NCBI GenBank assembly: GCA_014192425.1 | Contig: BJHK01000014.1 | Location: 1-64,000, forward strand | Reading direction: 5' to 3' | DNA from: Planctomycetia bacterium | Lineage (GTDB): Bacteria; Planctomycetota; Planctomycetia; Pirellulales; UBA1268 | DNA: 64,000 bases | Shown here: positions 1 through 64,000 of the stretch, piece by piece | Layout: every line of letters begins with the position of its first letter | Numbering within the stretch: the first letter of the stretch is position 1 | Notes under the pieces: generated by a model | Databases searched by the model: none | Seen by the model: the letters and a program-made list of their open reading frames with translations, nothing else | What the model was told of the DNA's origin: nothing | Translations under genes and position numbers: made by a program

Positions 1-1382
1 AGTGGCGCGGCCTCTTGGTATCGGCCCTCCCGTACGACCGCGGCCACGAGGTTTGTGAACCCACGGTCGTTCGCCGGGCAATCCCGCACGTTCTGCTTCC
101 AGAGCGTCACGGCACTCGCAAAATCTCGATTCCGTTCGATCGTTCTGCCAACCGATGCGGCCACGATCAGCACGGCCAGACAGCCGAGAGCAACCCACAC
201 AGCTCGCCGGAAAGCCGGTCTCCGTGTGCAGCCGACGCTGTAGGCCGCCATCGCCACCGCGGTCACAAGCCCGCCGATCAGGCATGCGGACGGTAGATAC
301 ATCCGGTGTTCGGCGATCGTCTGCGTCTTCACCGGCACGATGCTCGTCGTGGGTGCGAGGAGGATCGCGGCGGCCACGAGCGGAAAAAATGCCCGCGGCT
401 TTCGCCAGAACCCGATGGCGATTCCGGCCACGAGCGCCACCGTGCCGACGATGAATGGCCAGACCTCCCCCGGCCCGGCCGCCAGCCCTTCCCCGTGGTC
501 GAGCACGAGCGTCGCCGGCCAGATGAGCGTGCCGAGATACAGCCAGATCGCCCGGCACTGGGTGAGGGCGTAGGCCGCGACAGACGCCGTCGTGATCCCG
601 GCCGACCCCCCGCGTCCGCCGAGCGCGACGCCGAGCAGGGCGAGCACCACGATATTCGCAGCCAGTCCGGTGTAGAGCACGGGCCGAATCCGCGCGTCCC
701 GCCCAGCCTCCGGAAGCCGATCCCGATACGCCCAGTCGAAAGCTGCCACGAGCGGCAGGATCGCGGCGGTGGTCTCCTTGGCAGTCGCCCCAACCATCGC
801 GAGCACCCCGGCGACGGCAGCTGCCACGAGACTCCCTCGCGACAGGGCCACGATGGCGGCATCGCACGCGGCGAGGATGAAAAACGCCGCCAGCGACTCG
901 GCCCGCTGGATCACGTATGTGTTTACGGCCGTGTGCAATGGATGCACCGCCCAGAGCACGGCGGTGATCCCGGCGAGAAGCCTCGCGTCGGTGCCGCGCC
1001 AACCATTCAGCCGCAGAAGCCTGCGGGCCACGTCGAAGACGAGCAGCGTGTTGCCCAGATGGATCGCCAGATTCACGACCCGAAAACCCGGCCGCCAGAG
1101 ACCGTGCGCGGCGTAGTTGACCGCCAGCGAGAGATTCAAGAGCGGCCGGCTGTCGTGCGTGCGACCCCCTTCCGCTTTCGTGAACAGGACGTCGCCCAGC
1201 GGCAAAAGCCTGCGAATCGAAGAGTTCTCGACGATCGACACCTCGTCATCGAAGACAAAGGCGCCATCGAGCGCATTCGCGTAGGCGATGCCGAGCAGCG
1301 TCGCCACGATGGCTACCACCAAGGCTCCCCACACCCAGTGAGGAGCCCGCAGGCTGCGTCGAAGGCCCGCAAACCGGCTCAC
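1..1382 (-). CDS. GT-C fold membrane glycosyltransferase-like protein with TPR tail (C-terminus off the window)
   Basis: This open frame reads leftward past base 1, so the C-terminus is missing; 460 codons are visible. The start is GTG at 1382, whose GTGA overlaps the stop of the upstream lipoprotein gene. An N-terminal membrane segment (about residues 17-34) is followed by the first-loop motif FVFDDE (D45, D46) and then by VHPLHTAVNTYVIQRAESL. Both motifs recur in the paralogues at 4001, 5796 and 7847. About ten membrane spans follow, then the start of a helical repeat region (NRDFASAVTLWKQNVRD). The layout matches TMTC/PMT-like GT-C enzymes, which move sugars from polyprenyl-phosphate donors on the outer face of the inner membrane. 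Donor and acceptor are not visible from sequence. The closest relative in the window is the gene at 5796. Confidence 0.85.
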   Translation of the reverse strand, partial: MSRFAGLRRSLRAPHWVWGALVVAIVATLLGIAYANALDGAFVFDDEVSIVENSSIRRLLPLGDVLFTKAEGGRTHDSRPLLNLSLAVNYAAHGLWRPGFRVVNLAIHLGNTLLVFDVARRLLRLNGWRGTDARLLAGITAVLWAVHPLHTAVNTYVIQRAESLAAFFILAACDAAIVALSRGSLVAAAVAGVLAMVGATAKETTAAILPLVAAFDWAYRDRLPEAGRDARIRPVLYTGLAANIVVLALLGVALGGRGGSAGITTASVAAYALTQCRAIWLYLGTLIWPATLVLDHGEGLAAGPGEVWPFIVGTVALVAGIAIGFWRKPRAFFPLVAAAILLAPTTSIVPVKTQTIAEHRMYLPSACLIGGLVTAVAMAAYSVGCTRRPAFRRAVWVALGCLAVLIVAASVGRTIERNRDFASAVTLWKQNVRDCPANDRGFTNLVAAVVREGRYQEAAP

Positions 1383-1618
1383 TCGTTCTTGAAGTCCTTC
1401 ATGACTGCATCCACCTGTTCGTCGACGTCACGAGAGGGCTTGCCATCCTTCTGGCTGCCCGCCGTTCCACCTCCGCCGAGGTCGCTGCAGCCCGCTGTCG
1501 CGATCACGACGAGCGGCACGATCGCGATGGTAGCGAATGGGAAAAACCGCCGAACCCGTGATGTCCGAGTGTTCGTGACGCAGCGTTCCGTTGCCCGCAA
1601 AAACATCCATCTCCTCAT
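1379..1618 (-). CDS. small exported lipoprotein
   Basis: This is a 79-residue protein with a basic N-terminus, a hydrophobic stretch (about residues 25-40) and the lipobox ATAGC, which predicts a lipidated Cys at residue 44. The mature part is only about 35 residues, Gly-rich then acidic, and ends in DAVMKDFKNE. An AGGAG lies inside the first codons, four bases before a second ATG at 1606, so translation may begin there and give 75 residues. The gene is first in an operon with the GT-C protein (GTGA overlap). No family is recognised. It could be a small partner or anchor of the glycosyltransferase, but that is only context. Confidence 0.7.
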   Translation of the reverse strand: MRRWMFLRATERCVTNTRTSRVRRFFPFATIAIVPLVVIATAGCSDLGGGGTAGSQKDGKPSRDVDEQVDAVMKDFKNE

Positions 1619-1664
1619 GGCTTTCTCATACCCGGGCCCAGCAAACGAGCGTCCGATTCGACGT

Positions 1665-1692
1665 ATCATACCGGCCCCCTTATCTCCAGCAA
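1665..1692 (-). promoter_or_regulatory. possible sigma70-type promoter for the lipoprotein/GT-C operon
   Basis: On the minus strand TTGCTG (1687-1692) and TATGAT (1665-1670) are separated by 16 bases and lie about 45 bases before the lipoprotein start. The match is moderate, and planctomycete promoters are poorly defined, so this is only a suggestion. Confidence 0.3.
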
Positions 1693-1705
1693 CGAGTGCA
1701 ACCGA

Positions 1706-3286
1706 ATGCACGGTCAGGTCGGCGACATAACCGGCAGCGCAACCGCGAAATCGATCAGTCGGCTTTCGTGGGCTAGCGGAGTCGACCGCAGCAGCAGCCT
1801 GCTTCGCGCCCTGGCCGAAGCGTTTGGCGTATGCCTTGTCGTCGCCCTCTTCTTTTCGCCGCATTTCGTGGCCTGGCGCGCATGGGGCATCCGGCCCGAC
1901 CTGTTCGACCAGTGCGAGACAGGCAGGGCCGCCGTCGCGCTCTGGCAGGTGGACCACCTCGGCGAGCCGGTCGAGCACAAGTATCAGGGCATTCAACGGT
2001 GGCGATTTCTATTTCCGGCCGTGGCGCGGGCGTTTTGCCTGCCAGCCGTCTTGCATCTGGCGGTCTATCCGATCGGTGCGGTTCTGGCCGTCGCCTACCT
2101 CTCGTGGATCCTCCAGGCATTCGTCGTGGGCTGGTGGCGGCTTGCAGCGCTCACGGCACTCACGGCCAATGCCTGGTTTTTCACATCCACGGGTTGGCTC
2201 GCCTACTCGGATGGTTGGGTCGCGCTTGGCTTGCTGGTGGTCGCTTTTTCCGGTTCGGCTGCCGCGAAGGCTGTCGCCTGCTTGGCTCTTCCCTGGTGCT
2301 ACGATCGGTTTGTGATCGGGCTGCCGGTCGCCGTGACGGTGGCTCTCTCGCAACTCCTGCAAAGCACGCTTGTCTCCCCAAAGGCGGCGGTCTGGTCGTG
2401 CGCCGTGCGGCTCGCGCCCGTCGCCGTGCCGATCGCCGTCTTCGTCGCCGCCCGCCTGGCAATCGAAGCGCGGAGCGACGTCAACACGTTGGCAAATCCG
2501 CTGTTTCCACCAGTGGGCGACCATCTCCGGACGGTCGCATGGGGGGGCTGGGAATGCCTGCGAGCCGCCTGGCTGTTCGTGCTGCTCGCCCTGCTGCCAA
2601 AGCCCGGCCACGCGGTGTGGCCATCTTGTGTGCTCGCCACCGCGGCTGCCGTGTCATTTCCCGCGGCATTTTTCACTTGCTACGACCTCAGCCGTGCCGG
2701 CGTCGTCCTGCTGCCGCTGGCGTGCCTTGGCGTGCAGAGAGCGGCAGGAGAACGACGGCAACGCCGGATCATCCCGGTCGTGGCCGCGTTGAATCTGCTG
2801 CTTCCCGCAACGCATATCATGGTGACCCATGCCGGACCTTCAATCGTGCCGATTCGGGGCTTTGCCAATGCATGCCGTGAGTACCTGAGGCCGACGGGGG
2901 AGTATGCGCCCGCCACCTACCTCGAGGCCGCCGTCCGCCAGGCTGCCGCGAAGGATTTCGCCGCCGCGGACTGGCTCCTGCAAATCGGCCGCGACCTGGG
3001 GGGCGACGAGGCAGCGGTGGTTCGCACCTCGGCGATTCTCCTCTCAGAGAAGGGCGAGCTAGATGCTGCGTGCAACCTCCTCCGGGAAAGGCTTGCAGCC
3101 GATTCTCGCGCCATCACGTCGGCAGCCCTTCTGGCCGTGCTCCTGGAGGAAGCCGGAAAGTGCGAGGAGGCGATTGTGGTCGCCCGTGGCATCATCGATG
3201 ATCTCCCGGCGGATGACGCGGAGTCTGCCGCAGCCCGCGCGACGGCGCAGCGCGTGCTTTCACGTTGCCAGGAACACGCCCCATGA
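1706..3286 (+). CDS. polytopic membrane protein with C-terminal helical repeats, unknown function
   Basis: The protein has 526 residues. It has a first hydrophobic span near residues 38-55, a polar loop (RPDLFDQCETGRAA), then roughly eight further spans to about residue 380. The soluble tail (about 405-526) is Ala/Leu/Glu-rich with TPR-like helix pairs (DFAAADWLLQIGRDLGG, GELDAACNLLRERLAA, GKCEEAIVVARGIIDDL). No family is recognised with certainty. The fold resembles GT-C membrane glycosyltransferases, but the DD first-loop motif of its neighbours is absent. It is the first gene of a plus-strand operon and overlaps the polyprenyl-phosphate sugar synthase-like gene by ATGA, which suggests a role in the same glycosylation step. 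The ATG at 1706 has no clear ribosome site, so the true start could lie downstream. Confidence 0.7.
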   Translation: MHGQVGDITGSATAKSISRLSWASGVDRSSSLLRALAEAFGVCLVVALFFSPHFVAWRAWGIRPDLFDQCETGRAAVALWQVDHLGEPVEHKYQGIQRWRFLFPAVARAFCLPAVLHLAVYPIGAVLAVAYLSWILQAFVVGWWRLAALTALTANAWFFTSTGWLAYSDGWVALGLLVVAFSGSAAAKAVACLALPWCYDRFVIGLPVAVTVALSQLLQSTLVSPKAAVWSCAVRLAPVAVPIAVFVAARLAIEARSDVNTLANPLFPPVGDHLRTVAWGGWECLRAAWLFVLLALLPKPGHAVWPSCVLATAAAVSFPAAFFTCYDLSRAGVVLLPLACLGVQRAAGERRQRRIIPVVAALNLLLPATHIMVTHAGPSIVPIRGFANACREYLRPTGEYAPATYLEAAVRQAAAKDFAAADWLLQIGRDLGGDEAAVVRTSAILLSEKGELDAACNLLRERLAADSRAITSAALLAVLLEEAGKCEEAIVVARGIIDDLPADDAESAAARATAQRVLSRCQEHAP

Positions 3287-3981
3287 AGCTCAGCATCGTC
3301 ATCCCCATTTACAACGAGCGTGATCTCGCTCCCCAGGCGCTCGCCCGGATCGAGGCCGCGCCGCTGCCGGAGGGGGTCGCCCGCGAGCTCGTCGTCATCG
3401 ACGACTGTTCCACCGACGGTACACGGGAATGGCTGCGGGACTACGCCGCCGATCGACCCCATGTGATCCTGAAGCTCCACGAGAAGAACGCCGGCAAGGG
3501 GGCGGCGCTACGCACCGGCTTCGCCGCGGCCACCGGCGAGTTCGTCATCGTCCAGGATGCCGACCTCGAATACGATCCACGGGAGATTCCTACCGTCCTC
3601 GAGCCGCTCCTCGACGGCCGTGCCGACGCGGTCTTCGGCACGCGATTCCTCGGCCACACCCACCGCGTGCTCTACTACTGGCATTCCGTGGGCAACTGGC
3701 TGCTCACGACCTTGAGCAACATGCTCTCCAACGTGAATCTCACCGATATGGAGTGCTGCTACAAGGCGTTTCGCCGCGAGGTGCTCACGCAGATCGAATT
3801 GAAGGAAGACCGGTTCGGGTTCGAGCCCGAGATCACGGCGAAGGTGGCTCGGCTCGGCTGCCGGATCTACGAGGTACCGGTGAGCTACTCAGGACGCACG
3901 TATGCGGAAGGCAAGAAGATCAACTGGAAGGACGGCTTCTCCGCCCTCCGGTGCATCCTGCAATACAACCTCCTGGGGTGA
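3283..3981 (+). CDS. GT2 glycosyltransferase, polyprenyl-phosphate sugar synthase-like
   Basis: The 232-residue protein has the GT2 start MKLSIVIPIYNERD, the nucleotide-binding DDCSTDGT (residues 40-47) and the metal-binding QDADLEYD (D92/D94). It ends in the block FGFEPEITAKVARLGCRIYEVPVSY plus a short tail, with no membrane span. This is the typical soluble form of dolichyl/bactoprenyl-phosphate mannose or glucose synthase (DPM1-like). Such enzymes charge the lipid carrier used by GT-C transferases. The gene sits directly before three such GT-C genes, which fits a donor-supply role. The start at 3283 gives an ATGA overlap with the preceding stop and begins right at the conserved strand. A start 18 bases upstream is possible but less likely. 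Sugar specificity cannot be read from the sequence. Confidence 0.88.
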   Translation: MKLSIVIPIYNERDLAPQALARIEAAPLPEGVARELVVIDDCSTDGTREWLRDYAADRPHVILKLHEKNAGKGAALRTGFAAATGEFVIVQDADLEYDPREIPTVLEPLLDGRADAVFGTRFLGHTHRVLYYWHSVGNWLLTTLSNMLSNVNLTDMECCYKAFRREVLTQIELKEDRFGFEPEITAKVARLGCRIYEVPVSYSGRTYAEGKKINWKDGFSALRCILQYNLLG

Positions 3982-4000
3982 GGCCGGGCGATACGCTGCC

Positions 4001-5794
4001 GTGCTGCTGATCGTCGCAGCCACGCTCGTTGCGCATAGCCGCTCAGTTGGCAACGGCTTCATCTGGGACGACGACTTCTACGTCTGGAACAATCCCACGC
4101 TGAAAACTCTCGGCGGCATCTTCGACATCTGGTTCCGCCCCCTCTCGATCCCGCAGTACTACCCCCTCGTCCACACAACCTACTGGCTCGAATACCGGCT
4201 CTGGGGCGACCACCCCGCCGGCTACCATGTCGTCAACGTGCTCCTCCACGCGGGCAATGCCGTGTTGCTCTGGGTCGTACTCCGGCGGCTCGACGTGCCC
4301 GCGGCCTGGCTGGGGGCGCTGCTGTTTGCGGTGCATCCCGTGGGCGTCGAGAGCGTGGCCTGGGTGACCGAACGAAAAAACACGCTCTCACTCTGCCTCG
4401 CCCTCGGATCGCTCCTCGCCTGGCTCGAGTTCAATGACGGCGAACAGCGGCACTGGCGGTGGTACGCCCTCTCGATCGCGCTCTTTGCCGCTTCGCTTCT
4501 GGCCAAGACCGTCACCGTGTCGCTCGTCGGCGTGCTGCTTGTGCTCACCTGGTGGAAGACCGGCCGCATCACGCTCCGCGACCTGCGGCTTGCCGCCCCC
4601 TTCCTCGCCGTCGGCCTGCCGCTCGCGGTCGCCACCGTCTGGCTCGAGAAACATCACGTCGGTGCGGGGAACGTTGACTGGGGCCTCTCCCCATTCGACC
4701 GGATCGTGCTCGCCGGTCGGGCCGTCTGCTTTTATGCGTCAAAACTCGTCTGGCCGCATCCGCTTGCCTTCTTCTACGACCGCTGGCAGATCGACGCCCG
4801 GCAGGCATGGCAGTGGGCGTTTCCCGTCGCAGTCGCCGCCATGCTCGTCGGCCTCGTGGCCGTGAGCGGCCGCATCGGCCGGGGCCCGGCGGCCGGGGCC
4901 ATGCTCTACTGCGGCCTGCTCTTTCCGGCGCTGGGATTTTTCGACGTCTATCCGTTCAAGTTTTCATACGTTGCCGATCACTTCCAATATCATGCGGCGA
5001 CGGCCGGCCTCGCCGCGCTGGCCGGGCTGGCGGGCTGGGTGATGCAGCGATCTTCATGGTCGCCAGGAGTGCTGCACGCGACGGCCATCGCTGTCTGTGG
5101 CATCCTGGCCGCGGTCACGCTCCGTCAGACCGGCATCTATCACGATCTCGAAACGCTGTGTCGCGACACGCTCGCAAAGACGCCGTCGTCGTGGGCGGCC
5201 CGCAACATCCTCGGTCCTTACTTCACGGAAGCCGGCCGGTATGCCGATGCCGAAGCGGTGTTTTCCAGCCCCGCGGCGCGGTCGCACCTCCCTCCCTGGC
5301 CGCACGATCTGGCGATGTTTCGCTACAACCACGCGCAGGCGCTCGAGGGGCTCGGTCGCGGGGACGAGGCCGAAGCGGCCTATCGGGAAGCGATCGCCCT
5401 CGATGCGGCCTACCTGAAACCGCGCAACAACCTCGCCAAACTCCTCGCCGACACCGGCCGCCGCGGTGAGGCGGTCGTGGAATACCAGGCGCTCCTCGCG
5501 CTCCCGCTTTCAGCCCCAGACCGGGCCCGCTATGCCTTCAATCTCGGCACGGTGCTGGCCGACGACCGCGAGTGGCGGGCCGCGGAAGAGCAGTTTCTGG
5601 AGGCCACACGGCTGAGCCCCGATTCGGGCGACTATGCGGAATGGCTGGGGATCGTCACGCTGCGGCAGGGCAGGGTGGCGGAGGCCGTGGGCCTCTTCGA
5701 GCGAGCCGTCAAACTGGCCCGCGATCCCGCGGCCCTCGCCCGGGCGGAGGCCAACCTCACAGCCGCCCGAAACCTCTTGCGGCAGGGCTCGTGA
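4001..5794 (+). CDS. GT-C fold membrane glycosyltransferase-like protein with TPR repeats (TMTC-like)
   Basis: With a GTG start at 4001 the protein has 597 residues. Membrane span 1 leads into the loop motif NGFIWDDDFYVWNN (D23-D25). A HPVGVESVAWVTERKN block and about ten spans follow to residue ~400. TPR units follow (about residues 410-590), for example GRGDEAEAAYREAIALDAAYLKP. This layout matches TMTC-type protein O-mannosyltransferases and bacterial relatives that use a polyprenyl-phosphate sugar. An ATG at 3902 is also in frame, but it would overlap the GT2 gene by 80 bases and add an Arg/Ser-rich stretch that looks like out-of-frame reading. I therefore prefer the GTG 19 bases after the GT2 stop, although no strong ribosome site supports it. 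Confidence 0.87.
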   Translation: MLLIVAATLVAHSRSVGNGFIWDDDFYVWNNPTLKTLGGIFDIWFRPLSIPQYYPLVHTTYWLEYRLWGDHPAGYHVVNVLLHAGNAVLLWVVLRRLDVPAAWLGALLFAVHPVGVESVAWVTERKNTLSLCLALGSLLAWLEFNDGEQRHWRWYALSIALFAASLLAKTVTVSLVGVLLVLTWWKTGRITLRDLRLAAPFLAVGLPLAVATVWLEKHHVGAGNVDWGLSPFDRIVLAGRAVCFYASKLVWPHPLAFFYDRWQIDARQAWQWAFPVAVAAMLVGLVAVSGRIGRGPAAGAMLYCGLLFPALGFFDVYPFKFSYVADHFQYHAATAGLAALAGLAGWVMQRSSWSPGVLHATAIAVCGILAAVTLRQTGIYHDLETLCRDTLAKTPSSWAARNILGPYFTEAGRYADAEAVFSSPAARSHLPPWPHDLAMFRYNHAQALEGLGRGDEAEAAYREAIALDAAYLKPRNNLAKLLADTGRRGEAVVEYQALLALPLSAPDRARYAFNLGTVLADDREWRAAEEQFLEATRLSPDSGDYAEWLGIVTLRQGRVAEAVGLFERAVKLARDPAALARAEANLTAARNLLRQGS

Positions 5795-5795
5795 C

Positions 5796-7850
5796 ATGCC
5801 GCGAACGAGGATCGTTGAAGGCGGGCCGGCGTGGTGGCAGCTTGCCGCGGTCGCGGCGGTGCTCCTGGCGATCGCCTACGCCAACGGCCTCGACGGGGCG
5901 TTCGTGTTCGACGACGAGCCGTCGGTGGTCAGTAATCTCTCGATCCGCCGGCTGTGGCCGCTCGGCCCCGTGCTGTTCACATCCGGCGACACCGGCCGCA
6001 CGCACGATGGCCGGCCGCTCGTCAATCTCTCGTTCGCCGTCAGCTATGCCCTGCATGGAACCTGGCGGCCCGGGCTTCGGCTTGGCAACCTGGCCATCCA
6101 CCTGGCGAACGTCTGCCTCGTGTACGTGGTGACCCGCCGGCTCCTCGGCCGCGGAGCCGGCCCGCGCTGGCTGGAAAGCGATCTCTCGCAGCAGCGCTGG
6201 CTCGCGGCGGCCGTCGCCCTCCTGTGGGCCGTGCATCCCCTGCACACGCATGTCGTCACCTACATCGTGCAGCGGGCCGAGTCGCTCGGCGCATGCTTCA
6301 TCCTCGGCTCGTTCCTGGCCGCGACGGTGGCGCTCGACGCCGGCAGCCTGACGGCCGTGGCCGTGGCGGTCATCCTCGGCATCGCAGGAGGGTTTACGAA
6401 AGAGACGACGGTGTCGATCCTGCCGCTGGTGGCCGCCTACGACTGGGCATACCGGCCGACTTTCGCGATCGCCGGCGATCCTCGGACCGGAAGAGTCGTC
6501 CGGGGCCTCTTGTACTCCGGCCTGCTCTTGAACCCGCTGGCGATCTTGTCGGCCGCCGCCCTGACCGGGGGCCGCGGACACTCGGCCGGTTTTGGCACCG
6601 CACCGATCATCGACTACCTGCTCACGCAGTGCATGGCCGTCTGGCTCTACATCGGTCGCGTGTGCTGGCCGGCGACGCTCGTGCTCGAACATGGCGATCG
6701 CCTCGCAACCTTCGCGGAAGCCTGGCCGTCGATGCTCGCCATGCTCGTGCTCCTGAGCCTGATCGCGGTCGGCTATTGGCGCCGCCCAGCGGCCTTCTTC
6801 CCGGCCGTCGCCGCCGTGCTCCTGCTCGCTCCTTCGTCGAGCGTCATGCCGATCGCCACGCAGACTGTGGCCGAACACCGGGCCTACCTGGCCTCGGCCG
6901 CAATCGTGGGCTACGCGGTCGTGGGAGCGGCCACGTTCCTCCGGCAACTCGGCAACCGCCGGACAGGCGAGCGATGGCTGCGGTATCCCCTGACAATGGC
7001 ATGCGTGGTGGCGGTGATCGCCGCCGGCTGGATCGGCCGCACCATGCTCCGCAACCGCGACTTTCGCACGGCCGAAACGCTCTGGAGGCAAAACGTGCGC
7101 GACTGCCCGGGCAACCCGCGCGGGCTTCGCAATCTGGCCGAGCTCTTCACGCTCGAGCAGCGGTATGACGGCGCGGAACGGGTCTATCGCGAGGCGCTGG
7201 CGATTCCGCAGCTGCAGACCTACGCGGCCTGCGGGCTGGGCGATGCCCTGCGGCGGCAGGGGCGGTTTGAGGAGGCCCGAGAGGCCTACCAGTTTTGCAT
7301 CTCATCGGATGCCGATGCGTCGGCGGCCCAGTTTCGGGCGTTGGCCGGCCTGGCTGCGGCGGAGGTCGGTCTCGGGTTTCCGGATCGTGCCATCGCGCTC
7401 ATTAACGAAATGTCGTCGCCTGTCTGGCACGGCGTCCGCATGGCAGCCGCGGACCGCTGGCAGGCCATGGGGCGAGGCATGGTGTTCAAGGCCGCGGCCC
7501 ATCGTCGCCTCGGCGACGCGGCGACCGCGGATGAAGAACTCAGGCGGGCCGTCGCGTTCGCCGTGGAGAAGCCTTCCGCGGCGGAGACGATCGCCAGGGC
7601 ATGCGATGACATCCGGGACTTCGCCACCGCAGCCATTCTCTGGGAGCCGATCGCGGCCCGCGATCCGTCGGTGCTTGCGAATCTCGCCGTCAGCCGGATC
7701 GAGGCCGGGCAGATCGACGGGGCGATCGAGGCCTTCGAGCAGGCGGTCGCCGCTTACCCCGACGATCCGGGGATGCGGGCCAACCTCGAACGGGCGCGGG
7801 AGATCGCGCGCCGCCAGGCAGACAAGACTCCTGCCTCGGATTCGCAATGA
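5796..7850 (+). CDS. GT-C fold membrane glycosyltransferase-like protein with TPR repeats
   Basis: The 684-residue protein starts at the ATG one base after the previous stop (TGACATG). Its first span ends at residue ~31 and the loop carries GAFVFDDEPS (D39, D40), then THDGRPLVNLSFAVSYALHG and VHPLHTHVVTYIVQRAESLG. About ten spans reach residue ~415. TPR-like helices fill about residues 430-680, ending in a complete unit (GQIDGAIEAFEQAVAAYPDDPGMRANLERA). It is strikingly similar to the left-edge protein, sharing the long THD-RPL-NLS block, so these two are a closer sub-pair within the paralogues. It is expected to glycosylate exported proteins or lipids on the periplasmic side. The long TPR tail probably selects substrate or partner. 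The acceptor is unknown. Confidence 0.87.
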   Translation: MPRTRIVEGGPAWWQLAAVAAVLLAIAYANGLDGAFVFDDEPSVVSNLSIRRLWPLGPVLFTSGDTGRTHDGRPLVNLSFAVSYALHGTWRPGLRLGNLAIHLANVCLVYVVTRRLLGRGAGPRWLESDLSQQRWLAAAVALLWAVHPLHTHVVTYIVQRAESLGACFILGSFLAATVALDAGSLTAVAVAVILGIAGGFTKETTVSILPLVAAYDWAYRPTFAIAGDPRTGRVVRGLLYSGLLLNPLAILSAAALTGGRGHSAGFGTAPIIDYLLTQCMAVWLYIGRVCWPATLVLEHGDRLATFAEAWPSMLAMLVLLSLIAVGYWRRPAAFFPAVAAVLLLAPSSSVMPIATQTVAEHRAYLASAAIVGYAVVGAATFLRQLGNRRTGERWLRYPLTMACVVAVIAAGWIGRTMLRNRDFRTAETLWRQNVRDCPGNPRGLRNLAELFTLEQRYDGAERVYREALAIPQLQTYAACGLGDALRRQGRFEEAREAYQFCISSDADASAAQFRALAGLAAAEVGLGFPDRAIALINEMSSPVWHGVRMAAADRWQAMGRGMVFKAAAHRRLGDAATADEELRRAVAFAVEKPSAAETIARACDDIRDFATAAILWEPIAARDPSVLANLAVSRIEAGQIDGAIEAFEQAVAAYPDDPGMRANLERAREIARRQADKTPASDSQ

Positions 7851-9952
7851 TGCCCAGCTCCGCTCACGTCCGCTCACCGCTCCCCGTCTGGCAATGGCTC
7901 GTTCCCGCCCTTGCGGCCATCGTCATCTGCCTGCCGGCGTGGAACGGCGAACTGATCTGGGACGACCACGGCCTCTACCTCACCGACAATCCGCTGATGC
8001 GGGCCGCCGATGGACCGTGGCGGTTCTGGTTCTCGACCGAGTGCGTTGACTACTACCCGCTCACCTACACCCTCTTCTGGGTGCAGTGGCAACTTGTCGG
8101 CGCCGCCCCGTGGCTCTACCACGCGACGAACTTCCTGCTCCATGGCATCGCCACGGCGCTCCTGGTCCGCCTCTTGCACCGCCTCTCCGTGCCAATGCCC
8201 TGGCTCGTGGGCCTGCTCTTCGCCGTGCATCCGCTCCAAGTGGAGACGGTGTCCTGGATCTCCCAGCAAAAAGCCCTCCTGGCCACGGCCTGCGGCTACG
8301 CCGCCCTGATCGCGTTCGACCGCGACCGCGACCGTGCCTCTGGCCGCTGGCCGGCGCGTCTGGCCGCGGTGGTGCTCTACGCCCTGTCCCTGGCCGCGAA
8401 GCCAATCTTCATCACGCTGCCGCCGATCCTCTTCGCCTGGACGGCGCTCTCGGGGCCAAGTGATCCACGTTCAAGCAAGGCCTGGGCCCGCGCCGCAGCC
8501 GTGACGGCTCCGTTCTTCGTGATCGCCCTCGTCTTCGGCGTGGTGGGGATCCCGTTTCAGCTCAAGGGTTTCGAGCCCGACGCCCGCGGCCAGGACATGC
8601 TTTCCCGGTTCGCGAGCCTCGGCTGGACGGCCTGGTTCTACGTCTGGAAAACCTGCTGGCCCTTCGACCAGTGCTTCATCTACCCGCGCTGGCGGATCGA
8701 CGGCCAGAACCTGCTGCACTGGCTGCCGAACGCAGGCATCGTGGCCGTCGCTCTCTTGCTGGCCGGGCTACGCGGTCGGCTCGGCGATCGGCCGCTCATC
8801 GCATGGCTCGTGTATCTCCTGACGATGCTGCCGGCACTTGGCATCGTGGACGTCGGCTTCTGGCAGTTCTCGTATGTGGCCGATCATTACGTCTACCAAT
8901 CGCTCCCGGCACTGCTCGTGCTGGCGGTTGATCTCGTTTGGTTGTGCGTGCCAGTGAACAGGCCGGCGGGCGTCGGTTCGGGCGCGGCCCATCGCGCTTG
9001 CCTTTGGCTCGCGGTGGCTGTCGCCTGCCTGCTCGCCGTCATCTCGTGGCAGCGGGCGCGTATCTACCGGACGGAAGCCGGCCTCTGGCTCGACACGCTC
9101 GCCAAGAACCCCTCGGCCGAGATCGCCTGGTATCAGTTGGCCGTTGCCGATGCGGCGTCCGGCCGGCTCGCGGAAGCCGAGGCGCGGTATGCGCGGGCGG
9201 CCGCGCTCAGTCCGCGGGTGGCCCGCACCTGGGTGCGGCTCGGTGAAACCCGCCGCGGCCTGCGGAAGTGGGCGGCCGCACGGGAGGCCTATGCGCAGGC
9301 GGTCGCGCTCGACAACCGACCGTCTCGCGATCGACTGACCGCGGCGGTCGGCGGAGCCATCGCCGCGCTCGCCACCGGCGAGCCGACGGCAGCACTCGAC
9401 CTGCTCAAGGGCGAGGTCGCCCCGCATCTCGACACGGTCTCACTCACCGCCGAAGACCGGACAGGCCTCACGGCTCGGGCTGCTGCGTACCGTCGCGCGG
9501 CGCTGCTGGCCAGCGGCGACACTGAAGCCGCGGCTGCGGCAGAGGCGGCGCTCGCTCGGTATCTCGACCGCAACGCCAACGCTCGCGAGCCGGCTGCTCG
9601 CGCGAGCGACGAAGCCCGGCAGCCTGCCGCCGCGGCCACGATCTGGGCGTCGCTTGCAGCCGACGATCCGGCATTCCTGGCGAACCTCGCCGCCAGCCTG
9701 ATGGCTGCCGGACAGACCGACGCGGCAGTCAGCGCGTTCCTCGAATCTGCCCGCCGATTCCCCGACGATCCCGGGATGGCAGCCAACGCCGCCCGCGCTC
9801 TCGCAATCGCCGGCCGCCCTGCAGAAGCGCTGCCGCTCTTCGAGCGGGCGCTCGAGCGCGGCCGCGCCGCAGGGATCGACCCCACGACGCTCACCCGCTG
9901 GGCCGAGGAGCGCGTGCGCGCCGGGGCCGCAGCCGGAAAATCCGCGCCATGA
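7847..9952 (+). CDS. GT-C fold membrane glycosyltransferase-like protein with TPR repeats
   Basis: The 701-residue protein overlaps the previous gene by ATGA; a second ATG follows directly, so the start is 7847 or 7850. Motifs are NGELIWDDHGLYLTDNP (D39, D40) and VHPLQVETVSWISQQKALLA, followed by about ten membrane spans. An Ala-rich TPR tail from about residue 420 includes GRLAEAEARYARAAALSPRVARTWVRLGETRRG and ends PDDPGMAANAARALAIAGRPAEALPLFERAL. It is closest in style to the 4001 protein. Its 3' end overlaps the convergent YfhO-like gene by 62 bases. It is the last gene of the 1706-9952 operon. Confidence 0.87.
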   Translation: MMPSSAHVRSPLPVWQWLVPALAAIVICLPAWNGELIWDDHGLYLTDNPLMRAADGPWRFWFSTECVDYYPLTYTLFWVQWQLVGAAPWLYHATNFLLHGIATALLVRLLHRLSVPMPWLVGLLFAVHPLQVETVSWISQQKALLATACGYAALIAFDRDRDRASGRWPARLAAVVLYALSLAAKPIFITLPPILFAWTALSGPSDPRSSKAWARAAAVTAPFFVIALVFGVVGIPFQLKGFEPDARGQDMLSRFASLGWTAWFYVWKTCWPFDQCFIYPRWRIDGQNLLHWLPNAGIVAVALLLAGLRGRLGDRPLIAWLVYLLTMLPALGIVDVGFWQFSYVADHYVYQSLPALLVLAVDLVWLCVPVNRPAGVGSGAAHRACLWLAVAVACLLAVISWQRARIYRTEAGLWLDTLAKNPSAEIAWYQLAVADAASGRLAEAEARYARAAALSPRVARTWVRLGETRRGLRKWAAAREAYAQAVALDNRPSRDRLTAAVGGAIAALATGEPTAALDLLKGEVAPHLDTVSLTAEDRTGLTARAAAYRRAALLASGDTEAAAAAEAALARYLDRNANAREPAARASDEARQPAAAATIWASLAADDPAFLANLAASLMAAGQTDAAVSAFLESARRFPDDPGMAANAARALAIAGRPAEALPLFERALERGRAAGIDPTTLTRWAEERVRAGAAAGKSAP

Positions 9953-12596
9953 CGACCGCCGTCACGGCGATCCAGGCTCCGAGCGTGATCCAGACGGTGC
10001 GATCGAACGTTCGCGAGCGATATTCGTATTCGATCACGTGCCGCCCGGCGGGCAGGCGGCAGGCCCGCTGGATCTGATTGGCCCGCAGGATCGGCTGCTC
10101 CTGCCGCGGTCCGCCCGCGGTCGTCACGAAGAGTCGCCAGTCGGGGTCGAACGTGTCGGCAAGCACTACCACGCCCGGATCGGCCAGCGTGCATTCGATC
10201 ACCACCCGCTGCGATTCATCGCTCACAATCCGGCACTCATCCGACGCGGCTGGGGCTGCCGCAGGCTCCACGTGGGCAACCGATGCATCGTCTTTCTCCA
10301 CCACGACCGGCCGGGATAGCCCCGGCAGTTCACGCGATGGAAACGCGATCAGCCGCAGTCGATCGAGCCATGGCTGCCACGTACGGCTGGTGACGGGCTC
10401 GAGTTCGAGCACCTCGCGCACGATCCGCACCCGCGGCAAGGCCGACTCATTGCGGATGGCGAGGGCGACTGGCGGCTCTTCCTCCTCACCCGGCAGAAAC
10501 AGCGGCATCCGCGGCAGCGGCAGTCCGGCGGGGGCCGGCCCTTCGTAGTCGCCTTGCTTCTGCCCCGCCGACCAGTCGGCAAACTGGGCCTGCAGGTCAG
10601 CCTTCGTGAGGCCATCGAGCGGCACAACGAAATACTCAACCGCAGCCTGGTCGAATACCCGCCGTGGCACGCAAACGCGACCATCGACATCGATCGGCTC
10701 GGCCAGCATCTTGAGCGTGGCGGGCAGCGCCGTGCTCGGCTCACCAAACACTCCCCACCCGTGCAGCCACGGCACGTGCCCCCGCATCGCCACGCCCGTC
10801 CAGCGGGTGAATCGCTTGGGGTCGCGGTGATCAACGAACTTCGGCGGCGCCCCCCACACGACCATCCGAGGCGTGGGCGAGGCCGCGGCCAGATCAGCCC
10901 GCCGCCCTTCGCGCAGGCCGTCGAGATAGTCACCGGCCCGAGCGAGATCGCCAAACGGTTGCAGGAAAACCTGCCCGCGGCCGGCGATCGCGAGATCGGC
11001 CGCCGTAAGAATCATCAGGGCCATCGCCACCGGTAGCCGGAGATTTGTCCCGATGTCGATTTCGGAAGCCGAGCCCCGCAGCAGCCACGCGACGGTCGCC
11101 GCCACGAGCGTTGCCTGCATGGCACCGCCGAGCACGACCCAAAAGGCGGCGGCCCGTCTCGGGTCGCCCGGCGGCCCGGGCAGCACATCGGCGACCCCCA
11201 CGACGATCGCCCGCACGACGAGCACCGCCGTGACGACACCCATGCACACAGCAAGAGTGAGGCACGTCGTCGCCAGCCGCCGCCGCACGGCCGTCTCGTC
11301 GAGCCGCGTGAGCACGAGCGCCGCAATCTGCGCGAAGGCGAGCGCGAAGACCGTCAGCCACTTCGACGGATACCGAAACCCCGCATATCCCGGTGCGATC
11401 ACCGTGAGCAGCCAGTAAAGGCCGCCCACCTCGTCGCCGGGGCGATAGCCGAGTGCGCGAATGTCGCCCGCAGCCAGGGCCATCGCGCCGCGGCCCAAGC
11501 CCACGAGCCCGAGGCCGCCGAGACTGGCCCAGAAAGCACACCCGAGAACGACGAGCCAGATTTTCACCGCGCTCCCTCGCCGGCCTCGCCGACCGATGGC
11601 CGTCGCGACGGCGGCTGCCGGTACGATGCCGGCGTAGAGCGAGTCCACCCACGGCCCCGGCGCATCGAGGCCGAGCACGCTTGGCCAGCGATAGAAAAGC
11701 GGCCCCGAGGCCGCCGGCCAGACCAGTTCGATCAGCCGCCACGGCTGCAGCGCCAACCTGTAGATTAGTTCCTGGTGGGGTGCCGCGGCCGACGACCGCC
11801 CGAGCACCAGATCAGCCCACTGCATGCCGAGCGAACGGGTCGATTCCCGGGCAAACTCTGCCGCCAGTGCAATCGGCATGAGCGCGAGGCAGCCGGCAAC
11901 GGCTGCCGCCACGCCTAGGCTCGCGCCACCACGCCACGAGCGGCCCGGTATCAGAAGCCACATCAGTCCGAGCACGAGCCCCGTGTGATAGGCCGACTGC
12001 GGGTCGCCGCTGAGCACGGCCATCGCGAGCGCGACGGCGAGCAGCAGCACCTGCTCGATCCCTGCCCCGTGCAACATTCGCCATCCGGCATACACGCCCC
12101 AGACCAGCCAAGCGGCACCGGCGATATAGATCGGGTTGTAGATCTGAAACAAGACAATGCCGCTGAAGGCATACGCGAGTCCCGCGACCGTCGCCGCAGG
12201 GCGAGCGCAGCCTTGGCATCGCGCGAGCAGATATCCTCCGGTAGCAGCGAGCCCAAGATGAAAGATCGCAAGGACCGTGAGCGACAGTCCATCCGGCAGG
12301 AGAATCGAGAGGATCACCTGCGGCGGATAGAACGCTCCCGACGTGCCCATGCCCGCCAGCGGCTGGCCACCATTGAGCAGCGGGTTCCACAGCGGCACCC
12401 TCCCCGCGAGCCATTCCTCGCGAACGAGCTTGTAGAGCGGCGGATAAAAGTGGAGCGAATCCCGGTAGGCGAAGACGGCATCGGGCCGAAGCGCTTCGAA
12501 AAACAGCACTGCGACTACCGCGACCAGGGCAGCCGGAAACAATCTGCGGCCTACGTCCTGATCGGTTCCTTGCATGATTCTCACAGTCTTCGCCAC
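9891..12596 (-). CDS. giant YfhO-like membrane protein with C-terminal beta domain
   Basis: The protein has 901 residues from the GTG at 12596; an ATG at 12575 is an equally good start. Span 1 is followed by the loop AYRDSLHFYPPLYKLVREEW (D46), then WNPLLNGGQPLAGMG (about 70-84). Roughly twelve spans reach residue ~530. A long extracytoplasmic part follows and ends in a beta-rich domain (VVLADTFDPDWRLFVTT, LPAGRHVIEYEYRSRTF), and a last span closes the protein. This layout is that of the YfhO/GT-C superfamily, whose Gram-positive members glycosylate lipoteichoic acid. The Asp after the first span is in the place of the GT-C catalytic acid, which is inference. Paralogues lie at 20504, 23284 and 49168. 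It stands alone, convergent with the plus-strand operon. Confidence 0.82.
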   Translation of the reverse strand: MAKTVRIMQGTDQDVGRRLFPAALVAVVAVLFFEALRPDAVFAYRDSLHFYPPLYKLVREEWLAGRVPLWNPLLNGGQPLAGMGTSGAFYPPQVILSILLPDGLSLTVLAIFHLGLAATGGYLLARCQGCARPAATVAGLAYAFSGIVLFQIYNPIYIAGAAWLVWGVYAGWRMLHGAGIEQVLLLAVALAMAVLSGDPQSAYHTGLVLGLMWLLIPGRSWRGGASLGVAAAVAGCLALMPIALAAEFARESTRSLGMQWADLVLGRSSAAAPHQELIYRLALQPWRLIELVWPAASGPLFYRWPSVLGLDAPGPWVDSLYAGIVPAAAVATAIGRRGRRGSAVKIWLVVLGCAFWASLGGLGLVGLGRGAMALAAGDIRALGYRPGDEVGGLYWLLTVIAPGYAGFRYPSKWLTVFALAFAQIAALVLTRLDETAVRRRLATTCLTLAVCMGVVTAVLVVRAIVVGVADVLPGPPGDPRRAAAFWVVLGGAMQATLVAATVAWLLRGSASEIDIGTNLRLPVAMALMILTAADLAIAGRGQVFLQPFGDLARAGDYLDGLREGRRADLAAASPTPRMVVWGAPPKFVDHRDPKRFTRWTGVAMRGHVPWLHGWGVFGEPSTALPATLKMLAEPIDVDGRVCVPRRVFDQAAVEYFVVPLDGLTKADLQAQFADWSAGQKQGDYEGPAPAGLPLPRMPLFLPGEEEEPPVALAIRNESALPRVRIVREVLELEPVTSRTWQPWLDRLRLIAFPSRELPGLSRPVVVEKDDASVAHVEPAAAPAASDECRIVSDESQRVVIECTLADPGVVVLADTFDPDWRLFVTTAGGPRQEQPILRANQIQRACRLPAGRHVIEYEYRSRTFDRTVWITLGAWIAVTAVVMARIFRLRPRRARAPRPSG

Positions 12597-12655
12597 GCGG
12601 CCCCTTCGCTCTCAGGGCAAACCGTTATACCCTTACGGCGTCGGACAAACCCACC

Positions 12656-12661
12656 AAGGAG
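12656..12661 (+). promoter_or_regulatory. ribosome binding site AAGGAG fixing a GTG start
   Basis: AAGGAG lies six bases before the GTG at 12668. It is one of the few strong Shine-Dalgarno sites in the window and settles the start of the aminotransferase gene on a GTG rather than a later ATG. Confidence 0.7.
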
Positions 12662-12667
12662 CCGTGC

Positions 12668-13822
12668 GTGCGATTCGTCGATCTCCCTGCCCAGTTCACC
12701 GCCCTCGAACCGGAGATCACCGCCGCGGTCATGGGTGTGCTCGCCCGCGGCGACTACATCCTCGGCCGGGCCGTGGCCGAGTTCGAGACGGCCTTCGCGG
12801 ACTACTGCGGCGCCGGCCATGCGATCGGCTGCGCCAACGGGCTCGACGGCCTGACGCTCCTCTTGCAGGCCGCGGAGATCGGCCCGGGCGACGAGGTGAT
12901 CACCCAGTGCAACTCGTTTGCCGCCACCGCCTACTCGATCACGCGGGCAGGTGCGACCCCTGTGCTCGTGGACTGTCGCGACGACGACCTGGCGATGGAT
13001 CTCGACCAGATTGAAGCCGCGATCACGCCGGCCACGCGGGCGATCGTGGGAGTGCACCTTTACGGGCGGCTGCTCGATGTCGCCCGGCTGCGGCAAGTTG
13101 CCGATGCCCACGGGCTTCTATTGTTCGAGGACGCCGCTCAGGCTCACGGAGGGATTCCGTTCAACAACGGTGGGTTTTCCGGGCCGCGACGGCGGGCGGG
13201 GGCGTTGTCCGACGGCGGTTCGTTCAGTTTCTATCCCGCCAAGAATCTTGGTGCCGCCGGCGATGGCGGGATGGTCACGACCCACCGGCTCGACCTCTCC
13301 GAACGCGTCCGGCTGGCGATCAACTACGGCCAGAGCGAGCGATATATCCATGCCGCTGCCAACGGCACCAACTCCCGGCTCGACACGATCCAGGCGGCGA
13401 TCCTGCTCGTGAAACTCGCGCATCTCGATGCGTGGAACGCCCGGCGGCGGCAGGTGGCCGAATGGTATGCGACCGCCCTCGCCGACACTGGCGTCCAGCT
13501 TCCGCCGCTGCCGACCGAGCCCGACTCGCACGTCTGGCATCTCTACACTGTGCGGGTTCCGCCCGGCTGCGATCGCGATCGTGTGCGGGCGATTCTCGCG
13601 GAGCAGGAGATCGAAACCGGCCTCCACTACCCGCGGCCGATCCATCTGCAGCCGGCCTTTGCCAGCCTGAATATCCCCCGCGGGGCCTTTCCGGTGGCCG
13701 AGTCCGCGGCCGAGCGGCTGATTTCGCTACCGATGCATCCGTTTCTTACGCGCGACGACGTGCATCGCGTGGCGGCGGCCCTCGAGACTGCGCTCGCCGC
13801 GCAGGGGGCGGCCCGACCATGA
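12668..13822 (+). CDS. DegT/DnrJ/EryC1/StrS family PLP-dependent sugar aminotransferase
   Basis: The 384-residue protein has the fold-type I aminotransferase landmarks. These are NGLDGLTLLLQAAEIGPGDEVI, the PLP-pyridine-binding Asp in FEDAAQAHGG (D155) and the Schiff-base Lys in FYPAKNLGAAGDGG (K192). The AKNLGAxGDGG form is common in enzymes that aminate 3-keto nucleotide sugars (QdtB, FdtB, WbpE/WlbC types). The next gene is a Gfo/Idh-type dehydrogenase joined by ATGA, and such pairs (WlbA/WbpB with WlbC/WbpE) oxidise C3 and then aminate it. A 3-amino sugar product is therefore likely, on an unidentified nucleotide sugar. The GTG start is supported by an AAGGAG six bases upstream. Confidence 0.92.
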   Translation: MRFVDLPAQFTALEPEITAAVMGVLARGDYILGRAVAEFETAFADYCGAGHAIGCANGLDGLTLLLQAAEIGPGDEVITQCNSFAATAYSITRAGATPVLVDCRDDDLAMDLDQIEAAITPATRAIVGVHLYGRLLDVARLRQVADAHGLLLFEDAAQAHGGIPFNNGGFSGPRRRAGALSDGGSFSFYPAKNLGAAGDGGMVTTHRLDLSERVRLAINYGQSERYIHAAANGTNSRLDTIQAAILLVKLAHLDAWNARRRQVAEWYATALADTGVQLPPLPTEPDSHVWHLYTVRVPPGCDRDRVRAILAEQEIETGLHYPRPIHLQPAFASLNIPRGAFPVAESAAERLISLPMHPFLTRDDVHRVAAALETALAAQGAARP

Positions 13823-14880
13823 CCCTCGCCAGCGATGCATCTCGATCTGATCCCGTGCGGCTCGTGCTCTGCGGCGCCGGGCACTGGGGCCCCAACATCA
13901 TCCGCGCGTTGCTTGACGACCGCCGCGTGCGGCTCGCCGCCATCGTGGAGACCGACCCGGCACGTCGGCAGGCTCTGGAATCGCGGTACGGCGTTTGTAC
14001 CTCGGCCGACCTCGAGCCGCACCTCCGCGACCCGGCGATCGACGCCGTGATCGTCTCGACGCCGGCGGCATCTCACGCATCGCTTGCCACGGCCGCACTT
14101 ACGCACGGTAAGCATGTGCTGGTTGAAAAACCGATGGCCGCCACGCACCGCGAGGCCGAAGATCTCTGCCGGCATGCCGCCCGTGCGCAGAGGATCCTGA
14201 TGGTGGGCCACGTGTTCCTGTTCAACAACGCCTTTCGGGAGATGAAGCGTCGGCTCGAGGCCACCGACTTCGGGCGGCTCCTCTATCTTTACGCCCGGCG
14301 GCTCAACCTCGGCCCCGTCCGGGCCGACGTGCACGCCGGCTGGGATCTCGCCAGCCACGACGTGTCGATGTTCCTGGCGATCAAGAAGACGCTCCCGGTG
14401 ACCGTGACCGCCTCCGGGCAGTGCATGATCCGCAATGGCATCCCCGACGTCATCTTCGCAAACCTGTTCTTTCCCGACGGCACCTGCGGCCACATCCATG
14501 CCAGTTGGCTCGACCCCCAGAAGATTCGCGACGTCGTGGCGGTCGGCGAACGCCGGATGATCGTGTTCGACGATATGTCGCTGCAGGCTCCGCTGCGGGT
14601 CTACAACCATGGCTTCGATCGGCTCGCCGCCGACGATGCGACCGCGATCGTGGACACGTTCGGCGAGTTCCGGGTGCAGCTCAAGCAGGGCGAGCTCGTC
14701 GTGCCGCCGACCGCGACCGGTCAGCCGCTGGCGGCCGAGCTCGACGAGTTTGTCTCGGCGTTGATCGCGGGGCGGCCGGTCGAAAGCGACGGCCGGTTCG
14801 GAGCGGACGTCGTGGCGGTGCTCGAAGCCATCGACCGCTCGCTGGCCGAGGATTCGCGGGCGGTGGCGGTCGCGTCATGA
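13819..14880 (+). CDS. Gfo/Idh/MocA family NAD(P)-dependent sugar dehydrogenase
   Basis: The 353-residue protein has an N-terminal Rossmann domain with GAGHWGPNIIRALL (about 19-32) and the family motif VEKPMA (E103-K104-P105). A C-terminal substrate domain (about residues 130-340) includes AGWDLASHDVSMFL. The GxWGPN variant is shared with the WlbA/WbpB group, which oxidise C3 of UDP-N-acetyl-hexosaminuronic acids. ATGA overlaps on both sides tie it to the aminotransferase upstream and the GT2 downstream. The likely role is to make the keto sugar for the aminotransferase. An N-terminal tail of about 12 residues precedes the fold. Other sugar oxidations cannot be excluded. Confidence 0.9.
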   Translation: MTLASDASRSDPVRLVLCGAGHWGPNIIRALLDDRRVRLAAIVETDPARRQALESRYGVCTSADLEPHLRDPAIDAVIVSTPAASHASLATAALTHGKHVLVEKPMAATHREAEDLCRHAARAQRILMVGHVFLFNNAFREMKRRLEATDFGRLLYLYARRLNLGPVRADVHAGWDLASHDVSMFLAIKKTLPVTVTASGQCMIRNGIPDVIFANLFFPDGTCGHIHASWLDPQKIRDVVAVGERRMIVFDDMSLQAPLRVYNHGFDRLAADDATAIVDTFGEFRVQLKQGELVVPPTATGQPLAAELDEFVSALIAGRPVESDGRFGADVVAVLEAIDRSLAEDSRAVAVAS

Positions 14881-15635
14881 CTCACGCCCGCCGCCTCCGG
14901 AGCCTGTTTTTCGCGCCAGTCTTCGACCAGTGTGAAGAGCTGCCAGCCCTGCTCGCTGCATTCCGGACAACCACGCTGCCGTGCGATGAGTTGCTGCTTG
15001 TCAACAACGGCAGCACCGACGGAAGTGCGGAGCTGATCCATACGAGCGGCTTTCCGTATCTCGATCTCCCCCGGAACCTCGGCGTCGGGGGAGCGTTCAT
15101 GGCGGCGGCCGACTACGCGATCGCGGGAGGATTCGACGTGCTCGGCGCCATCGCCGGCAACGGCAAGATGCTGCCGGCGGAGATGCATCGCGTGCTCGAC
15201 CCGGTCGCGAACGGCTCCGCCGATTACGTCACGGGGAGCCGCTACCTGCCGGGCGGAAGCTCCCCCAACCTCACCCGCTTTCGCGGGCTGGCGATCCCGG
15301 CGGTTACGCTCGCCGTGCGGCTGCTGACCGGCCGGCGCATCACCGACGCCACGTGCGGCTACCGCTGCTACCGGCTCGACATTCTGAAGCGGGCCACGTT
15401 CGACTGGCATGCCCCGTGGCTCGAGGGCTATGGCTTCGAGTACTATCTTTACGCCCACGTCCTCCAGGACCGCTCGATCCTCTCGATCGAGGTGCCGGTG
15501 ACCATGCGGTATCCACCAGCCGGTCGGCGGCACACCAAGATTCGCGCCGTCGTGGGCTGGTGGGACATGTTCAAGCCCTTCCTCGTCGCCCGATTCGATG
15601 GGCAGGGGTTCAGGACTTGCCAGTCCGCGTCATGA
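14877..15635 (+). CDS. GT2 family glycosyltransferase
   Basis: The 252-residue protein is a GT2-type domain with LLLVNNGSTDGSAELI and NLGVGGAFMAAADYAI. The usual DxD block is replaced by AIAGNGKMLPAEM. It ends in a YGFEYYLYAHVL / IEVPVTMRYPP block like that of polyprenyl-phosphate sugar synthases. No membrane span is seen. It closes the amino-sugar cassette 12668-15635 (ATGA overlap with the dehydrogenase) and probably transfers or lipid-loads the sugar made there. The missing first Asp of DxD is seen in some members of this GT2 subgroup, so it need not mean inactivity. Its last six bases overlap the convergent FkbH-like gene. Confidence 0.85.
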   Translation: MTHARRLRSLFFAPVFDQCEELPALLAAFRTTTLPCDELLLVNNGSTDGSAELIHTSGFPYLDLPRNLGVGGAFMAAADYAIAGGFDVLGAIAGNGKMLPAEMHRVLDPVANGSADYVTGSRYLPGGSSPNLTRFRGLAIPAVTLAVRLLTGRRITDATCGYRCYRLDILKRATFDWHAPWLEGYGFEYYLYAHVLQDRSILSIEVPVTMRYPPAGRRHTKIRAVVGWWDMFKPFLVARFDGQGFRTCQSAS

Positions 15636-17381
15636 CTCCACGCGCACTGCGATCGCCGGCGGCACCGGAATGTCTGCTAGCTGCAATGGCGTGCCAGAAG
15701 CCCAGCCAATTCCCTCCAGAAAGATCGACGCGGGCGCATTTCTCGATGTCGGCTCGAAAACAAATTCGACTCGATGTGGCGGCGACGCGGGCCATATCGA
15801 TGCGATGCTGCCGATGATAGCGTTTTCCACGCATCGCCCCAAGACACGACAGCTCAGCACAAAGTTCGTGATGACGGCCGTGTCTGCCATTCGTTCAGCG
15901 ACTATCGCACCTACGACACCCGACGATCCGAAGCAGTCTTCGTACTCAACGCTGACGAGGGCCGACCCTAGGTCTTGGAGCCTTGCCAAGTCAGCTTCCG
16001 AAAACCGGCGTCCGGCCATATTGAACTGCGTCGTACGTTCAAACAACTGCGACAAACGGCCGCGCTGGACCGGCTCGGCCAGTCGCAGCGTGAGCCGGAT
16101 TTGCAGTGCTTTCAAGAAATTGTCGAGCGTCGATGATGTCGCGGCCAGTTCCCTCCGCCGGCCTGCATTTCGGTAATCCAAGCGACGGATCCGATCTCCT
16201 TCGGTCAAGTATGGACGGTCGAATCCCTCGATTGCAGCGAGTCTTGAAGGGTACTCACTCAGGCGCTCTGGCACCTGTACCACTTCGACCTCCGGACACC
16301 TTTGCCGCAGCAATAAACACTCGGCGGCAGAGTCGTCGAGCATGACCATCCGATCCAAGCCAACGCCGAGTTCCTCCGCGATCGACCTCAGGTTTTCGTC
16401 TTTCGTGAGCCAATTCGCACGAATCGCGGCGAAATCCTCCTCGTCGAGCGGAAATTCCCTGTCTCGCAGGATGGCCGTCACATCCTCCTGCTGATTCTTG
16501 CTGTTGATGGCGAGAATGATGCCGGTGGTAGCCAATGCCTTCAATTGCGCGAGGATATGCCAATAGACCCGGCCGGCATAGCTATCCGGCTTGTATATCA
16601 CCCCAGACGGCCCCATCTCACCCAACACTCCCTGCCAGAGCGTGCCATCGAGATCAACGACCAACGCCTTCTTGCGTGGAAGACACGTCGCCACAATCTG
16701 TCGAGCCAGAGCGTGAGCCACACGGTTCGCTCCCTCGGCAGAAAACGGCGAATCATCAGACAGATAATGCTTGGGGCTCACACAGCGGTCGTGCCCCCAT
16801 CTGGCCAGGACGTCATGGAAAGGCAAGACTTCGAGTCGCCGGGAATGGCATTCCGCCAGGAGCGAGGCATTGGCGTCGAGCAGAAACGAATTCCGTCCGA
16901 AGCTACCGACGTGGGCGTATGTATCGTTGACGCCCGGTAATGAGCTGAACAAAGACGATACGATGACATGATCGCCCGTACGCGATCGATAGGTGTCGCA
17001 CAGTTCCAACCTTGCCCGTAGCCGTGTGAAAAACTGCTGCCGCTGCTCCTCGTTTGGCTCCACGGCTTGGGAGCCTACCAGCTTCTCAAAGTCACTGAGC
17101 ACGACCACATTCGTCGCGGACGCCTGGCGATCATCACGGTCGGCGGTCATCAGCCAGCCCTCTATCTGGTAGGGCGGAAGTTGGACGATATCGGGGTCAA
17201 GCCCGCAATTCCGGCAGAAGTATCGAAGCGGCTCGACGATTCCCGCGACAGTGCATTCCGCCAGAAGCTTGACGCCCACACGCAGCCCGCTTGGGCGATA
17301 CTTCCCGACTCGGCTCTCGTAGTCGGCGTGAAAAGCCGCAATCGCCGCGATTGAAGGGTTCGTGGTGGGATCTTCAGTCAT
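15630..17381 (-). CDS. FkbH-like HAD-superfamily protein (subfamily IIIC)
   Basis: The 583-residue protein has the FkbH layout: an N-terminal part (1-235) resembling the SGNH-like region of the family, a HAD domain (about 238-385) and a C-terminal GNAT-like part. The HAD domain carries VVDLDGTLWQGVLGE (D243, D245), AINSKNQQ (S294), K327 in WLTKDE and MLDDS (D349, D350). Characterised FkbH proteins take D-1,3-bisphosphoglycerate, remove the phosphate and load the glyceryl group onto an acyl carrier protein. An ACP gene lies three genes upstream in the same operon, with a beta-helix acyltransferase between, so glyceryl-ACP formation for glycan decoration is a good hypothesis. It is joined to the VOC gene by ATGA. 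The base composition is visibly less GC-rich than neighbouring blocks. Confidence 0.85.
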   Translation of the reverse strand: MTEDPTTNPSIAAIAAFHADYESRVGKYRPSGLRVGVKLLAECTVAGIVEPLRYFCRNCGLDPDIVQLPPYQIEGWLMTADRDDRQASATNVVVLSDFEKLVGSQAVEPNEEQRQQFFTRLRARLELCDTYRSRTGDHVIVSSLFSSLPGVNDTYAHVGSFGRNSFLLDANASLLAECHSRRLEVLPFHDVLARWGHDRCVSPKHYLSDDSPFSAEGANRVAHALARQIVATCLPRKKALVVDLDGTLWQGVLGEMGPSGVIYKPDSYAGRVYWHILAQLKALATTGIILAINSKNQQEDVTAILRDREFPLDEEDFAAIRANWLTKDENLRSIAEELGVGLDRMVMLDDSAAECLLLRQRCPEVEVVQVPERLSEYPSRLAAIEGFDRPYLTEGDRIRRLDYRNAGRRRELAATSSTLDNFLKALQIRLTLRLAEPVQRGRLSQLFERTTQFNMAGRRFSEADLARLQDLGSALVSVEYEDCFGSSGVVGAIVAERMADTAVITNFVLSCRVLGRCVENAIIGSIASIWPASPPHRVEFVFEPTSRNAPASIFLEGIGWASGTPLQLADIPVPPAIAVRVES

Positions 17382-17842
17382 GGCCGCGCATCATTGGTGC
17401 GAGATGGGAGAGGTTCGGCCTCAAGCAACTCGATAAGCCCGGCAGCCGGATGGTGTAAGAACTGTATCTGCCGACCGCAGAACGCCGTAGCCCGTAGTGC
17501 CTGGCCAACTCTGCGAAAGCCGTTTCGCTCAAGTGTCTCGATTGCTACGTGCAAGGACGGTACTTCGAAGCAACTGTGGTAGAGCCCCACTCCACGCTGG
17601 ATAAGCAGGTCGGAAACTGCGCTATCGGTTCGAGTCGGCGCCACGAGTTCGAGCATGGGAGCCAACTTCGCGCACGTGAGAAACCGCAGCCGAACTCCAT
17701 ACTGCTCCTCGAGCGCATCCGGCATCATGGGATCGGGCGAGAAGCCCAGAACCCCCATGGCACGAGTCGAGGCATCGACGTCACTGACGGCCATGCCGAC
17801 GTGGTGGAAAATGAATCCTGCAGACTCAGAATGCGGATTCAT
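17378..17842 (-). CDS. VOC superfamily protein (glyoxalase / methylmalonyl-CoA epimerase-like)
   Basis: The 154-residue protein has two beta-alpha-beta-beta-beta modules. The four expected metal ligands are in place: H14 (IFHHVG), E65 (MLELVAP), H89 (YHSCFEV) and E138 (IELLEAE). The arrangement resembles methylmalonyl-CoA epimerases and other VOC enzymes acting on CoA or ACP thioesters, which would fit its place between an acyltransferase gene and an FkbH gene. The substrate is not known. The start at 17842 gives an ATGA overlap with the upstream stop; a longer upstream reading would run into the acyltransferase gene in a wrong frame. Confidence 0.82.
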   Translation of the reverse strand: MNPHSESAGFIFHHVGMAVSDVDASTRAMGVLGFSPDPMMPDALEEQYGVRLRFLTCAKLAPMLELVAPTRTDSAVSDLLIQRGVGLYHSCFEVPSLHVAIETLERNGFRRVGQALRATAFCGRQIQFLHHPAAGLIELLEAEPLPSRTNDARP

Positions 17843-18534
17843 CGCGTGTCGCTCGTGACAAAATGCGATGGGGATACCCGACCCACGGCGCGAGCAGGGT
17901 CGCCCACATGGATCATCGCCCCCAGTAGATTTCCTCGGATGACGCTGCACGCCCCGACGACTGCCTCAGCGCCGATCTCGACGCCCGGCATCGCCGTTAC
18001 GCGACCGCCAATTCGAGCGCCGTCGCCGATCGTGACGCCGGCATACCCTCGATGGACGTGTGGTCGTCGATAGTCAAGCGCCATGTCTGAAAACGATGCA
18101 AAACACGGCCCTATAAACACCAGATTGCCGATTTTCGAGTAATCAGTCAGATGGCAATGGCCATGAATGGAGCAGTTTTCCCCGATGTCGACATGATGTT
18201 CGATGGTGGAGCCTGATCCGACAGACGTGGCGGCCCCGATCGCGACATGCTCGCGGATAACGGCATGATGGCGGATTTTCACGCCTGCCCCAAGATTCAC
18301 GCTGTGGTAGATGACCGCGTGTGTGGCCACAAGCGCGTTATCGCCGACTATGGTTGGACCACGTTCCACGCCGGTGCCATAACCGATGACGGCACCCTCG
18401 TCGATTACGCAGTCTCGCCCAACGCGGGCGATTGCGGCGATTCGAACACCCGCCTTGATCGTCGTTCCCGGCCCGACATGCGCCCCTTGTTCGATGACTG
18501 CAAGCGGCGATACAAAAGCATCAGGATCGATCAC
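17839..18534 (-). CDS. left-handed beta-helix (hexapeptide repeat) acyltransferase
   Basis: With GTG at 18534 the protein has 231 residues. Nearly all of it consists of hexapeptide repeats of the [LIV]-G-x4 type (VGPGTTIKAGVRIAAIARVG, IGAATSVGSGSTIEHHVDIG, VTIGDGARIGGRVTAMPGVE). It is closest in style to NeuD/PglD-like sugar O- or N-acyltransferases. The central His of IHGHCHLTD is a candidate base. It overlaps the end of the ACP gene by 14 bases, which suggests translational coupling and that the ACP may supply the acyl donor. A longer frame exists upstream but lies antiparallel in meaning to the ACP and lacks the repeat pattern. No N-terminal Rossmann part (as in full NeuD) is present. Confidence 0.83.
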   Translation of the reverse strand: MIDPDAFVSPLAVIEQGAHVGPGTTIKAGVRIAAIARVGRDCVIDEGAVIGYGTGVERGPTIVGDNALVATHAVIYHSVNLGAGVKIRHHAVIREHVAIGAATSVGSGSTIEHHVDIGENCSIHGHCHLTDYSKIGNLVFIGPCFASFSDMALDYRRPHVHRGYAGVTIGDGARIGGRVTAMPGVEIGAEAVVGACSVIRGNLLGAMIHVGDPARAVGRVSPSHFVTSDTR

Positions 18535-18781
18535 GATGAAGTACCTGATCGAGGAAATCGCAAATCCTGCCGACGGTCGTAAGTTCGACCGCCTCGTCCG
18601 GTTCGATCTGAATGGCGAACTCCTGCTCCAACGCGGCCAGAATCGACAACTGGCACAGAGAGTCCCAGTGTACGACCGTGCCCACCCCGGAGGACGCGTC
18701 AAGACTCTTCGGGTCGGTACGAACGATCGTTGCCACAAGTGAGACGACGCGGGCGTACGCGGAGGAATCGGATGGTGGCAT
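18521..18781 (-). CDS. acyl carrier protein
   Basis: The 86-residue acidic helical protein has the phosphopantetheine attachment motif WDSLCQL (Ser41), followed by an ACP-like helix II (LSILAALEQEFAI) and the usual DEAVELTTVGRICDFL third helix. It is not the housekeeping fatty-acid ACP in style and no fatty-acid genes are nearby. The FkbH-like gene downstream makes a dedicated carrier for a glyceryl-type group the most likely role. A holo-ACP synthase must act in trans. The gene follows the frameshifted GT39-like gene with a 59-base gap. Confidence 0.88.
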   Translation of the reverse strand: MPPSDSSAYARVVSLVATIVRTDPKSLDASSGVGTVVHWDSLCQLSILAALEQEFAIQIEPDEAVELTTVGRICDFLDQVLHRDRS

Positions 18782-18840
18782 GGTACTGGTTGTCGTGAGG
18801 GCGGATCGGTCTCGGACCGTAGATTAGATGAACCTATCCT

Positions 18841-20488
18841 TCATCTGTCATCACCGTGGCACTCAAAAATGAGCCCCGCCATGAAAACCCGGGCCTCCGA
18901 TTCGGCGTCAACGGACAATTCGGAAGGTTCCCGGCTGCGACTGACGTAGACGTTTGGCGGTTTCGTGGTCACGGCGGCCTTCCAATCGCGGGCGGCCTGG
19001 GGCCCCGACACGCCCATGTGGGTGCCATATCGGGGTTCGGAAACCCGCACCCGGTACGCCGGTCGTACAGCCGCATAGTACTCCACGATCTCGGCACAGA
19101 AATTGACATTGGGAGAGAATCGAAATCGCCACTCCCGTTCTGCATCTGCGACGACGGCTTTGCGAACGAATGGACCGATCGCACTCTGGTAGGCAACGTT
19201 GTCGCTGTAGATGTAGTCCATGCGCGGCAGAAGCAGCACTGCGAATGTCCACATCACAGCTGCCGCCGCAACATCGCACCCCCCCCCCGGCGTGGGCCGC
19301 CTTGGCCCGCCACACCGTGACCGCATGATCCAAGGCGAGCCCGCCAGCGAGCAAGAAAAACAGGAAGGTGTCCACGCGGTTCCTTGCAAAGCCGAGCGAC
19401 ATCCCGATGCCGTAGTTGAGCACTACGAGGAGCAGCACGTACCCGCCGATGGTCGTCATCACAACCCGCCGCGCGGCCCCATCCGGAGCGTACATTTCCC
19501 GCACGTCCACCGCCGCCGACCATCCGATGGCAATCAGAAGACCACACGCCCCCACCACCAACGCGATCGTTCCGACATCCCCCGCGACCAGGCTGTGCAG
19601 GTACCACCATCCGAAGGATTGCTGCACGAATCGCGCCGCCGTTACGTAGTGATCGTCGAGTTTGCGGAAGAACGCAAGGATCTGCGACGCGACCTGCGCG
19701 TATGTGATCCCAACGACGGTCGAACTCGCCGACGCCGCCAGGGCGAGCTTGGCTATCACCCGAAAACCACTGGCGGCATCGGCGGGGCTTGGACTGTCGC
19801 GGCGTGACGATGTGACCACCATCACCGCGAATACCAACGCCGCCACCGTGGCGAACTGCACATTGGTTGGCAGCATTGCCACCGATAATCCGACGAGGGC
19901 CCCGAAACCCGTCGCCCCCCGCAGCGACATGCTGCCCGGCTTGCGGGCCATTTCCGCAAGCAGCCAGATGATTACCAGATTGCACGCCATCAACCCGCCA
20001 TATGCGCGGGCTTGAAAGGACAGATCCAGCGGATACCACGACAAGACAAGCGCCGCATGACAGGCGAGGCCGATTGCCGGGATTGTGAACAGGCTCCTGC
20101 ACATCCGCCACGAGATCACCACGAATGCGGTTGCGAACACGAGCGAAGGCAGTCTGATGAAGTGTTCGTGTACTCCCGCGCACGGCTGTACGACCCGCAC
20201 GAGCAACGAATTGATGACGTGGTTGTTGCTGAAAGGATAGAGCGTGAGGGCATCATGAAAGCTCTGCCCGAAGAGCTGAAACGTGATTGCTTCGTCGTGC
20301 ACGATGCCTGCGACATGCGCTTTGTAGAGCCGTACACCGATCGCACACATGGTGATGAAGGCGTAGCCTACCGTGACGAACCACGGCGACCGATCGAGTC
20401 CGGGAGATCGCTCCTGTTGCATGGTGCTGTGGCTTGCGAGCCACGACGATTGGTTTTGGACGCGAAAGATCGTCTTGGGCGGACTCAC
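18841..20488 (-). CDS. GT39-like membrane glycosyltransferase, reading frame broken at a G10 tract
   Basis: The first 400 residues read as a GT-C protein with about ten spans. The first loop carries HDEAITF and later FSNNHVINSLL, typical of bacterial dolichyl-phosphate-mannose-protein mannosyltransferase-like proteins. At ten consecutive G (coding strand; 19279-19288) the frame leaves the family sequence. The unshifted reading becomes Arg/Cys-rich junk and stops at 18908. Removing one G restores a last span (DVAAAAVMWTFAVLLLP) and a sensible 145-residue soluble tail ending at 18841, giving a 548-residue protein. The break could be a sequencing error, phase variation, or ribosomal or transcriptional slippage. 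Start is 20488, or the ATG at 20422. The gene lies in the 25998-to-15630 operon. Confidence 0.75.
19279..19288 (-). repeat. G10 homopolymer tract inside a coding region
   Basis: Ten G on the coding strand sit at the exact point where the GT39-like frame is lost. Nine G keep the protein in frame. Tracts of this length are the classic substrate for slipped-strand phase variation and are also a common assembly error. Confidence 0.85.
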
Positions 20489-20503
20489 AACGCATCCGTC
20501 AAG

Positions 20504-23287
20504 TTATGGGTTATGGGAAGCGGGCTTGCGGCCGCGAGCTGGGCCCACACGGCCGGCGAGTACAACCGCCAGGCCCGCGGCGGCCCACGCGGCGAGCGTG
20601 ATCCAGATCGCTCGCGCGTACGTGGCGGAATGATACCTGAACTCCAGCACATGCCGACCTGCGGGGAGATGGCAGGCCCGGTGGATCCGGTTCGCACGGA
20701 GCACGGGCAGCGGTGATCGGCTGCCGCCGTCGCTCGTCACCTCACACGTCCAGTCGCGGTGAAAGGCGTCGGCCAGGACGACGTATCCCGGCTGGCCAAG
20801 CTCCGCCTCCACCACCACCCGCTGCGGCTCGTCTATCGCGATCCGGCAAGACTCCGGTGACGACGTCGCCGTCGCGGCAGGCTCGGCCGCTGCCATCGTG
20901 GGCGTCGGAGGTCCATCGACAGGCTGCTCGATCACCGCACGGCTGCGGAGGTCCGGATACTGCTCGCTCGGAAAGGCGATCGACTGAATCTGCTCTTCCC
21001 ACCGGAGCCAGTCGCGTTTCGTGACGGCGGGCTCGACGATCGCATCATGAACGATCCTCACTCGCGGCAAGCCGCTTTCGTTGCGGGCCACGATCACGGC
21101 AGGCGGTTCCCCGGGCGCCTGCGGTATCGGCACCTCCGCTACGCGAAGCCGCGGCCCGAGCGGCACGCGGCCGCGATTCTCGCCCCGCAACTGCTCAGGC
21201 GACCATTCCCTCAAAAACCGGTCGGCATCGCCCGGCGGAAGGCCCTCCGTGGGAATGATGAAGAAATCGACCGCCGCGAGGTCGAAGACTCGTCTGGGCA
21301 GGGCGACGTGCCCCTGTTCGCGGGATGGTGCAGCCAGCGCCTCGATGTCGTCGAACATCGCTGTGCCGATCTCACCAAACTTTTCGCAGCCATGCAGCCA
21401 GGGAACGTTGGCCCGCAGCGTGACGCCCGTGTACCGCACGAACCGACCGATGTCGCGAGTGTCGGCCCGGCGCATGCCCGCGCCGAGCGCCACGATCCGC
21501 ATCCGTGGTGACGCGGCCGCCATCTCGGGCCGACGGCCCTGCTCGAGTTCCCGGAGGTAGTCGCTGCTTTCCACCAAGTCGCCGAAGCGACCCACGAGCA
21601 CCTCTCGGCGGGCGGCGATCGCCAGATCCGCCACCGTCATCACGCAGAGCAATGCCTGCAAAGCCTTTGACCACCCCTGGCCCCGGCGTGCGGCCAACGC
21701 CGACCACACGCACACCGCCACCACGCATGCGTGGACGCCCCCGCTGAAGACCGCCCAAAACACCTGCGCGGCCCGCGCCGGGTCGCTCCCGGCCGGCAAC
21801 ACGGCGGACGGGCCCGCAAGAACGGCGGCGCCGGCGAGCCCGATCGCCCCCGCCCCGCAGATGCCACCGATCACTGCGACCGCCCGTTGCAACCGTTCCC
21901 GCCAGACGGGCTCATCGAGCCGATTGACCAGCAAGCCCGCAAGGCAGGCCCATGCGAGGGTGAATACGGTCATCCACTTGGCCGGGTAGCGAAAGGCGGC
22001 ATATCCCGGGGCGGCGACCGAAAGCAGCCAATACACGCCGCCGACCTCGTCGCCCGCGCGATAGCCGATCGCCCGCCAATCACCGGCGAAAAGACTTCCC
22101 GCCGTGCGGACCAGGCCACTCAGCCCGAGCCCTCCCAAGGCCGCCGCCAGTGACAGCCCCGCCACGAGCAGCCAAAACCCGGCCCACGGCACCCCGCGGC
22201 CCCTCCACATGGCGAGCACCACGACCGCGGCCGCTGGCAGCAGGCCGGCATAGAGCGAGTTGGCCCAGGCCGTCGCCGTGTCGAGGCCCGCTAGCATCGC
22301 CCATCGCGCATACGGCATGCCGCTGGCGTCGGGCCAGAAACATTCCACGAGCCGCCAGGGCACGATCGAAAAGGCGTAGGTGTCGGCGTAGTGCTCGGCG
22401 GCCATGCCCGGCCTGCCGATCAGAATCTCATACCAGGTGGCGAGCGCCCGCGTTTCGGAGGGCAATGAAAAATACCTGGGGAGATCCCAGATCGAGTGCG
22501 GCGCGATATCCATGGCACGCGACGACTCACGGGTGAACTCCGCGGCGACGGCCACCTGCACGTACGAGAGCAGCGCCCCCGCCAGGCCGGCAGCTGCTAG
22601 CAGCAGACAGCTCCGCCAGCGAAACGGCCGGGCGGCAAGCCACCGCAGGCCGAGGACAAGCCCGGCGTGGTATGCGGTCTGCGGCTCACCGCACAACACG
22701 CACATCGCGAGCGACGCGGCAAGTAGGGTGAACGGGCGGATACCCGGCGCGTCGAGCAGCCGCCACCCGCCGACGATCGCCCAGGCGAGCCACGCCGGCC
22801 CCATGCCGTAGGCGGGGTTGTAGATCTGCAGAAACACGCTGCCGCCGAACCCGTACGTCAGCGCGGCGATGCACGCGGCGGGCACCGCGCAGCCCATGTC
22901 CCGAGCCAGCTGAAACGCCCCGGCCGCGGCGAGGATCAGGTGGGCCACGAGCAAGACGTTGAGCGACAGGCCATCGGGCAGCAAGAAGATCGCAAGCAGT
23001 TGGGGCGGATAGAACGCCCCGCTGTTGCCGAGCGCAGCCAACGGCTGGCCGTTGTTCAACAGGGGATTCCACAGCGGGGGCCGACCCGCCAGCCATTCCT
23101 CGCGCACCAGCTGAAACAGCGGGGGCGTATAGTGCAGCGAGTCACGATACGCAAACAGGGCATCGGGATGAAAAGCATCGAAGAGCGACACGGCCACCAC
23201 AGCTGTGATCAGCACGGCGGGAAACCACTTCCGCGCCACGAGCTTCTCGAGCGGATTGACGGCTGACTGTAACCCTTGTCGGTTCAT
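20504..23287 (-). CDS. giant YfhO-like membrane protein with C-terminal beta domain
   Basis: The 927-residue protein starts at the ATG at 23287, giving an ATGA overlap with the previous stop; the longer upstream frame is a shadow of that neighbour. Span 1 leads to LFAYRDSLHYTPPLFQLVRE (D49) and WNPLLNNGQPLAALGNSGAFYPPQ. About twelve spans follow. A long outer part contains RVFDLAAVDFFIIPTEGL and the beta domain VVLADAFHRDWTCEVTS and LPAGRHVLEFRYHSATYA, before a last span. It is paralogous along its whole length to the proteins at 9891 and 23284. The family is expected to add sugars to a surface polymer. Two adjacent, diverged copies suggest different linkages or acceptors. It is followed within 16 bases by the GT39-like gene. 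Confidence 0.82.
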   Translation of the reverse strand: MNRQGLQSAVNPLEKLVARKWFPAVLITAVVAVSLFDAFHPDALFAYRDSLHYTPPLFQLVREEWLAGRPPLWNPLLNNGQPLAALGNSGAFYPPQLLAIFLLPDGLSLNVLLVAHLILAAAGAFQLARDMGCAVPAACIAALTYGFGGSVFLQIYNPAYGMGPAWLAWAIVGGWRLLDAPGIRPFTLLAASLAMCVLCGEPQTAYHAGLVLGLRWLAARPFRWRSCLLLAAAGLAGALLSYVQVAVAAEFTRESSRAMDIAPHSIWDLPRYFSLPSETRALATWYEILIGRPGMAAEHYADTYAFSIVPWRLVECFWPDASGMPYARWAMLAGLDTATAWANSLYAGLLPAAAVVVLAMWRGRGVPWAGFWLLVAGLSLAAALGGLGLSGLVRTAGSLFAGDWRAIGYRAGDEVGGVYWLLSVAAPGYAAFRYPAKWMTVFTLAWACLAGLLVNRLDEPVWRERLQRAVAVIGGICGAGAIGLAGAAVLAGPSAVLPAGSDPARAAQVFWAVFSGGVHACVVAVCVWSALAARRGQGWSKALQALLCVMTVADLAIAARREVLVGRFGDLVESSDYLRELEQGRRPEMAAASPRMRIVALGAGMRRADTRDIGRFVRYTGVTLRANVPWLHGCEKFGEIGTAMFDDIEALAAPSREQGHVALPRRVFDLAAVDFFIIPTEGLPPGDADRFLREWSPEQLRGENRGRVPLGPRLRVAEVPIPQAPGEPPAVIVARNESGLPRVRIVHDAIVEPAVTKRDWLRWEEQIQSIAFPSEQYPDLRSRAVIEQPVDGPPTPTMAAAEPAATATSSPESCRIAIDEPQRVVVEAELGQPGYVVLADAFHRDWTCEVTSDGGSRSPLPVLRANRIHRACHLPAGRHVLEFRYHSATYARAIWITLAAWAAAGLAVVLAGRVGPARGRKPASHNP

Positions 23288-25998
23288 CGCCGCCCCCCTC
23301 CAACGACAGACCGGGCGACCGCCGCCCCCGCCACCCCCCACGCCACGAGCGTCACCGGCCACGTCCAGGCGAACGTCCGCGAATGATGGCGAAACTCGAG
23401 CACATGCCGCCCGGTGGGCAGGCTCACCGCGCGATGGATCCGATTCGCCCGCCGGATCGGCTCGGCCCGCGGCGGCCCGCCGTCGCTCGACACGGTGACG
23501 TGCCAATCGGGATGCCAGCTGTCGGCGAGCACGACGAGGCCGGGCGACACAAGATCGGCCTCCAGCACCACGCGATCGGCCGCGTCACTCACGAGACGGC
23601 AGGCATCGGCGGTCGGGATCGTCCGCGAGTTTCCCTCGGGAAACAGTTCCCTGGCCGTCGCCCCCTCGACCAACACGCCGTGAAACAGATCGGGCACCGC
23701 GGGATTCGGAAACGCAATCCGCTTCAGAAAATCGATCCACGGCCCCCAGTCGCGCTTGCTCACGGCGGGCACGGCCGCCGCCTGCCGCACGATCCGCGCC
23801 CGCGGCAACGCCGAAAGATTGCGGACCACGACCATGAGCGGCGGGGCCCCCTCGGAATCGCGGGCGGTGTTGACGATCGGCAAAGGCTCGCCGCGGGGCG
23901 CCGGCCCGGAAAACCCGCCAGCTTTCTGCTCAGCGGACCAGTCTTCGAGGAGCGTTGCCGACGCCCGAAGTTCCGGCTCGCCGGCCCCGACGGCGAAGTA
24001 TTCCACGCTGCAAAGATCGAACGTCCGCCGCGGCATGATCTCGGCCGCTTCTGCCCGCAGCGGGCAGATCAGCGTTTCGATGTCCTGCGGCATCGCGGTG
24101 CTCCGCTCGCCGATCTTCTCGCAGCCGCGTAGCCACGGGCCGTGGCCGACGAGCGACTCGCCGATCTCCCGCACGTATCGCGTGAGGTCGAGCGGGTCGA
24201 TCAGCAACGACTTTGGATCGACGACGGCGATCCGCATCCGGGGGGCCACGGCGGCCAGATCGGGAGCCCGCTCCGTCGCGAGTGCTTCGAGCGTGCTGCT
24301 GCCGCCCAGCAGCGTGTCGAGCCGTTCGATGAGCAGTTCTCGGCGGCCTGCGATCGCGAGATCGGCGGCGAGAATGAGCACCAGCAGCGCGGGCACCGAT
24401 CCGGCGAGCCTGCCCGTGGTGAAGACACCCTCGCGAAGCAGCAAGGCCGTTCCGACCGCGAACGCCACGGCATGCACGCCGCCTCGCATCACGGCGCCAA
24501 AGACCGACAGACGGCGGGCCTCGAGCGAGCCGCCGGGAAGCACGTTCGCCGCGCCTTGCATGACGGCCGCCACCGCGAGCCCGACCGCTACGACCGCGAC
24601 GACCCCCGCAACTCCCATTGCGATCGCCCGAGCGCGAGCCCGCACCCGCACGTCGCCGAGGCTGTCGAAGCCCATGGCAGCCAGCTGACCAAGCGCAAGC
24701 GCGAACACCGTCATCCATTTCGCGGGATATCGAAATCCCGCATAGCCGGGCAGGCCGATCGACAGCGCCCAGTAGAGCCCCCCCACCTCGTCGCCGTGGG
24801 AATAACCAAGCGTGCCGAGCTCGCCCGTCAGGATCGCAGCCGCATTCCGCACGATCCCCACGAGCCCGAGCCCCCCCATGCTGGCCACGACCGCGAGCGC
24901 GGCCGCCAGGCCCCAGGCTTTGCGAACTGGCCAGCGGGCTGCGGGCGCGAGCCATGCCGCCGCGGCGAGGGCGAGCGGCACGATGCCGGAGTAGAGCGAG
25001 TTGGCCCAGACTTCTCCATTATCAAGGCGGAGATTCGCCGCCCATCTGCCGGCGATCGTCCCCAGGGCATCGGGCCAGATGAACTCGACGAGCCGCAGGG
25101 GATGCAGTGCGAAGGCGTAGATCGCTCCGTAATGCCCGGCCGCCGCCCGCGGCCGGCCGATGAAGATGTCGTACCAGGCCGCGCGGTCGCCGATCTCCGC
25201 GCGGTGGGCGAAATACGAAGGAAGCTCCCAGATTGAATACGGGGCCAAGTCCATCGACCGCTGCGTGTCGCGGGTGAACTCGGCCGCAAGGGCCACCTGC
25301 ACGAGCGCGAGGAGCCCGCCCGCGAAGCCAGCCGCGGCCAGCAGCCCAAAGCCCTTCCACGATCTCCCGGGGAGCACGAGCCAGAAGAGCCCGAGCACGA
25401 GCCCGGCATGGTAGGCCGCCTGTGGATCGCCGCAGAAGACGCTCATGGCTAGTGCCGCCGCGAGCAGCACGAAGTCACGGGTTCCGCCCCTGGCCTGCAC
25501 GAGCCGCAGGCCCGCGTAGACAGCCCACGCGAGCCACGCGGCGCCCGCCGCATAGATCGGGTTATAGACCTGCAGGAGCACGCTCCCGCCAAACGCATAC
25601 GCGAGCCCCGCGGCCGTCGCCGCCGGCCGCGAGCCGCCCTGATCACGCGCGAGGAAATACGCCCCGGTCGCGGCGAGCGCGAGATGAAGGATGCAATACA
25701 CATTGAGCGACGTGCCGTCGGGCAGGAGCATCGTGAGGAGAATCTGCGGCGGATAAAACGCGCCCGCGCTCCCCATCCCGGCGAGCGGCTGCCCGCAGTT
25801 GGCGAGCGGATTCCAGAGCGGCACGCGGCCGGCGAGCCACTCGTCGGCGACGAGTCGATAGAGCGGCGGATAAAAATGCAGCGAGTCGCGAAAGGCGAAC
25901 ACGAGCCCCGGGCCGACCGAGCCGGCAAACAGCACCGCGACCGTGGCGAGGAGCACGATCGGAAACAACCATGGGCGGGTGGTGGAGGATGCGGCCAT
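23284..25998 (-). CDS. giant YfhO-like membrane protein with C-terminal beta domain
   Basis: The 904-residue protein is first in the long minus-strand operon. After the first span come FAFRDSLHFYPPLYRLVADE (D38) and WNPLANCGQPLAGMGSAGAFYPPQ, then about twelve spans. An outer domain contains RRTFDLCSVEYFAVGAGEPEL and the beta segment VVLADSWHPDWHVTVSSDGG. The C-terminal span is followed by a short basic tail. It is closer to the 9891 protein in the first loop (FYPPLY) than to its immediate neighbour (YTPPLF). The divergent promoter region shared with the 26106 gene is 107 bases long. The acceptor is unknown. Confidence 0.82.
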   Translation of the reverse strand: MAASSTTRPWLFPIVLLATVAVLFAGSVGPGLVFAFRDSLHFYPPLYRLVADEWLAGRVPLWNPLANCGQPLAGMGSAGAFYPPQILLTMLLPDGTSLNVYCILHLALAATGAYFLARDQGGSRPAATAAGLAYAFGGSVLLQVYNPIYAAGAAWLAWAVYAGLRLVQARGGTRDFVLLAAALAMSVFCGDPQAAYHAGLVLGLFWLVLPGRSWKGFGLLAAAGFAGGLLALVQVALAAEFTRDTQRSMDLAPYSIWELPSYFAHRAEIGDRAAWYDIFIGRPRAAAGHYGAIYAFALHPLRLVEFIWPDALGTIAGRWAANLRLDNGEVWANSLYSGIVPLALAAAAWLAPAARWPVRKAWGLAAALAVVASMGGLGLVGIVRNAAAILTGELGTLGYSHGDEVGGLYWALSIGLPGYAGFRYPAKWMTVFALALGQLAAMGFDSLGDVRVRARARAIAMGVAGVVAVVAVGLAVAAVMQGAANVLPGGSLEARRLSVFGAVMRGGVHAVAFAVGTALLLREGVFTTGRLAGSVPALLVLILAADLAIAGRRELLIERLDTLLGGSSTLEALATERAPDLAAVAPRMRIAVVDPKSLLIDPLDLTRYVREIGESLVGHGPWLRGCEKIGERSTAMPQDIETLICPLRAEAAEIMPRRTFDLCSVEYFAVGAGEPELRASATLLEDWSAEQKAGGFSGPAPRGEPLPIVNTARDSEGAPPLMVVVRNLSALPRARIVRQAAAVPAVSKRDWGPWIDFLKRIAFPNPAVPDLFHGVLVEGATARELFPEGNSRTIPTADACRLVSDAADRVVLEADLVSPGLVVLADSWHPDWHVTVSSDGGPPRAEPIRRANRIHRAVSLPTGRHVLEFRHHSRTFAWTWPVTLVAWGVAGAAVARSVVGGGRR

Positions 25999-26105
25999 GC
26001 TGTCGCGCGGAAGAAGCGGGAGGGCGAGTACGATACGTCAGACGTCCCATTCCAACCCTGATGTCCGCCGACTGCAATGCCCGGCACCCTCACTGTGAGA
26101 ATCCG

Positions 26106-27680
26106 ATGAGCACGGTCCGTGACAATAAAGGCTGGCCAAGCACGTCCGTCGCCTGCGGGCTGATCGTCGCTGCGGTCGCGGCCGCGTATTCCAACAGCCT
26201 CGAATACCCATTTCTCTTCGACGGCATTCCGCTCGCCGAGGGTCTGCGGACGCTGTCGCTCGCCGACCCCGCCGGCTGGTTCCTGCCGCGGCCGCGGACC
26301 TTCGGCTTCTTGACGTTCGAATTCCAAAACACGCTCCACGGCATGTGGCTGCCGGGGTTTCACGTCGTCAACATCGCGATCCATGCGGCGGCCGCCTGTC
26401 TGCTCTTCCTGATCACGCGCGGCGTGACGACGCCCCGGCTGGGGCCGCAGCGGGCGGCAGTGGCGGCCCTGTTCACCGCCCTGCTCTGGAGCCTGCATCC
26501 GCTGCAGACGCACTCCGTCACCTACCTCTACCAGCGGTTCGAGTCGCTGATGGGGCTCTTGTTTCTCGGCGGCTTGTATTGCCTGTGGCGGGCGGCGGCG
26601 AGCGGCGGATCGCGGCTCGCACCCTGGCAGTGGCTGGCTGCGTCGTATGCCTGCGTGCTGCTCTCGATCGCGACGAAGGAAGTCGGCATCACGGCATTGC
26701 CCGTGTTTCTGCTCTTCGACCGGGCGTTTCTCGCCGGGTCGTGGCGGGAGGTGTTTTCGCGGCGCGGCTGGTATTACGGAGCGCTCCTGGCGATCGTCGG
26801 GGCCGGCGTGGGCTACGTCCTGCTCAATCGCGGCCACTATCTCGCGGGCGGACTGCTCTGTGCCCAGCGGGTGAGCACCTGGCAATACCTTCGCACGCAG
26901 CCCGAAGTGATCGGCCACTATCTGGCTCAGGCGATCTGGCCGAGCCGGCTCTGCATCGATCCCTCCTGGCCCGTGCAGGACGACCCGCCGCGGCTCGCCA
27001 TCGCCTGGGGGCTCGTGGCCGCGGCGACCGCCGGCTCGGCCTGGCTGTGGCGGCGCAATCCGCAACTCGGCTTCCTGCCGCTGGCCTTCGCGCTCGTGCT
27101 CGCTCCCACGTCGAGCTTCGCCCCGACGATCGATCTGGCCTTCGAGCACCGCATCTATCTTTCGCTCGCGTGCGTCGCGGCTGCGATTGCCGTGGGCACC
27201 GTGCAGTCTTTCTCCGATCTCCGCCTGTCGACGGCGGTTCTCGGCACTGTGGCTCTCGCCCTCGCCAACGCGACGCACCAGCGCAACACGGTTCACACCT
27301 CGCCGCTTTCACTCTGGGCCGACGCGGCCATCAAGACACCGCACAGCACGAAGGCATGGGCAAATCTCGGCACGGCGCTCGAGGAGGCGGGAGACCGCGA
27401 GGCGGCGGCACGGGCCTATGGCGAAATCGTCTCGCTCTATCGGGGTGCCGCGGGCTTCGAGCCGCATCCGCTCGCGGATATCGCCCGTCGCGTGCCGCGG
27501 ACGATCGAGTATGTGTGGTATGGCTACGCTCGGCTGGCAAACTTCGTACTCGATTCTGGTGACGCCACCGCGGCCCGGCGGCTGTACGCGGAAATCACCC
27601 GCCTTCCGTCGCTCCCGCAGGGGTGTCTCGACCACCCCCAGATCAAGGCCCTCCGCGAGCGGCTCGACTCGACGCATTGA
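26106..27680 (+). CDS. GT-C fold membrane glycosyltransferase-like protein with altered first-loop motif
   Basis: The 524-residue protein belongs with the GT-C/TPR paralogues by LHPLQTHSVTYLYQRFESLMG and FEFQNTLHGMWLPGFHVVNIAIH. In the first loop, where the others have DD, it reads FLFDGIPLAEG (D39, G40). About ten spans and a shorter TPR region (SLWADAAIKTPHSTKAWANLGTALEEAGDREAAARAYGEIV) follow. The lost acidic residue could mean a changed metal or catalytic arrangement or a non-catalytic paralogue. The ATG at 26106 starts just before the first span; an upstream ATG at 25971 would overlap the divergent gene. It is 76 bases before the ABC exporter gene. Confidence 0.83.
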   Translation: MSTVRDNKGWPSTSVACGLIVAAVAAAYSNSLEYPFLFDGIPLAEGLRTLSLADPAGWFLPRPRTFGFLTFEFQNTLHGMWLPGFHVVNIAIHAAAACLLFLITRGVTTPRLGPQRAAVAALFTALLWSLHPLQTHSVTYLYQRFESLMGLLFLGGLYCLWRAAASGGSRLAPWQWLAASYACVLLSIATKEVGITALPVFLLFDRAFLAGSWREVFSRRGWYYGALLAIVGAGVGYVLLNRGHYLAGGLLCAQRVSTWQYLRTQPEVIGHYLAQAIWPSRLCIDPSWPVQDDPPRLAIAWGLVAAATAGSAWLWRRNPQLGFLPLAFALVLAPTSSFAPTIDLAFEHRIYLSLACVAAAIAVGTVQSFSDLRLSTAVLGTVALALANATHQRNTVHTSPLSLWADAAIKTPHSTKAWANLGTALEEAGDREAAARAYGEIVSLYRGAAGFEPHPLADIARRVPRTIEYVWYGYARLANFVLDSGDATAARRLYAEITRLPSLPQGCLDHPQIKALRERLDSTH

Positions 27681-27756
27681 TTCGTAACGGGCCGATGGGA
27701 GACTCGTTGGTGCGAGCCATTCCCCACCATTGCTCCTCGGCCATGCCCGCCGCTCA

Positions 27757-29511
27757 ATGACCGACCACCAGCCCCTCCTCGCGCTCCTCCGCCGCCTCTG
27801 GGCGCATCTGCCGGCCAAGCGGCGCTTCCAGCTCGTGGCGGTGTTCGGCTCAATGCTGGCCAGCGGCTTTGCCGAGATCGTGAGTCTCGCGGCCGTCGTT
27901 CCATTTCTGACGGTGCTCGCCGACCCCGGGCGGCTCTGGAGCCAGCCCTGGGTGCGGAGCTTCGCCGAATCCCGCGGCCTCACCGAGCCCGGTCAACTGC
28001 TCCTGCCCGCGACGCTTCTCTTCGCGGCCGCGGCGATCGCCTCGGGCGCGATCCGCCTCGTGAACCTCTGGCTCTCCGGCCGCGTGGCTGCGGGCACCGG
28101 CAGCGATCTCTCGCAGGAGGCCTACCGCCGCACGCTCTTCCAGCCCTACTCGGTGCATGTGGCCCGCAACTCTGCCACGATCACGACGGCCGTGATTTCG
28201 CACGTCGATGGCCTGATCTACGGCGTGCTCAATCCGCTGCTTTTGATCGCGGTCAACGTCGCCGTGATCGCCGCGATCGCACTCGGCCTCGTGCTCATCG
28301 ACCCCTGGGTGGCGTTTCTCACGGTGCTCGCCTTCGGCGGCGCGTATCTTGCGATCTCGGCGGCCACGAAGGCCTCGCTCGCCGCCAACAGCCGCGAACA
28401 GGCCGCAAGCAACAAGGCCCTCGTGCAGAATGTGCAGGAGGGCCTCGGCGCGATCCGCGACGTGCTCCTCGACCATTCGCAGCCCTACTATCTGGCCCGC
28501 TATCGCAACGCCGACTGGGCGATCCGGCAACTGCGGGCCCGGGCCGAACTGCTCGGCGGGTTTCCGCGGTTTGTGATCGAGGCTGCGGGCATGGCGGGCG
28601 TGGCGGCGCTGGCCTACGTGCTCGTCTCGCGGCAGGGGGGCATCGCGGCGGCCCTCCCCGTGCTCGGAGCCCTCGCGCTTGGCGCCCAGCGGCTCTTGCC
28701 CGCGCTCCAGCAGACCTACATTTCATTCACGCAGGTGCAGGCCCACGCGGCCGGCTTCCAGACCGTGCTCGACCTCCTCGACCAGCCCGCCCCCGATGCC
28801 GACCGTTCCCGCGCGGCCCCCGCCCCGTTCACCGAGTCAATCGCGCTCGACCACTGTTCCTTCCGCTACCAGCCCGACCTCCCGCTCGTGCTGGCCGACG
28901 TGTCGCTTGTGATTCATCGCGGCGAACGCATGGCCCTCGTAGGGCCCACGGGCAGCGGCAAGAGCACGCTCGCCGATATCCTCATGGGGCTGCTCGCGCC
29001 GACAAGCGGCCGGCTCCTGATCGACGGCCGCGAGGTGGACTCCGAGGCCTGGCAGGCGAACATCGCGCATGTGCCGCAGAGCATCTTTCTCGCCGACGCG
29101 TCGATCGCAGAGAACATCGCCCTCGGCATCCCGGCGGCGGAGGTCGATCACGGGCGGCTGGAGGCGGCGGCCCGGCAGGCGCAGATCGCGGGGTTCATCG
29201 AATCGCTGCCCAAGGCGTATGCCACCACCGTCGGCGAACGGGGCGTGCGGCTCTCGGGGGGCCAGCGGCAGCGGATCGGCATCGCCCGGGCGCTCTACAA
29301 GCAGGCCCCGGTGCTCGTCTTCGACGAGGCCACCAGCGCCCTCGACGACGTCACCGAAAAAGCCCTCATGGACACGCTCGCCGGCCTCTCCCGCGACCTC
29401 ACGATCATCCTGATCGCCCACCGGCTCTCGACCACGGCCTACTGCGACCGCGTGATCACCGTCGCGGCTGGGTCGCTCACGGAAGCGGATTCTAGCCAGC
29501 CACAATGCTGA
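27757..29511 (+). CDS. ABC exporter (permease fused to ATPase), lipid-linked glycan flippase-like
   Basis: The 584-residue half-transporter has about six membrane spans (residues 25-320) and a C-terminal ATPase domain with Walker [10 protein letters not shown] (396-404), signature LSGGQ (499-503) and Walker B VLVFDE (519-524). The type I exporter arrangement is that of MsbA and of PglK, the flippase for lipid-linked oligosaccharides in Campylobacter. Its place among glycan genes suggests it moves a lipid-linked sugar or polysaccharide precursor across the inner membrane, probably as a homodimer. ATG 27757 is preferred over an upstream ATG at 27730. The 3' end overlaps the convergent PIN toxin gene by 20 bases. 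Confidence 0.9.
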
Positions 29512-29890
29512 TCCCGGGCAGGGCCGCGAAGCCGCGATCGAATGTCATGATCGTGGAGATGCCGTGCCGCTGCATGACGGCGGCGTGGATCGCGTCGCGG
29601 GCCGAGAGGCCGCGATGCTGCATCACGATATCTCGCGCCGCTTCCACATCGTGCCGAGTGATGGGGATGACTTCGTCCGCGAGCGCGAGGAGCACGCCAA
29701 GCGCGGGTTGGATCGCATCCCGGCGGTCGATGGCGGTGTAGCGGTGCAGAATCTCCTGCAGCACCTCTGCGTCGGTCACCAACCTCTCATTGGCGCTCAC
29801 CGCCCGCTCGAGCATTCGCTGGGTGTCGAACTTGTGGGGATGCGATTCGCCCACGAGACACATCGGGATGTTGGAATCGACGAAGATCAC
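29492..29890 (-). CDS. PIN-domain ribonuclease toxin (VapC-like)
   Basis: The 132-residue PIN domain has conserved acidic residues in FVDSN (D5), [18 protein letters not shown] and TFDRGF, as expected for a Mg-dependent RNase. The GTG start is in a GTGA overlap with the antitoxin gene upstream, the usual arrangement for a VapBC-type pair in which the antitoxin is made first. Its end runs 20 bases into the convergent ABC exporter gene. The RNA target is unknown. Confidence 0.85.
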
Positions 29891-30177
29891 CGTGATCTCC
29901 GCCGCGGCGCGGCCGGGGGCGGCACGGCCGGTCCGGCGAGCATCCCACGCTCGATTTCGCCAAGCATCGAGGCGATGTCCCCCGATGGAAAATCATGGCC
30001 GGCCGCCGCCCTGATGGCGGCAACTTTTTTGGCGGGATCGCCCGACGCCTGCCGCCGCTTTGCATCGTCCAGGGCGCGGCGCACCCACGCCGCGACGGTT
30101 AGCCGCTCGCGCTCCGCGAGCCCGCGGATTTCGGAAAACTCATTGTCGGGCAAAAGCACCTGCAGTCGTTTACTCAT
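29887..30177 (-). CDS. ribbon-helix-helix type antitoxin partner of the PIN toxin
   Basis: The 96-residue protein begins with a short beta strand ([12 protein letters not shown]) and two helices ([28 protein letters not shown]), the layout of a ribbon-helix-helix DNA-binding domain. A Pro-rich tail would bind the toxin. It overlaps the toxin start by four bases. The start codon sits inside a set of TACTCAT half-sites (30171-30208), consistent with autorepression by the antitoxin or the toxin-antitoxin complex. Confidence 0.8.
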
Positions 30178-30208
30178 GCTATGAGTATAAAAGACTCATA
30201 TGGTGAGT
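30171..30208 (-). promoter_or_regulatory. repeated half-site operator of the PIN toxin-antitoxin pair
   Basis: The arms TACTCAT (30171-30177) and ATGAGTA (30181-30187) form a 7-base inverted repeat with a 3-base spacer. ACTCAT (30194-30199) and GTGAGT (30203-30208) add two more half-sites in alternating orientation. The array covers the antitoxin start codon and the AT-rich core TATAAAAG. This is what an RHH autorepressor site looks like; binding is inferred. Confidence 0.55.
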
Positions 30209-30475
30209 CAAACCGGTGACGAGCATCGCCCGCGGCCGTCACGGCTGCCCGCAATCGGCCTCTGCCACGCACCATTCGGCCAGTGCAAGCTGCGACGCAA
30301 CTCATGGATTCCAAATCCAGAACCGGCATACTGCGGATTCAGCCGGGCGCTGGCCTGCCGGGCGGCGGAAACTGTCTCGGACCGGGTGCTCGCCAGCCCG
30401 CCGCCCGCCACCCACGGGAACGGAGTGCGCGCAGGCTCCCTCCGATAGCAGCGGGTTTTTAGAACGCTCCACGCG
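30209..30475. other. intergenic region before the CDP-sugar operon
   Basis: No gene is seen in this stretch. It holds a 10-base inverted repeat (CGGGCGGCGG at 30359-30368 and its complement at 30398-30407, 29-base loop), which could fold in the leader of the rfbF message but may be chance in GC-rich DNA. A short piece at 30300-30325 resembles an isolated tRNA anticodon arm, but no tRNA can be built around it. Confidence 0.4.
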
Positions 30476-31249
30476 ATGAAAGCCGTCATTCTTGCCGGGG
30501 GTCTCGGCACCCGGCTCGCCGAGGAGACCCACCTCAAGCCCAAGCCGATGGTGGAGATCGGCGGCCGGCCGATCCTTTGGCATATCATGAAGCTCTATTC
30601 CGCCCACTGCGTGAACGAGTTCGTGATCTGCTGCGGCTATCGCGGCTACGTGATCAAGGAGTATTTCGCCAACTATTTCCTCCACATGTCGGACGTGACG
30701 TTCGACATGACCACCAACGGCATGACGGTACACGAGCGCAAGGCCGAACCCTGGAAGGTGACGCTCGTGGACACGGGCGATGCCACGCTCACCGCCGGTC
30801 GCCTGAAACGAGTGGCCGACCATGTCAAGCACGACGACTGTTTCTGCTTCACGTATGGCGACGGTCTCGCCGACATCGACATCACCCGGCTGATCGCGTT
30901 TCATCGCGGGCACGACAGGCTGGCGACGGTCACCGCCGTCGCGCCCCCTGGTCGATACGGTGCCCTGGACATCTCCGGCACCGTGGTCCACGGATTCGCG
31001 GAGAAGCCCCGTGGCGACGGCGGCCGCATCAACGGCGGCTTTCTCGTGCTTTCACCCGGAGTCATCGACACCATCGCCGGCGACCAGTCGAGCTTCGAGT
31101 CGGAAACGCTCCCCGCCCTTGCCGCGCGGGCTCAGCTCGAAGCCTTCGACCACGACGGATTCTGGCTCGCGATGGATACCGTCCGCGACCGCACCGTGCT
31201 CGAAGAACTCTGGCAGGCCGGCCGCGCGCCATGGAAGGCGTGGCCATGA
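30476..31249 (+). CDS. rfbF: glucose-1-phosphate cytidylyltransferase
   Basis: The 257-residue protein makes CDP-glucose from glucose-1-phosphate and CTP. It begins with the nucleotidyltransferase signature LAGGLGTRLAEETHLKPKPMVEIGGRPILWHIM. It keeps the blocks characteristic of RfbF/DdhA/AscA: CCGYRGYVIKEYF, TGDATLTAGRLKRV, FCFTYGDGLADIDI, and INGGFLV near the end. Length matches the family. It is the first gene of the CDP-sugar operon and joins the dehydratase gene by ATGA. No clear Shine-Dalgarno site precedes the ATG. Confidence 0.95.
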   Translation: MKAVILAGGLGTRLAEETHLKPKPMVEIGGRPILWHIMKLYSAHCVNEFVICCGYRGYVIKEYFANYFLHMSDVTFDMTTNGMTVHERKAEPWKVTLVDTGDATLTAGRLKRVADHVKHDDCFCFTYGDGLADIDITRLIAFHRGHDRLATVTAVAPPGRYGALDISGTVVHGFAEKPRGDGGRINGGFLVLSPGVIDTIAGDQSSFESETLPALAARAQLEAFDHDGFWLAMDTVRDRTVLEELWQAGRAPWKAWP

Positions 31250-32331
31250 CGAAGCCTCCTGACGACTTCTGGCGGCATCGACGTGTACTCGTCACCGGAC
31301 ACACCGGCTTCAAGGGCTCGTGGCTGACGCTCTGGCTCGCGCGGCTCGGCGCCAACGTCACGGGCCTTGCGTTCCCGCCGGCCACGACACCCGCGCTCTT
31401 CACGCTCGCCGACATCGGGTCGCTGTGCACGACCCACTACTGCGACATCCGCGACGCAGGAGTGGTCAACCGCGTGTTCGCGACAGCCCGCCCCGAGATC
31501 GTGTTTCACCTGGCGGCCCAGCCGCTCGTGCGGGAAAGCTACCGCGAGCCGGTGGCCACGTTTGCGACGAACGTGCTCGGCACGGTGCACGTGCTCGACG
31601 CGATCCGACGGTCGGGCAGCGTCCGCGCGGCGGTGATCGTGACGACCGACAAGGTGTATCGCGACGAAGCTCCTGCCCGCAGCACGCCGGCGGAAACGCG
31701 GGGCTACCTCGAATCCGACCCCCTTGGCGGCCACGACCCCTACGCCGCAAGCAAGGCCGCCGGTGAACTCGTCACCGAGAGCTATCGGCAGGCGTACCTT
31801 GCCACGGCCGGCAGTGCCGTTGCCACGGCGCGGGCCGGCAACGTGATCGGCGGCGGTGATTGGTCGGCCGACCGTCTCCTGCCCGACGCCATGCGGGCTT
31901 GGCTCACCGGCGCCCCGCTCGTCGTCCGTCGGCCCGACTCCGTTCGCCCCTGGCAGCACGTCCTCGATCCACTCGCCGGATATCTCGCGCTCGCAGAGGG
32001 GCTCTGGCACGACCCGACGCTTGCGACCGCCTACAACTTCGGGCCACCGCCCGCCGCTGCCGCCTCCGTGAGGCGGGTCGTGGATCTCGCTCGTCAAACC
32101 CTCGGGCGGGGCGATGCGGTGTTTCAAGGTGGCGATGACGGCCCCCACGAATCAGGCTGGCTAGCGCTCGACGCCTCCCGAGCCGCCGCGCTCCTCGGCA
32201 TCCAACCGCGGTTCGATCTTGAGACGTCCGTCTCGCGCACCGTTGGCTGGTATTGCCGCCAGAGCCGCGGGGAACGAGCGGCCGCGCTGTGCCATGCCGA
32301 CATCGATGCCTTCGAACAGATAGCCAGTTGA
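31246..32331 (+). CDS. rfbG: CDP-glucose 4,6-dehydratase
   Basis: The 361-residue extended short-chain dehydrogenase turns CDP-glucose into CDP-4-keto-6-deoxyglucose. NAD-binding GHTGFKG (18-24) is the RfbG form of the glycine motif. The active-site triad is present: TTDK (T134, D135) and Y166-x3-K170 in HDPYAASKAAGE. HLAAQPLVRESYREP and ARAGNVIGGGDW are also typical. The start at 31246 gives an ATGA overlap with rfbF. The product is the usual precursor of 3,6-dideoxyhexoses, but the rest of this operon lacks the E1/E3 3-deoxygenation enzymes and instead carries an aminotransferase and a fused epimerase/methyltransferase. Confidence 0.95.
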   Translation: MTKPPDDFWRHRRVLVTGHTGFKGSWLTLWLARLGANVTGLAFPPATTPALFTLADIGSLCTTHYCDIRDAGVVNRVFATARPEIVFHLAAQPLVRESYREPVATFATNVLGTVHVLDAIRRSGSVRAAVIVTTDKVYRDEAPARSTPAETRGYLESDPLGGHDPYAASKAAGELVTESYRQAYLATAGSAVATARAGNVIGGGDWSADRLLPDAMRAWLTGAPLVVRRPDSVRPWQHVLDPLAGYLALAEGLWHDPTLATAYNFGPPPAAAASVRRVVDLARQTLGRGDAVFQGGDDGPHESGWLALDASRAAALLGIQPRFDLETSVSRTVGWYCRQSRGERAAALCHADIDAFEQIAS

Positions 32332-32337
32332 ATCTGA

Positions 32338-32805
32338 TTGACACTGCCGGCCAGATCAGTAGCCTCACTCCACGCCCCCCGCGCTAGTGGTCTGCCAGTC
32401 CAGGCGTCGGGCATTTCACGGCTCGAAGCGGCCACGATCACCGTGGCTCCGTGGTACATCAGTTTCTACCTCTCCTGGCTCGAAGGAACGGCGCACGTTC
32501 GCAACGCGAAACCGATCTGGCTCACCTACGAATCATTTTTCGCGAATCCGCGGCGGGAGTTTGCCTCGCTCCTCGACAGGTTGGACCTGCACTACGGCGA
32601 TGACGACATCGAAAGTGCCTGGCACGCCCGGACGCCGGACCGTTTCAACGTGGGCGTCGTCGGCCGCGGAAAAGCCGCCTTCGAGGCCGATCCGGGGGCA
32701 ACGCAGGCCCTCGAACGTCTTGTTCGTCTCTACCCCACCGTGGATTTGAGCCCGATTCTTTCCGCTCCGCTGGTACCCGCGTCCCCGGAAGCCGGTTCCG
32801 CATGA
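32338..32805 (+). pseudogene. C-terminal remnant of a sulfotransferase
   Basis: From about residue 33 the reading (WYISFYLSWLEG, KPIWLTYESFFANPRREFASLLDRLDL, RFNVGVVGRGKAAF, ATQALERLVRLYP) matches the last third of PAPS-dependent sulfotransferases. The N-terminal two thirds, with the 5'-phosphosulfate loop (PKSGTTW type), are missing. The preceding rfbG stop lies only six bases before a TTG that could start the frame. The fragment should be inactive as a sulfotransferase. Its stop still overlaps the next gene by ATGA, so it may survive as a coupling leader. It marks a recombination scar in the operon. Confidence 0.65.
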
Positions 32806-34586
32806 GCGGTCTCACGATCACGCCCCTTCCGCTCGACGGCCTCTGCCTCGTCGAGCGGCGGCGGCACGCCGACGAGCGGGGCGAGTTTGCCCGGCTCTGG
32901 TCTGCCGACGCTCTCTCCGCCCACGGTTTTCCCTTCGGCCCCGTGCAGGTGAATCATTCCATCACCCGCAATCGCGGCACGATCCGCGGCCTCCACTACC
33001 AGGCCCCGCCCCACACTGAAACCCGGCTCGTCTCGTGCATCCGTGGCGAGATCTACGACGTGGCCGTGGATCTGCGGCCCGATTCGCCGACGTTTCTCCA
33101 GTGGCATGCCGAGCGGCTCTCGCCGGAGAACGGCCGCGCGGTCTTGATTCCCGAGGGCTTCGCCCACGGCTTTCAAACGCTCACCGACGACTGCGAGATC
33201 GTCTACTGCCATTCGCGGCCCTACGTCGCCGAGGCCGAAACGGGCGTGGCGTTCGACGATCCAGCCCTCTCGATTCCCTGGCCGCTGCCGCCGACGGCCG
33301 TCTCCGACCGCGACCGCGGACATGCGCCGCTCGCCGCGCACACGCAACGCCTGTCCGCGGCCGTCCGCTGCCGCCATTGTGGGGCGGCCCTGCGGCTGCA
33401 GCTCGTCGATCTCGGCCGCCAGCCCTCGTCGAATGCCTATCTCTCGGCCGCCGCGCTCGATGCCCCGGAGACGACGCATCCCCTGCGGGCCTACGTCTGC
33501 GAACGCTGCTGGCTCGTGCAGACGGAAGACTTTGCCGCCCCGACCGATCTCTTCGCCCACGACTACGCCTATTTCTCGAGCACGTCGTTCACCTGGTCGA
33601 AGCACGCTGCGGCCTACACGGCGATGATCGTCGATCGGCTCGGGCTCTCCCGCGACAGTTTTGTCGTGGAACTGGCCTCCAACGACGGCTACCTGCTGCG
33701 GCATTTCGTGGCCCTGGGCATCCCCTGCCTCGGCATCGAGCCCACCGCGGGCACGGCCGCTGCAGCCGAGGCCGCGGGCGTGCGGACGCGGCGGGAGTTT
33801 TTCACGGAGCGGCTCGGTGCCGAGCTGGCAGCCCAAGGCCGCCGTGCTGACCTCGTGATCGGCAACAACGTCTTCGCCCACGTGCCCGACATCAACGACT
33901 TCACCCGTGGCCTCGCGGCCTTGCTCGCGCCAGGCGGCACGATCACGCTCGAGTTTCCGAGCCTGCGGATTCTCGTCGAGAAGACGCTGTTCGACACGAT
34001 CTACCACGAGCACTATTCCTACCTCTCGCTCGCGGTTACGGAGCGGATCTTCCGCTCGGCCGGGCTTCGTGTCTTCGACGTCGAGGAATATGCGACGCAT
34101 GGCGGCAGCCTGCGGGTGTATGGCTGCCATGCCGACGATCCCCGGCCGACAACCACCCGCCTGGCCGCGATGCTCGCCGCGGAGCAGGCCGCGGGGCTCC
34201 AGTCGCCCGTGGCCTATGCGGGCTTTCAGCAGAGGGTGGGAGCGATCCGCGACGAACTTGTGGCCTTCCTCGAAGGCGAGAAGACCGCGGGCCGCCGTGT
34301 GGCCGCGTATGGCGCCGCCGCCAAGGGCAACACGCTGCTCAACTTCGCCGGCATCACGCCTGACCTTTTGCCTTACGTGTGCGATGCGGCCCCTTCGAAG
34401 CAAGGCCTCTTGTTGCCGGGCAGCCGGATTCCGATCCACGCCCCGGAGCATCTCGCAGCCGATCGGCCCGACACGGTCTTGATCCTGGCCTGGAACCTCG
34501 CCGGCGAGATCAAGCAGCAACTCGCACCGCGGCTTCCGACCAACACGCGGTATGTCGTGGCCGTGCCGAGGATGGCTGACGTATGA
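32802..34586 (+). CDS. fusion of RmlC-type sugar 3,5-epimerase and C-methyltransferase
   Basis: The 594-residue protein joins two enzymes. Residues 1-170 are a dTDP-4-keto-6-deoxyhexose 3,5-epimerase-like cupin with IRGLHYQ (H65) and PEGFAHGFQTL. Residues 188-590 are a sugar C-methyltransferase. This part has a Zn site (C190-x2-C193 and C233-x2-C236), SAM-binding VELASNDGYLL (289-299), EFPSLRILVEKTLFDTIYHEHYSYLS and a C-terminal Rossmann-like part (AYGAAAKGNTLLNF). The second half is the TylCIII/EryBIII type, which methylates C3 of a 4-keto-6-deoxy sugar. Placed after rfbFG, it should act on CDP-4-keto-6-deoxyglucose, epimerising and C-methylating it. The two functions occur as separate proteins in most known pathways. 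Confidence 0.88.
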   Translation: MSGLTITPLPLDGLCLVERRRHADERGEFARLWSADALSAHGFPFGPVQVNHSITRNRGTIRGLHYQAPPHTETRLVSCIRGEIYDVAVDLRPDSPTFLQWHAERLSPENGRAVLIPEGFAHGFQTLTDDCEIVYCHSRPYVAEAETGVAFDDPALSIPWPLPPTAVSDRDRGHAPLAAHTQRLSAAVRCRHCGAALRLQLVDLGRQPSSNAYLSAAALDAPETTHPLRAYVCERCWLVQTEDFAAPTDLFAHDYAYFSSTSFTWSKHAAAYTAMIVDRLGLSRDSFVVELASNDGYLLRHFVALGIPCLGIEPTAGTAAAAEAAGVRTRREFFTERLGAELAAQGRRADLVIGNNVFAHVPDINDFTRGLAALLAPGGTITLEFPSLRILVEKTLFDTIYHEHYSYLSLAVTERIFRSAGLRVFDVEEYATHGGSLRVYGCHADDPRPTTTRLAAMLAAEQAAGLQSPVAYAGFQQRVGAIRDELVAFLEGEKTAGRRVAAYGAAAKGNTLLNFAGITPDLLPYVCDAAPSKQGLLLPGSRIPIHAPEHLAADRPDTVLILAWNLAGEIKQQLAPRLPTNTRYVVAVPRMADV

Positions 34587-35734
34587 CGACCGATCCGGCC
34601 AAGCCGCGCATTCCGTACACCAAGCCGTCGATCACGGACCTCGAGATCCGGTACGCCACCGATGCCGTGACCAACGGATGGGGCGAGCGGTGCTATGAAT
34701 ATATCGGCCGCTTTGAGGATGCGTTTCGCGCACATCTGGGTGTGAAGCATGCGATCGCCACATCGAGCTGCACTGGCGCCCTGCACATGGGCCTTGCGGC
34801 GCTCGGCATCGGCCCGGGCGACGAGGTGATCCTCGCCGACACGAATTGGATCGCCACTGCCGCCCCGATCGTGCATCTCGGAGCGAAGCCCGTCTTCGTG
34901 GACATCCTGCCCGACACCTGGTGCATCGATCCCGCACTCGCGGAGGCGGCGATCACACCACGCACGAGGGCGATCATCGCCGTCCACATCTACGGCAATC
35001 TCTGCGACATGGATCGACTTCTCGCCATCGGCGAGCGGCATGGCATCCCGGTCGTGGAAGACGCGGCGGAGGCGATTGGTTCGGTCTGGCACGGCCGGCG
35101 GGCTGGCTCAATGGGCCGGTTTGGCGCGTTTTCGTTTCATGGCACGAAGACGCTCACCACGGGGGAGGGGGGCATGTTCGTGACGAACGACGACGCCCTC
35201 TATGAGCATGTGCTCACGCTCAGCAACCACGGCCGCGCCCGCGGCCAGACGAAACAGTTCTGGGCCGACATGGTAGGTTTCAAGTACAAGATGTCGAATG
35301 TGCAGGCGGCGATCGGCTGCGCGCAGCTCGAGCGTGTCGAAGAACTCGTTGCCCGCAAGCGGGAGATCATGCAGGCCTACCGGGACGCGTTCGCGGGCAT
35401 CCCCGCAATCTCGATGAATCCAGAGCCGCCCGGCACGGTGAACGGCTCATGGATGCCGACGGTGGTCTTTAACCCCCGCACGGGCGTGACCCGCGAGCGA
35501 TTGCTGGAGGCGTTTCGCGAAGAAAACATCGACGCCCGGGTGTTTTTTTGGCCGCTGTCGGGCCTGCCCGTCTTCGGTGGTCGGCCAACCAACCCCATCG
35601 CCGACGACACGGCCCAGCGAGCGATCAATTTGCCGTCGTTTCACGAAGTAACAAGCTTGTCATTGACGCGTATTGCCTCTGCTTGCAAATGGGTTTTTTG
35701 TGGCCCAGGCTTAGAGCCTTACCGCCGCCCATGA
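34583..35734 (+). CDS. DegT/DnrJ/EryC1/StrS aminotransferase, perosamine synthase-like
   Basis: The 383-residue enzyme has D160 in VVEDAAEAIGS and the Schiff-base Lys K189 in FSFHGTKTLTTGEGG. That block and PYTKPSITDLEIRYATDAV at the start resemble GDP-perosamine synthase and other C4 aminotransferases of 4-keto-6-deoxy sugars. The Lys shows it is not RfbH, which has His there. It could aminate the CDP-sugar of this operon or the GDP-4-keto-6-deoxymannose made by the dehydratase at 42024. The last 35 residues (after NLPSFHEVT) look unusual and coincide with a drop in GC content. ATGA overlaps occur at both ends. Confidence 0.9.
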   Translation: MTTDPAKPRIPYTKPSITDLEIRYATDAVTNGWGERCYEYIGRFEDAFRAHLGVKHAIATSSCTGALHMGLAALGIGPGDEVILADTNWIATAAPIVHLGAKPVFVDILPDTWCIDPALAEAAITPRTRAIIAVHIYGNLCDMDRLLAIGERHGIPVVEDAAEAIGSVWHGRRAGSMGRFGAFSFHGTKTLTTGEGGMFVTNDDALYEHVLTLSNHGRARGQTKQFWADMVGFKYKMSNVQAAIGCAQLERVEELVARKREIMQAYRDAFAGIPAISMNPEPPGTVNGSWMPTVVFNPRTGVTRERLLEAFREENIDARVFFWPLSGLPVFGGRPTNPIADDTAQRAINLPSFHEVTSLSLTRIASACKWVFCGPGLEPYRRP

Positions 35735-36438
35735 TCTCATATCTCCTCCAGCACAAGAATGCGCTTGTAGAAGACTCAGTTCCATGTCGGCTGCCTGTGG
35801 TCGATCGTGAGGGGAGGCCTGCGGGATCGCTGAGGTTGATGAACCGCACACTCGCAGCCGACCCGGTTGTGGTAGCTGACCTGACCAACTGGCGACGCAC
35901 GTACATGCGTTTTTTTCTGACGCACTTTGAACCCACGGAAGAGCGAACGCAACATTGGCTGGCTCACACTGCGCTGCCTGCCGCTGATCGCCTGTTGTTT
36001 CTACTTGAGACTAGCCCAGACTTCTTTATCGGCAATTTCGGTCTAGCAGGCATCGGTCCGTTCAGCGCCGAATTGGATAATCTCATTCGCGGCCGACGGG
36101 GGGGCGGGCCCGAATTTATTTACCTCTCTGAGTGCGCCCTACTGTGGTGGTTGTTTGCTGACCAAAGCCGTGAAACAGCGACGCTACGCGTGTTCTCCAA
36201 CAACCGCTTGACAATCGGGTTGCATCTGAGTGTTGGCTTTTCCACGACTGCCAGCGACCCTCTCTTCGTTCACCCGGAAGGCGAGGAGTGTGGGTACACC
36301 CTTCACGGTGGATCACTTCCCACCGGCTTCGCCTACGATGAGATGAAATTAACTCGCAGTCAGTTCCATTCATGTAATCCCTGGGTCCGCAAGGCTTATC
36401 AATCGTTTTTGAATCCTCTCGGCCAGCTACACGAATGA
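35731..36438 (+). CDS. GNAT-like acyltransferase-type protein, function uncertain
   Basis: The 235-residue protein starts at the ATG that overlaps the aminotransferase stop (ATGA). It has the look of GNAT-type N-acetyltransferases that act on nucleotide amino sugars: RLMNRTLAADPVVVADLTNWRR, RLLFLLETSPDFFIGNFGLAGIG, and a long acceptor helix. The acetyl-CoA pyrophosphate loop is not obvious, so the assignment rests partly on position after an aminotransferase. The gene is clearly less GC-rich than its neighbours and uses more A/T-ending codons, which suggests recent arrival. If correct, it N-acylates the amino sugar. Confidence 0.55.
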   Translation: MISYLLQHKNALVEDSVPCRLPVVDREGRPAGSLRLMNRTLAADPVVVADLTNWRRTYMRFFLTHFEPTEERTQHWLAHTALPAADRLLFLLETSPDFFIGNFGLAGIGPFSAELDNLIRGRRGGGPEFIYLSECALLWWLFADQSRETATLRVFSNNRLTIGLHLSVGFSTTASDPLFVHPEGEECGYTLHGGSLPTGFAYDEMKLTRSQFHSCNPWVRKAYQSFLNPLGQLHE

Positions 36439-37214
36439 ATGATCGCATCGCATCACTTGAACGAACTCGCGAACGGTTGCCGGCGATGGGGTCGAATGTC
36501 GCAGTTCGTCAAGCCGTATCGGCCTTCATTCTTGAAACAGCCCCGCATCAGTACACATACCGTTTCGACTGGCTTGGCCGACCGATCATCCAGTTTCCGC
36601 AAGACATCGTCGCGGTCCAGGAACTGATCTGGGCGGTTCGGCCCGATCTGATCATCGAGACGGGCATCGCCCATGGCGGGTCGCTGATTCTCAGCGCCTC
36701 GCTGCTGGCTTTGCTCGACCTGTGCGACGCGAGCACGGCCGGCACGACCATCGATCCACGTCACTCACAGCGGAAGGTGATCGGCATCGATGTCGACATC
36801 CGACCGCACAACCGCGCCGCAATCGAGTCACACCCTCTGGCTCAGCGGATCGAGATGATCGAGGGCTCGAGTATCGATGCCGCTGTGATTGCCTCAGTGC
36901 GTGAACGAGCCATGTCCGCCACGACTGTCATGGTGTTTCTCGACAGCAACCATACCCATGACCATGTGCTGGCCGAGCTGCAGGCATACGCCCCGCTCGT
37001 AACGCCGGGCAGTTACTGCGTGGTCTTCGACACAATCGTCGAGCACATGCCGAAGAGCATGTTCCCTGCCCGGCCGTGGGGCCCGGGCAACAACCCGAAA
37101 ACCGCCGTGCACGAGTTTCTCGCGTCGCACCCGGAGTTCACTATAGATGCGGCCATCCCCGACAAGCTGCTGATCACCGTGGCGCCGGATGGGTATTTGA
37201 AGCGGATTCACTGA
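36435..37214 (+). CDS. CmcI-like SAM-dependent methyltransferase (cephalosporin hydroxylase family)
   Basis: The 259-residue protein matches the CmcI/RhlMT family by FDWLGRPIIQFPQDIVAVQELIW, LIIETGIAHGGSLIL (SAM site), KVIGIDVDIRPHNR, VFLDSNHTHDHVLAEL and YCVVFDTIVEHM. Members in glycan clusters O-methylate sugars such as rhamnose despite the family name. It ends the CDP-sugar operon and probably O-methylates the new sugar. It overlaps the preceding gene by ATGA. Confidence 0.88.
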   Translation: MNDRIASLERTRERLPAMGSNVAVRQAVSAFILETAPHQYTYRFDWLGRPIIQFPQDIVAVQELIWAVRPDLIIETGIAHGGSLILSASLLALLDLCDASTAGTTIDPRHSQRKVIGIDVDIRPHNRAAIESHPLAQRIEMIEGSSIDAAVIASVRERAMSATTVMVFLDSNHTHDHVLAELQAYAPLVTPGSYCVVFDTIVEHMPKSMFPARPWGPGNNPKTAVHEFLASHPEFTIDAAIPDKLLITVAPDGYLKRIH

Positions 37215-37273
37215 TTCGGCATTGCCTCATCCTGAAACGGAATCCACGGAGTGTTTGCATACCGCGATTCTCT

Positions 37274-38449
37274 TCAGCGCCACGGCAGTCCTGCAATCCC
37301 ATGCATGCTGCTACGGGGCTCTCCGCTTCTCAAGACTTCAGCTGCAAAAGTCGCCGCTGAACTTACATCGTGCACTTCCTCCGAACACGAACGGGGCTTC
37401 TGCCATGGACCGTTGTCACTGGCTGCTTTGCTGACCGAGCGCAGAACTGTGCGAAGTGTCCGCCGGCCGATTTCGAATAGCACGCCGACGAAATCGCCCT
37501 GGCTCATCGCCTCCGCAAACACGCCCCGCAGTCGTGTCCGACGCATCGTCGGATTGTGAACACCACGGCATTCATTGAGGGCGGACGCATAAAATGCGGG
37601 TAATCGTATTCTGGCACGAAGGTCGGGGCGATCGTATCGCAAAGCGGCTTCATGGATGCTGTCCAGCGTGGCGAGACCGACGGTGTGCAGAGGGCAATGC
37701 GGGCGTTCGTCAATTGCGACCATGTCTTTGAGGAAGCGGGCCGCATCTTCACCTCCCTCGCGGGACTGGGCCCCGTTCGATTTAGCCCCTTCGCCCGCAA
37801 CGGTCAGCACCGACCCCGTGGAAATGAAAGTGGGCGTATTCAAAGCCACAGTCACGGCCGTGTACACGTCGGGAGACGCGCGGTGGAACACGAAACCGTC
37901 CCTCGCCAAATCCACAAGCAGTTGGCGGGGGACGAAGTTGTGGTACACCATTGGACCGTCGATATAGCGAACCTCACATCGACAGAGCTTGCTGAGAAAA
38001 TCGTCACACGAAATGACTTTCTCTTCGCTGCTCGGCGGCTGATGAAACCAAAACGTGTTTCGCCGATCGGGTTCGGCAACGTCTGGCCAGCAATAGTGGG
38101 CGATCGTGTGCTGGATCGGCTGCACGCCATGGCGGGCGGCAATCGCGGCAACCTCCCTTACTGCCCCTGGCATTAGCCCATCATCGTCGCCGATAAATGT
38201 GACCAATTCGCCGGTCATATAAGGAATGATGAAATCCCAGTGTCTCGACATCGGCAAGTAACGATCCGGCCGTATGTACCGAATTCGAGAATCACGGAAG
38301 GCGGCAACGGTCGCCTCAGCGGCACCCGGTGAGTTGTCGGAAACAAGAATTTCAAGGTCCTGATAGTCCTGCTCGACGCACGTTTTCAAGCAGGACTGCA
38401 GGTAATTGGTCCGCCCCGCAATCGTGGGAATCGCAACGGTGATCTTCAC
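37274..38449 (-). CDS. GT2 family glycosyltransferase
   Basis: The 391-residue protein begins KITVAIPTIAGRTNYLQSCL, with EILVSDNSPGAAEAT and the metal-binding IGDDDGLMPG. The catalytic domain fills about residues 1-230. The C-terminal 150 residues are helical and basic. No membrane span is seen. It is expected to add a sugar to a lipid-linked chain at the cytoplasmic face. It is a single gene convergent with the CDP-sugar operon and divergent (44-base gap) from the GT4 gene. Donor is not predictable. Confidence 0.85.
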   Translation of the reverse strand: MKITVAIPTIAGRTNYLQSCLKTCVEQDYQDLEILVSDNSPGAAEATVAAFRDSRIRYIRPDRYLPMSRHWDFIIPYMTGELVTFIGDDDGLMPGAVREVAAIAARHGVQPIQHTIAHYCWPDVAEPDRRNTFWFHQPPSSEEKVISCDDFLSKLCRCEVRYIDGPMVYHNFVPRQLLVDLARDGFVFHRASPDVYTAVTVALNTPTFISTGSVLTVAGEGAKSNGAQSREGGEDAARFLKDMVAIDERPHCPLHTVGLATLDSIHEAALRYDRPDLRARIRLPAFYASALNECRGVHNPTMRRTRLRGVFAEAMSQGDFVGVLFEIGRRTLRTVLRSVSKAASDNGPWQKPRSCSEEVHDVSSAATFAAEVLRSGEPRSSMHGIAGLPWR

Positions 38450-38493
38450 GGCAGTTTTTAACTTCTGAGTGTCGTTCGCTGGCGTAGACGAGC

Positions 38494-39804
38494 GTGAGAA
38501 AACCTCTAGAGAATAGCATTGAACGTCTCGACCGCGGCATATTTATCGACTGCACCCTCGCCGCAGCCCAGCAGCAGGCGACGGGTATCGCGCGGGTCGT
38601 CAGGGAACTCACCGAGGTTGGCAATGCCACGAGAGGCAATGCGAGTGCCGGCGCGGTTCAGCCGGTAGCGGTCGCCGGAGGCGTATTTCGGCTCGCCCAG
38701 CTGCAGGGAGTCAAGTCTGCTCCGTCGGGCGTTGCCGTGCAGCTGAGAACCGTCGCCCGCAGGCTCGACGAATGGCTCCGGGATCGAGCCCCGAATCTCG
38801 AGCATGCGATTGTGCGGCTTGTGATGGCCGCTGGTGGCATTCCATCGCTCGGCCTCGCCACGGCCGGAGCCGCCGCCGGAGAAGAGCCGGCGCGCTTCCG
38901 ACCCGGCGATGTGCTGCTGCTCGCCGATGCGACGTGGATGATTCCCCGCTGGAAGCCCGCGGTGGAATCCGCGAAGGCTGAGGGTGCCCGCGTCGTTCCC
39001 GTCATCTATGACCTACTGACCTGGAGCCATCCGCAGTTCTTCGCGCCACTGTTCTGCGCCCAATTCAAACGCTGGCTCATCGAGATGATTCCGCTGTCCG
39101 ACGCCTTCGTTTGTATTTCACAAGCCACAGCCGACGCCTTGCGTGAGTTCGCAGCCGCCGAAGGACTTACCGACGGCTTGCCGCCCATCGGGGTGTTTCC
39201 GCTCGGAACCAAGCTCACGCCCGCCACGTCAGAGCCCCGGGCTGAAGTCGCCACCGTCTTCGCCAAGGCTGCGCCGTTTCTGATGGTCGGCACGATCGAG
39301 CCGCGAAAGAACCACGCCCTCGTGCTCGACGCGTTCGAACGCTTCTGGGTGGCGGGTGGCACCGCGGCGCTCGTCGTCATCGGCCGCCGAGGCTGGCAAT
39401 GCGAGGCCACGCTCCGACGGTTCACGGCCCTCGCCGCCGCCGGCAGGCCGTTCACCCACATTGGCGACGCCACCGACGCCGACCTGCACTACGCCTACCG
39501 CCACGCCCGCTGCCTGATCTTCCCATCCGTCGCCGAAGGCTTCGGGCTGCCGATCGTGGAGGCGCTCGCCCAAGGCTTGCCGGCGATCGCCAGCGACATC
39601 CCCGTGCACCGCGAGGTAGGAGGCGATCTCGCCACCTACATTCCCTTGGGCGATCCCGGCCGTCTCGCCGCACTGCTGCAGTCGATCGCAGACGGCTCGA
39701 CGGTGCTCACGGCGCCAGCCCCCGGCACCGTCCACCTGCCCACATGGGCGGAAAGCGCCGCGGCACTCCAGGCGGAAATTGACCGGTTGCTCGCGTCGCG
39801 ATGA
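38494..39804 (+). CDS. GT4 family glycosyltransferase
   Basis: The 436-residue GT-B protein starts at GTG. The N-terminal domain includes GIFIDCTLAAAQQQATGIARV. The C-terminal domain has LMVGTIEPRKNHALVLDAFERF and the E-x7-E motif region FPSVAEGFGLPIVEALAQGLPAIASD. Such enzymes are retaining transferases, often mannosyl or rhamnosyl. It is coupled by ATGA to the methyltransferase gene that follows. No strong ribosome site is visible. Confidence 0.9.
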   Translation: MRKPLENSIERLDRGIFIDCTLAAAQQQATGIARVVRELTEVGNATRGNASAGAVQPVAVAGGVFRLAQLQGVKSAPSGVAVQLRTVARRLDEWLRDRAPNLEHAIVRLVMAAGGIPSLGLATAGAAAGEEPARFRPGDVLLLADATWMIPRWKPAVESAKAEGARVVPVIYDLLTWSHPQFFAPLFCAQFKRWLIEMIPLSDAFVCISQATADALREFAAAEGLTDGLPPIGVFPLGTKLTPATSEPRAEVATVFAKAAPFLMVGTIEPRKNHALVLDAFERFWVAGGTAALVVIGRRGWQCEATLRRFTALAAAGRPFTHIGDATDADLHYAYRHARCLIFPSVAEGFGLPIVEALAQGLPAIASDIPVHREVGGDLATYIPLGDPGRLAALLQSIADGSTVLTAPAPGTVHLPTWAESAAALQAEIDRLLASR

Positions 39805-40544
39805 CACATTTTGAGTCGGTCTTCCGCTCCGCCCACGGCAAAGGCCTCGCGGCCGACGTCGTTCAGTGGGGCGCGCTCGCGAACGTGGCGCAGTATCGAC
39901 TGCCCTACGAGAAAACCTTCGCCCACGTTTCCGCCGGCGACCACGTGCTCGATTGGGGCTGTGGCAACGGGCATTTCTCCTATTTTCTGACGCAGCACGG
40001 CGTCCGCACCGTTGGCCTCTCCTTTGAGGAAGCCCCCGCCGCTCTCGTCGGAGAGCCGCTGTTTCAACACGTGCGTCACGACGAACCCGTGGGCCTGCCA
40101 TTTTCAGACGCCATGTTTGACGCCGTCGCGAGTGTCGGCGTGCTCGAACACGTGCACGAAACTGGCGGCGACCAGCGGGCGTCGCTCGTGGAACTTGCCC
40201 GGGTCTTGAAGCCAGGCGGCACGCTCCTCGTGTTCCATCTGCCCAACACGTTTTCCTGGATCGAGTGCCTGGTCAGGCAGGTCAATCCGTGGCTGCGGAG
40301 GCCGGTCTTCCAGCACAGCCGGCTCTTCACGCGGGCCGACGTCGAGCGGCTCCTGCCGCCCGATCTCTCGATCGTCGAATGCGGCCGCTACAACATCATC
40401 CCGCGCAACCCCGCCAACGCACTGCCGGCGTGGCTCCGCGATTCGAGGGCATTCGTCGCCGGCCTCAACCTGCTCGACGACGCGGTCACCGCGACCCTGC
40501 CAGTGTTCGCCCAAAACTGGTTCTTCGTGTTGCGGAAGCGGTGA
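39801..40544 (+). CDS. class I SAM-dependent methyltransferase
   Basis: The 247-residue protein has motif I VLDWGCGNGHFSYFL, the acidic region LPFSDAMFDAVASVGVLEHV and LKPGGTLLVFHLPN. This is the UbiE/Methyltransf_11 type. Overlap with the GT4 gene suggests it modifies the same chain, for instance a terminal methyl cap, but the acceptor is not known. Confidence 0.87.
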   Translation: MTHFESVFRSAHGKGLAADVVQWGALANVAQYRLPYEKTFAHVSAGDHVLDWGCGNGHFSYFLTQHGVRTVGLSFEEAPAALVGEPLFQHVRHDEPVGLPFSDAMFDAVASVGVLEHVHETGGDQRASLVELARVLKPGGTLLVFHLPNTFSWIECLVRQVNPWLRRPVFQHSRLFTRADVERLLPPDLSIVECGRYNIIPRNPANALPAWLRDSRAFVAGLNLLDDAVTATLPVFAQNWFFVLRKR

Positions 40545-40617
40545 GGCTCCACCTCAGCCCGGCTTTGATCCGATGGCCACGATCAAGTGTTTCGGCGTCG
40601 CCGCAACGGCAGCTCGT

Positions 40618-40645
40618 TTGACTGGCAGCGACCGATCGGTATACT
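40618..40645 (+). promoter_or_regulatory. sigma70-type promoter with internal palindrome
   Basis: TTGACT (40618-40623) and TATACT (40640-40645) are spaced by 16 bases. The perfect palindrome ACCGATCGGT (40631-40640) lies in the spacer and touches the -10, a good place for a repressor. It precedes the DUF4160/DUF2442 pair. Confidence 0.5.
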
Positions 40646-40698
40646 GAACGTCTGTATGCTATTTCGTAAAGTTCATGGTCCAAAGACGGCAGCCAGCC

Positions 40699-40947
40699 AT
40701 GCCGGAAATTACGCGTTTTTACGGTATTGTGATCAGGGTCTTTTTCCGCGACCACCCGCCACCGCACTTTCACGCGGAGTACGCGGGAATGTCGGCGGTG
40801 TACGATATCGAGACGCTGGAAATCACCGAAGGAAGTCTCCCGAGAACAGCTGGCAAACTGGTGGTCGAATGGGCGACACTTCACAAAGAATCCTTGATGC
40901 AAATATGGGAGACGCAGGAGTTCATCAGGCTGCCGCCACTGGAATGA
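40699..40947 (+). CDS. DUF4160 family small protein
   Basis: The 82-residue protein has the DUF4160 blocks RFYGIVIRVFFRDHPPPHFHAEY, a middle TEGSLPRT and a final LVVEWATLHKESLMQIWE. The start ATG 40699 (MPEITRF) matches the usual family beginning; the ATG at 40675 would add eight residues. The family is commonly paired with DUF2442, as here, and is suspected of toxin-antitoxin-like function, which is not proven. Fused to it by ATGA is the next gene. Confidence 0.85.
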   Translation: MPEITRFYGIVIRVFFRDHPPPHFHAEYAGMSAVYDIETLEITEGSLPRTAGKLVVEWATLHKESLMQIWETQEFIRLPPLE

Positions 40948-41201
40948 GCCCGCCTCGTCGCGCTCCGCTGGTGACCGCCGTCGAGCCGATGCCAGACCAC
41001 GTGCTGCGGGTCTGCTTCGCCGACGGAGTGTGGAAGCTTTACGATGTCAAACCGTTGCTTCACCTGCCGCTGTTCCAGCCGCTTCGCGATGGCGATCTTT
41101 TTCAGCAGGCACATGTCGTTTGTGGTGGCTACGCGGTCGCCTGGAATGCCGATATCGACATCAGCGAATACGAACTTTGGCAACGCGGCGTCGGGTCATG
41201 A
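40944..41201 (+). CDS. DUF2442 family small protein
   Basis: The 85-residue protein has the DUF2442 pattern: TAVEPMPDHVLRVCFADGVWKLYDVKPLL, FQPLRDGDLF, AVAWNADIDISEYELW. It overlaps the DUF4160 gene by ATGA. The pair is widespread as a two-gene unit of unknown function. Confidence 0.85.
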   Translation: MSPPRRAPLVTAVEPMPDHVLRVCFADGVWKLYDVKPLLHLPLFQPLRDGDLFQQAHVVCGGYAVAWNADIDISEYELWQRGVGS

Positions 41202-41302
41202 GGCGACCTGGGAAAGCCCGCACCGGTCGGTCTTCTGTTACCAGACCTGATCAAGCCGCCCGGCTACCGGCCAAACGACCCGCGTCTCGAAGAGACCATC
41301 CC

Positions 41303-41551
41303 ATGACAACAATCCAGATTCAACTGCCTGACGCGACCGCCAAGGCAGCTCGGGAGGCCGGACTGCTGACGCCGCAGGTGCTCGATACCTTGCTGACTGA
41401 CGCGCTCAAGCGGCGACAGGCAGCCGATTCGCTCCTTTCAATTGCTGATCGCGTGGGCTCGGCCGGCATCGAGCCGATGCCAATGCCAGAGATCGTCGCG
41501 GAAGTGAAGGCATCTCGCGCAGAGCACATGCACCGTGCGGGCAATCATTGA
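41303..41551 (+). CDS. antitoxin-like protein paired with a PIN toxin
   Basis: The 82-residue protein starts with a beta strand (TTIQIQLPDATAKAA) and helical stretches and has a Pro-rich middle (GIEPMPMPEIVAEV). It overlaps the PIN toxin gene by 17 bases. Size, position and charge are those of an antitoxin. The DNA-binding fold is not certain. Confidence 0.7.
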   Translation: MTTIQIQLPDATAKAAREAGLLTPQVLDTLLTDALKRRQAADSLLSIADRVGSAGIEPMPMPEIVAEVKASRAEHMHRAGNH

Positions 41552-41951
41552 CACGAATGTCTTCATCGCCGGGCTGCTGTGGAGGGGTTCGCCCCACGTG
41601 CTTCTCGAACACGCCCACGCCGGCACGCTCACGGTGATCAGTTCGTCAACGCTGATTGCGGAATTGGCGGGTGTACTCGGTCGCGCGAAGTTTGCCGCAA
41701 TCCTTTCGATGACGAGCACGTCCCTGGAGCGGACGACAGCTGAAGTGAGGCAACTCGCGGAAATCATCGACCCACCGCCCCTGGAACACCCGGTCTGCCG
41801 TGATTCTACCGACGACCATGTCCTCGCGCTCGCTCTTTCCGCAAACGCCGACATGGTCGTGAGTGGCGACGACGACCTGCTTGTCCTTGGAAGTTTCGCG
41901 AATATCCCCATCGTCACGCCCGCCGAAGCGGATCAACGCCTGGTGCGGTGA
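41535..41951 (+). CDS. PIN-domain toxin (PIN_3/COG1569-like)
   Basis: The 138-residue protein from a GTG start has MRAIIDTNVFIAGLLWRG (D6), LIAELAGVL, DSTDDHVLALALSANADMVVSGDDDLL, the acidic set of the COG1569-type PIN RNases. It belongs to another PIN group than the toxin at 29492. The preceding antitoxin-like gene completes a toxin-antitoxin unit. Confidence 0.85.
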   Translation: MRAIIDTNVFIAGLLWRGSPHVLLEHAHAGTLTVISSSTLIAELAGVLGRAKFAAILSMTSTSLERTTAEVRQLAEIIDPPPLEHPVCRDSTDDHVLALALSANADMVVSGDDDLLVLGSFANIPIVTPAEADQRLVR

Positions 41952-42023
41952 TCGCGGCGCTTCCACGGGACGCGAGCCGGTTGTTGCTGAAACAGCGGTC
42001 ATGTCGAATTCCTTGATCCGACC

Positions 42024-43079
42024 CTACGCCCGCCCGAGATCGCTCTCCATCATGATCTCGACGAGCCGATCGAACCCCACCGTCGGCTCCCAGCCCAGGA
42101 CGGCCCTGGCCTTTTCCGCCGACCCGCAGATGCTCGAATGGTCGAGCGGCCGGAAGAACCGCGGCTCCACCGCCACCAGCCGCCGGCCTGACGCACGATC
42201 ATAGCCCGCCTCCGCCGGGCCGGTTCCCTCCCACGCGATCTCGAAGCCCGCCACGGCTGCGGCCCGCTCGACGAACTCGCGGACTGAGCGGGTTTTGCCC
42301 GTGGCGATGACGTAGTCGTCGGCCACGTCGGCCGTGGTCATCATCCACATCGCCCGCACGTAATCGGGCGCATAGCCCCAGTCGCGGCGGCTGTCGAGGT
42401 TGCCGAGGAGGAGCACTTCGTCGGCCCCGCGGGCGATCCGGGCGAGCGTGGCAGTGATCTTCCGCGTCACGAAGTTGAACCCCCGGCGGGGCGACTCGTG
42501 ATTGAAGAGGATGCCGTTGCTCGCATGCAGCCCGTAGCCGCGGCGGTAAAACGCCGTCATCGAGTGGGCATACTGCTTCGCGATCGCGTAGGGCGACACG
42601 GGCTCGAACGGGCTCGTCTCCGTGCAGACGCAGTCGGACATCTGACCGGTTGCCTGCGGCCGTAGCGCGAGCCCGCCGAACAGCTCCGAGGTTGAGGCCT
42701 GGTAAAAACGGCACTCGGGCCGCGTGAGCCGCATGATCTCGAGCAGCCGCAACACGCCCACGGCGTTGACGCTCGTGGAATGCTCCGGCTCGTCGAACGA
42801 GATACCCACGTGGCTTTCGCTCGCGAGGTTGTAGATCTCGTCGGGCTTCACCCGGCCGATCACCGCCTGCAGGCCGAGCGGATCGATCAGGTTGCCGTAA
42901 TGCAGTTCGAACGGCAGTCCGCAAGCTCCTGCCGCTGCCCTCAGCCCATCGATCCGCTCGCGGTTCAAGCCGCTCGACCGCCGCACGAGGCCGTGCACGG
43001 CATAGCCCTGGTCGAGCAACAGCTCGGCCAGATACGAGCCATCCTGCCCGCCGATGCCGGTGATGAGAGCGGTTTTCAT
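42024..43079 (-). CDS. gmd: GDP-mannose 4,6-dehydratase
   Basis: The 351-residue extended short-chain dehydrogenase has GIGGQDGSYLAELLL (8-22), NLASESHVGISFDEP, the STSE tetrad region (129-132), Y164-x3-K168 in SPYAIAKQYAH and RRDWGYAPDYV. These mark GDP-mannose 4,6-dehydratase. It makes GDP-4-keto-6-deoxymannose, the precursor of GDP-fucose, GDP-rhamnose and GDP-perosamine. No fucose synthase or reductase is nearby. The perosamine synthase-like aminotransferase at 34583 is the most obvious next enzyme in the window. The first gene downstream of two GT4 genes on the same strand, it may share their operon. Confidence 0.93.
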   Translation of the reverse strand: MKTALITGIGGQDGSYLAELLLDQGYAVHGLVRRSSGLNRERIDGLRAAAGACGLPFELHYGNLIDPLGLQAVIGRVKPDEIYNLASESHVGISFDEPEHSTSVNAVGVLRLLEIMRLTRPECRFYQASTSELFGGLALRPQATGQMSDCVCTETSPFEPVSPYAIAKQYAHSMTAFYRRGYGLHASNGILFNHESPRRGFNFVTRKITATLARIARGADEVLLLGNLDSRRDWGYAPDYVRAMWMMTTADVADDYVIATGKTRSVREFVERAAAVAGFEIAWEGTGPAEAGYDRASGRRLVAVEPRFFRPLDHSSICGSAEKARAVLGWEPTVGFDRLVEIMMESDLGRA

Positions 43080-43119
43080 GCCGAAGATCGTATCCGGAAA
43101 TGTGTGCCGTTCATGACGG

Positions 43120-44289
43120 TCACACCCCGGCCGGCGAACCGCCGCTGAAAAGCCGCTCGGCCCGCTCGGCCACCGCCGGCCAGTCGTAGTGGGCCGCCCG
43201 TTCCCGCGCCCGGCGAGAAAACTCGGCCCGGTCCCGCGGATCGTCGAGCAGGCGGGCGATCGCCAGGGCCAAGGCTTCCGGCGTGGGCTCGGTGCAAAGG
43301 CCCTCCCGCTCGTGGCGAACCACGTCGCCGATCGCGTTTTCCTCTGCCGCGCAGTAGATCACCGGCTTGCCCAAGGCCAACGCCTCGAGTGGAAACAGTC
43401 CAAACCCCTCCCGCCGCGATGGCTGCACGGCCATCTCGGCATGGGCGAGCAGGTGCCACATGTCTTCGATGGCCGGCAGCCGACCGAAAAATTTCACGCG
43501 GGGCCCGAGCCCGAGCTCCCGGCTGAGCGATTCGAGTGACTGTCGCTCCGTGCCATCGCCCACGATGCCCAGCTGGATCACGCCCTCCGGAGGCGGCGGC
43601 AAAATCGCGACGGCCCGGAGCAAGAAATCGAGCCGCTTCTCCGGGATGAGCCGGCCGGCATAGAGCAGCTGCGGGGCTGCGACGGGCGGTCGCCCGAGCA
43701 CCCGCTGCACGTCGGCCAGCCAGACGCCGCAGGGCAGGAGCGGCGGCTCAGGCGACTTCCGGCGGCGGGCCGCGGCCAGTTTCAGGCGGGTCTGTTCGCA
43801 GGAGGCGTTGACGCGATCGCCCAGCTGGGCCACGAGCCATTCGATGCCGCGAAACAGCGGGGCGGTCAGGCCGCCTTTGTAGCGCCGCCAGTAGGGGCCA
43901 AAAAACTCATACCAGCTCACGACCAACGGCTTGCGGGCCAGCCAACACCGCACGGCCAGCGGAAACACGTGCAGATAGGGAATGTTGGCCGTCTCCACGA
44001 TGTCGTAGGGGGAAAGGTCGAGCCACAGCATCGCGGCTGTAAACCGGAGCGTGGGCACGATCCCTCGCTTGCCGTCGCGGTCGTGCAGCCGCACGGCATG
44101 CGGCAGCCGCACGAGCGTCACCCCGGGCGGCAGGCTGGCCGGGGGCACGTCGCCCCAGCCCGCGAGGCTCACGCGATGGCCGCGCTCCGCGAGCGCCCGA
44201 GCGAGGCAGTAGTTGCGATACTCCACGCCGCCCAGCGAGACCGGATACATGCAGTCGTAGATCAGCAAAATGCTGCGCGCCGAGCTCAT
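43120..44289 (-). CDS. GT4 family glycosyltransferase
   Basis: The 389-residue GT-B protein begins ILLIYDCMYPVSLGGVEYRNYCLARAL. The acceptor loop is rich in aromatic residues (WYEFFGPYWRRYKGG). The donor domain has LLYAGRLIPEKRLDFLLRAV and VQPSRREGFGLFPLEALALGKPVIY. It is probably a retaining transferase for a surface glycan. It lies between the other GT4 gene (39-base gap) and gmd (40-base gap). Confidence 0.9.
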   Translation of the reverse strand: MSSARSILLIYDCMYPVSLGGVEYRNYCLARALAERGHRVSLAGWGDVPPASLPPGVTLVRLPHAVRLHDRDGKRGIVPTLRFTAAMLWLDLSPYDIVETANIPYLHVFPLAVRCWLARKPLVVSWYEFFGPYWRRYKGGLTAPLFRGIEWLVAQLGDRVNASCEQTRLKLAAARRRKSPEPPLLPCGVWLADVQRVLGRPPVAAPQLLYAGRLIPEKRLDFLLRAVAILPPPPEGVIQLGIVGDGTERQSLESLSRELGLGPRVKFFGRLPAIEDMWHLLAHAEMAVQPSRREGFGLFPLEALALGKPVIYCAAEENAIGDVVRHEREGLCTEPTPEALALAIARLLDDPRDRAEFSRRARERAAHYDWPAVAERAERLFSGGSPAGV

Positions 44290-44328
44290 GGCCGATCCAT
44301 CTCGGGATTCCCCGAGGCTGTCGCGAGA

Positions 44329-45546
44329 TCATGACGCATAGACGGCTACCATGCCTTCCGCGAAACGATCCGCGGCAAAGTATTCTGCCACCTGACGCCG
44401 ACCCGCCACGATCAGCCGCTCCCGTTCAGCCGCATCATTGAGCAGGCGATCGATCGTCCTCGCAAGCCCATCGACATCGCGGGGAGCCACGAGCACGCCC
44501 GCCTCGCCATCCGCGAGGACCTCCCGCACGGCGGGAACATCGTAGGCCACGCAGGGCGTGCCGCAGGCCATCGCCTCGGCCAGCACGAGCCCAAACCCCT
44601 CGCGGGTGCTCGGGAGCACGAGCACGCCGGCTGATTTCATGCGGCCGATCACCGCCGCATGATCGGGAAGGTTCCCGCAAAACTCCACCGTCGCGGCCGG
44701 CGGCTCGGCTCCCGCAACGCCGCCGGGCACCAGCCCGAGCCCTTCGGCCCGGGCCTGCATCTCGTCCAAGAGCGGCCCGCCCCCCACCACGGCCGCTCGT
44801 ATCGGGGCGAGACCCCTGGCCCGCCGCGCCGCTCCCACCATGGCGATGGCATCGAGAAAATCATCGACATGCTTGTGTGGGATCACGCGGCCTGCAAACA
44901 GCACGTCCGCCTGCTCGGCCGCCTCGGGAGCGGACGCGATCGCGTCGGTGTCGATGCCGCAGTGGACGGTGACCATCCGCCGATCGCTCACGCCGAACGA
45001 CCGGGCGAGCGTTTGTCGCACGCCGTGCGTGTCGGTCACGATCCGCCGGTAGGGCAGCCGGTAGAGGAGGGTCTCGATCGGGCCCACGATGAAACGGTCT
45101 CTGGATGACAGCCACTGGTCGTCGCCGCCGCCAGCCTGGCCGGCCTGCGCGGGCGATGCAGCCGGAGGCCGGTTCGAGGTGTCGTGAATCGTCGCTGCCA
45201 TTTTTTGCCGCGAGAGCACACAGGCCAGCCACACCGCCGGCAGCGGCGCATAAGGCTGGCAATCGACAATCGTATAGCGATGCGTGAGCACGTGCCAGAA
45301 CGCCGTGAGCATGAAGCGAAGCATCGCGAACAGCGGCCGGCTCATTGGGTCTGCAAGCCGCAGTCCCCGGTGCAGATGCCGCACGCCGTCGATGATCTCT
45401 TCGTCGGGGCTCTGCCGCTGCCGCATCGAGAGCCAGGTGACGTCGTGCCCCCGCCGGACGAGTTCCCGGGCGAGCAAACCGCACCGCACCTCGCCGCCGC
45501 CCACGGCGTAGGGCACCGACATCTCGCTCACAATCAGGATCTTCAT
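44329..45546 (-). CDS. GT4 family glycosyltransferase
   Basis: The 405-residue GT-B protein begins KILIVSEMSVPYAVGGGEVRCGLLARELV, has HCGIDTDAIASAP, VLFAGRVIPHKHVDDFLDAI and LPSTREGFGLVLAEAMACGTPCVAYDVP. An Ala/Gly-rich insert (about 130-145) sits before the inter-domain linker. It heads the minus-strand GT4-GT4-gmd group. Confidence 0.9.
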   Translation of the reverse strand: MKILIVSEMSVPYAVGGGEVRCGLLARELVRRGHDVTWLSMRQRQSPDEEIIDGVRHLHRGLRLADPMSRPLFAMLRFMLTAFWHVLTHRYTIVDCQPYAPLPAVWLACVLSRQKMAATIHDTSNRPPAASPAQAGQAGGGDDQWLSSRDRFIVGPIETLLYRLPYRRIVTDTHGVRQTLARSFGVSDRRMVTVHCGIDTDAIASAPEAAEQADVLFAGRVIPHKHVDDFLDAIAMVGAARRARGLAPIRAAVVGGGPLLDEMQARAEGLGLVPGGVAGAEPPAATVEFCGNLPDHAAVIGRMKSAGVLVLPSTREGFGLVLAEAMACGTPCVAYDVPAVREVLADGEAGVLVAPRDVDGLARTIDRLLNDAAERERLIVAGRRQVAEYFAADRFAEGMVAVYAS

Positions 45547-45687
45547 GCGGGCAGACTACCGGCCGCGGCCGGCCCGCCCAAATGCTCGCCGACCCGCGAT
45601 CAGCCTCCAGGCTGACACTGAAGATAAAGCCATGAAAAATCTCTGCCGGGAGCGGATTGCGGCGGCCGCAAATCACGGGGCCTCCGC

Positions 45688-45716
45688 TTGACATCCTCCC
45701 CTCCCCGGAATAACCT
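45688..45716 (+). promoter_or_regulatory. sigma70-type promoter followed by a small palindrome
   Basis: TTGACA (45688-45693, consensus) and TAACCT (45711-45716) are 17 bases apart. Immediately downstream CAACTCTGTTG (45718-45728) is an imperfect operator-sized palindrome over the expected start site. The rest of the 231-base gap to 45547 shows nothing else. Confidence 0.5.
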
Positions 45717-45777
45717 ACAACTCTGTTGCAGATTCTTCCCGGCCCCGGCCTGGCTGGCCGTTCGCCCGTCGCGCGCC

Positions 45778-46443
45778 ATGCTTCACGCCCACCACATCCG
45801 TCGCCGGCTCACCGCGGTGCTGTGTCTGGCAGTGCAGCTGACGGCCGGCCCTCTGGCCTGGGCCGCGCACGACCACGGCTGCTGCAGCGGGCGGAGGCAT
45901 GCGGCCGCCACGACAGTCGCGCCGGCCACGAAAGGCCGGTCATTGGTTGGCGCCACGGCGAAGTCACGGACATGCCGCCACGCCCACTGCCGCCATGGCG
46001 GCCGCGACGCGACCGAAACCGCTCCGCGACCGCCGGCGAAGGCTGCGACCGACGGCTGGCAGGCCGGCTCCACCGCCGACGCATCGCTTGCGGCTCCATG
46101 CCTGGGCTGCGAATTCCTGGCCGGGTCGATCGCCATCCTCTCCTCGGTGCCAGCCGTCATGTGCTCGGCCACCGAGTGGCCCGCCACCGCGCTTGCACCG
46201 TGGCACGAGCCTGCGCCGCTTGCCTCGGCGTTCCTCCCCCGTGGTCCGCCCGCCGATGCCGTTGTGGCATCCGCGACCGCGTTCTCCCACACTCCCGCAT
46301 TCACTCGTTTAGGAATTTTCGCACATGTGCAACCATCTGTCGTCGGGGCACCGCGCTCCCGCCCACCGCCGGGCGTTTACGCTCGTCGAACTGCTCGTCA
46401 CGATCGCGATCATCGGCATCCTGCTCGGGCTCTTGCTGCCTAA
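45778..46443 (+). CDS. exported Cys/His-rich protein, possibly DUF2946-like
   Basis: The 221-residue protein starts with a signal peptide (RRRLTAVLCLAVQLTAGPLAWA, cleaved before AHDHGCC). The mature part has several Cys/His groups (HDHGCC, CRHAHCRHGG) and CLGCEFLAG followed further on by FLPRGPP. A CxxC plus an RxPP near the end is reminiscent of DUF2946 proteins, which are linked to metal transport in other bacteria; this is a weak match. The reading overlaps the next gene by 119 bases, and the last 40 residues look like out-of-frame sequence, so a frameshift or read-through tail is possible. A good promoter lies 62 bases upstream of the start. Confidence 0.55.
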   Translation: MLHAHHIRRRLTAVLCLAVQLTAGPLAWAAHDHGCCSGRRHAAATTVAPATKGRSLVGATAKSRTCRHAHCRHGGRDATETAPRPPAKAATDGWQAGSTADASLAAPCLGCEFLAGSIAILSSVPAVMCSATEWPATALAPWHEPAPLASAFLPRGPPADAVVASATAFSHTPAFTRLGIFAHVQPSVVGAPRSRPPPGVYARRTARHDRDHRHPARALAA

Positions 46444-47650
46444 CCTCGCGGCCGTGCAGACCACGGCCAAGGCATCGGCCGCCCTCGCCCACATCCAGGC
46501 CTTCGGCAAGGGTTTTCTCGACCACGCCACGCTCGACAAGGAAGGCCGGCTCTCGACCGGCGCCTTCGACCACTACCGCGACGGCGACATCACGAAGGTC
46601 GGCTGGGTGGCCGATCTCGTGAACACGAAGTTCGCGAATCCCGCCAAGAGCCTCGATCCGATCAGTCGGGGCAAGATCTCCGAAGAACTGGCCTTCGCCT
46701 CCGGGGCCCTCGACGGCCACGGCAAGCTCAACGAACTCCGTTGGGCCACTGCCGTGAAGGCCGACGGCACGACCGTGAACCTCGCCGACGAGGACGATTT
46801 CCACGGCACGGGCTACTTCGGCACCTCGCAGACCGTGTGGGACGACGGCTACAACACCAACTTCGCCACCACCTGGCACCTCTCGCGGGGCGACAACAAC
46901 ATCTCGGCGACGTCCGGCGCGGGTGCCCATTCCGTCGATGCCAGTCCGCACAGCGACGGCGGCGATCCCGAAATGTGCCCGCTCGACGGCGACGGCCCGC
47001 TTTCGACCGCGCACCTCGCCGATCCGACCGGTCTCACGTCGGCCGACAAGATCGCGATCATGGGGCCGGCCCAGGTGGGCAACCACGATCACGACCATGG
47101 CGAAGACCACGGCGGCGGCCACGGCCACTCGGAGCAGGATGTGATCATGGATGCCGCGAAGGCCGCTGCGTGCAACGCCTTCGCCGACCCAACCGGCCGC
47201 AAGCGGCCCGCCAAAATCGGCGACCCGCTCGTGGAGGGCATGACCGACGGCCCGGCGGCCGCGATTCGCGCCGGCCTCGCCACGCCCTGGGGCACGGGCG
47301 ACGGCACGCGGCAGGTGCACACGCTCGCTGATATCGCCCCGATCCACAAGGCGAAGCGGGGGCTCGTGAACGCCAATGCCGAAGACGGGCGGCTCTTCCG
47401 GATGGTCGGGGGCTCGGCACCGATCCTGTTCGCCGACGGCCATGCGGCGCGGATCTACGACACCGGCGGCTACGCAGGCAGCCGTGGCGACGGCTGGCTG
47501 GGGCCCTTCCAGGAAGCGCCGGGCGCCCACGAGGGGGATCCCGGCCACGAGTTCGTGCTCGACGCCTCGGCCCTCGACGAGATCCGCGACCAGGTCTGGC
47601 TCGGCCGGATTCGCACGATCCTCGTCGCCGGCGGCGGCTCGGCGGAGTAG
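46325..47650 (+). CDS. prepilin-like protein with a His-rich stretch
   Basis: The 441-residue protein has a type IV prepilin-type leader (HRRAFTLVELLVTIAIIGILLGLLLPNL, residues 15-42), cut by a prepilin peptidase before Phe. The mature part has a His/Asp-rich loop (NHDHDHGEDHGGGHGHSEQD, about 243-262) and the ending SAPILFADGHAARIYD, like the H-X9-DG tail of the DUF1559 family that is greatly expanded in planctomycetes. The His cluster suggests metal binding, probably zinc or nickel, outside the cell or in the envelope. It overlaps the Cys/His-rich exported gene and is followed by a convergent PQQ-domain gene after seven bases. Confidence 0.85.
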   Translation: MCNHLSSGHRAPAHRRAFTLVELLVTIAIIGILLGLLLPNLAAVQTTAKASAALAHIQAFGKGFLDHATLDKEGRLSTGAFDHYRDGDITKVGWVADLVNTKFANPAKSLDPISRGKISEELAFASGALDGHGKLNELRWATAVKADGTTVNLADEDDFHGTGYFGTSQTVWDDGYNTNFATTWHLSRGDNNISATSGAGAHSVDASPHSDGGDPEMCPLDGDGPLSTAHLADPTGLTSADKIAIMGPAQVGNHDHDHGEDHGGGHGHSEQDVIMDAAKAAACNAFADPTGRKRPAKIGDPLVEGMTDGPAAAIRAGLATPWGTGDGTRQVHTLADIAPIHKAKRGLVNANAEDGRLFRMVGGSAPILFADGHAARIYDTGGYAGSRGDGWLGPFQEAPGAHEGDPGHEFVLDASALDEIRDQVWLGRIRTILVAGGGSAE

Positions 47651-47657
47651 CCGGTGG

Positions 47658-49079
47658 TCAGTGGCCTGCGACGTCGAACGCGACCAGCTCCTGCGTCGTA
47701 CGGACGAGGAGCCGGTCGCGCACGACGACGGGCGTGGCGAAGCAACCGCCGGTGAGTGCAAACTCATGCTGCACCGTGCCCTCGTCGAGATCGAGCAGCG
47801 TGCAGCGGCCCGATTCATCGGCACACAACAGTTCGCCGTTGACGATCACGGGTGATGCCGAGAACGTGCCCCCCACCCGCCGCTTCCAGGCCACCTTGCC
47901 AGTGGCGAGATCGCGGCAGTGGGCCACACCGTCGTCGTGCACGACGTACAGCCGGCCATCGTGCACCAGCGGCGACGGCACGTACGGGATTTCGCTGTCG
48001 CGGTCTTCCTTCCAGAGCACAGTGGGGACCGCACCGTCGGGGTCCATCCTGACCGCCACCATCGCCCGCGTCGGATACCCGCTCGTCGCCACGCAGATGT
48101 CCTCCGCGATCGCGGGCGTCGCGCCCGACGTGCTGGCGAGGCCACCCGTGCCCCAGAGCGTGCGGCCCGTCGCGAGCGAGTGGGCTTCGATCCGCTCGAG
48201 CCCCGCCATCACCACCTGCGGCTCGCCATGTTCACCTGCGCCTCCCGCGACCACGACCGGCGACGAATAACTCTCGTCCCCCGCCCGCGGCCGCCGCCGT
48301 CGCCACACACCTTTGCCCGTCTCGCCATCCACCGCCGCGAGAAACCCCTCGTGGGCATTGTCGGCCCCGACGATCACGAGGCCCCGCGACCAGGCCGGCG
48401 AACACGTAAATCCCCAGCGGGCCGTGAACGGCCCAAGTTTCGTCGTCCAAAGTGATTGACCATCGAGGCTGAAGGCCGTCAGGTGCACGGTGTCGGCCGC
48501 GGCATGCGCGACGAACACGCGTGTGCCGTCGGAACATGGTGTGGACGCGGCGTCGCTCGCCTTCTCGTGCCGCGGCGGAAACGGCTCGCGGCTCACTGGC
48601 TGCCGCCACACGCCGAAGCCGTTTTCGAGATTGAAACAGACCAGCCAGAGCGTGGGCCCACCATCGGCGATCGTGCAAAAAATCCACTCGCCGACCACGA
48701 TCGGCGTCGAGTTCCCCTGGCCGCCGAGCGGCTGCCGCCAGAGCGGCTTGTCGGAGCCGCGCCACTGCGCAACCTCCCCAGAGTCTTTCACGCCCGCGTC
48801 GGCCGCGGTTTCACCGCCGGCCCGCATCCGCCAGCCGGGCACGTCGCCCGGCACCGCGGCATACGACACGTCACGCAGCGTGGCCGTGCCCCTCGGCGGC
48901 ACGACTTCCGCCAGCCGTACGGCCGGCCTCGGGGGAGCGATCACCGGTCGCGGCGCGAACGGATTCGCCTCCGGCCCCCATACTTCCTCGACGAATCCGA
49001 GCAGCTGCCAGCCAAGAAACACGGCCGCCCCGACCGCCGCCGCGATGCCCACGCCAAGTTTGATCGGGCGACCTGCCAT
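47658..49079 (-). CDS. membrane-anchored PQQ-type beta-propeller protein
   Basis: The 473-residue protein has one N-terminal membrane span (about 7-27), a Pro-rich linker and a seven- or eight-bladed propeller with repeated W-K/R and A-x-D-x-x-T-G-K-x-x-W motifs (AAVDGETGKGVWRRRR, CRDLATGKVAWKRRVGG, LLDLDEGTVQHEF). BamB-like and PQQ_2 proteins of this kind are mostly scaffolds; no bound PQQ can be inferred. The planctomycete variant with an N-terminal anchor is common. The ATG at 49079 is preferred over an upstream start at 49169 that would extend into the divergent gene. Confidence 0.85.
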   Translation of the reverse strand: MAGRPIKLGVGIAAAVGAAVFLGWQLLGFVEEVWGPEANPFAPRPVIAPPRPAVRLAEVVPPRGTATLRDVSYAAVPGDVPGWRMRAGGETAADAGVKDSGEVAQWRGSDKPLWRQPLGGQGNSTPIVVGEWIFCTIADGGPTLWLVCFNLENGFGVWRQPVSREPFPPRHEKASDAASTPCSDGTRVFVAHAAADTVHLTAFSLDGQSLWTTKLGPFTARWGFTCSPAWSRGLVIVGADNAHEGFLAAVDGETGKGVWRRRRPRAGDESYSSPVVVAGGAGEHGEPQVVMAGLERIEAHSLATGRTLWGTGGLASTSGATPAIAEDICVATSGYPTRAMVAVRMDPDGAVPTVLWKEDRDSEIPYVPSPLVHDGRLYVVHDDGVAHCRDLATGKVAWKRRVGGTFSASPVIVNGELLCADESGRCTLLDLDEGTVQHEFALTGGCFATPVVVRDRLLVRTTQELVAFDVAGH

Positions 49080-49167
49080 GATGTTTCCGCAGTCGACATC
49101 GTACCCCATGCCGCCCCTCGTCACCTTCTGCTTCGGCCTCACACAGCGGCACGGTATCCTGCGCCGC

Positions 49168-51345
49168 ATGCATCCCGACCGGCCGCCACATCTTCACGAA
49201 ATCCTCATGGCCGCTCTCGCCGGCCTTGCCGTCGTCGCGTTCTGCCTCGTCTTCGCCTGGCATGACCCGCGCTTCTTCTGGAACGACGACTGCCAGATGA
49301 CGTTCATCCCCGTGTTCGAAGAGGTGAACCGGGCCTGGCGGGCGGGCGAATGGCCGCTGCTCACGCAGAGCTCGTGGGTCTGCGGCAACCTCGCCGGCGA
49401 GTATCAATACGGCACGTTCTCGGTCTTCATCAATGGCTGCATCGTCGCGATCTGGAGCCTCGGGCTGCCCCTCGCGGGCAAGGCGGCGGCATGTGCGATC
49501 GTGCATGAATTCGTGCTCGCGACGGGGGCTTTCACGCTCGCCCGCAGCCGCGGGATCGCGCCGCCGCTCGCCGCGCTCGTGGCCCTCGTTGCGGCACTCA
49601 ACGGCTGGATCGTCTGCTGGGGGGCCACGAATTGGATCGCAGGGCTCACGAGCTTCGCCTGGCTGCCGTGGGCCTGGTGGGCGCTCGAGCACGCGGCCTC
49701 GCCGCGCTGGCGGGGCCGGTGGATCGCGGCTGCGGCGTTCTTTCTCTATCTTTCGCTCACTGCCGGCTGGCCATTCACCACGCTCATGCTGCTCCTACTC
49801 ACGGCCTGGATCGCCACGCGGCGGTTCGCCGCGGGCGTTGGCCTGAGACCGCTGCTACCGCTCACAGCTGCCTGGACGCTCGGCGGCCTGATGGCGCTTC
49901 CCGCGCTGTGGATGCTCGTCGAGTACGTGCAGGGCTCCGAGCGGACCGGCGACGGCACCGGCCTCAACTGGACGTGGACCGTGCCGCTCCTGTCCTGGCC
50001 CGCGCTGCTCGCCCCGACCGCCCCGACGGTCTGGAAGAGCTTTTATGCCGACATGCCGCACCTGCCGCTGGAACTGGCCAACGGCATGGCACCGCTTGCG
50101 ATGCTCGCCGCGGGGCTCGCGCTGGCGCCGCGCCCGTGGCGGCGCGACTGGCCGTGGCTGCTCGGCCTCCTTGCGCTGCTTGCCGTGATTGCGACACTCC
50201 CGAGTGCCGGGGTCTTTCGCTGGAGCTTCCGCTGGCTGCCGCTCTTCCACCTCGTGCTCGCGATTACGGCGGCTGAGGTCTGGCAGGCGAGCGAGACCGT
50301 GCCAAGCAACACTCGCCACTCGTGGCGGCACGCGGGCGGTCTCGTGGGAGTGGCCCTCGGCACGGGCTACCTCGCCCTCTGCGGCTGGTCGGTCCCGAGC
50401 TTTGATCTTCACATGCTCGATCTCGCCGTGATCGTGGCCGCGTGGGCTGCGATCGGCATCGCGTTCGCTTCGCGGCCCGCGGCCACGGCCTGGCTTCCCG
50501 CCGCCGTCACCGCCGCGGCGATCCTCTCGCTCTTCCTGCGGGTGCCGCCGAATCTCGCCGTGCCGGTGTTTCCGTTCGACGAGTCGTTTCTCGACGCGGC
50601 GCCCCTCGACCGCGACCGGCTCCACATGAGCCTCTACCTGGAAGAGGACCTGCCCTCCACGAAACTCCTGCCGGGCAGTCTCGGCCAGGCGTTTCGCCCC
50701 GGCAACTCCGCGATGCTCGCCGGCATCCGGATGATCAATGGCTATAGCCCCATCCACCCGCGGGGCATCGGCACGATGCTCCCCTTCGAGACGCACGGGC
50801 AGATGTTTCCCGAGGCGGTCCGCTGGGTGTTTGCCGAGGGGGCGGGGCCCGGCGACGTGCTCGCCACGATCGGCGTCGATGCCCTCGTGGTCTCGAAACA
50901 CGCCGCTCGACTCGGCAGCCTCCCCGATGCCGAATGGGACAAGGTGTGGTCGGGGGACGAGGCTGACGTGTATCACCGCCGGGGCATCTCGGGCCGCTCC
51001 GCCGCGATTCTGTCGCCCGACGCAGCGGCCGAGCACGCCCCTCGCCGCACGCCGCTCGTGATCGACGGCCGCCACCGCGCCGAGATCGACCTCCCCGCCA
51101 CCGACGCCGCGCGGCTCGTCGTCTTCCCGCGGCCGTGGTATGCCGGCTGGCAGGCCACGCTCGACGGCCGACCGCTCGCCACGACCGCCCACAAAAATGT
51201 CGCCATCGCCGCAGCCGTGCCACCGCATGCCGCCGGCCGGCTCGCGATCGCGTATCGCCCCGCCGGCTTCACGCTCGGTCTCCCGATCGCAATCGCTGCC
51301 GCGCTCCTTACGCTCCTGGCCGCGGCGGCAGCTCGTCGTCGATAA
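49168..51345 (+). CDS. YfhO-like membrane protein, shorter and diverged
   Basis: The 725-residue protein has about twelve membrane spans. The first loop carries FFWNDDCQMTFIPVFEEVNRAWRAGEWPLLTQSSW (D40, D41), in the place of the YRDSLH motif in the other three copies. The end carries a beta domain (LVVFPRPWYAGWQATLDGRP) and a last span. It lacks the large outer domain (about 150 residues) found in the 9891, 20504 and 23284 proteins. ATG 49168 is preferred, since a much longer upstream frame would run antisense to the propeller gene. It overlaps the convergent GT2 gene by 38 bases. Confidence 0.8.
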   Translation: MHPDRPPHLHEILMAALAGLAVVAFCLVFAWHDPRFFWNDDCQMTFIPVFEEVNRAWRAGEWPLLTQSSWVCGNLAGEYQYGTFSVFINGCIVAIWSLGLPLAGKAAACAIVHEFVLATGAFTLARSRGIAPPLAALVALVAALNGWIVCWGATNWIAGLTSFAWLPWAWWALEHAASPRWRGRWIAAAAFFLYLSLTAGWPFTTLMLLLLTAWIATRRFAAGVGLRPLLPLTAAWTLGGLMALPALWMLVEYVQGSERTGDGTGLNWTWTVPLLSWPALLAPTAPTVWKSFYADMPHLPLELANGMAPLAMLAAGLALAPRPWRRDWPWLLGLLALLAVIATLPSAGVFRWSFRWLPLFHLVLAITAAEVWQASETVPSNTRHSWRHAGGLVGVALGTGYLALCGWSVPSFDLHMLDLAVIVAAWAAIGIAFASRPAATAWLPAAVTAAAILSLFLRVPPNLAVPVFPFDESFLDAAPLDRDRLHMSLYLEEDLPSTKLLPGSLGQAFRPGNSAMLAGIRMINGYSPIHPRGIGTMLPFETHGQMFPEAVRWVFAEGAGPGDVLATIGVDALVVSKHAARLGSLPDAEWDKVWSGDEADVYHRRGISGRSAAILSPDAAAEHAPRRTPLVIDGRHRAEIDLPATDAARLVVFPRPWYAGWQATLDGRPLATTAHKNVAIAAAVPPHAAGRLAIAYRPAGFTLGLPIAIAAALLTLLAAAAARRR

Positions 51346-52531
51346 GCGACACGACGAACGACGCGAAAATCACCTGGATGCCGCCGACAATGAGCGCGGT
51401 GCCGAGCACCATCTCACGGATCCGCCCGCCGGAGCCAAAGCCGCCGCGCAGGAAGTCGAACGCCACGCCGGCCAGCACGACCGCCCCGATCCCGGTGAGC
51501 ACACCGCCGGCGAGCACCGCCTTGTCGTCGCGGATCGCGCTCACCCACCGGTCGAGCCGCCGCGAACGGCCCACGAATCCACGCTTCACCGCCCAGACGC
51601 GGGCGATCGTGCCCAGCGTCAGGCCGGAGATGCCAAGCTGAAACATCGCGCCGGCGGCGATCAGCCAATGGTCGCCGATCCAGAATCGGCCGAAGTGGGC
51701 GACCTCGTGAGGAGGGGTTCGGAAGAGCACGACGGCGATCAGCGTGGCCAGCGCGACGAGCACCAGTGACGGAATGATGAACAGCCACCGTGGCGAGAGC
51801 GCGAGCAAAAACCGCAGATGCCGCCAACCGTCCCGCCAGGGCCGCAGGTGCGGCTTGCGGTCGCGGCCGTCGGGATGGAGCGTGATCGGCAGCTCCGTCA
51901 GCTTCAGCCCCTTGAGGGCTGCCTTCACGACCAACTCGCTCGCAAACTCCATGCCCGGCGAGACGAGCTGCAGCCCGAGGGCCGCGTCGCGACGAAACGC
52001 CCGCAGGCCGCTGTGGGCGTCGCCGACGCCCGAATTGAAAAACAGATTGAGCACGCCCGAGAGCGCGGGGTTGCCGATGTAGCGGTTCATCGGGGGCATC
52101 GCGCCAGGCACGATCTTGCCCGTGAACCGGTTGCCCATGCAGATGTCGTAGCCCTCGACGAGCTTCGCCACCATCGGCACGCCCTCGCGGAAGTCGTACG
52201 AGGCGTCGGAATCACCCATTACGACGAACCGGCCGCGGGCCTCACGGATGCCGTGGATGAGCGCGGCGCCGTAGCCCCGCGTCGGGCACTCCGTGACGCG
52301 GCAGCCCCGCGAGCGGGCGTAGGCCTGACTGCCATCGATGCTGCCGTTGTCGGAGATGAGGATCTCCGCGGAGAGCCCCTGCTCGGCCAGCCGCCGCGCC
52401 GCCTCCTCGGCCGTGTCGATGCACGAGGGCAACGTGATCCGCTCGTCGAGGCAGGGCATCAGGACCGTGACGTCGATCTCGGCCGTATCTGCCACCCTTG
52501 GATCGGTGTCCATGAGAGCGGATTCTGCCAC
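51308..52531 (-). CDS. GT2 glycosyltransferase with C-terminal membrane domain
   Basis: The 407-residue protein has a GT2 domain (about 20-240) with VLMPCLDERITLPSCIDTAEEA, ILISDNGSIDGSQAYA and MGDSDASYDFREG (DSD). Four or five spans follow (about 250-400). This is the layout of GtrB-like and DPM1-like polyprenyl-phosphate sugar synthases of type III. The start may be GTG 52531, preceded by GGGTGA, or ATG 52513. It lies three bases after the permease stop on the same strand. Confidence 0.87.
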   Translation of the reverse strand: MAESALMDTDPRVADTAEIDVTVLMPCLDERITLPSCIDTAEEAARRLAEQGLSAEILISDNGSIDGSQAYARSRGCRVTECPTRGYGAALIHGIREARGRFVVMGDSDASYDFREGVPMVAKLVEGYDICMGNRFTGKIVPGAMPPMNRYIGNPALSGVLNLFFNSGVGDAHSGLRAFRRDAALGLQLVSPGMEFASELVVKAALKGLKLTELPITLHPDGRDRKPHLRPWRDGWRHLRFLLALSPRWLFIIPSLVLVALATLIAVVLFRTPPHEVAHFGRFWIGDHWLIAAGAMFQLGISGLTLGTIARVWAVKRGFVGRSRRLDRWVSAIRDDKAVLAGGVLTGIGAVVLAGVAFDFLRGGFGSGGRIREMVLGTALIVGGIQVIFASFVVSLIDDELPPRPGA

Positions 52532-52534
52532 GGC

Positions 52535-53518
52535 TCACCCGACATCCCGCCGCTGGAAGAGCAGCACGGCCAGCGACAAGAGCGCCGTGATCAGCACGGC
52601 CGCGTAGGCCGCCACGCTCGCGAAATACTCCGGCGTGATCGCGTGCCCCTGCGAGAGGGCGTCGGCCGCCCAGAAGACCTGCAGGTTCGGCACCGCCACG
52701 TAGAGCGGCGCGAGCAGCCGCACGAGCGGGCTTGCACCCTCCGCCAGCGACCGCCCCAGGAAAAATTCGCTCACGAGCCCGAACAGAAACACGCCGCAGC
52801 AGATCAGGAGCGTGATCACCTGGTTGACCCGCGTGGAGGCCGCGATCGCCGCTGCGGAAAGCACAAGGATTGCGAGGAACACCATCCCGATCGCATACAT
52901 CAGCTGCGGGTTGTAGTCGGTGAGCGGCCCCTGCAGCCACCAGTCGCGGGCCAGGATCGAGCAGATGCCGACGGCGATCGTGAGCATGCCGGCCAGGCAG
53001 GCCGTGAGCGTGGAGGGGAACGGCCGGCGATAGAGATAGTTCAAGAGCCCGGCCGTGAGCAGCGCGAGCAGGCCGAAGAGCAGGCTGAACGTGAGCACCG
53101 GGCCGTCGTAGATCTCGCCGCGGCCCATGCCCATCTGGGGCTTGTGCCGCACGGCCAGGAGGCAGGCGAGCGTGAGGATGTAGTAACCCACGCCGAGGGC
53201 TACGGCGACGCCGAGGAACTTGCCCACGATCACGGCGGCCCGCGTCACCGGCTTGCTCACGACCGTGAGCACCGTCTTGTTTTCGATCTCCTTGGAGAGC
53301 ACACTCGATGCCGTAAACGCGGCCAGCAAGAGCCCCACGATGAGGAGGGTGCTGAGACAGAGATCAATGAGCAGTTTCTCGTCCTCCCCCATCGTGAAGG
53401 CGGCCAGGTTCACGTTGCAGACCATGGCCAAGAGCCCGACGAGCACCAGCACGATGAAGATCGGCTGGCGGATCGCCTCCAAAAAGGCGTTACGGGCGAT
53501 CGAGAAAATTGGCGGCAT
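52535..53518 (-). CDS. ABC-2 type permease (NosY/GldF-like)
   Basis: The 327-residue protein has about eight spans and the ABC-2 family signature region ENKTVLTVVSKPVTRAAVIVGKFLG, with FTASSVLSKEIENKT. No ATPase is next to it on this strand; the nearest partner is the ATPase at 57961 across the divergent region. The second permease at 59201 carries the related TLTKPLGRPEYLLGKWAG. The substrate is unknown. It shares a 78-base divergent promoter region with the SPFH operon. Confidence 0.85.
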   Translation of the reverse strand: MPPIFSIARNAFLEAIRQPIFIVLVLVGLLAMVCNVNLAAFTMGEDEKLLIDLCLSTLLIVGLLLAAFTASSVLSKEIENKTVLTVVSKPVTRAAVIVGKFLGVAVALGVGYYILTLACLLAVRHKPQMGMGRGEIYDGPVLTFSLLFGLLALLTAGLLNYLYRRPFPSTLTACLAGMLTIAVGICSILARDWWLQGPLTDYNPQLMYAIGMVFLAILVLSAAAIAASTRVNQVITLLICCGVFLFGLVSEFFLGRSLAEGASPLVRLLAPLYVAVPNLQVFWAADALSQGHAITPEYFASVAAYAAVLITALLSLAVLLFQRRDVG

Positions 53519-53596
53519 GCCTACAGGATACCGGGGAAATCGCCCTCATCGAAATCTCATACGCGGCTGCATGATGGGGATGGCAGGATCTTCTTC

Positions 53597-55663
53597 ATGA
53601 ATCGCGACGAATTGACATACAGCCGGGCGACCACGGCCGCCCTTGCCGGGCTCGCCGTCCAGATCGTGCTCTGCGTGGCCACGGGCCTGATCGGCGCCTG
53701 GGCGCAGAGCCCGGCGATCCAGGCGGCCACCTGGCACATCGCCGGCGGCATCCCGATCTGGATCATCCTCGCGATCATCTACCAGCAGCACCGTGTGGAG
53801 CGGACGGAGTCGCTCGCCGCCGAGAAGCTCGCCACGCAAGACGCCACCAGCGCCGCCATCTTCGGCGAGACGAGCGACGAACTGCAGCTGGCCCGCAACC
53901 GGCTCGACCGGCTCTATGCCTACGGCCTGCCGGCGGTGAGCTTCGCCGTGGCGTTGTATTTGATCGCCGCGGGGGCCGCGATGCTCTATCGCGCCGCGGG
54001 CCTCGGCACCGACAGGGTCGCCCTCTCGCTCGCCAAAGACTGCAACCCCGTGGGACTCATGTTCGCGACCGCGGGCGTTGCCTTTGTGGCCTTCATCGCC
54101 GCCCGCTGGATCAGCGGCTATACGCGGGTGCGCGAATGGCAACTGCTCCGCGGCGGCGCGAGCTACCTGATGAGCACGTTCCTTGTGGCGGCCCTGCTCT
54201 TCGCGGGGGCGGCGGCGGTGGCGATCGTCAAGGAGACGACGTTCTTCGAATGGCTCGCCCGGCTCGTGCCCTGGATGATGATCCTCGTCGGCGGCGAGAT
54301 TTTGCTCACGGCGCTCCTGGCCGCCTACCGCCCCAAGCGGCCGGGCGAGATTCCACGGCCCGCTTTCGACAGCCGGTTCCTCGGCCTGCTCACGGCGCCC
54401 GAGTCGCTCGGACAGGTGGTGGGCGAACTGATCAACTACCAGTTCGGCGTCGAAGTGTCGCGGAGCTGGTTCTATCAGATGCTCGGCCGGGCGGTGACGC
54501 CGCTGACCGTCTTCGCCGGGGCCGTGCTCTTCGCCTTGAGCACGCTCGTGATCGTCGGCCCCGACGAGCAGGGCACTGTGCTGCGGCATGGCGCGCTCGC
54601 CCGCGGGCCGCTCGGGCCCGGCATGCACCTCAAGGCCCCCTGGCCGATCGAAACCTCGGAGATCTATCCGACCGGCAAGGTGCTGCAGCTTACGATCTCG
54701 AGCGACAAGCTCGGCCGGTTCAAGAAGAAGCGGGAAGGGCTCCTCTGGACGGGCGGCGACGACGACGCGGCGAAGATGGGCCTCGAGTTCTTCCTCTGTG
54801 CCTCCGAGACCGGCGACGGCAGCGGCAGCTCGCTCTCGCTTCTCGTGGCCGACGTGATCGTGCAGTATCGGATCGGCGACCTCGTGAAGTTTCTCGAAGG
54901 CTCGACCTCGGCCCGCGAATCGATCGAACTTGTGACGCAGCAGGAGGCGAGCAATTACTTCGCGGGCAAGACGCTCGAGGAACTGCTCTCCAAGGGCCGC
55001 ACCGAAGGGGGTCCGGAGTTGCAGAAGCGAATCCAGGCCCGCGTCGATGCCCTCGGCCTCGGGTTTGAGATCGTGGATGTGGGCGTGACGACGCTCCAGC
55101 CGCCGCCGGGCAAGGTGGCCCGCGAGTTCCACCGCCAGATCGGCGCCCAGCAGGAGCGGGAGACGCTCGTGCAGATGGCTTACAAAGACGCGATCAAGAC
55201 CCTCGCCAAGGTGGCCGGCTCCGTGGACCGCAGCCGCAAGATCAACGAGGCGATCATCCGGCTCGACGATTCCCGCACCGCCGCCGCCGAGGCCGCTGCC
55301 AAGATCGGCGCCCGCGACATCCTGCCGCTCACCGCCCAGCAGCTCGCCAAGCAGGAGCTCGAGATCGAGGAACTGCTCGGCGAGGCCCGCGGCGAGGCGG
55401 CCGAGATCGTGCACAAGGCCCGCTCCGACCGCTGGAAGAAGACGATCGGCGAGCGATCGGCCCTCGAGCGATTCGCCGGACAGCTGCTCGCCTACAAGGC
55501 CGCCCCCGCCTACTTCCGCACGAAGCAGTATCTGGAGGTGCTCGCCAATTCGCTGGTGGACCGCCGCAAGGTGGTGATCGCCGGCGACAAGGGGGATCTC
55601 CCGGTGCTCAACCTCGACTTCAGCGACCCGACCAACGCCATCGACACGCTCATCGGCGAATGA
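53597..55663 (+). CDS. SPFH/band 7 protein with a seven-span N-terminal domain
   Basis: The 688-residue protein has about seven membrane spans in its first 315 residues and then an SPFH domain beginning VIVGPDEQGTVLRHGAL. A long coiled-coil follows (LPLTAQQLAKQELEIEELLGEARGEAAEIVHKARSDRWKK) with the HflK/C-style R-x-x-x-E-R-F ending. HflK/HflC have a single span, so the multi-span domain is unusual. It should sit in the inner membrane and form large rings with the next two SPFH proteins. ATG 53597 is chosen; the open frame extends much further upstream only because it is antisense to the neighbouring genes. Confidence 0.85.
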   Translation: MNRDELTYSRATTAALAGLAVQIVLCVATGLIGAWAQSPAIQAATWHIAGGIPIWIILAIIYQQHRVERTESLAAEKLATQDATSAAIFGETSDELQLARNRLDRLYAYGLPAVSFAVALYLIAAGAAMLYRAAGLGTDRVALSLAKDCNPVGLMFATAGVAFVAFIAARWISGYTRVREWQLLRGGASYLMSTFLVAALLFAGAAAVAIVKETTFFEWLARLVPWMMILVGGEILLTALLAAYRPKRPGEIPRPAFDSRFLGLLTAPESLGQVVGELINYQFGVEVSRSWFYQMLGRAVTPLTVFAGAVLFALSTLVIVGPDEQGTVLRHGALARGPLGPGMHLKAPWPIETSEIYPTGKVLQLTISSDKLGRFKKKREGLLWTGGDDDAAKMGLEFFLCASETGDGSGSSLSLLVADVIVQYRIGDLVKFLEGSTSARESIELVTQQEASNYFAGKTLEELLSKGRTEGGPELQKRIQARVDALGLGFEIVDVGVTTLQPPPGKVAREFHRQIGAQQERETLVQMAYKDAIKTLAKVAGSVDRSRKINEAIIRLDDSRTAAAEAAAKIGARDILPLTAQQLAKQELEIEELLGEARGEAAEIVHKARSDRWKKTIGERSALERFAGQLLAYKAAPAYFRTKQYLEVLANSLVDRRKVVIAGDKGDLPVLNLDFSDPTNAIDTLIGE

Positions 55664-55675
55664 AACAGTGAACCC

Positions 55676-56614
55676 ATGAAAAATTCCTTCACGATCCTCA
55701 TGGGCGCGGTGATCGCCGCCGCCCTGCTCTCCTACATGTTTCTGTATCAGGTGCGGTACGACCAGGTGGCCGTCCGCACGACGTTCGACAAGGCCGACGC
55801 CGGGAGCGTACAGACCGATCCGGGGCTCAAGTTCCGCCTTCCATGGCCGATCCACAAGGTGACGCACTACTCGAAGCGGCTGCAGCTGCTCGAGGACACC
55901 GTCGAGGAACTGCAGACGGCCGACGGCAAGAGTGTGATCGTGAAGACCTACCTCACCTGGCGGATCGAAAACCCGCTCGACTTCTACGTCACGCTCAAGG
56001 ACCCAGCCGAGGCCCAGCGGCAGCTCTCCAGCCGGCTCCGCGAGATCCGCGGCCTCATCAGCCGCTATCGGCTCGACCAACTCGTGAACCTCGACAAAAA
56101 CGCGATCAAGCTCGCCGAGATCGAGGACCAAGCCAAGGCGACGCTCGAGAAGTCGCTCGCCCAGTCGGGCTACGGGCTGAAGGTGGAGAGCGTGGGCATC
56201 TACAAGATCGTGCTTCCCGAATCGACCACCCAGAAGGTGTTCGAGACGATGATCACCACCCGCGAGCGGCTCAGCGAAAACGCGCTCCAGGAGGGGCAGG
56301 CCCAGGCCTCCGCGATCCGCAGCGAGGCCGAGAGCGCCCGCGAGCGGATCCTCGCCTTCGCGGAGCGGCGGGCCCAGACGATCCGCTCCAAGGGGGACCG
56401 CGAGGCATCGAAGGAATACGAGAGCTTCGCCGCCAACGAAGACTTCGCCGTCTTCCTCCGCAAGGTCGAGGCCTTGAAGAAGATGCTCGATCACAACACG
56501 ACGTTCGTGCTCTCGGCCGACAGCCTCAGCATTCTCGACTGGTTCAACCGCGATCCCGGCCAGGCCGCCCCGGCCCAGCCGCGGGCCCCGCAGCCCCGTC
56601 CGCTGCCGCAGTGA
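55676..56614 (+). CDS. SPFH protein, HflC-like
   Basis: The 312-residue protein has one span (about 8-25), then the SPFH domain (VAVRTTFDKADAGSVQTDPGLKFRLPWPIHKV) and the HflC coiled-coil block ARERILAFAERRAQTIRSKGDREASKEYESFAANEDFAVFLRKVEAL. In proteobacteria HflC with HflK forms a cage around the FtsH protease. It is 12 bases after the preceding gene. The Pro-rich tail is short. No ftsH is in the window. Confidence 0.92.
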   Translation: MKNSFTILMGAVIAAALLSYMFLYQVRYDQVAVRTTFDKADAGSVQTDPGLKFRLPWPIHKVTHYSKRLQLLEDTVEELQTADGKSVIVKTYLTWRIENPLDFYVTLKDPAEAQRQLSSRLREIRGLISRYRLDQLVNLDKNAIKLAEIEDQAKATLEKSLAQSGYGLKVESVGIYKIVLPESTTQKVFETMITTRERLSENALQEGQAQASAIRSEAESARERILAFAERRAQTIRSKGDREASKEYESFAANEDFAVFLRKVEALKKMLDHNTTFVLSADSLSILDWFNRDPGQAAPAQPRAPQPRPLPQ

Positions 56615-56636
56615 CGTTCCCGGAAAACACAGCGCC

Positions 56637-57944
56637 ATGAGCGATCCAGCAGTCAACGACCTCCCGCCGCAGCAGGCCGCCCCAGCGCAGGCCGAGGATG
56701 TGGGCGACGTCTTCGATCCGGCGCAGCAGTCGCTCGCCGAGGCGCTGAAGGTGAGCTTCGGCATCCTCAAGTTCGCGATGTTCGGCCTGCTCGTGGCGTA
56801 CTGCCTGAGCGGCACGTTCAGCGTGGGCTCCAACGAAGTGGCCCTCCGGCTGCGGTTCGGCGACTACGTGGGCGCTCCGGGGCAGCGGGTACTCGAGCGG
56901 GGCACGTATCTCGCGGCGCCGTTCCCGATCGAGCAGGTGATCAAAGTTGACACCCGGCCCACGACGATCGATCTCGACCGCGAATTCTGGTACGAGATTA
57001 CCGGCGGCGGTGATTCGAAGGAATCGTTCCGGTCGGGCCAGGCCAGGCCGCTCAATCCGATCAAGGACGGCTCGCTCCTCACGGGCGACTTCAACATCGC
57101 CCACGCCCGCTGGTCGCTCACCTACCGCGTCACCGACCCAGAGGACTACATCACGAACGTCGGCAAGCCATTGCTCGGCGAGGAGATCGTGCGGTGCGCG
57201 ATCCAGCAGGGGATCGTGCAGGCCACGGCGCAGCTGCCGGCGGAGGACTTTCTCAAGGGGGTGGTGAACCGGGACCTCGCAATCGGCATCGCCCAGCGGC
57301 GGCTCGACGAGATGAAGACGGGCCTCACGATCGACCAGCTCAACCTCGACCAGGTGACCGCGCCGATGGCCGTGGTGAAAAGCTTCGACGACGTGACCAC
57401 CGCCGAGGCCGACCGTTCGCAGCGGATCGTGGCCGCACAGCAGGACCGCACCCGGATCCTGGCCGAGTCCGCCGGCGAGGCCGCGGAGAAGCTCGTGGCG
57501 CTGGTGACGGAGTACGAGCAGGCCGTGGAGGCGGGCACGGCCGCCGAGGCCGCCGCCGCCGAGGCCAAGATCGACCAGGCGTTCGCTGAACTCAAGGTGG
57601 AGAACGCGATGGTCGGCGGCGAGGCGGCGCAGGTGATCAATGGAGCCAATACCTACCGCACGCAGGTGGTCGAGCGGGTGAAGTCGGAGCGGGAGATGTT
57701 CGAGCGGCTCCTGCCGCAGTATCAGCAGAACCCGCGGATCATCCGCTCGCGGCTCTGGGAGGATGCCCGCGAGCAGATTCTCACGGGCGACGTCGAGACC
57801 TTCTACACCGTGCCGGGCCAGCTCCAGCTTCAGCTCAACCGCGATCCCGAGATCCAGAAGATGAAGCAGCAGGAGCAGCTGCGGAATCTGAAAAGAGAGC
57901 AGAAGGAAATGCAGCGGGCCCGCCAGCTGCAGACCGGAAAATAG
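56637..57944 (+). CDS. SPFH protein, HflK-like
   Basis: The 435-residue protein has a Pro/Ala-rich cytoplasmic start, one span (about 40-60) and an SPFH domain (TFSVGSNEVALRLRFGDYVG, DREFWYEITGGG, FNIAHARWSLTYRVTDPEDYITNVG). A coiled-coil of about 150 residues (DRSQRIVAAQQDRTRILAESAGEAAEKL) leads to a basic end. Position and domain order fit HflK. The domain contains an insert (about 118-145) with GDSKESFRSGQARP. It follows HflC after 22 bases, and the three SPFH genes form a single unit. Confidence 0.9.
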   Translation: MSDPAVNDLPPQQAAPAQAEDVGDVFDPAQQSLAEALKVSFGILKFAMFGLLVAYCLSGTFSVGSNEVALRLRFGDYVGAPGQRVLERGTYLAAPFPIEQVIKVDTRPTTIDLDREFWYEITGGGDSKESFRSGQARPLNPIKDGSLLTGDFNIAHARWSLTYRVTDPEDYITNVGKPLLGEEIVRCAIQQGIVQATAQLPAEDFLKGVVNRDLAIGIAQRRLDEMKTGLTIDQLNLDQVTAPMAVVKSFDDVTTAEADRSQRIVAAQQDRTRILAESAGEAAEKLVALVTEYEQAVEAGTAAEAAAAEAKIDQAFAELKVENAMVGGEAAQVINGANTYRTQVVERVKSEREMFERLLPQYQQNPRIIRSRLWEDAREQILTGDVETFYTVPGQLQLQLNRDPEIQKMKQQEQLRNLKREQKEMQRARQLQTGK

Positions 57945-57960
57945 TGCAGGGAGGACTGAC

Positions 57961-59196
57961 ATGATCACACAGGCGGCTCCCACCACAGTGGCGGCGGACG
58001 ACTCACGACCCGTGGACATCAAGTGCGTCGGGGTCACGAAGATCTTTCGGGACTTCTGGATGCGACCGCGGGTCCGCGCGGTGGACGGCGTCGATCTCGA
58101 GGTCCGTCGCGGGCAGGTGTATGGACTGCTCGGCCCCAACGGCTCGGGCAAGAGCACCACGATCAAGATGCTCCTCGGCCTGCTCACGCCCACGGCCGGC
58201 CGGATCGCCGTGATGGGGAAGCGGCCCCGGCACGTGGATGCAAAAAAGGACATCGGCTACCTGCCTGAGGAGAGCTATCTCTACCGGTTTCTCTCAGCCC
58301 GTGAGACGCTCGACTACTACGGCCGGCTGTTCCGGATTCCCGCGGCGATCCGCCGCGAGCGGGTGAGCAAACTCCTGGAGATGGTGGGCCTCGAGGCGGT
58401 CGAGCATCGGCCGGTGGGGGAGTTTTCCAAGGGCATGCAGCGGCGGGTGGGGCTCGCCCAGAGCCTGATCAACGATCCGCAGCTTTTGATTCTCGATGAG
58501 CCGACGAGTGGCATGGATCCGGTCGGCGCCCGCCAGATCAAGGACGTGATCGAGAAGCTCGCCGAGCGGGGCAAGACGATCCTGCTGTGCACGCATCTGC
58601 TCTCCGACGTCGAGGACCTCTGCGAACGGGTGGCGATCATGTTCGGCGGCAAGGTGCGGGCCGAGGGCACCTGCGGCGAACTGCTCGAACAGCAGAACCT
58701 GACGAATCTGCAGACCGACCGGCTGCCGGCCGACGCGCTGGCGGAGATCGAGGCCGTGCTCGCGAAGCGGGGCCTCGGCCTCCGGAGCGTCGAGCAGCCC
58801 CGGCGACGGCTGGAGTCGCTGTTCCTCGAGATCGTGGATACCGCCCGCAAGGAAGGCACGCACACCAGCGGCGCCCGAAGTGGCGGCCAGATCGCCGACT
58901 TCCTCCGCGCGGGCGCCACGGAGGTGGCCGGCGATACGGAGACCGACGGCGAGGAGATCCTCGACTCGCTCGCCGCCAAGGCTGCAGCGCCGCAGCCCGC
59001 GCCGGCAGCGACCGCCACGGCCGCGGTCCGCGACGCGGGCCACCAAGAAGGCGACACCCTTGCCGACCTCGTCGCCCGCCCGACGCCCCCGCCAGTGGCA
59101 GCTCACCCAGCACAGGCTCCGCAGGCGGTCGAGGCCGACACCGGCCCGGACGAGGATCCCGACGACGACGTGCTCGCCTCCCTCACCCGCCGGTGA
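57961..59196 (+). CDS. ABC transporter ATPase with a C-terminal extension
   Basis: The 411-residue protein has Walker A GPNGSGKST (58-66), signature FSKGM (155-159), Walker B LLILDE (175-180) and switch His in LLCTHLLSD, a complete CcmA/NatA-type ATPase (residues 20-245). The extra 160 residues are Ala/Pro/acidic and end DEDPDDDVLASLTRR, with no recognised domain. GGGAGGA lies six bases before the start. It must work with the permease at 59201, and perhaps with the one at 52535. Confidence 0.93.
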   Translation: MITQAAPTTVAADDSRPVDIKCVGVTKIFRDFWMRPRVRAVDGVDLEVRRGQVYGLLGPNGSGKSTTIKMLLGLLTPTAGRIAVMGKRPRHVDAKKDIGYLPEESYLYRFLSARETLDYYGRLFRIPAAIRRERVSKLLEMVGLEAVEHRPVGEFSKGMQRRVGLAQSLINDPQLLILDEPTSGMDPVGARQIKDVIEKLAERGKTILLCTHLLSDVEDLCERVAIMFGGKVRAEGTCGELLEQQNLTNLQTDRLPADALAEIEAVLAKRGLGLRSVEQPRRRLESLFLEIVDTARKEGTHTSGARSGGQIADFLRAGATEVAGDTETDGEEILDSLAAKAAAPQPAPAATATAAVRDAGHQEGDTLADLVARPTPPPVAAHPAQAPQAVEADTGPDEDPDDDVLASLTRR

Positions 59197-59200
59197 ACCG

Positions 59201-61246
59201 ATGGCAGCGACCCGACCAATCTCAGGCACGCTCCACGACGGCAGCTCATGGCGGCCGCTCGCGTTTTTCGCCGGTGTGCTCGCCGCGATCGCCGCCGCCA
59301 CGGCGGCCGCTGGCTGGCTGCTCGACGCGCAGGCCGCTCCCACTGTCGCCACCGCTGTCCGTCTCGCCGGCCTCATCGCCGCGATCGGCTGGACGTTTTT
59401 CGGCGTCTCGACGCTGCTGGGGTCAGGTCGCGCGACAGACGTCGGCCCGGCCACCCGCGCGGCCTTGCTCACCGCCCTGCTCGCCGGCGGCAGCGGCCTT
59501 GCCGAACTTGTAGCGCGACAGGTGTCGCTGCCGCTGGGCGTCGCGCTCCAACTCGTCGCCGCTGCGGCGCCCGGGCTCCTCTTCTGGCAGGCGTTCAAGG
59601 CCGCGCCCCAGTACCGCTGGCTGGCCACTGCCGTGGGCGGCTTGGCCGGCACCGGGCTGCTCGTCTGGTTCCTCGCGCGAAACGGGCTCTCGGCCTCAGC
59701 CCTGACGATCGGCGCCGTCGTCGCGATCACTGCGGCATTCCTTGCCGGGCTCATGCTGCTGCGGGCGATCCTCTCGGGCAGCGGCTGGGCGGCCGTAGCC
59801 CGCACGGTGGTGGACGAGGCGATCCGGATGCGGGCGGCGCTCGTGCTCCTGATCGTGCTCGTGCTCTCGCTGCCGCTCCTGCCACTGCTGCTCGACTCGG
59901 GCGAGCGGCTCGAGTACCGCGTGCAGTTTCTGCTCACCTGGGCCCTCGGCACGACCACGCTCCTGCTCGGCCTCCTGAACGTGTTTCTCGGCTGCGGCAG
60001 CCTCTCGGGCGACATCGACTCCAACCGAATCCACATGACGCTCACCAAGCCGCTCGGCCGCCCTGAGTATCTGTTGGGCAAGTGGGCCGGTCTCGTGGCC
60101 GTGAATGCCTTGCTCGTGGTCGTCGCCGGGATCGGGATCTACTCGTTCACGCGGCTGCTCGCGCTCTCGGAGGCGACGAGCCAGGGGGATCGCTACGCCG
60201 TTGACGAACAGGTGCTCACGGCCCGGCAGAGCGTCCGCCCCACGCACCCCAGCGGCGAAGCCTACGCGCAGGAAGTCGAAAAGTTGATCGATCAACTCGA
60301 GAAAGAATTGCCCGACGCCTTCAAGAAGGATCGGCAAGGCACCCGGCAGACCATTCGTGAACAGTACTTCAGGAAGTGGCATACGATCACTCCGGACAAA
60401 GTCAGCGAGTATGTCTTCTCCGGCCTGACGCACGCCAAGAAGAAGTCACCCATCGTGCACCTGAGAATCCGCCCCTACGGTGAAGGATCAGGCTACGACA
60501 GGGCCGACGTGAGCTTCGCTCTCTGGGTGAATGGCCGCCCCTACCCCTACATCGACGGCGAGCACCGCCCCTACACGCTGGCCGGCCAGACCACGCACAC
60601 CATCGACATCCCCACCGAGGCGATCGACGACAAGGGCCAGCTTCGGCTGACGATCGAGAACAAGAACCTGTTGCTTCCGGGGGCCGCCAAACCGACGACG
60701 ATCGGACTCGTGCCGGGCAAGGGACTCGAGATCCTCGAGCCCGTCGGCTCGTTCGCCCAAAACTACCTCAAGTGTCTGTTCGTCGTCTGGCTCAAGCTCG
60801 CGATGATCGCGGCGGTAGCCGTCGCGTCGGCTACGTTCCTCGGCTTTCCGATGGCCGTGCTCCTGAGCCTGATGATTTTCCTCTCGGCCTTCGGCAGCGG
60901 ATTCGTAGGAGACTCGCTCGAACTTTACACGGGCATGGACGATGCGACCGCGACCGTGAAGGACATGGCGGAACTCCGGTACTCGTCGTTCTACGATTTT
61001 CTGCGAAAGGGCGAATACTGGGAGGCGTTCAAGGTGATCATGGCCGTCGTGGGCGAACTGTTCGTCAAGGTGATTCCGTCGTTCGATCGGTATGATGCGG
61101 TGACGGCGGTCGCGACCGGCATGAACGTGAGCGTCTGGACCGTTCTCGAATGCATTCTCCGCGTCGGCATCGTGGCCCCAATCGTACTCGGCCTGCTCGC
61201 GTGGTTCTGCTTCGAGCAGCGGGATCTCGTCCGCTCCAACACGTGA
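59201..61246 (+). CDS. large ABC-2 type permease with an inserted soluble domain
   Basis: The 681-residue protein has about ten spans in the first 300 residues (including TLTKPLGRPEYLLGKWAGLVAVNALLV, the ABC-2 signature region). A soluble insert of about 190 residues (about 325-515) has a coiled start (YAQEVEKLIDQLEKELPDAFKKDRQ) and a beta-rich, Ig-like part (PYPYIDGEHRPYTLAGQTTHTIDIPTEA). Three or four more spans close it. Known ABC-2 permeases are about 250-400 residues long, so the insert is unusual. It probably lies outside the membrane. ATG 59201 is four bases after the ATPase stop. Confidence 0.87.
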   Translation: MAATRPISGTLHDGSSWRPLAFFAGVLAAIAAATAAAGWLLDAQAAPTVATAVRLAGLIAAIGWTFFGVSTLLGSGRATDVGPATRAALLTALLAGGSGLAELVARQVSLPLGVALQLVAAAAPGLLFWQAFKAAPQYRWLATAVGGLAGTGLLVWFLARNGLSASALTIGAVVAITAAFLAGLMLLRAILSGSGWAAVARTVVDEAIRMRAALVLLIVLVLSLPLLPLLLDSGERLEYRVQFLLTWALGTTTLLLGLLNVFLGCGSLSGDIDSNRIHMTLTKPLGRPEYLLGKWAGLVAVNALLVVVAGIGIYSFTRLLALSEATSQGDRYAVDEQVLTARQSVRPTHPSGEAYAQEVEKLIDQLEKELPDAFKKDRQGTRQTIREQYFRKWHTITPDKVSEYVFSGLTHAKKKSPIVHLRIRPYGEGSGYDRADVSFALWVNGRPYPYIDGEHRPYTLAGQTTHTIDIPTEAIDDKGQLRLTIENKNLLLPGAAKPTTIGLVPGKGLEILEPVGSFAQNYLKCLFVVWLKLAMIAAVAVASATFLGFPMAVLLSLMIFLSAFGSGFVGDSLELYTGMDDATATVKDMAELRYSSFYDFLRKGEYWEAFKVIMAVVGELFVKVIPSFDRYDAVTAVATGMNVSVWTVLECILRVGIVAPIVLGLLAWFCFEQRDLVRSNT

Positions 61247-61262
61247 TCGCCGGAGGCACCGC

Positions 61263-63290
61263 ATGAGCACAGCCGTCGCCCCGCCCCGTCGCCCGAGCCC
61301 CACCACGGCCCGTCTTTCCAGCCGGCCGGCCGACGACCCCGGATCGCCCACCGCCGCCCAGCCGATCGGCAGCCGCGACTGGATCGTGGAGGCTGTCTGT
61401 GGCGGGATCATCATCTGCTGCCTCGTCGGGGCCGGCTTCCTGCTGCGGTCGATCGGCAGGCAGCGGACCGATCTGCAGCTCGTGATGGCGGTCGAGGGCA
61501 CGCAGGGGATGCCGCCACACGTGGCCCTGGCGACGGCGGCCCTCGGCACGTTTCGCGGCCTGGCGACCGACGTGCTCTGGATCCGGGCCGACGAACTCCA
61601 GGCAAAGGGGCAGTATTTCGAGGCCCAGACACTCGCCGAGTGGATCACTTCGCTCCAGCCCCACTTCGTGAATGTGTGGGGCTTCCAGGCGATCAACATG
61701 GCCTACAACATCTCCGTGATGGCGGAGGAGCCGCTCGACCGCTGGGGCTGGGTGAGCCGCGGGATCGAGCTCCTGCGGTCGAAGGGGATCCCGCTCAATC
61801 CCAACGCCCCTAAGCTCTACGAGGAACTCGGCTGGATCCTCATGGACAAGGTCGGGGGTGACCGCGACCGCGAGCACTGGTTCCTGAAGCAGCGGCTCGT
61901 GAGCGACATGCAGGAGGTGCTCGGCGACAAGAACTACGGCCGCACGGCCTTCGAGATCGTGGAGGGCTTCGAGAAGGTCGCGAATTCCCCCGACACGCTC
62001 CAGGAACTCGTGGCGGCCCATCCCGAGGTGCAGCCGGTGCTCGACACGCTCGACACGTTTGGGGCCAAGCCCGACGAGGAGTTTCTGCGGATGCTCGGGC
62101 TCGTCGTGATGGTCAACGCCTCCGGCGACGCCGCCGTCATGACCGGCCGCGGCGTGCCGGAGGGCACGAACAAGCCGCTCGTCGGCACACTCCAAAACGT
62201 GCCCGAGCTCGGCAAACCCTGCTTCGAACTGCTGATCCCGCATCTCCAGAAAAGGGTGCTCCTCGACCGCTATCGGATGGACGCGAAAAAGATGCTCGGC
62301 CTCATGGAAAAGTATGGCCCGATGGACTGGCGGCACCCCAGCGCCCAGGGGATCTACTGGATGGAAGAGGGTTATGCGAAATCCCTCGAGAGCCTCAATC
62401 GCGAGGGCCGCAACGAGCTGCTCGTGATCCGTCGCCGGCTCAACATGATCGCTGAACTGATGCGGACCGGCCGGATCAATTACGACGCCGTCTCCGATCG
62501 CGTAGACCTGCTCCCCGACCCCCGGTTCATCCCGGCCTACGAGGCGGCTCTCGCCGAGGCGATCGCGACGATCCAGTCGGAGGCGGGCGTGAACACGCAA
62601 TTTCATGGCCGGGCCGAGGTGGATGACCTGATGAAGGGCTGGGAGCGGTTCCTCAACGAGGCCACGATCATGGCCTACGTCTACGGCGACGAGCCCAAGG
62701 CGAATGAATGCTTCCAGAAGCTCGTGAAGCTCGCCCAGGAGCAGGGCATGGGCGACCAGCCGATCTACCGCGAGTCGCTCCAGACATTCGTGACGCTCAG
62801 GCTCGGCGAGGTGATGAAGCTCGATCTCAACAACACCCGGCAGTTCGTGGACGGCATGCTCAACCGGGCCCTCGTGGACGGCCTCGCCCAGGGGCGGATG
62901 GACGTCTTCAACCGATTCCTAAGAATGGCTTACAAGGTGTATGACAAGAAATACTCCGTCAGCGACCCGACCAAGACCCGCGTCCAGAAACATCTGGACA
63001 TTGGCTCGTTCCCCGACCTCGTCGATACGAGCTTCGAGGGCATGATGAAGCAGGGCAAGAGCCCCGTCCTCATGCGGGCCCGGATCTGGGCCTGGGCGCC
63101 CGAGGAGCTCAAGATCCGTGCCTGGCCGAAACTCCGGGAATCACTCTCCACACAGGCGACCGCCGCCGGCCTCGACCCGGTCCGGGCGTTTCCCCGGCCG
63201 CGGGGCTACGTCGAGGAAAAACCGGCGGACCAACGGCCACCGGCCGCGCTGGAAAACGACGAACCGAAGAAGCCGAAGCCCGCGGCCTGA
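61263..63290 (+). CDS. membrane-anchored helical protein of unknown function, TPR-like
   Basis: The 675-residue protein has a Pro-rich start, one span (about 42-62, VCGGIIICCLVGAGFLL), and a long helical soluble part. The part includes LGTFRGLATDVLWIRADELQAKGQYFEAQTLAEWITSLQPHFVNVWGFQAINMAYN, which looks like TPR helices. A Pro/Lys-rich tail (KPKPAA) ends it. GGAGG lies six bases before the ATG. It is fixed in the operon after the permease, so a scaffold or substrate-recruiting role with that transporter is plausible. No closer family is known to me. Confidence 0.75.
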   Translation: MSTAVAPPRRPSPTTARLSSRPADDPGSPTAAQPIGSRDWIVEAVCGGIIICCLVGAGFLLRSIGRQRTDLQLVMAVEGTQGMPPHVALATAALGTFRGLATDVLWIRADELQAKGQYFEAQTLAEWITSLQPHFVNVWGFQAINMAYNISVMAEEPLDRWGWVSRGIELLRSKGIPLNPNAPKLYEELGWILMDKVGGDRDREHWFLKQRLVSDMQEVLGDKNYGRTAFEIVEGFEKVANSPDTLQELVAAHPEVQPVLDTLDTFGAKPDEEFLRMLGLVVMVNASGDAAVMTGRGVPEGTNKPLVGTLQNVPELGKPCFELLIPHLQKRVLLDRYRMDAKKMLGLMEKYGPMDWRHPSAQGIYWMEEGYAKSLESLNREGRNELLVIRRRLNMIAELMRTGRINYDAVSDRVDLLPDPRFIPAYEAALAEAIATIQSEAGVNTQFHGRAEVDDLMKGWERFLNEATIMAYVYGDEPKANECFQKLVKLAQEQGMGDQPIYRESLQTFVTLRLGEVMKLDLNNTRQFVDGMLNRALVDGLAQGRMDVFNRFLRMAYKVYDKKYSVSDPTKTRVQKHLDIGSFPDLVDTSFEGMMKQGKSPVLMRARIWAWAPEELKIRAWPKLRESLSTQATAAGLDPVRAFPRPRGYVEEKPADQRPPAALENDEPKKPKPAA

Positions 63291-63435
63291 AACCTGCCGG
63301 CCCTGCAGCGCCCCGCCGGCCCCGACGATCGCCCGCCCCAGCAACGTCGCGTATACTCTTGAAATCGGGCGGACCGGCGATCACACCGCCCCAGCGCCGG
63401 CCCGCACCCCCCGCATCCGAGGAAGGCACCCGCCG

Positions 63436-64000
63436 ATGTCCCGCCCGTTTCGTCAGCCATGGATCCTGGCGGCGGTTGTCTGCTGTCTGACGGCGGCTCG
63501 TGTTGGCGCACAGTTCGACCTCTCCGTCGAGCAGCGGCTGCTCGAGGAACTGCTGCGCGAGGGACAGTACAAGCAGGCCTCGCTGGAGGCCCAGCGGATC
63601 CAGCAGTTGCTCAAGACGCAGGGGGGTGCCAGGAGCGGCCCCGCAACCCGGACCCGCATCGACCTGCTCATGTACCGCGAGTTCGTGGAGCGGCGGATGG
63701 GCAATCTCGACGCCGCCGACAAGACGCTCACCGAGGCCGAACGGCTGTTCACCGACAAGGATTTCCAACTCTGGATATACGCCAACGTCCCGCGCGGCGA
63801 AGACGCCGAGAAAATCAGGGAGTTCTGGATTCCGTGGTCGCTGATGTACTTCTCCCTGCTCGACGAACGCGGCCTGCTCCTCGTCGACCGTATCCGGACG
63901 GCGAACCAGGAACTGTCAGTCGCCGGGGCATCGCTGACGCCCGAGCGGCAGGCCCAGATCATCAAGTGGTTCAAGCAACTCGACGAACTCGAACGGAAAC
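63436..64000 (+). CDS. exported helical protein (C-terminus off the window)
   Basis: The visible 188 codons begin with a signal peptide (ILAAVVCCLTAARVGAQ) and continue with a helical repeat-like part: EQRLLEELLREGQYKQASLEAQRIQQLL and RRMGNLDAADKTLTEAERLF. The frame is open at the window edge. GAGGAAGG lies nine bases before the ATG. A TATACT at 63352-63357 may be its -10. The function is unknown; the position next to a TPR-like membrane protein suggests the same system. Confidence 0.75.
   Translation, partial: MSRPFRQPWILAAVVCCLTAARVGAQFDLSVEQRLLEELLREGQYKQASLEAQRIQQLLKTQGGARSGPATRTRIDLLMYREFVERRMGNLDAADKTLTEAERLFTDKDFQLWIYANVPRGEDAEKIREFWIPWSLMYFSLLDERGLLLVDRIRTANQELSVAGASLTPERQAQIIKWFKQLDELERK

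Follow-up and report, generated by a model that had tools for sequence, protein, structure and literature searches.

A ten-guanine tract at the site of a reading-frame change in a GT-C glycosyltransferase gene of a planctomycete

The glycosyltransferase gene and its neighbourhood

The window, that is the whole stretch of 64,000 nucleotides of planctomycete DNA that was analysed, contains at positions 19279-19288 a run of ten C on the plus strand, which reads as ten G (G10) on the coding minus strand. The tract is spanned by a minus-strand open reading frame of 526 amino acids (20488-18908), 400 codons of which precede it. The features of the locus, with the evidence for each, are as follows.

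19289-20488, minus strand: codons 1-400 of a PMT_2/GT39-like GT-C glycosyltransferase gene, starting with GTG at 20488 or at a later in-frame ATG (open reading frame, homologues, family motifs, model fold)
19279-19288, minus strand: G10 homopolymer, site of the frame change (sequence and codon-model change point)
18841-19278, minus strand: 3' part in the frame reached if the run had nine G, comprising 145 codons plus the stop codon and encoding a hydrophobic span followed by a soluble tail (codon score, alignment to the C-terminus of the homologue L116, model confidence)
18908-19278, minus strand: end of the ten-G product, 123 residues with abundant Arg and Cys (open reading frame, composition, codon score, shuffles against L116)
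18521-18781, minus strand: acyl carrier protein, the next gene downstream (PF00550, E 1e-6)
17839-18540, minus strand: hexapeptide-repeat acyltransferase (PF00132, E 1.9e-29)
17378-17839, minus strand: glyoxalase or methylmalonyl-CoA-epimerase-like protein (PF13669, E 1.6e-12; TIGR03081 below cut-off)
15630-17381, minus strand: FkbH-domain protein (TIGR01686, 216.9 bits, above cut-off)
12668-15635, plus strand: sugar-modification genes encoding a DegT-type aminotransferase, a GFO/IDH/MocA oxidoreductase and a GT2 glycosyltransferase

The region from 16000 to 21000, which carries the FkbH, acyl carrier, acyltransferase and GT-C genes, forms a block of low GC content, with values of 0.58-0.63 at 16-21 kb versus 0.64-0.70 in the surrounding DNA. 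Positions 20504-25998 encode two adjacent and similar large membrane proteins of 1000 and 904 amino acids, neither with a Pfam match, which have in common stretches such as EWLAGR.PLWNPL.N.GQPLA and are apparently tandem duplicates. No RNA family was found in the window, and the single promoter-like and single terminator-like sites found there are at chance level.

The glycosyltransferase gene was found neither in 21 congeners nor in 11 further relatives whose genomes were reached through the neighbouring Band-7 gene. One of the latter encodes a Band-7 protein that is 99% identical, yet it lacks the glycosyltransferase gene; no copy was detected in the plasmids or GTDB contigs searched. Since the gene is missing from congeners and relatives, tract lengths cannot be compared across genomes. 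The region from 16000 to 21000 is probably an acquired accessory cluster for sugar modification or sugar acylation.

Protein family and change of frame at the tract

Neither the 400-residue part at E 1 nor the joined protein at E 0.01 matched a Pfam family, PF13231 (PMT_2) included. Among the aligned family members, 20 of 25 match PF13231. The protein was aligned by BLASTP (E 7e-9) with L080, which itself matches PF13231 at 1.2e-8, a result indicating homology to proteins that bear PMT_2, and a profile including L080 retrieved L116 at 1.7e-48. The DE, NNH, RLP and AR.Y positions show no or almost no variation across the family alignment, in which D65 is invariant and E66 nearly invariant; the two residues are candidates for the acidic catalytic motif of the first external loop. 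No sequence match was found in the PDB. The leading structure matches of the protein model are all GT-C enzymes, with Pmt1-Pmt2 (Z 23.4 over 378 residues) and ArnT (Z 18.6) joined by further matches to Pmt4, AglB, OST, AftA and EmbB. The protein is a GT-C-fold membrane glycosyltransferase related to PMT_2 (GT39 group), for which the term GT39-like, as used in the first-pass annotation, is a fair statement of relationship.

The position of the frame change was located with a codon model trained on 252 kb of the same genome, which placed the best change point between -6 and +42 nucleotides from the start of the tract. Over the approximately 122 codons 3' of the tract, the score was +11.1 log units for the frame joined by nine G and -33.8 for the ten-G frame; both sides of the tract are coding, in different frames. 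The nine-G frame begins with a hydrophobic span and ends with a stop at 18841-18843, yielding a protein of 548 amino acids with a hydropathy-predicted span at residues 402-420 and a tail of 145 residues. In contrast, the ten-G reading ends in 123 residues that include 23 Arg and 10 Cys. These results agree with the first-pass annotation, which had proposed that the tract breaks a glycosyltransferase frame, that nine G would restore a membrane span and a 145-residue tail, and that ten G give a truncated end rich in Arg and Cys.

The two alternative tails were compared with the C-terminus of L116, the closest homologue. Only 36 of 10000 self-shuffles aligned as well as the nine-G tail, versus 4021 of 10000 for the ten-G tail. 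A profile built from 14 family tails did not recognise the nine-G tail, scoring it at 0.5 bits with 142 of 1598 shuffles doing equally well. The tail has therefore diverged, and support for its homology is modest, coming from the comparison with L116 and from codon use. The tail searched by itself in 392 genomes gave chance-level matches. The YY, SR..P and terminal F..Y positions appear alike in the tails when judged by eye, an observation not counted as proof. AlphaFold models of both frames were built with the same 24 relatives; the mean pLDDT of residues 401-480, as averages of printed blocks, was approximately 67 for the joined frame versus approximately 49 for the ten-G frame. The joined protein that was folded differs from the nine-G reading at residues 404-406, the frame having been switched at a four-letter word just downstream. 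Had there been no frameshift, the ten-G end would be the natural C-terminus and the 3' frame a product of chance, as the score of the nine-G tail against the family-tail profile would allow; this reading is highly improbable in view of the codon scores, the alignment with L116 and the model confidence.

The only lesion seen in the glycosyltransferase gene is at the tract. The homologues have open frames, and no frameshift conserved among them was found. These results bear on programmed recoding, by which RNA polymerase or the ribosome would slip on the G run so that a short and a full-length protein are both produced. Both frames are open beyond the tract, and a one-base slip on the G run would join them. 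However, no homologue carries a frameshift, coding signal is absent from the ten-G tail, and known transcriptional slippage occurs mostly on A/T runs (PMC3711429); recoding is accordingly given very little credence.

Long G runs in the genome and genus, and the origin of the break

The frequency of long G runs was evaluated at the levels of window, genome and genus. Dinucleotide shuffling of the window gave 0.41 expected tract matches per window, with at least one in 25 of 100 shuffles, and from the window dinucleotides 0.25 runs of 10 or more would be expected in 64 kb and 15.7 in the genome. Inside the contigs of the genome, 7 such runs were observed versus the 15.7 expected. Tract counts at the exact lengths 9, 10 and 11 drop steeply in the genus, where 22 genomes contain 32 tracts of length 10 and 6 of length 11, length 9 being far commoner. 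The G10 tract by itself is within chance expectation for the composition of the window, and there is no surplus of long G tracts such as a genome rich in contingency loci would show. Neither enrichment of long tracts nor their concentration in surface genes was found; a lone phase-variable locus could do without both. The non-chance element is that the coding frame switches exactly at the G10 tract.

In order to compare this tract with others of the genus, 240 nucleotides were scored on each side and tracts with clear coding on both sides were retained. The frame was broken at 3 of 10 G10, 0 of 15 G9 and 0 of 5 G8 scorable coding tracts and kept at the remaining 7, 15 and 5, respectively, counts drawn from non-random subsets of tracts and, for the three breaks, small in number. 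One further G8 tract sits between opposed genes. Besides the GT-C gene, the frame-breaking G10 tracts lie in two sibling metagenome-assembled genomes (MAGs). In one, the frame of an HTTM-domain gene changes at a C10 run (L149, G002:C23:24786-24797); in the other, an ApbE-DUF2271 fusion gene is divided between two frames at a G10 (L151, G014:C104:5771-5782), the ApbE domain ending in one frame and DUF2271 starting in another at the tract. Tract breaks in the genus are not confined to glycan genes, and these sibling cases indicate that the breaks follow tract length rather than gene role. The near-finished genomes of the class contain too few coding G10 tracts for comparison.

These observations are relevant to an error of sequencing or assembly, in which case the cells would carry nine (or twelve) G and an intact enzyme. 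The genome is a MAG-like draft of 70 contigs, two contig ends consist of long impure G/C runs, suggesting that the assembly misbehaves at G homopolymers, and the G10 breaks of the two sibling MAGs fall in unrelated genes. The GT-C gene is moreover an outlier, the other scored coding G10, G9 and G8 tracts of its genome being in frame. On the other hand, a systematic error at G10 should also have broken the clearly in-frame G10 at C11:56331 of the same genome, which is intact. A consensus error is thus a possible explanation that we hold tentatively. As to the two contig ends themselves, those of C14 (L086:14833-14905) and C25 (L089:1-125), the slightly impure C/G runs measure about 46 and 94 bases, and both ends carry, just inside, the sequence CATCCACTTCTC with a similar GC-rich stretch after it; either a repeat common to the two or an artefact of assembly could account for this.

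Surface-glycan clusters are the usual location of phase-variable switches, and the GT-C gene sits in a glycan-modification cluster. True phase variation, in which the locus would be on with 9 G and off with 10 or 11 and slippage would switch a surface glycan within the population, was weighed as had been suggested by the first-pass annotation. In Neisseria, a poly-G run of at least 9 is the criterion for phase-variable loci, and pilin glycosyltransferases are among those that switch (PMC5953494). The intragenic G10 exceeds this cut-off and its length could support switching; a slip changes the frame of the gene, whose product would presumably be functional when in frame. Against this stand the single tract known in one allele and one state from a single assembled sequence, the lack of an excess of long G tracts in genome or genus, the absence of the gene from the 21 congeners and 11 further relatives, such that no conserved tract is demonstrable, and the comparable breaks in non-glycan genes. 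The suggestion consequently found no support beyond the existence of the tract, and phase variation is possible but unlikely. More doubtful still is the specific proposal that the planctomycete uses the poly-G tract to turn a GT-C glycosyltransferase from an acquired surface-sugar cluster on and off, for instance as protection from phages or grazers.

A one-base slip at the homopolymer, whether it took place in the cells or arose in the consensus sequence, accounts for all observations. The frameshift at the tract is a singleton, and in the GeneTack survey (PMC3711429) singleton frameshifts are read as indels or sequencing errors, with clustered ones considered possible cases of programmed frameshifting or phase variation. 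The preferred reading, to which we assign a probability of about 0.42, is an unselected singleton slip in the sequenced lineage that probably inactivates the GT-C enzyme and is not an evolved switch. According to this proposal, the gene encodes a GT-C membrane glycosyltransferase that belongs to a surface-sugar cluster, itself probably acquired, and slipped-strand mispairing at the ten-G run would have altered the run by one base. Translation would then exit the correct frame at codons 401-404 with loss of the last span and tail, and the enzyme would probably be inactive. The mutation would have struck a homopolymer present by chance and could in principle revert.

Significance and comparison with known systems

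No title or abstract reporting phase variation in Planctomycetes was found in a search of open-access literature. Were the break real and switching, homopolymer phase variation of surface sugars would be extended to planctomycetes. Should random slippage or an error lie behind it, the finding calls for caution, in that G10 runs would be the places where otherwise sound genes of this genus look broken, and frameshifts at G10 runs of MAGs for which reads are lacking should be called neither pseudogenes nor switches.

The locus resembles pglA, pglE and pglI of Neisseria in having, within a glycan gene, a G run of phase-variable length at which a change of one base puts the sequence out of frame. 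It differs in that one allele and one tract length are known here, and in that the genome has no overall excess of tracts. With Propionibacterium acnes it shares a GC-rich genome in which G/C runs are able to break genes. The poly-G/C tracts of that species vary slowly and along clades (PMC4746626), variation that is documented across 90 genomes, whereas the tract described here is known from one allele. As for the enzymes themselves, the window protein is too diverged for the Pfam model of PMT_2 (PF13231) and its frame is broken by the G10 near codon 401. Nevertheless, it is like the GT39-related GT-C enzymes of that family in its homologous N-terminal 400 residues with the DE, NNH, RLP and AR.Y positions, in its GT-C fold, and in a C-terminal span followed by a soluble tail.
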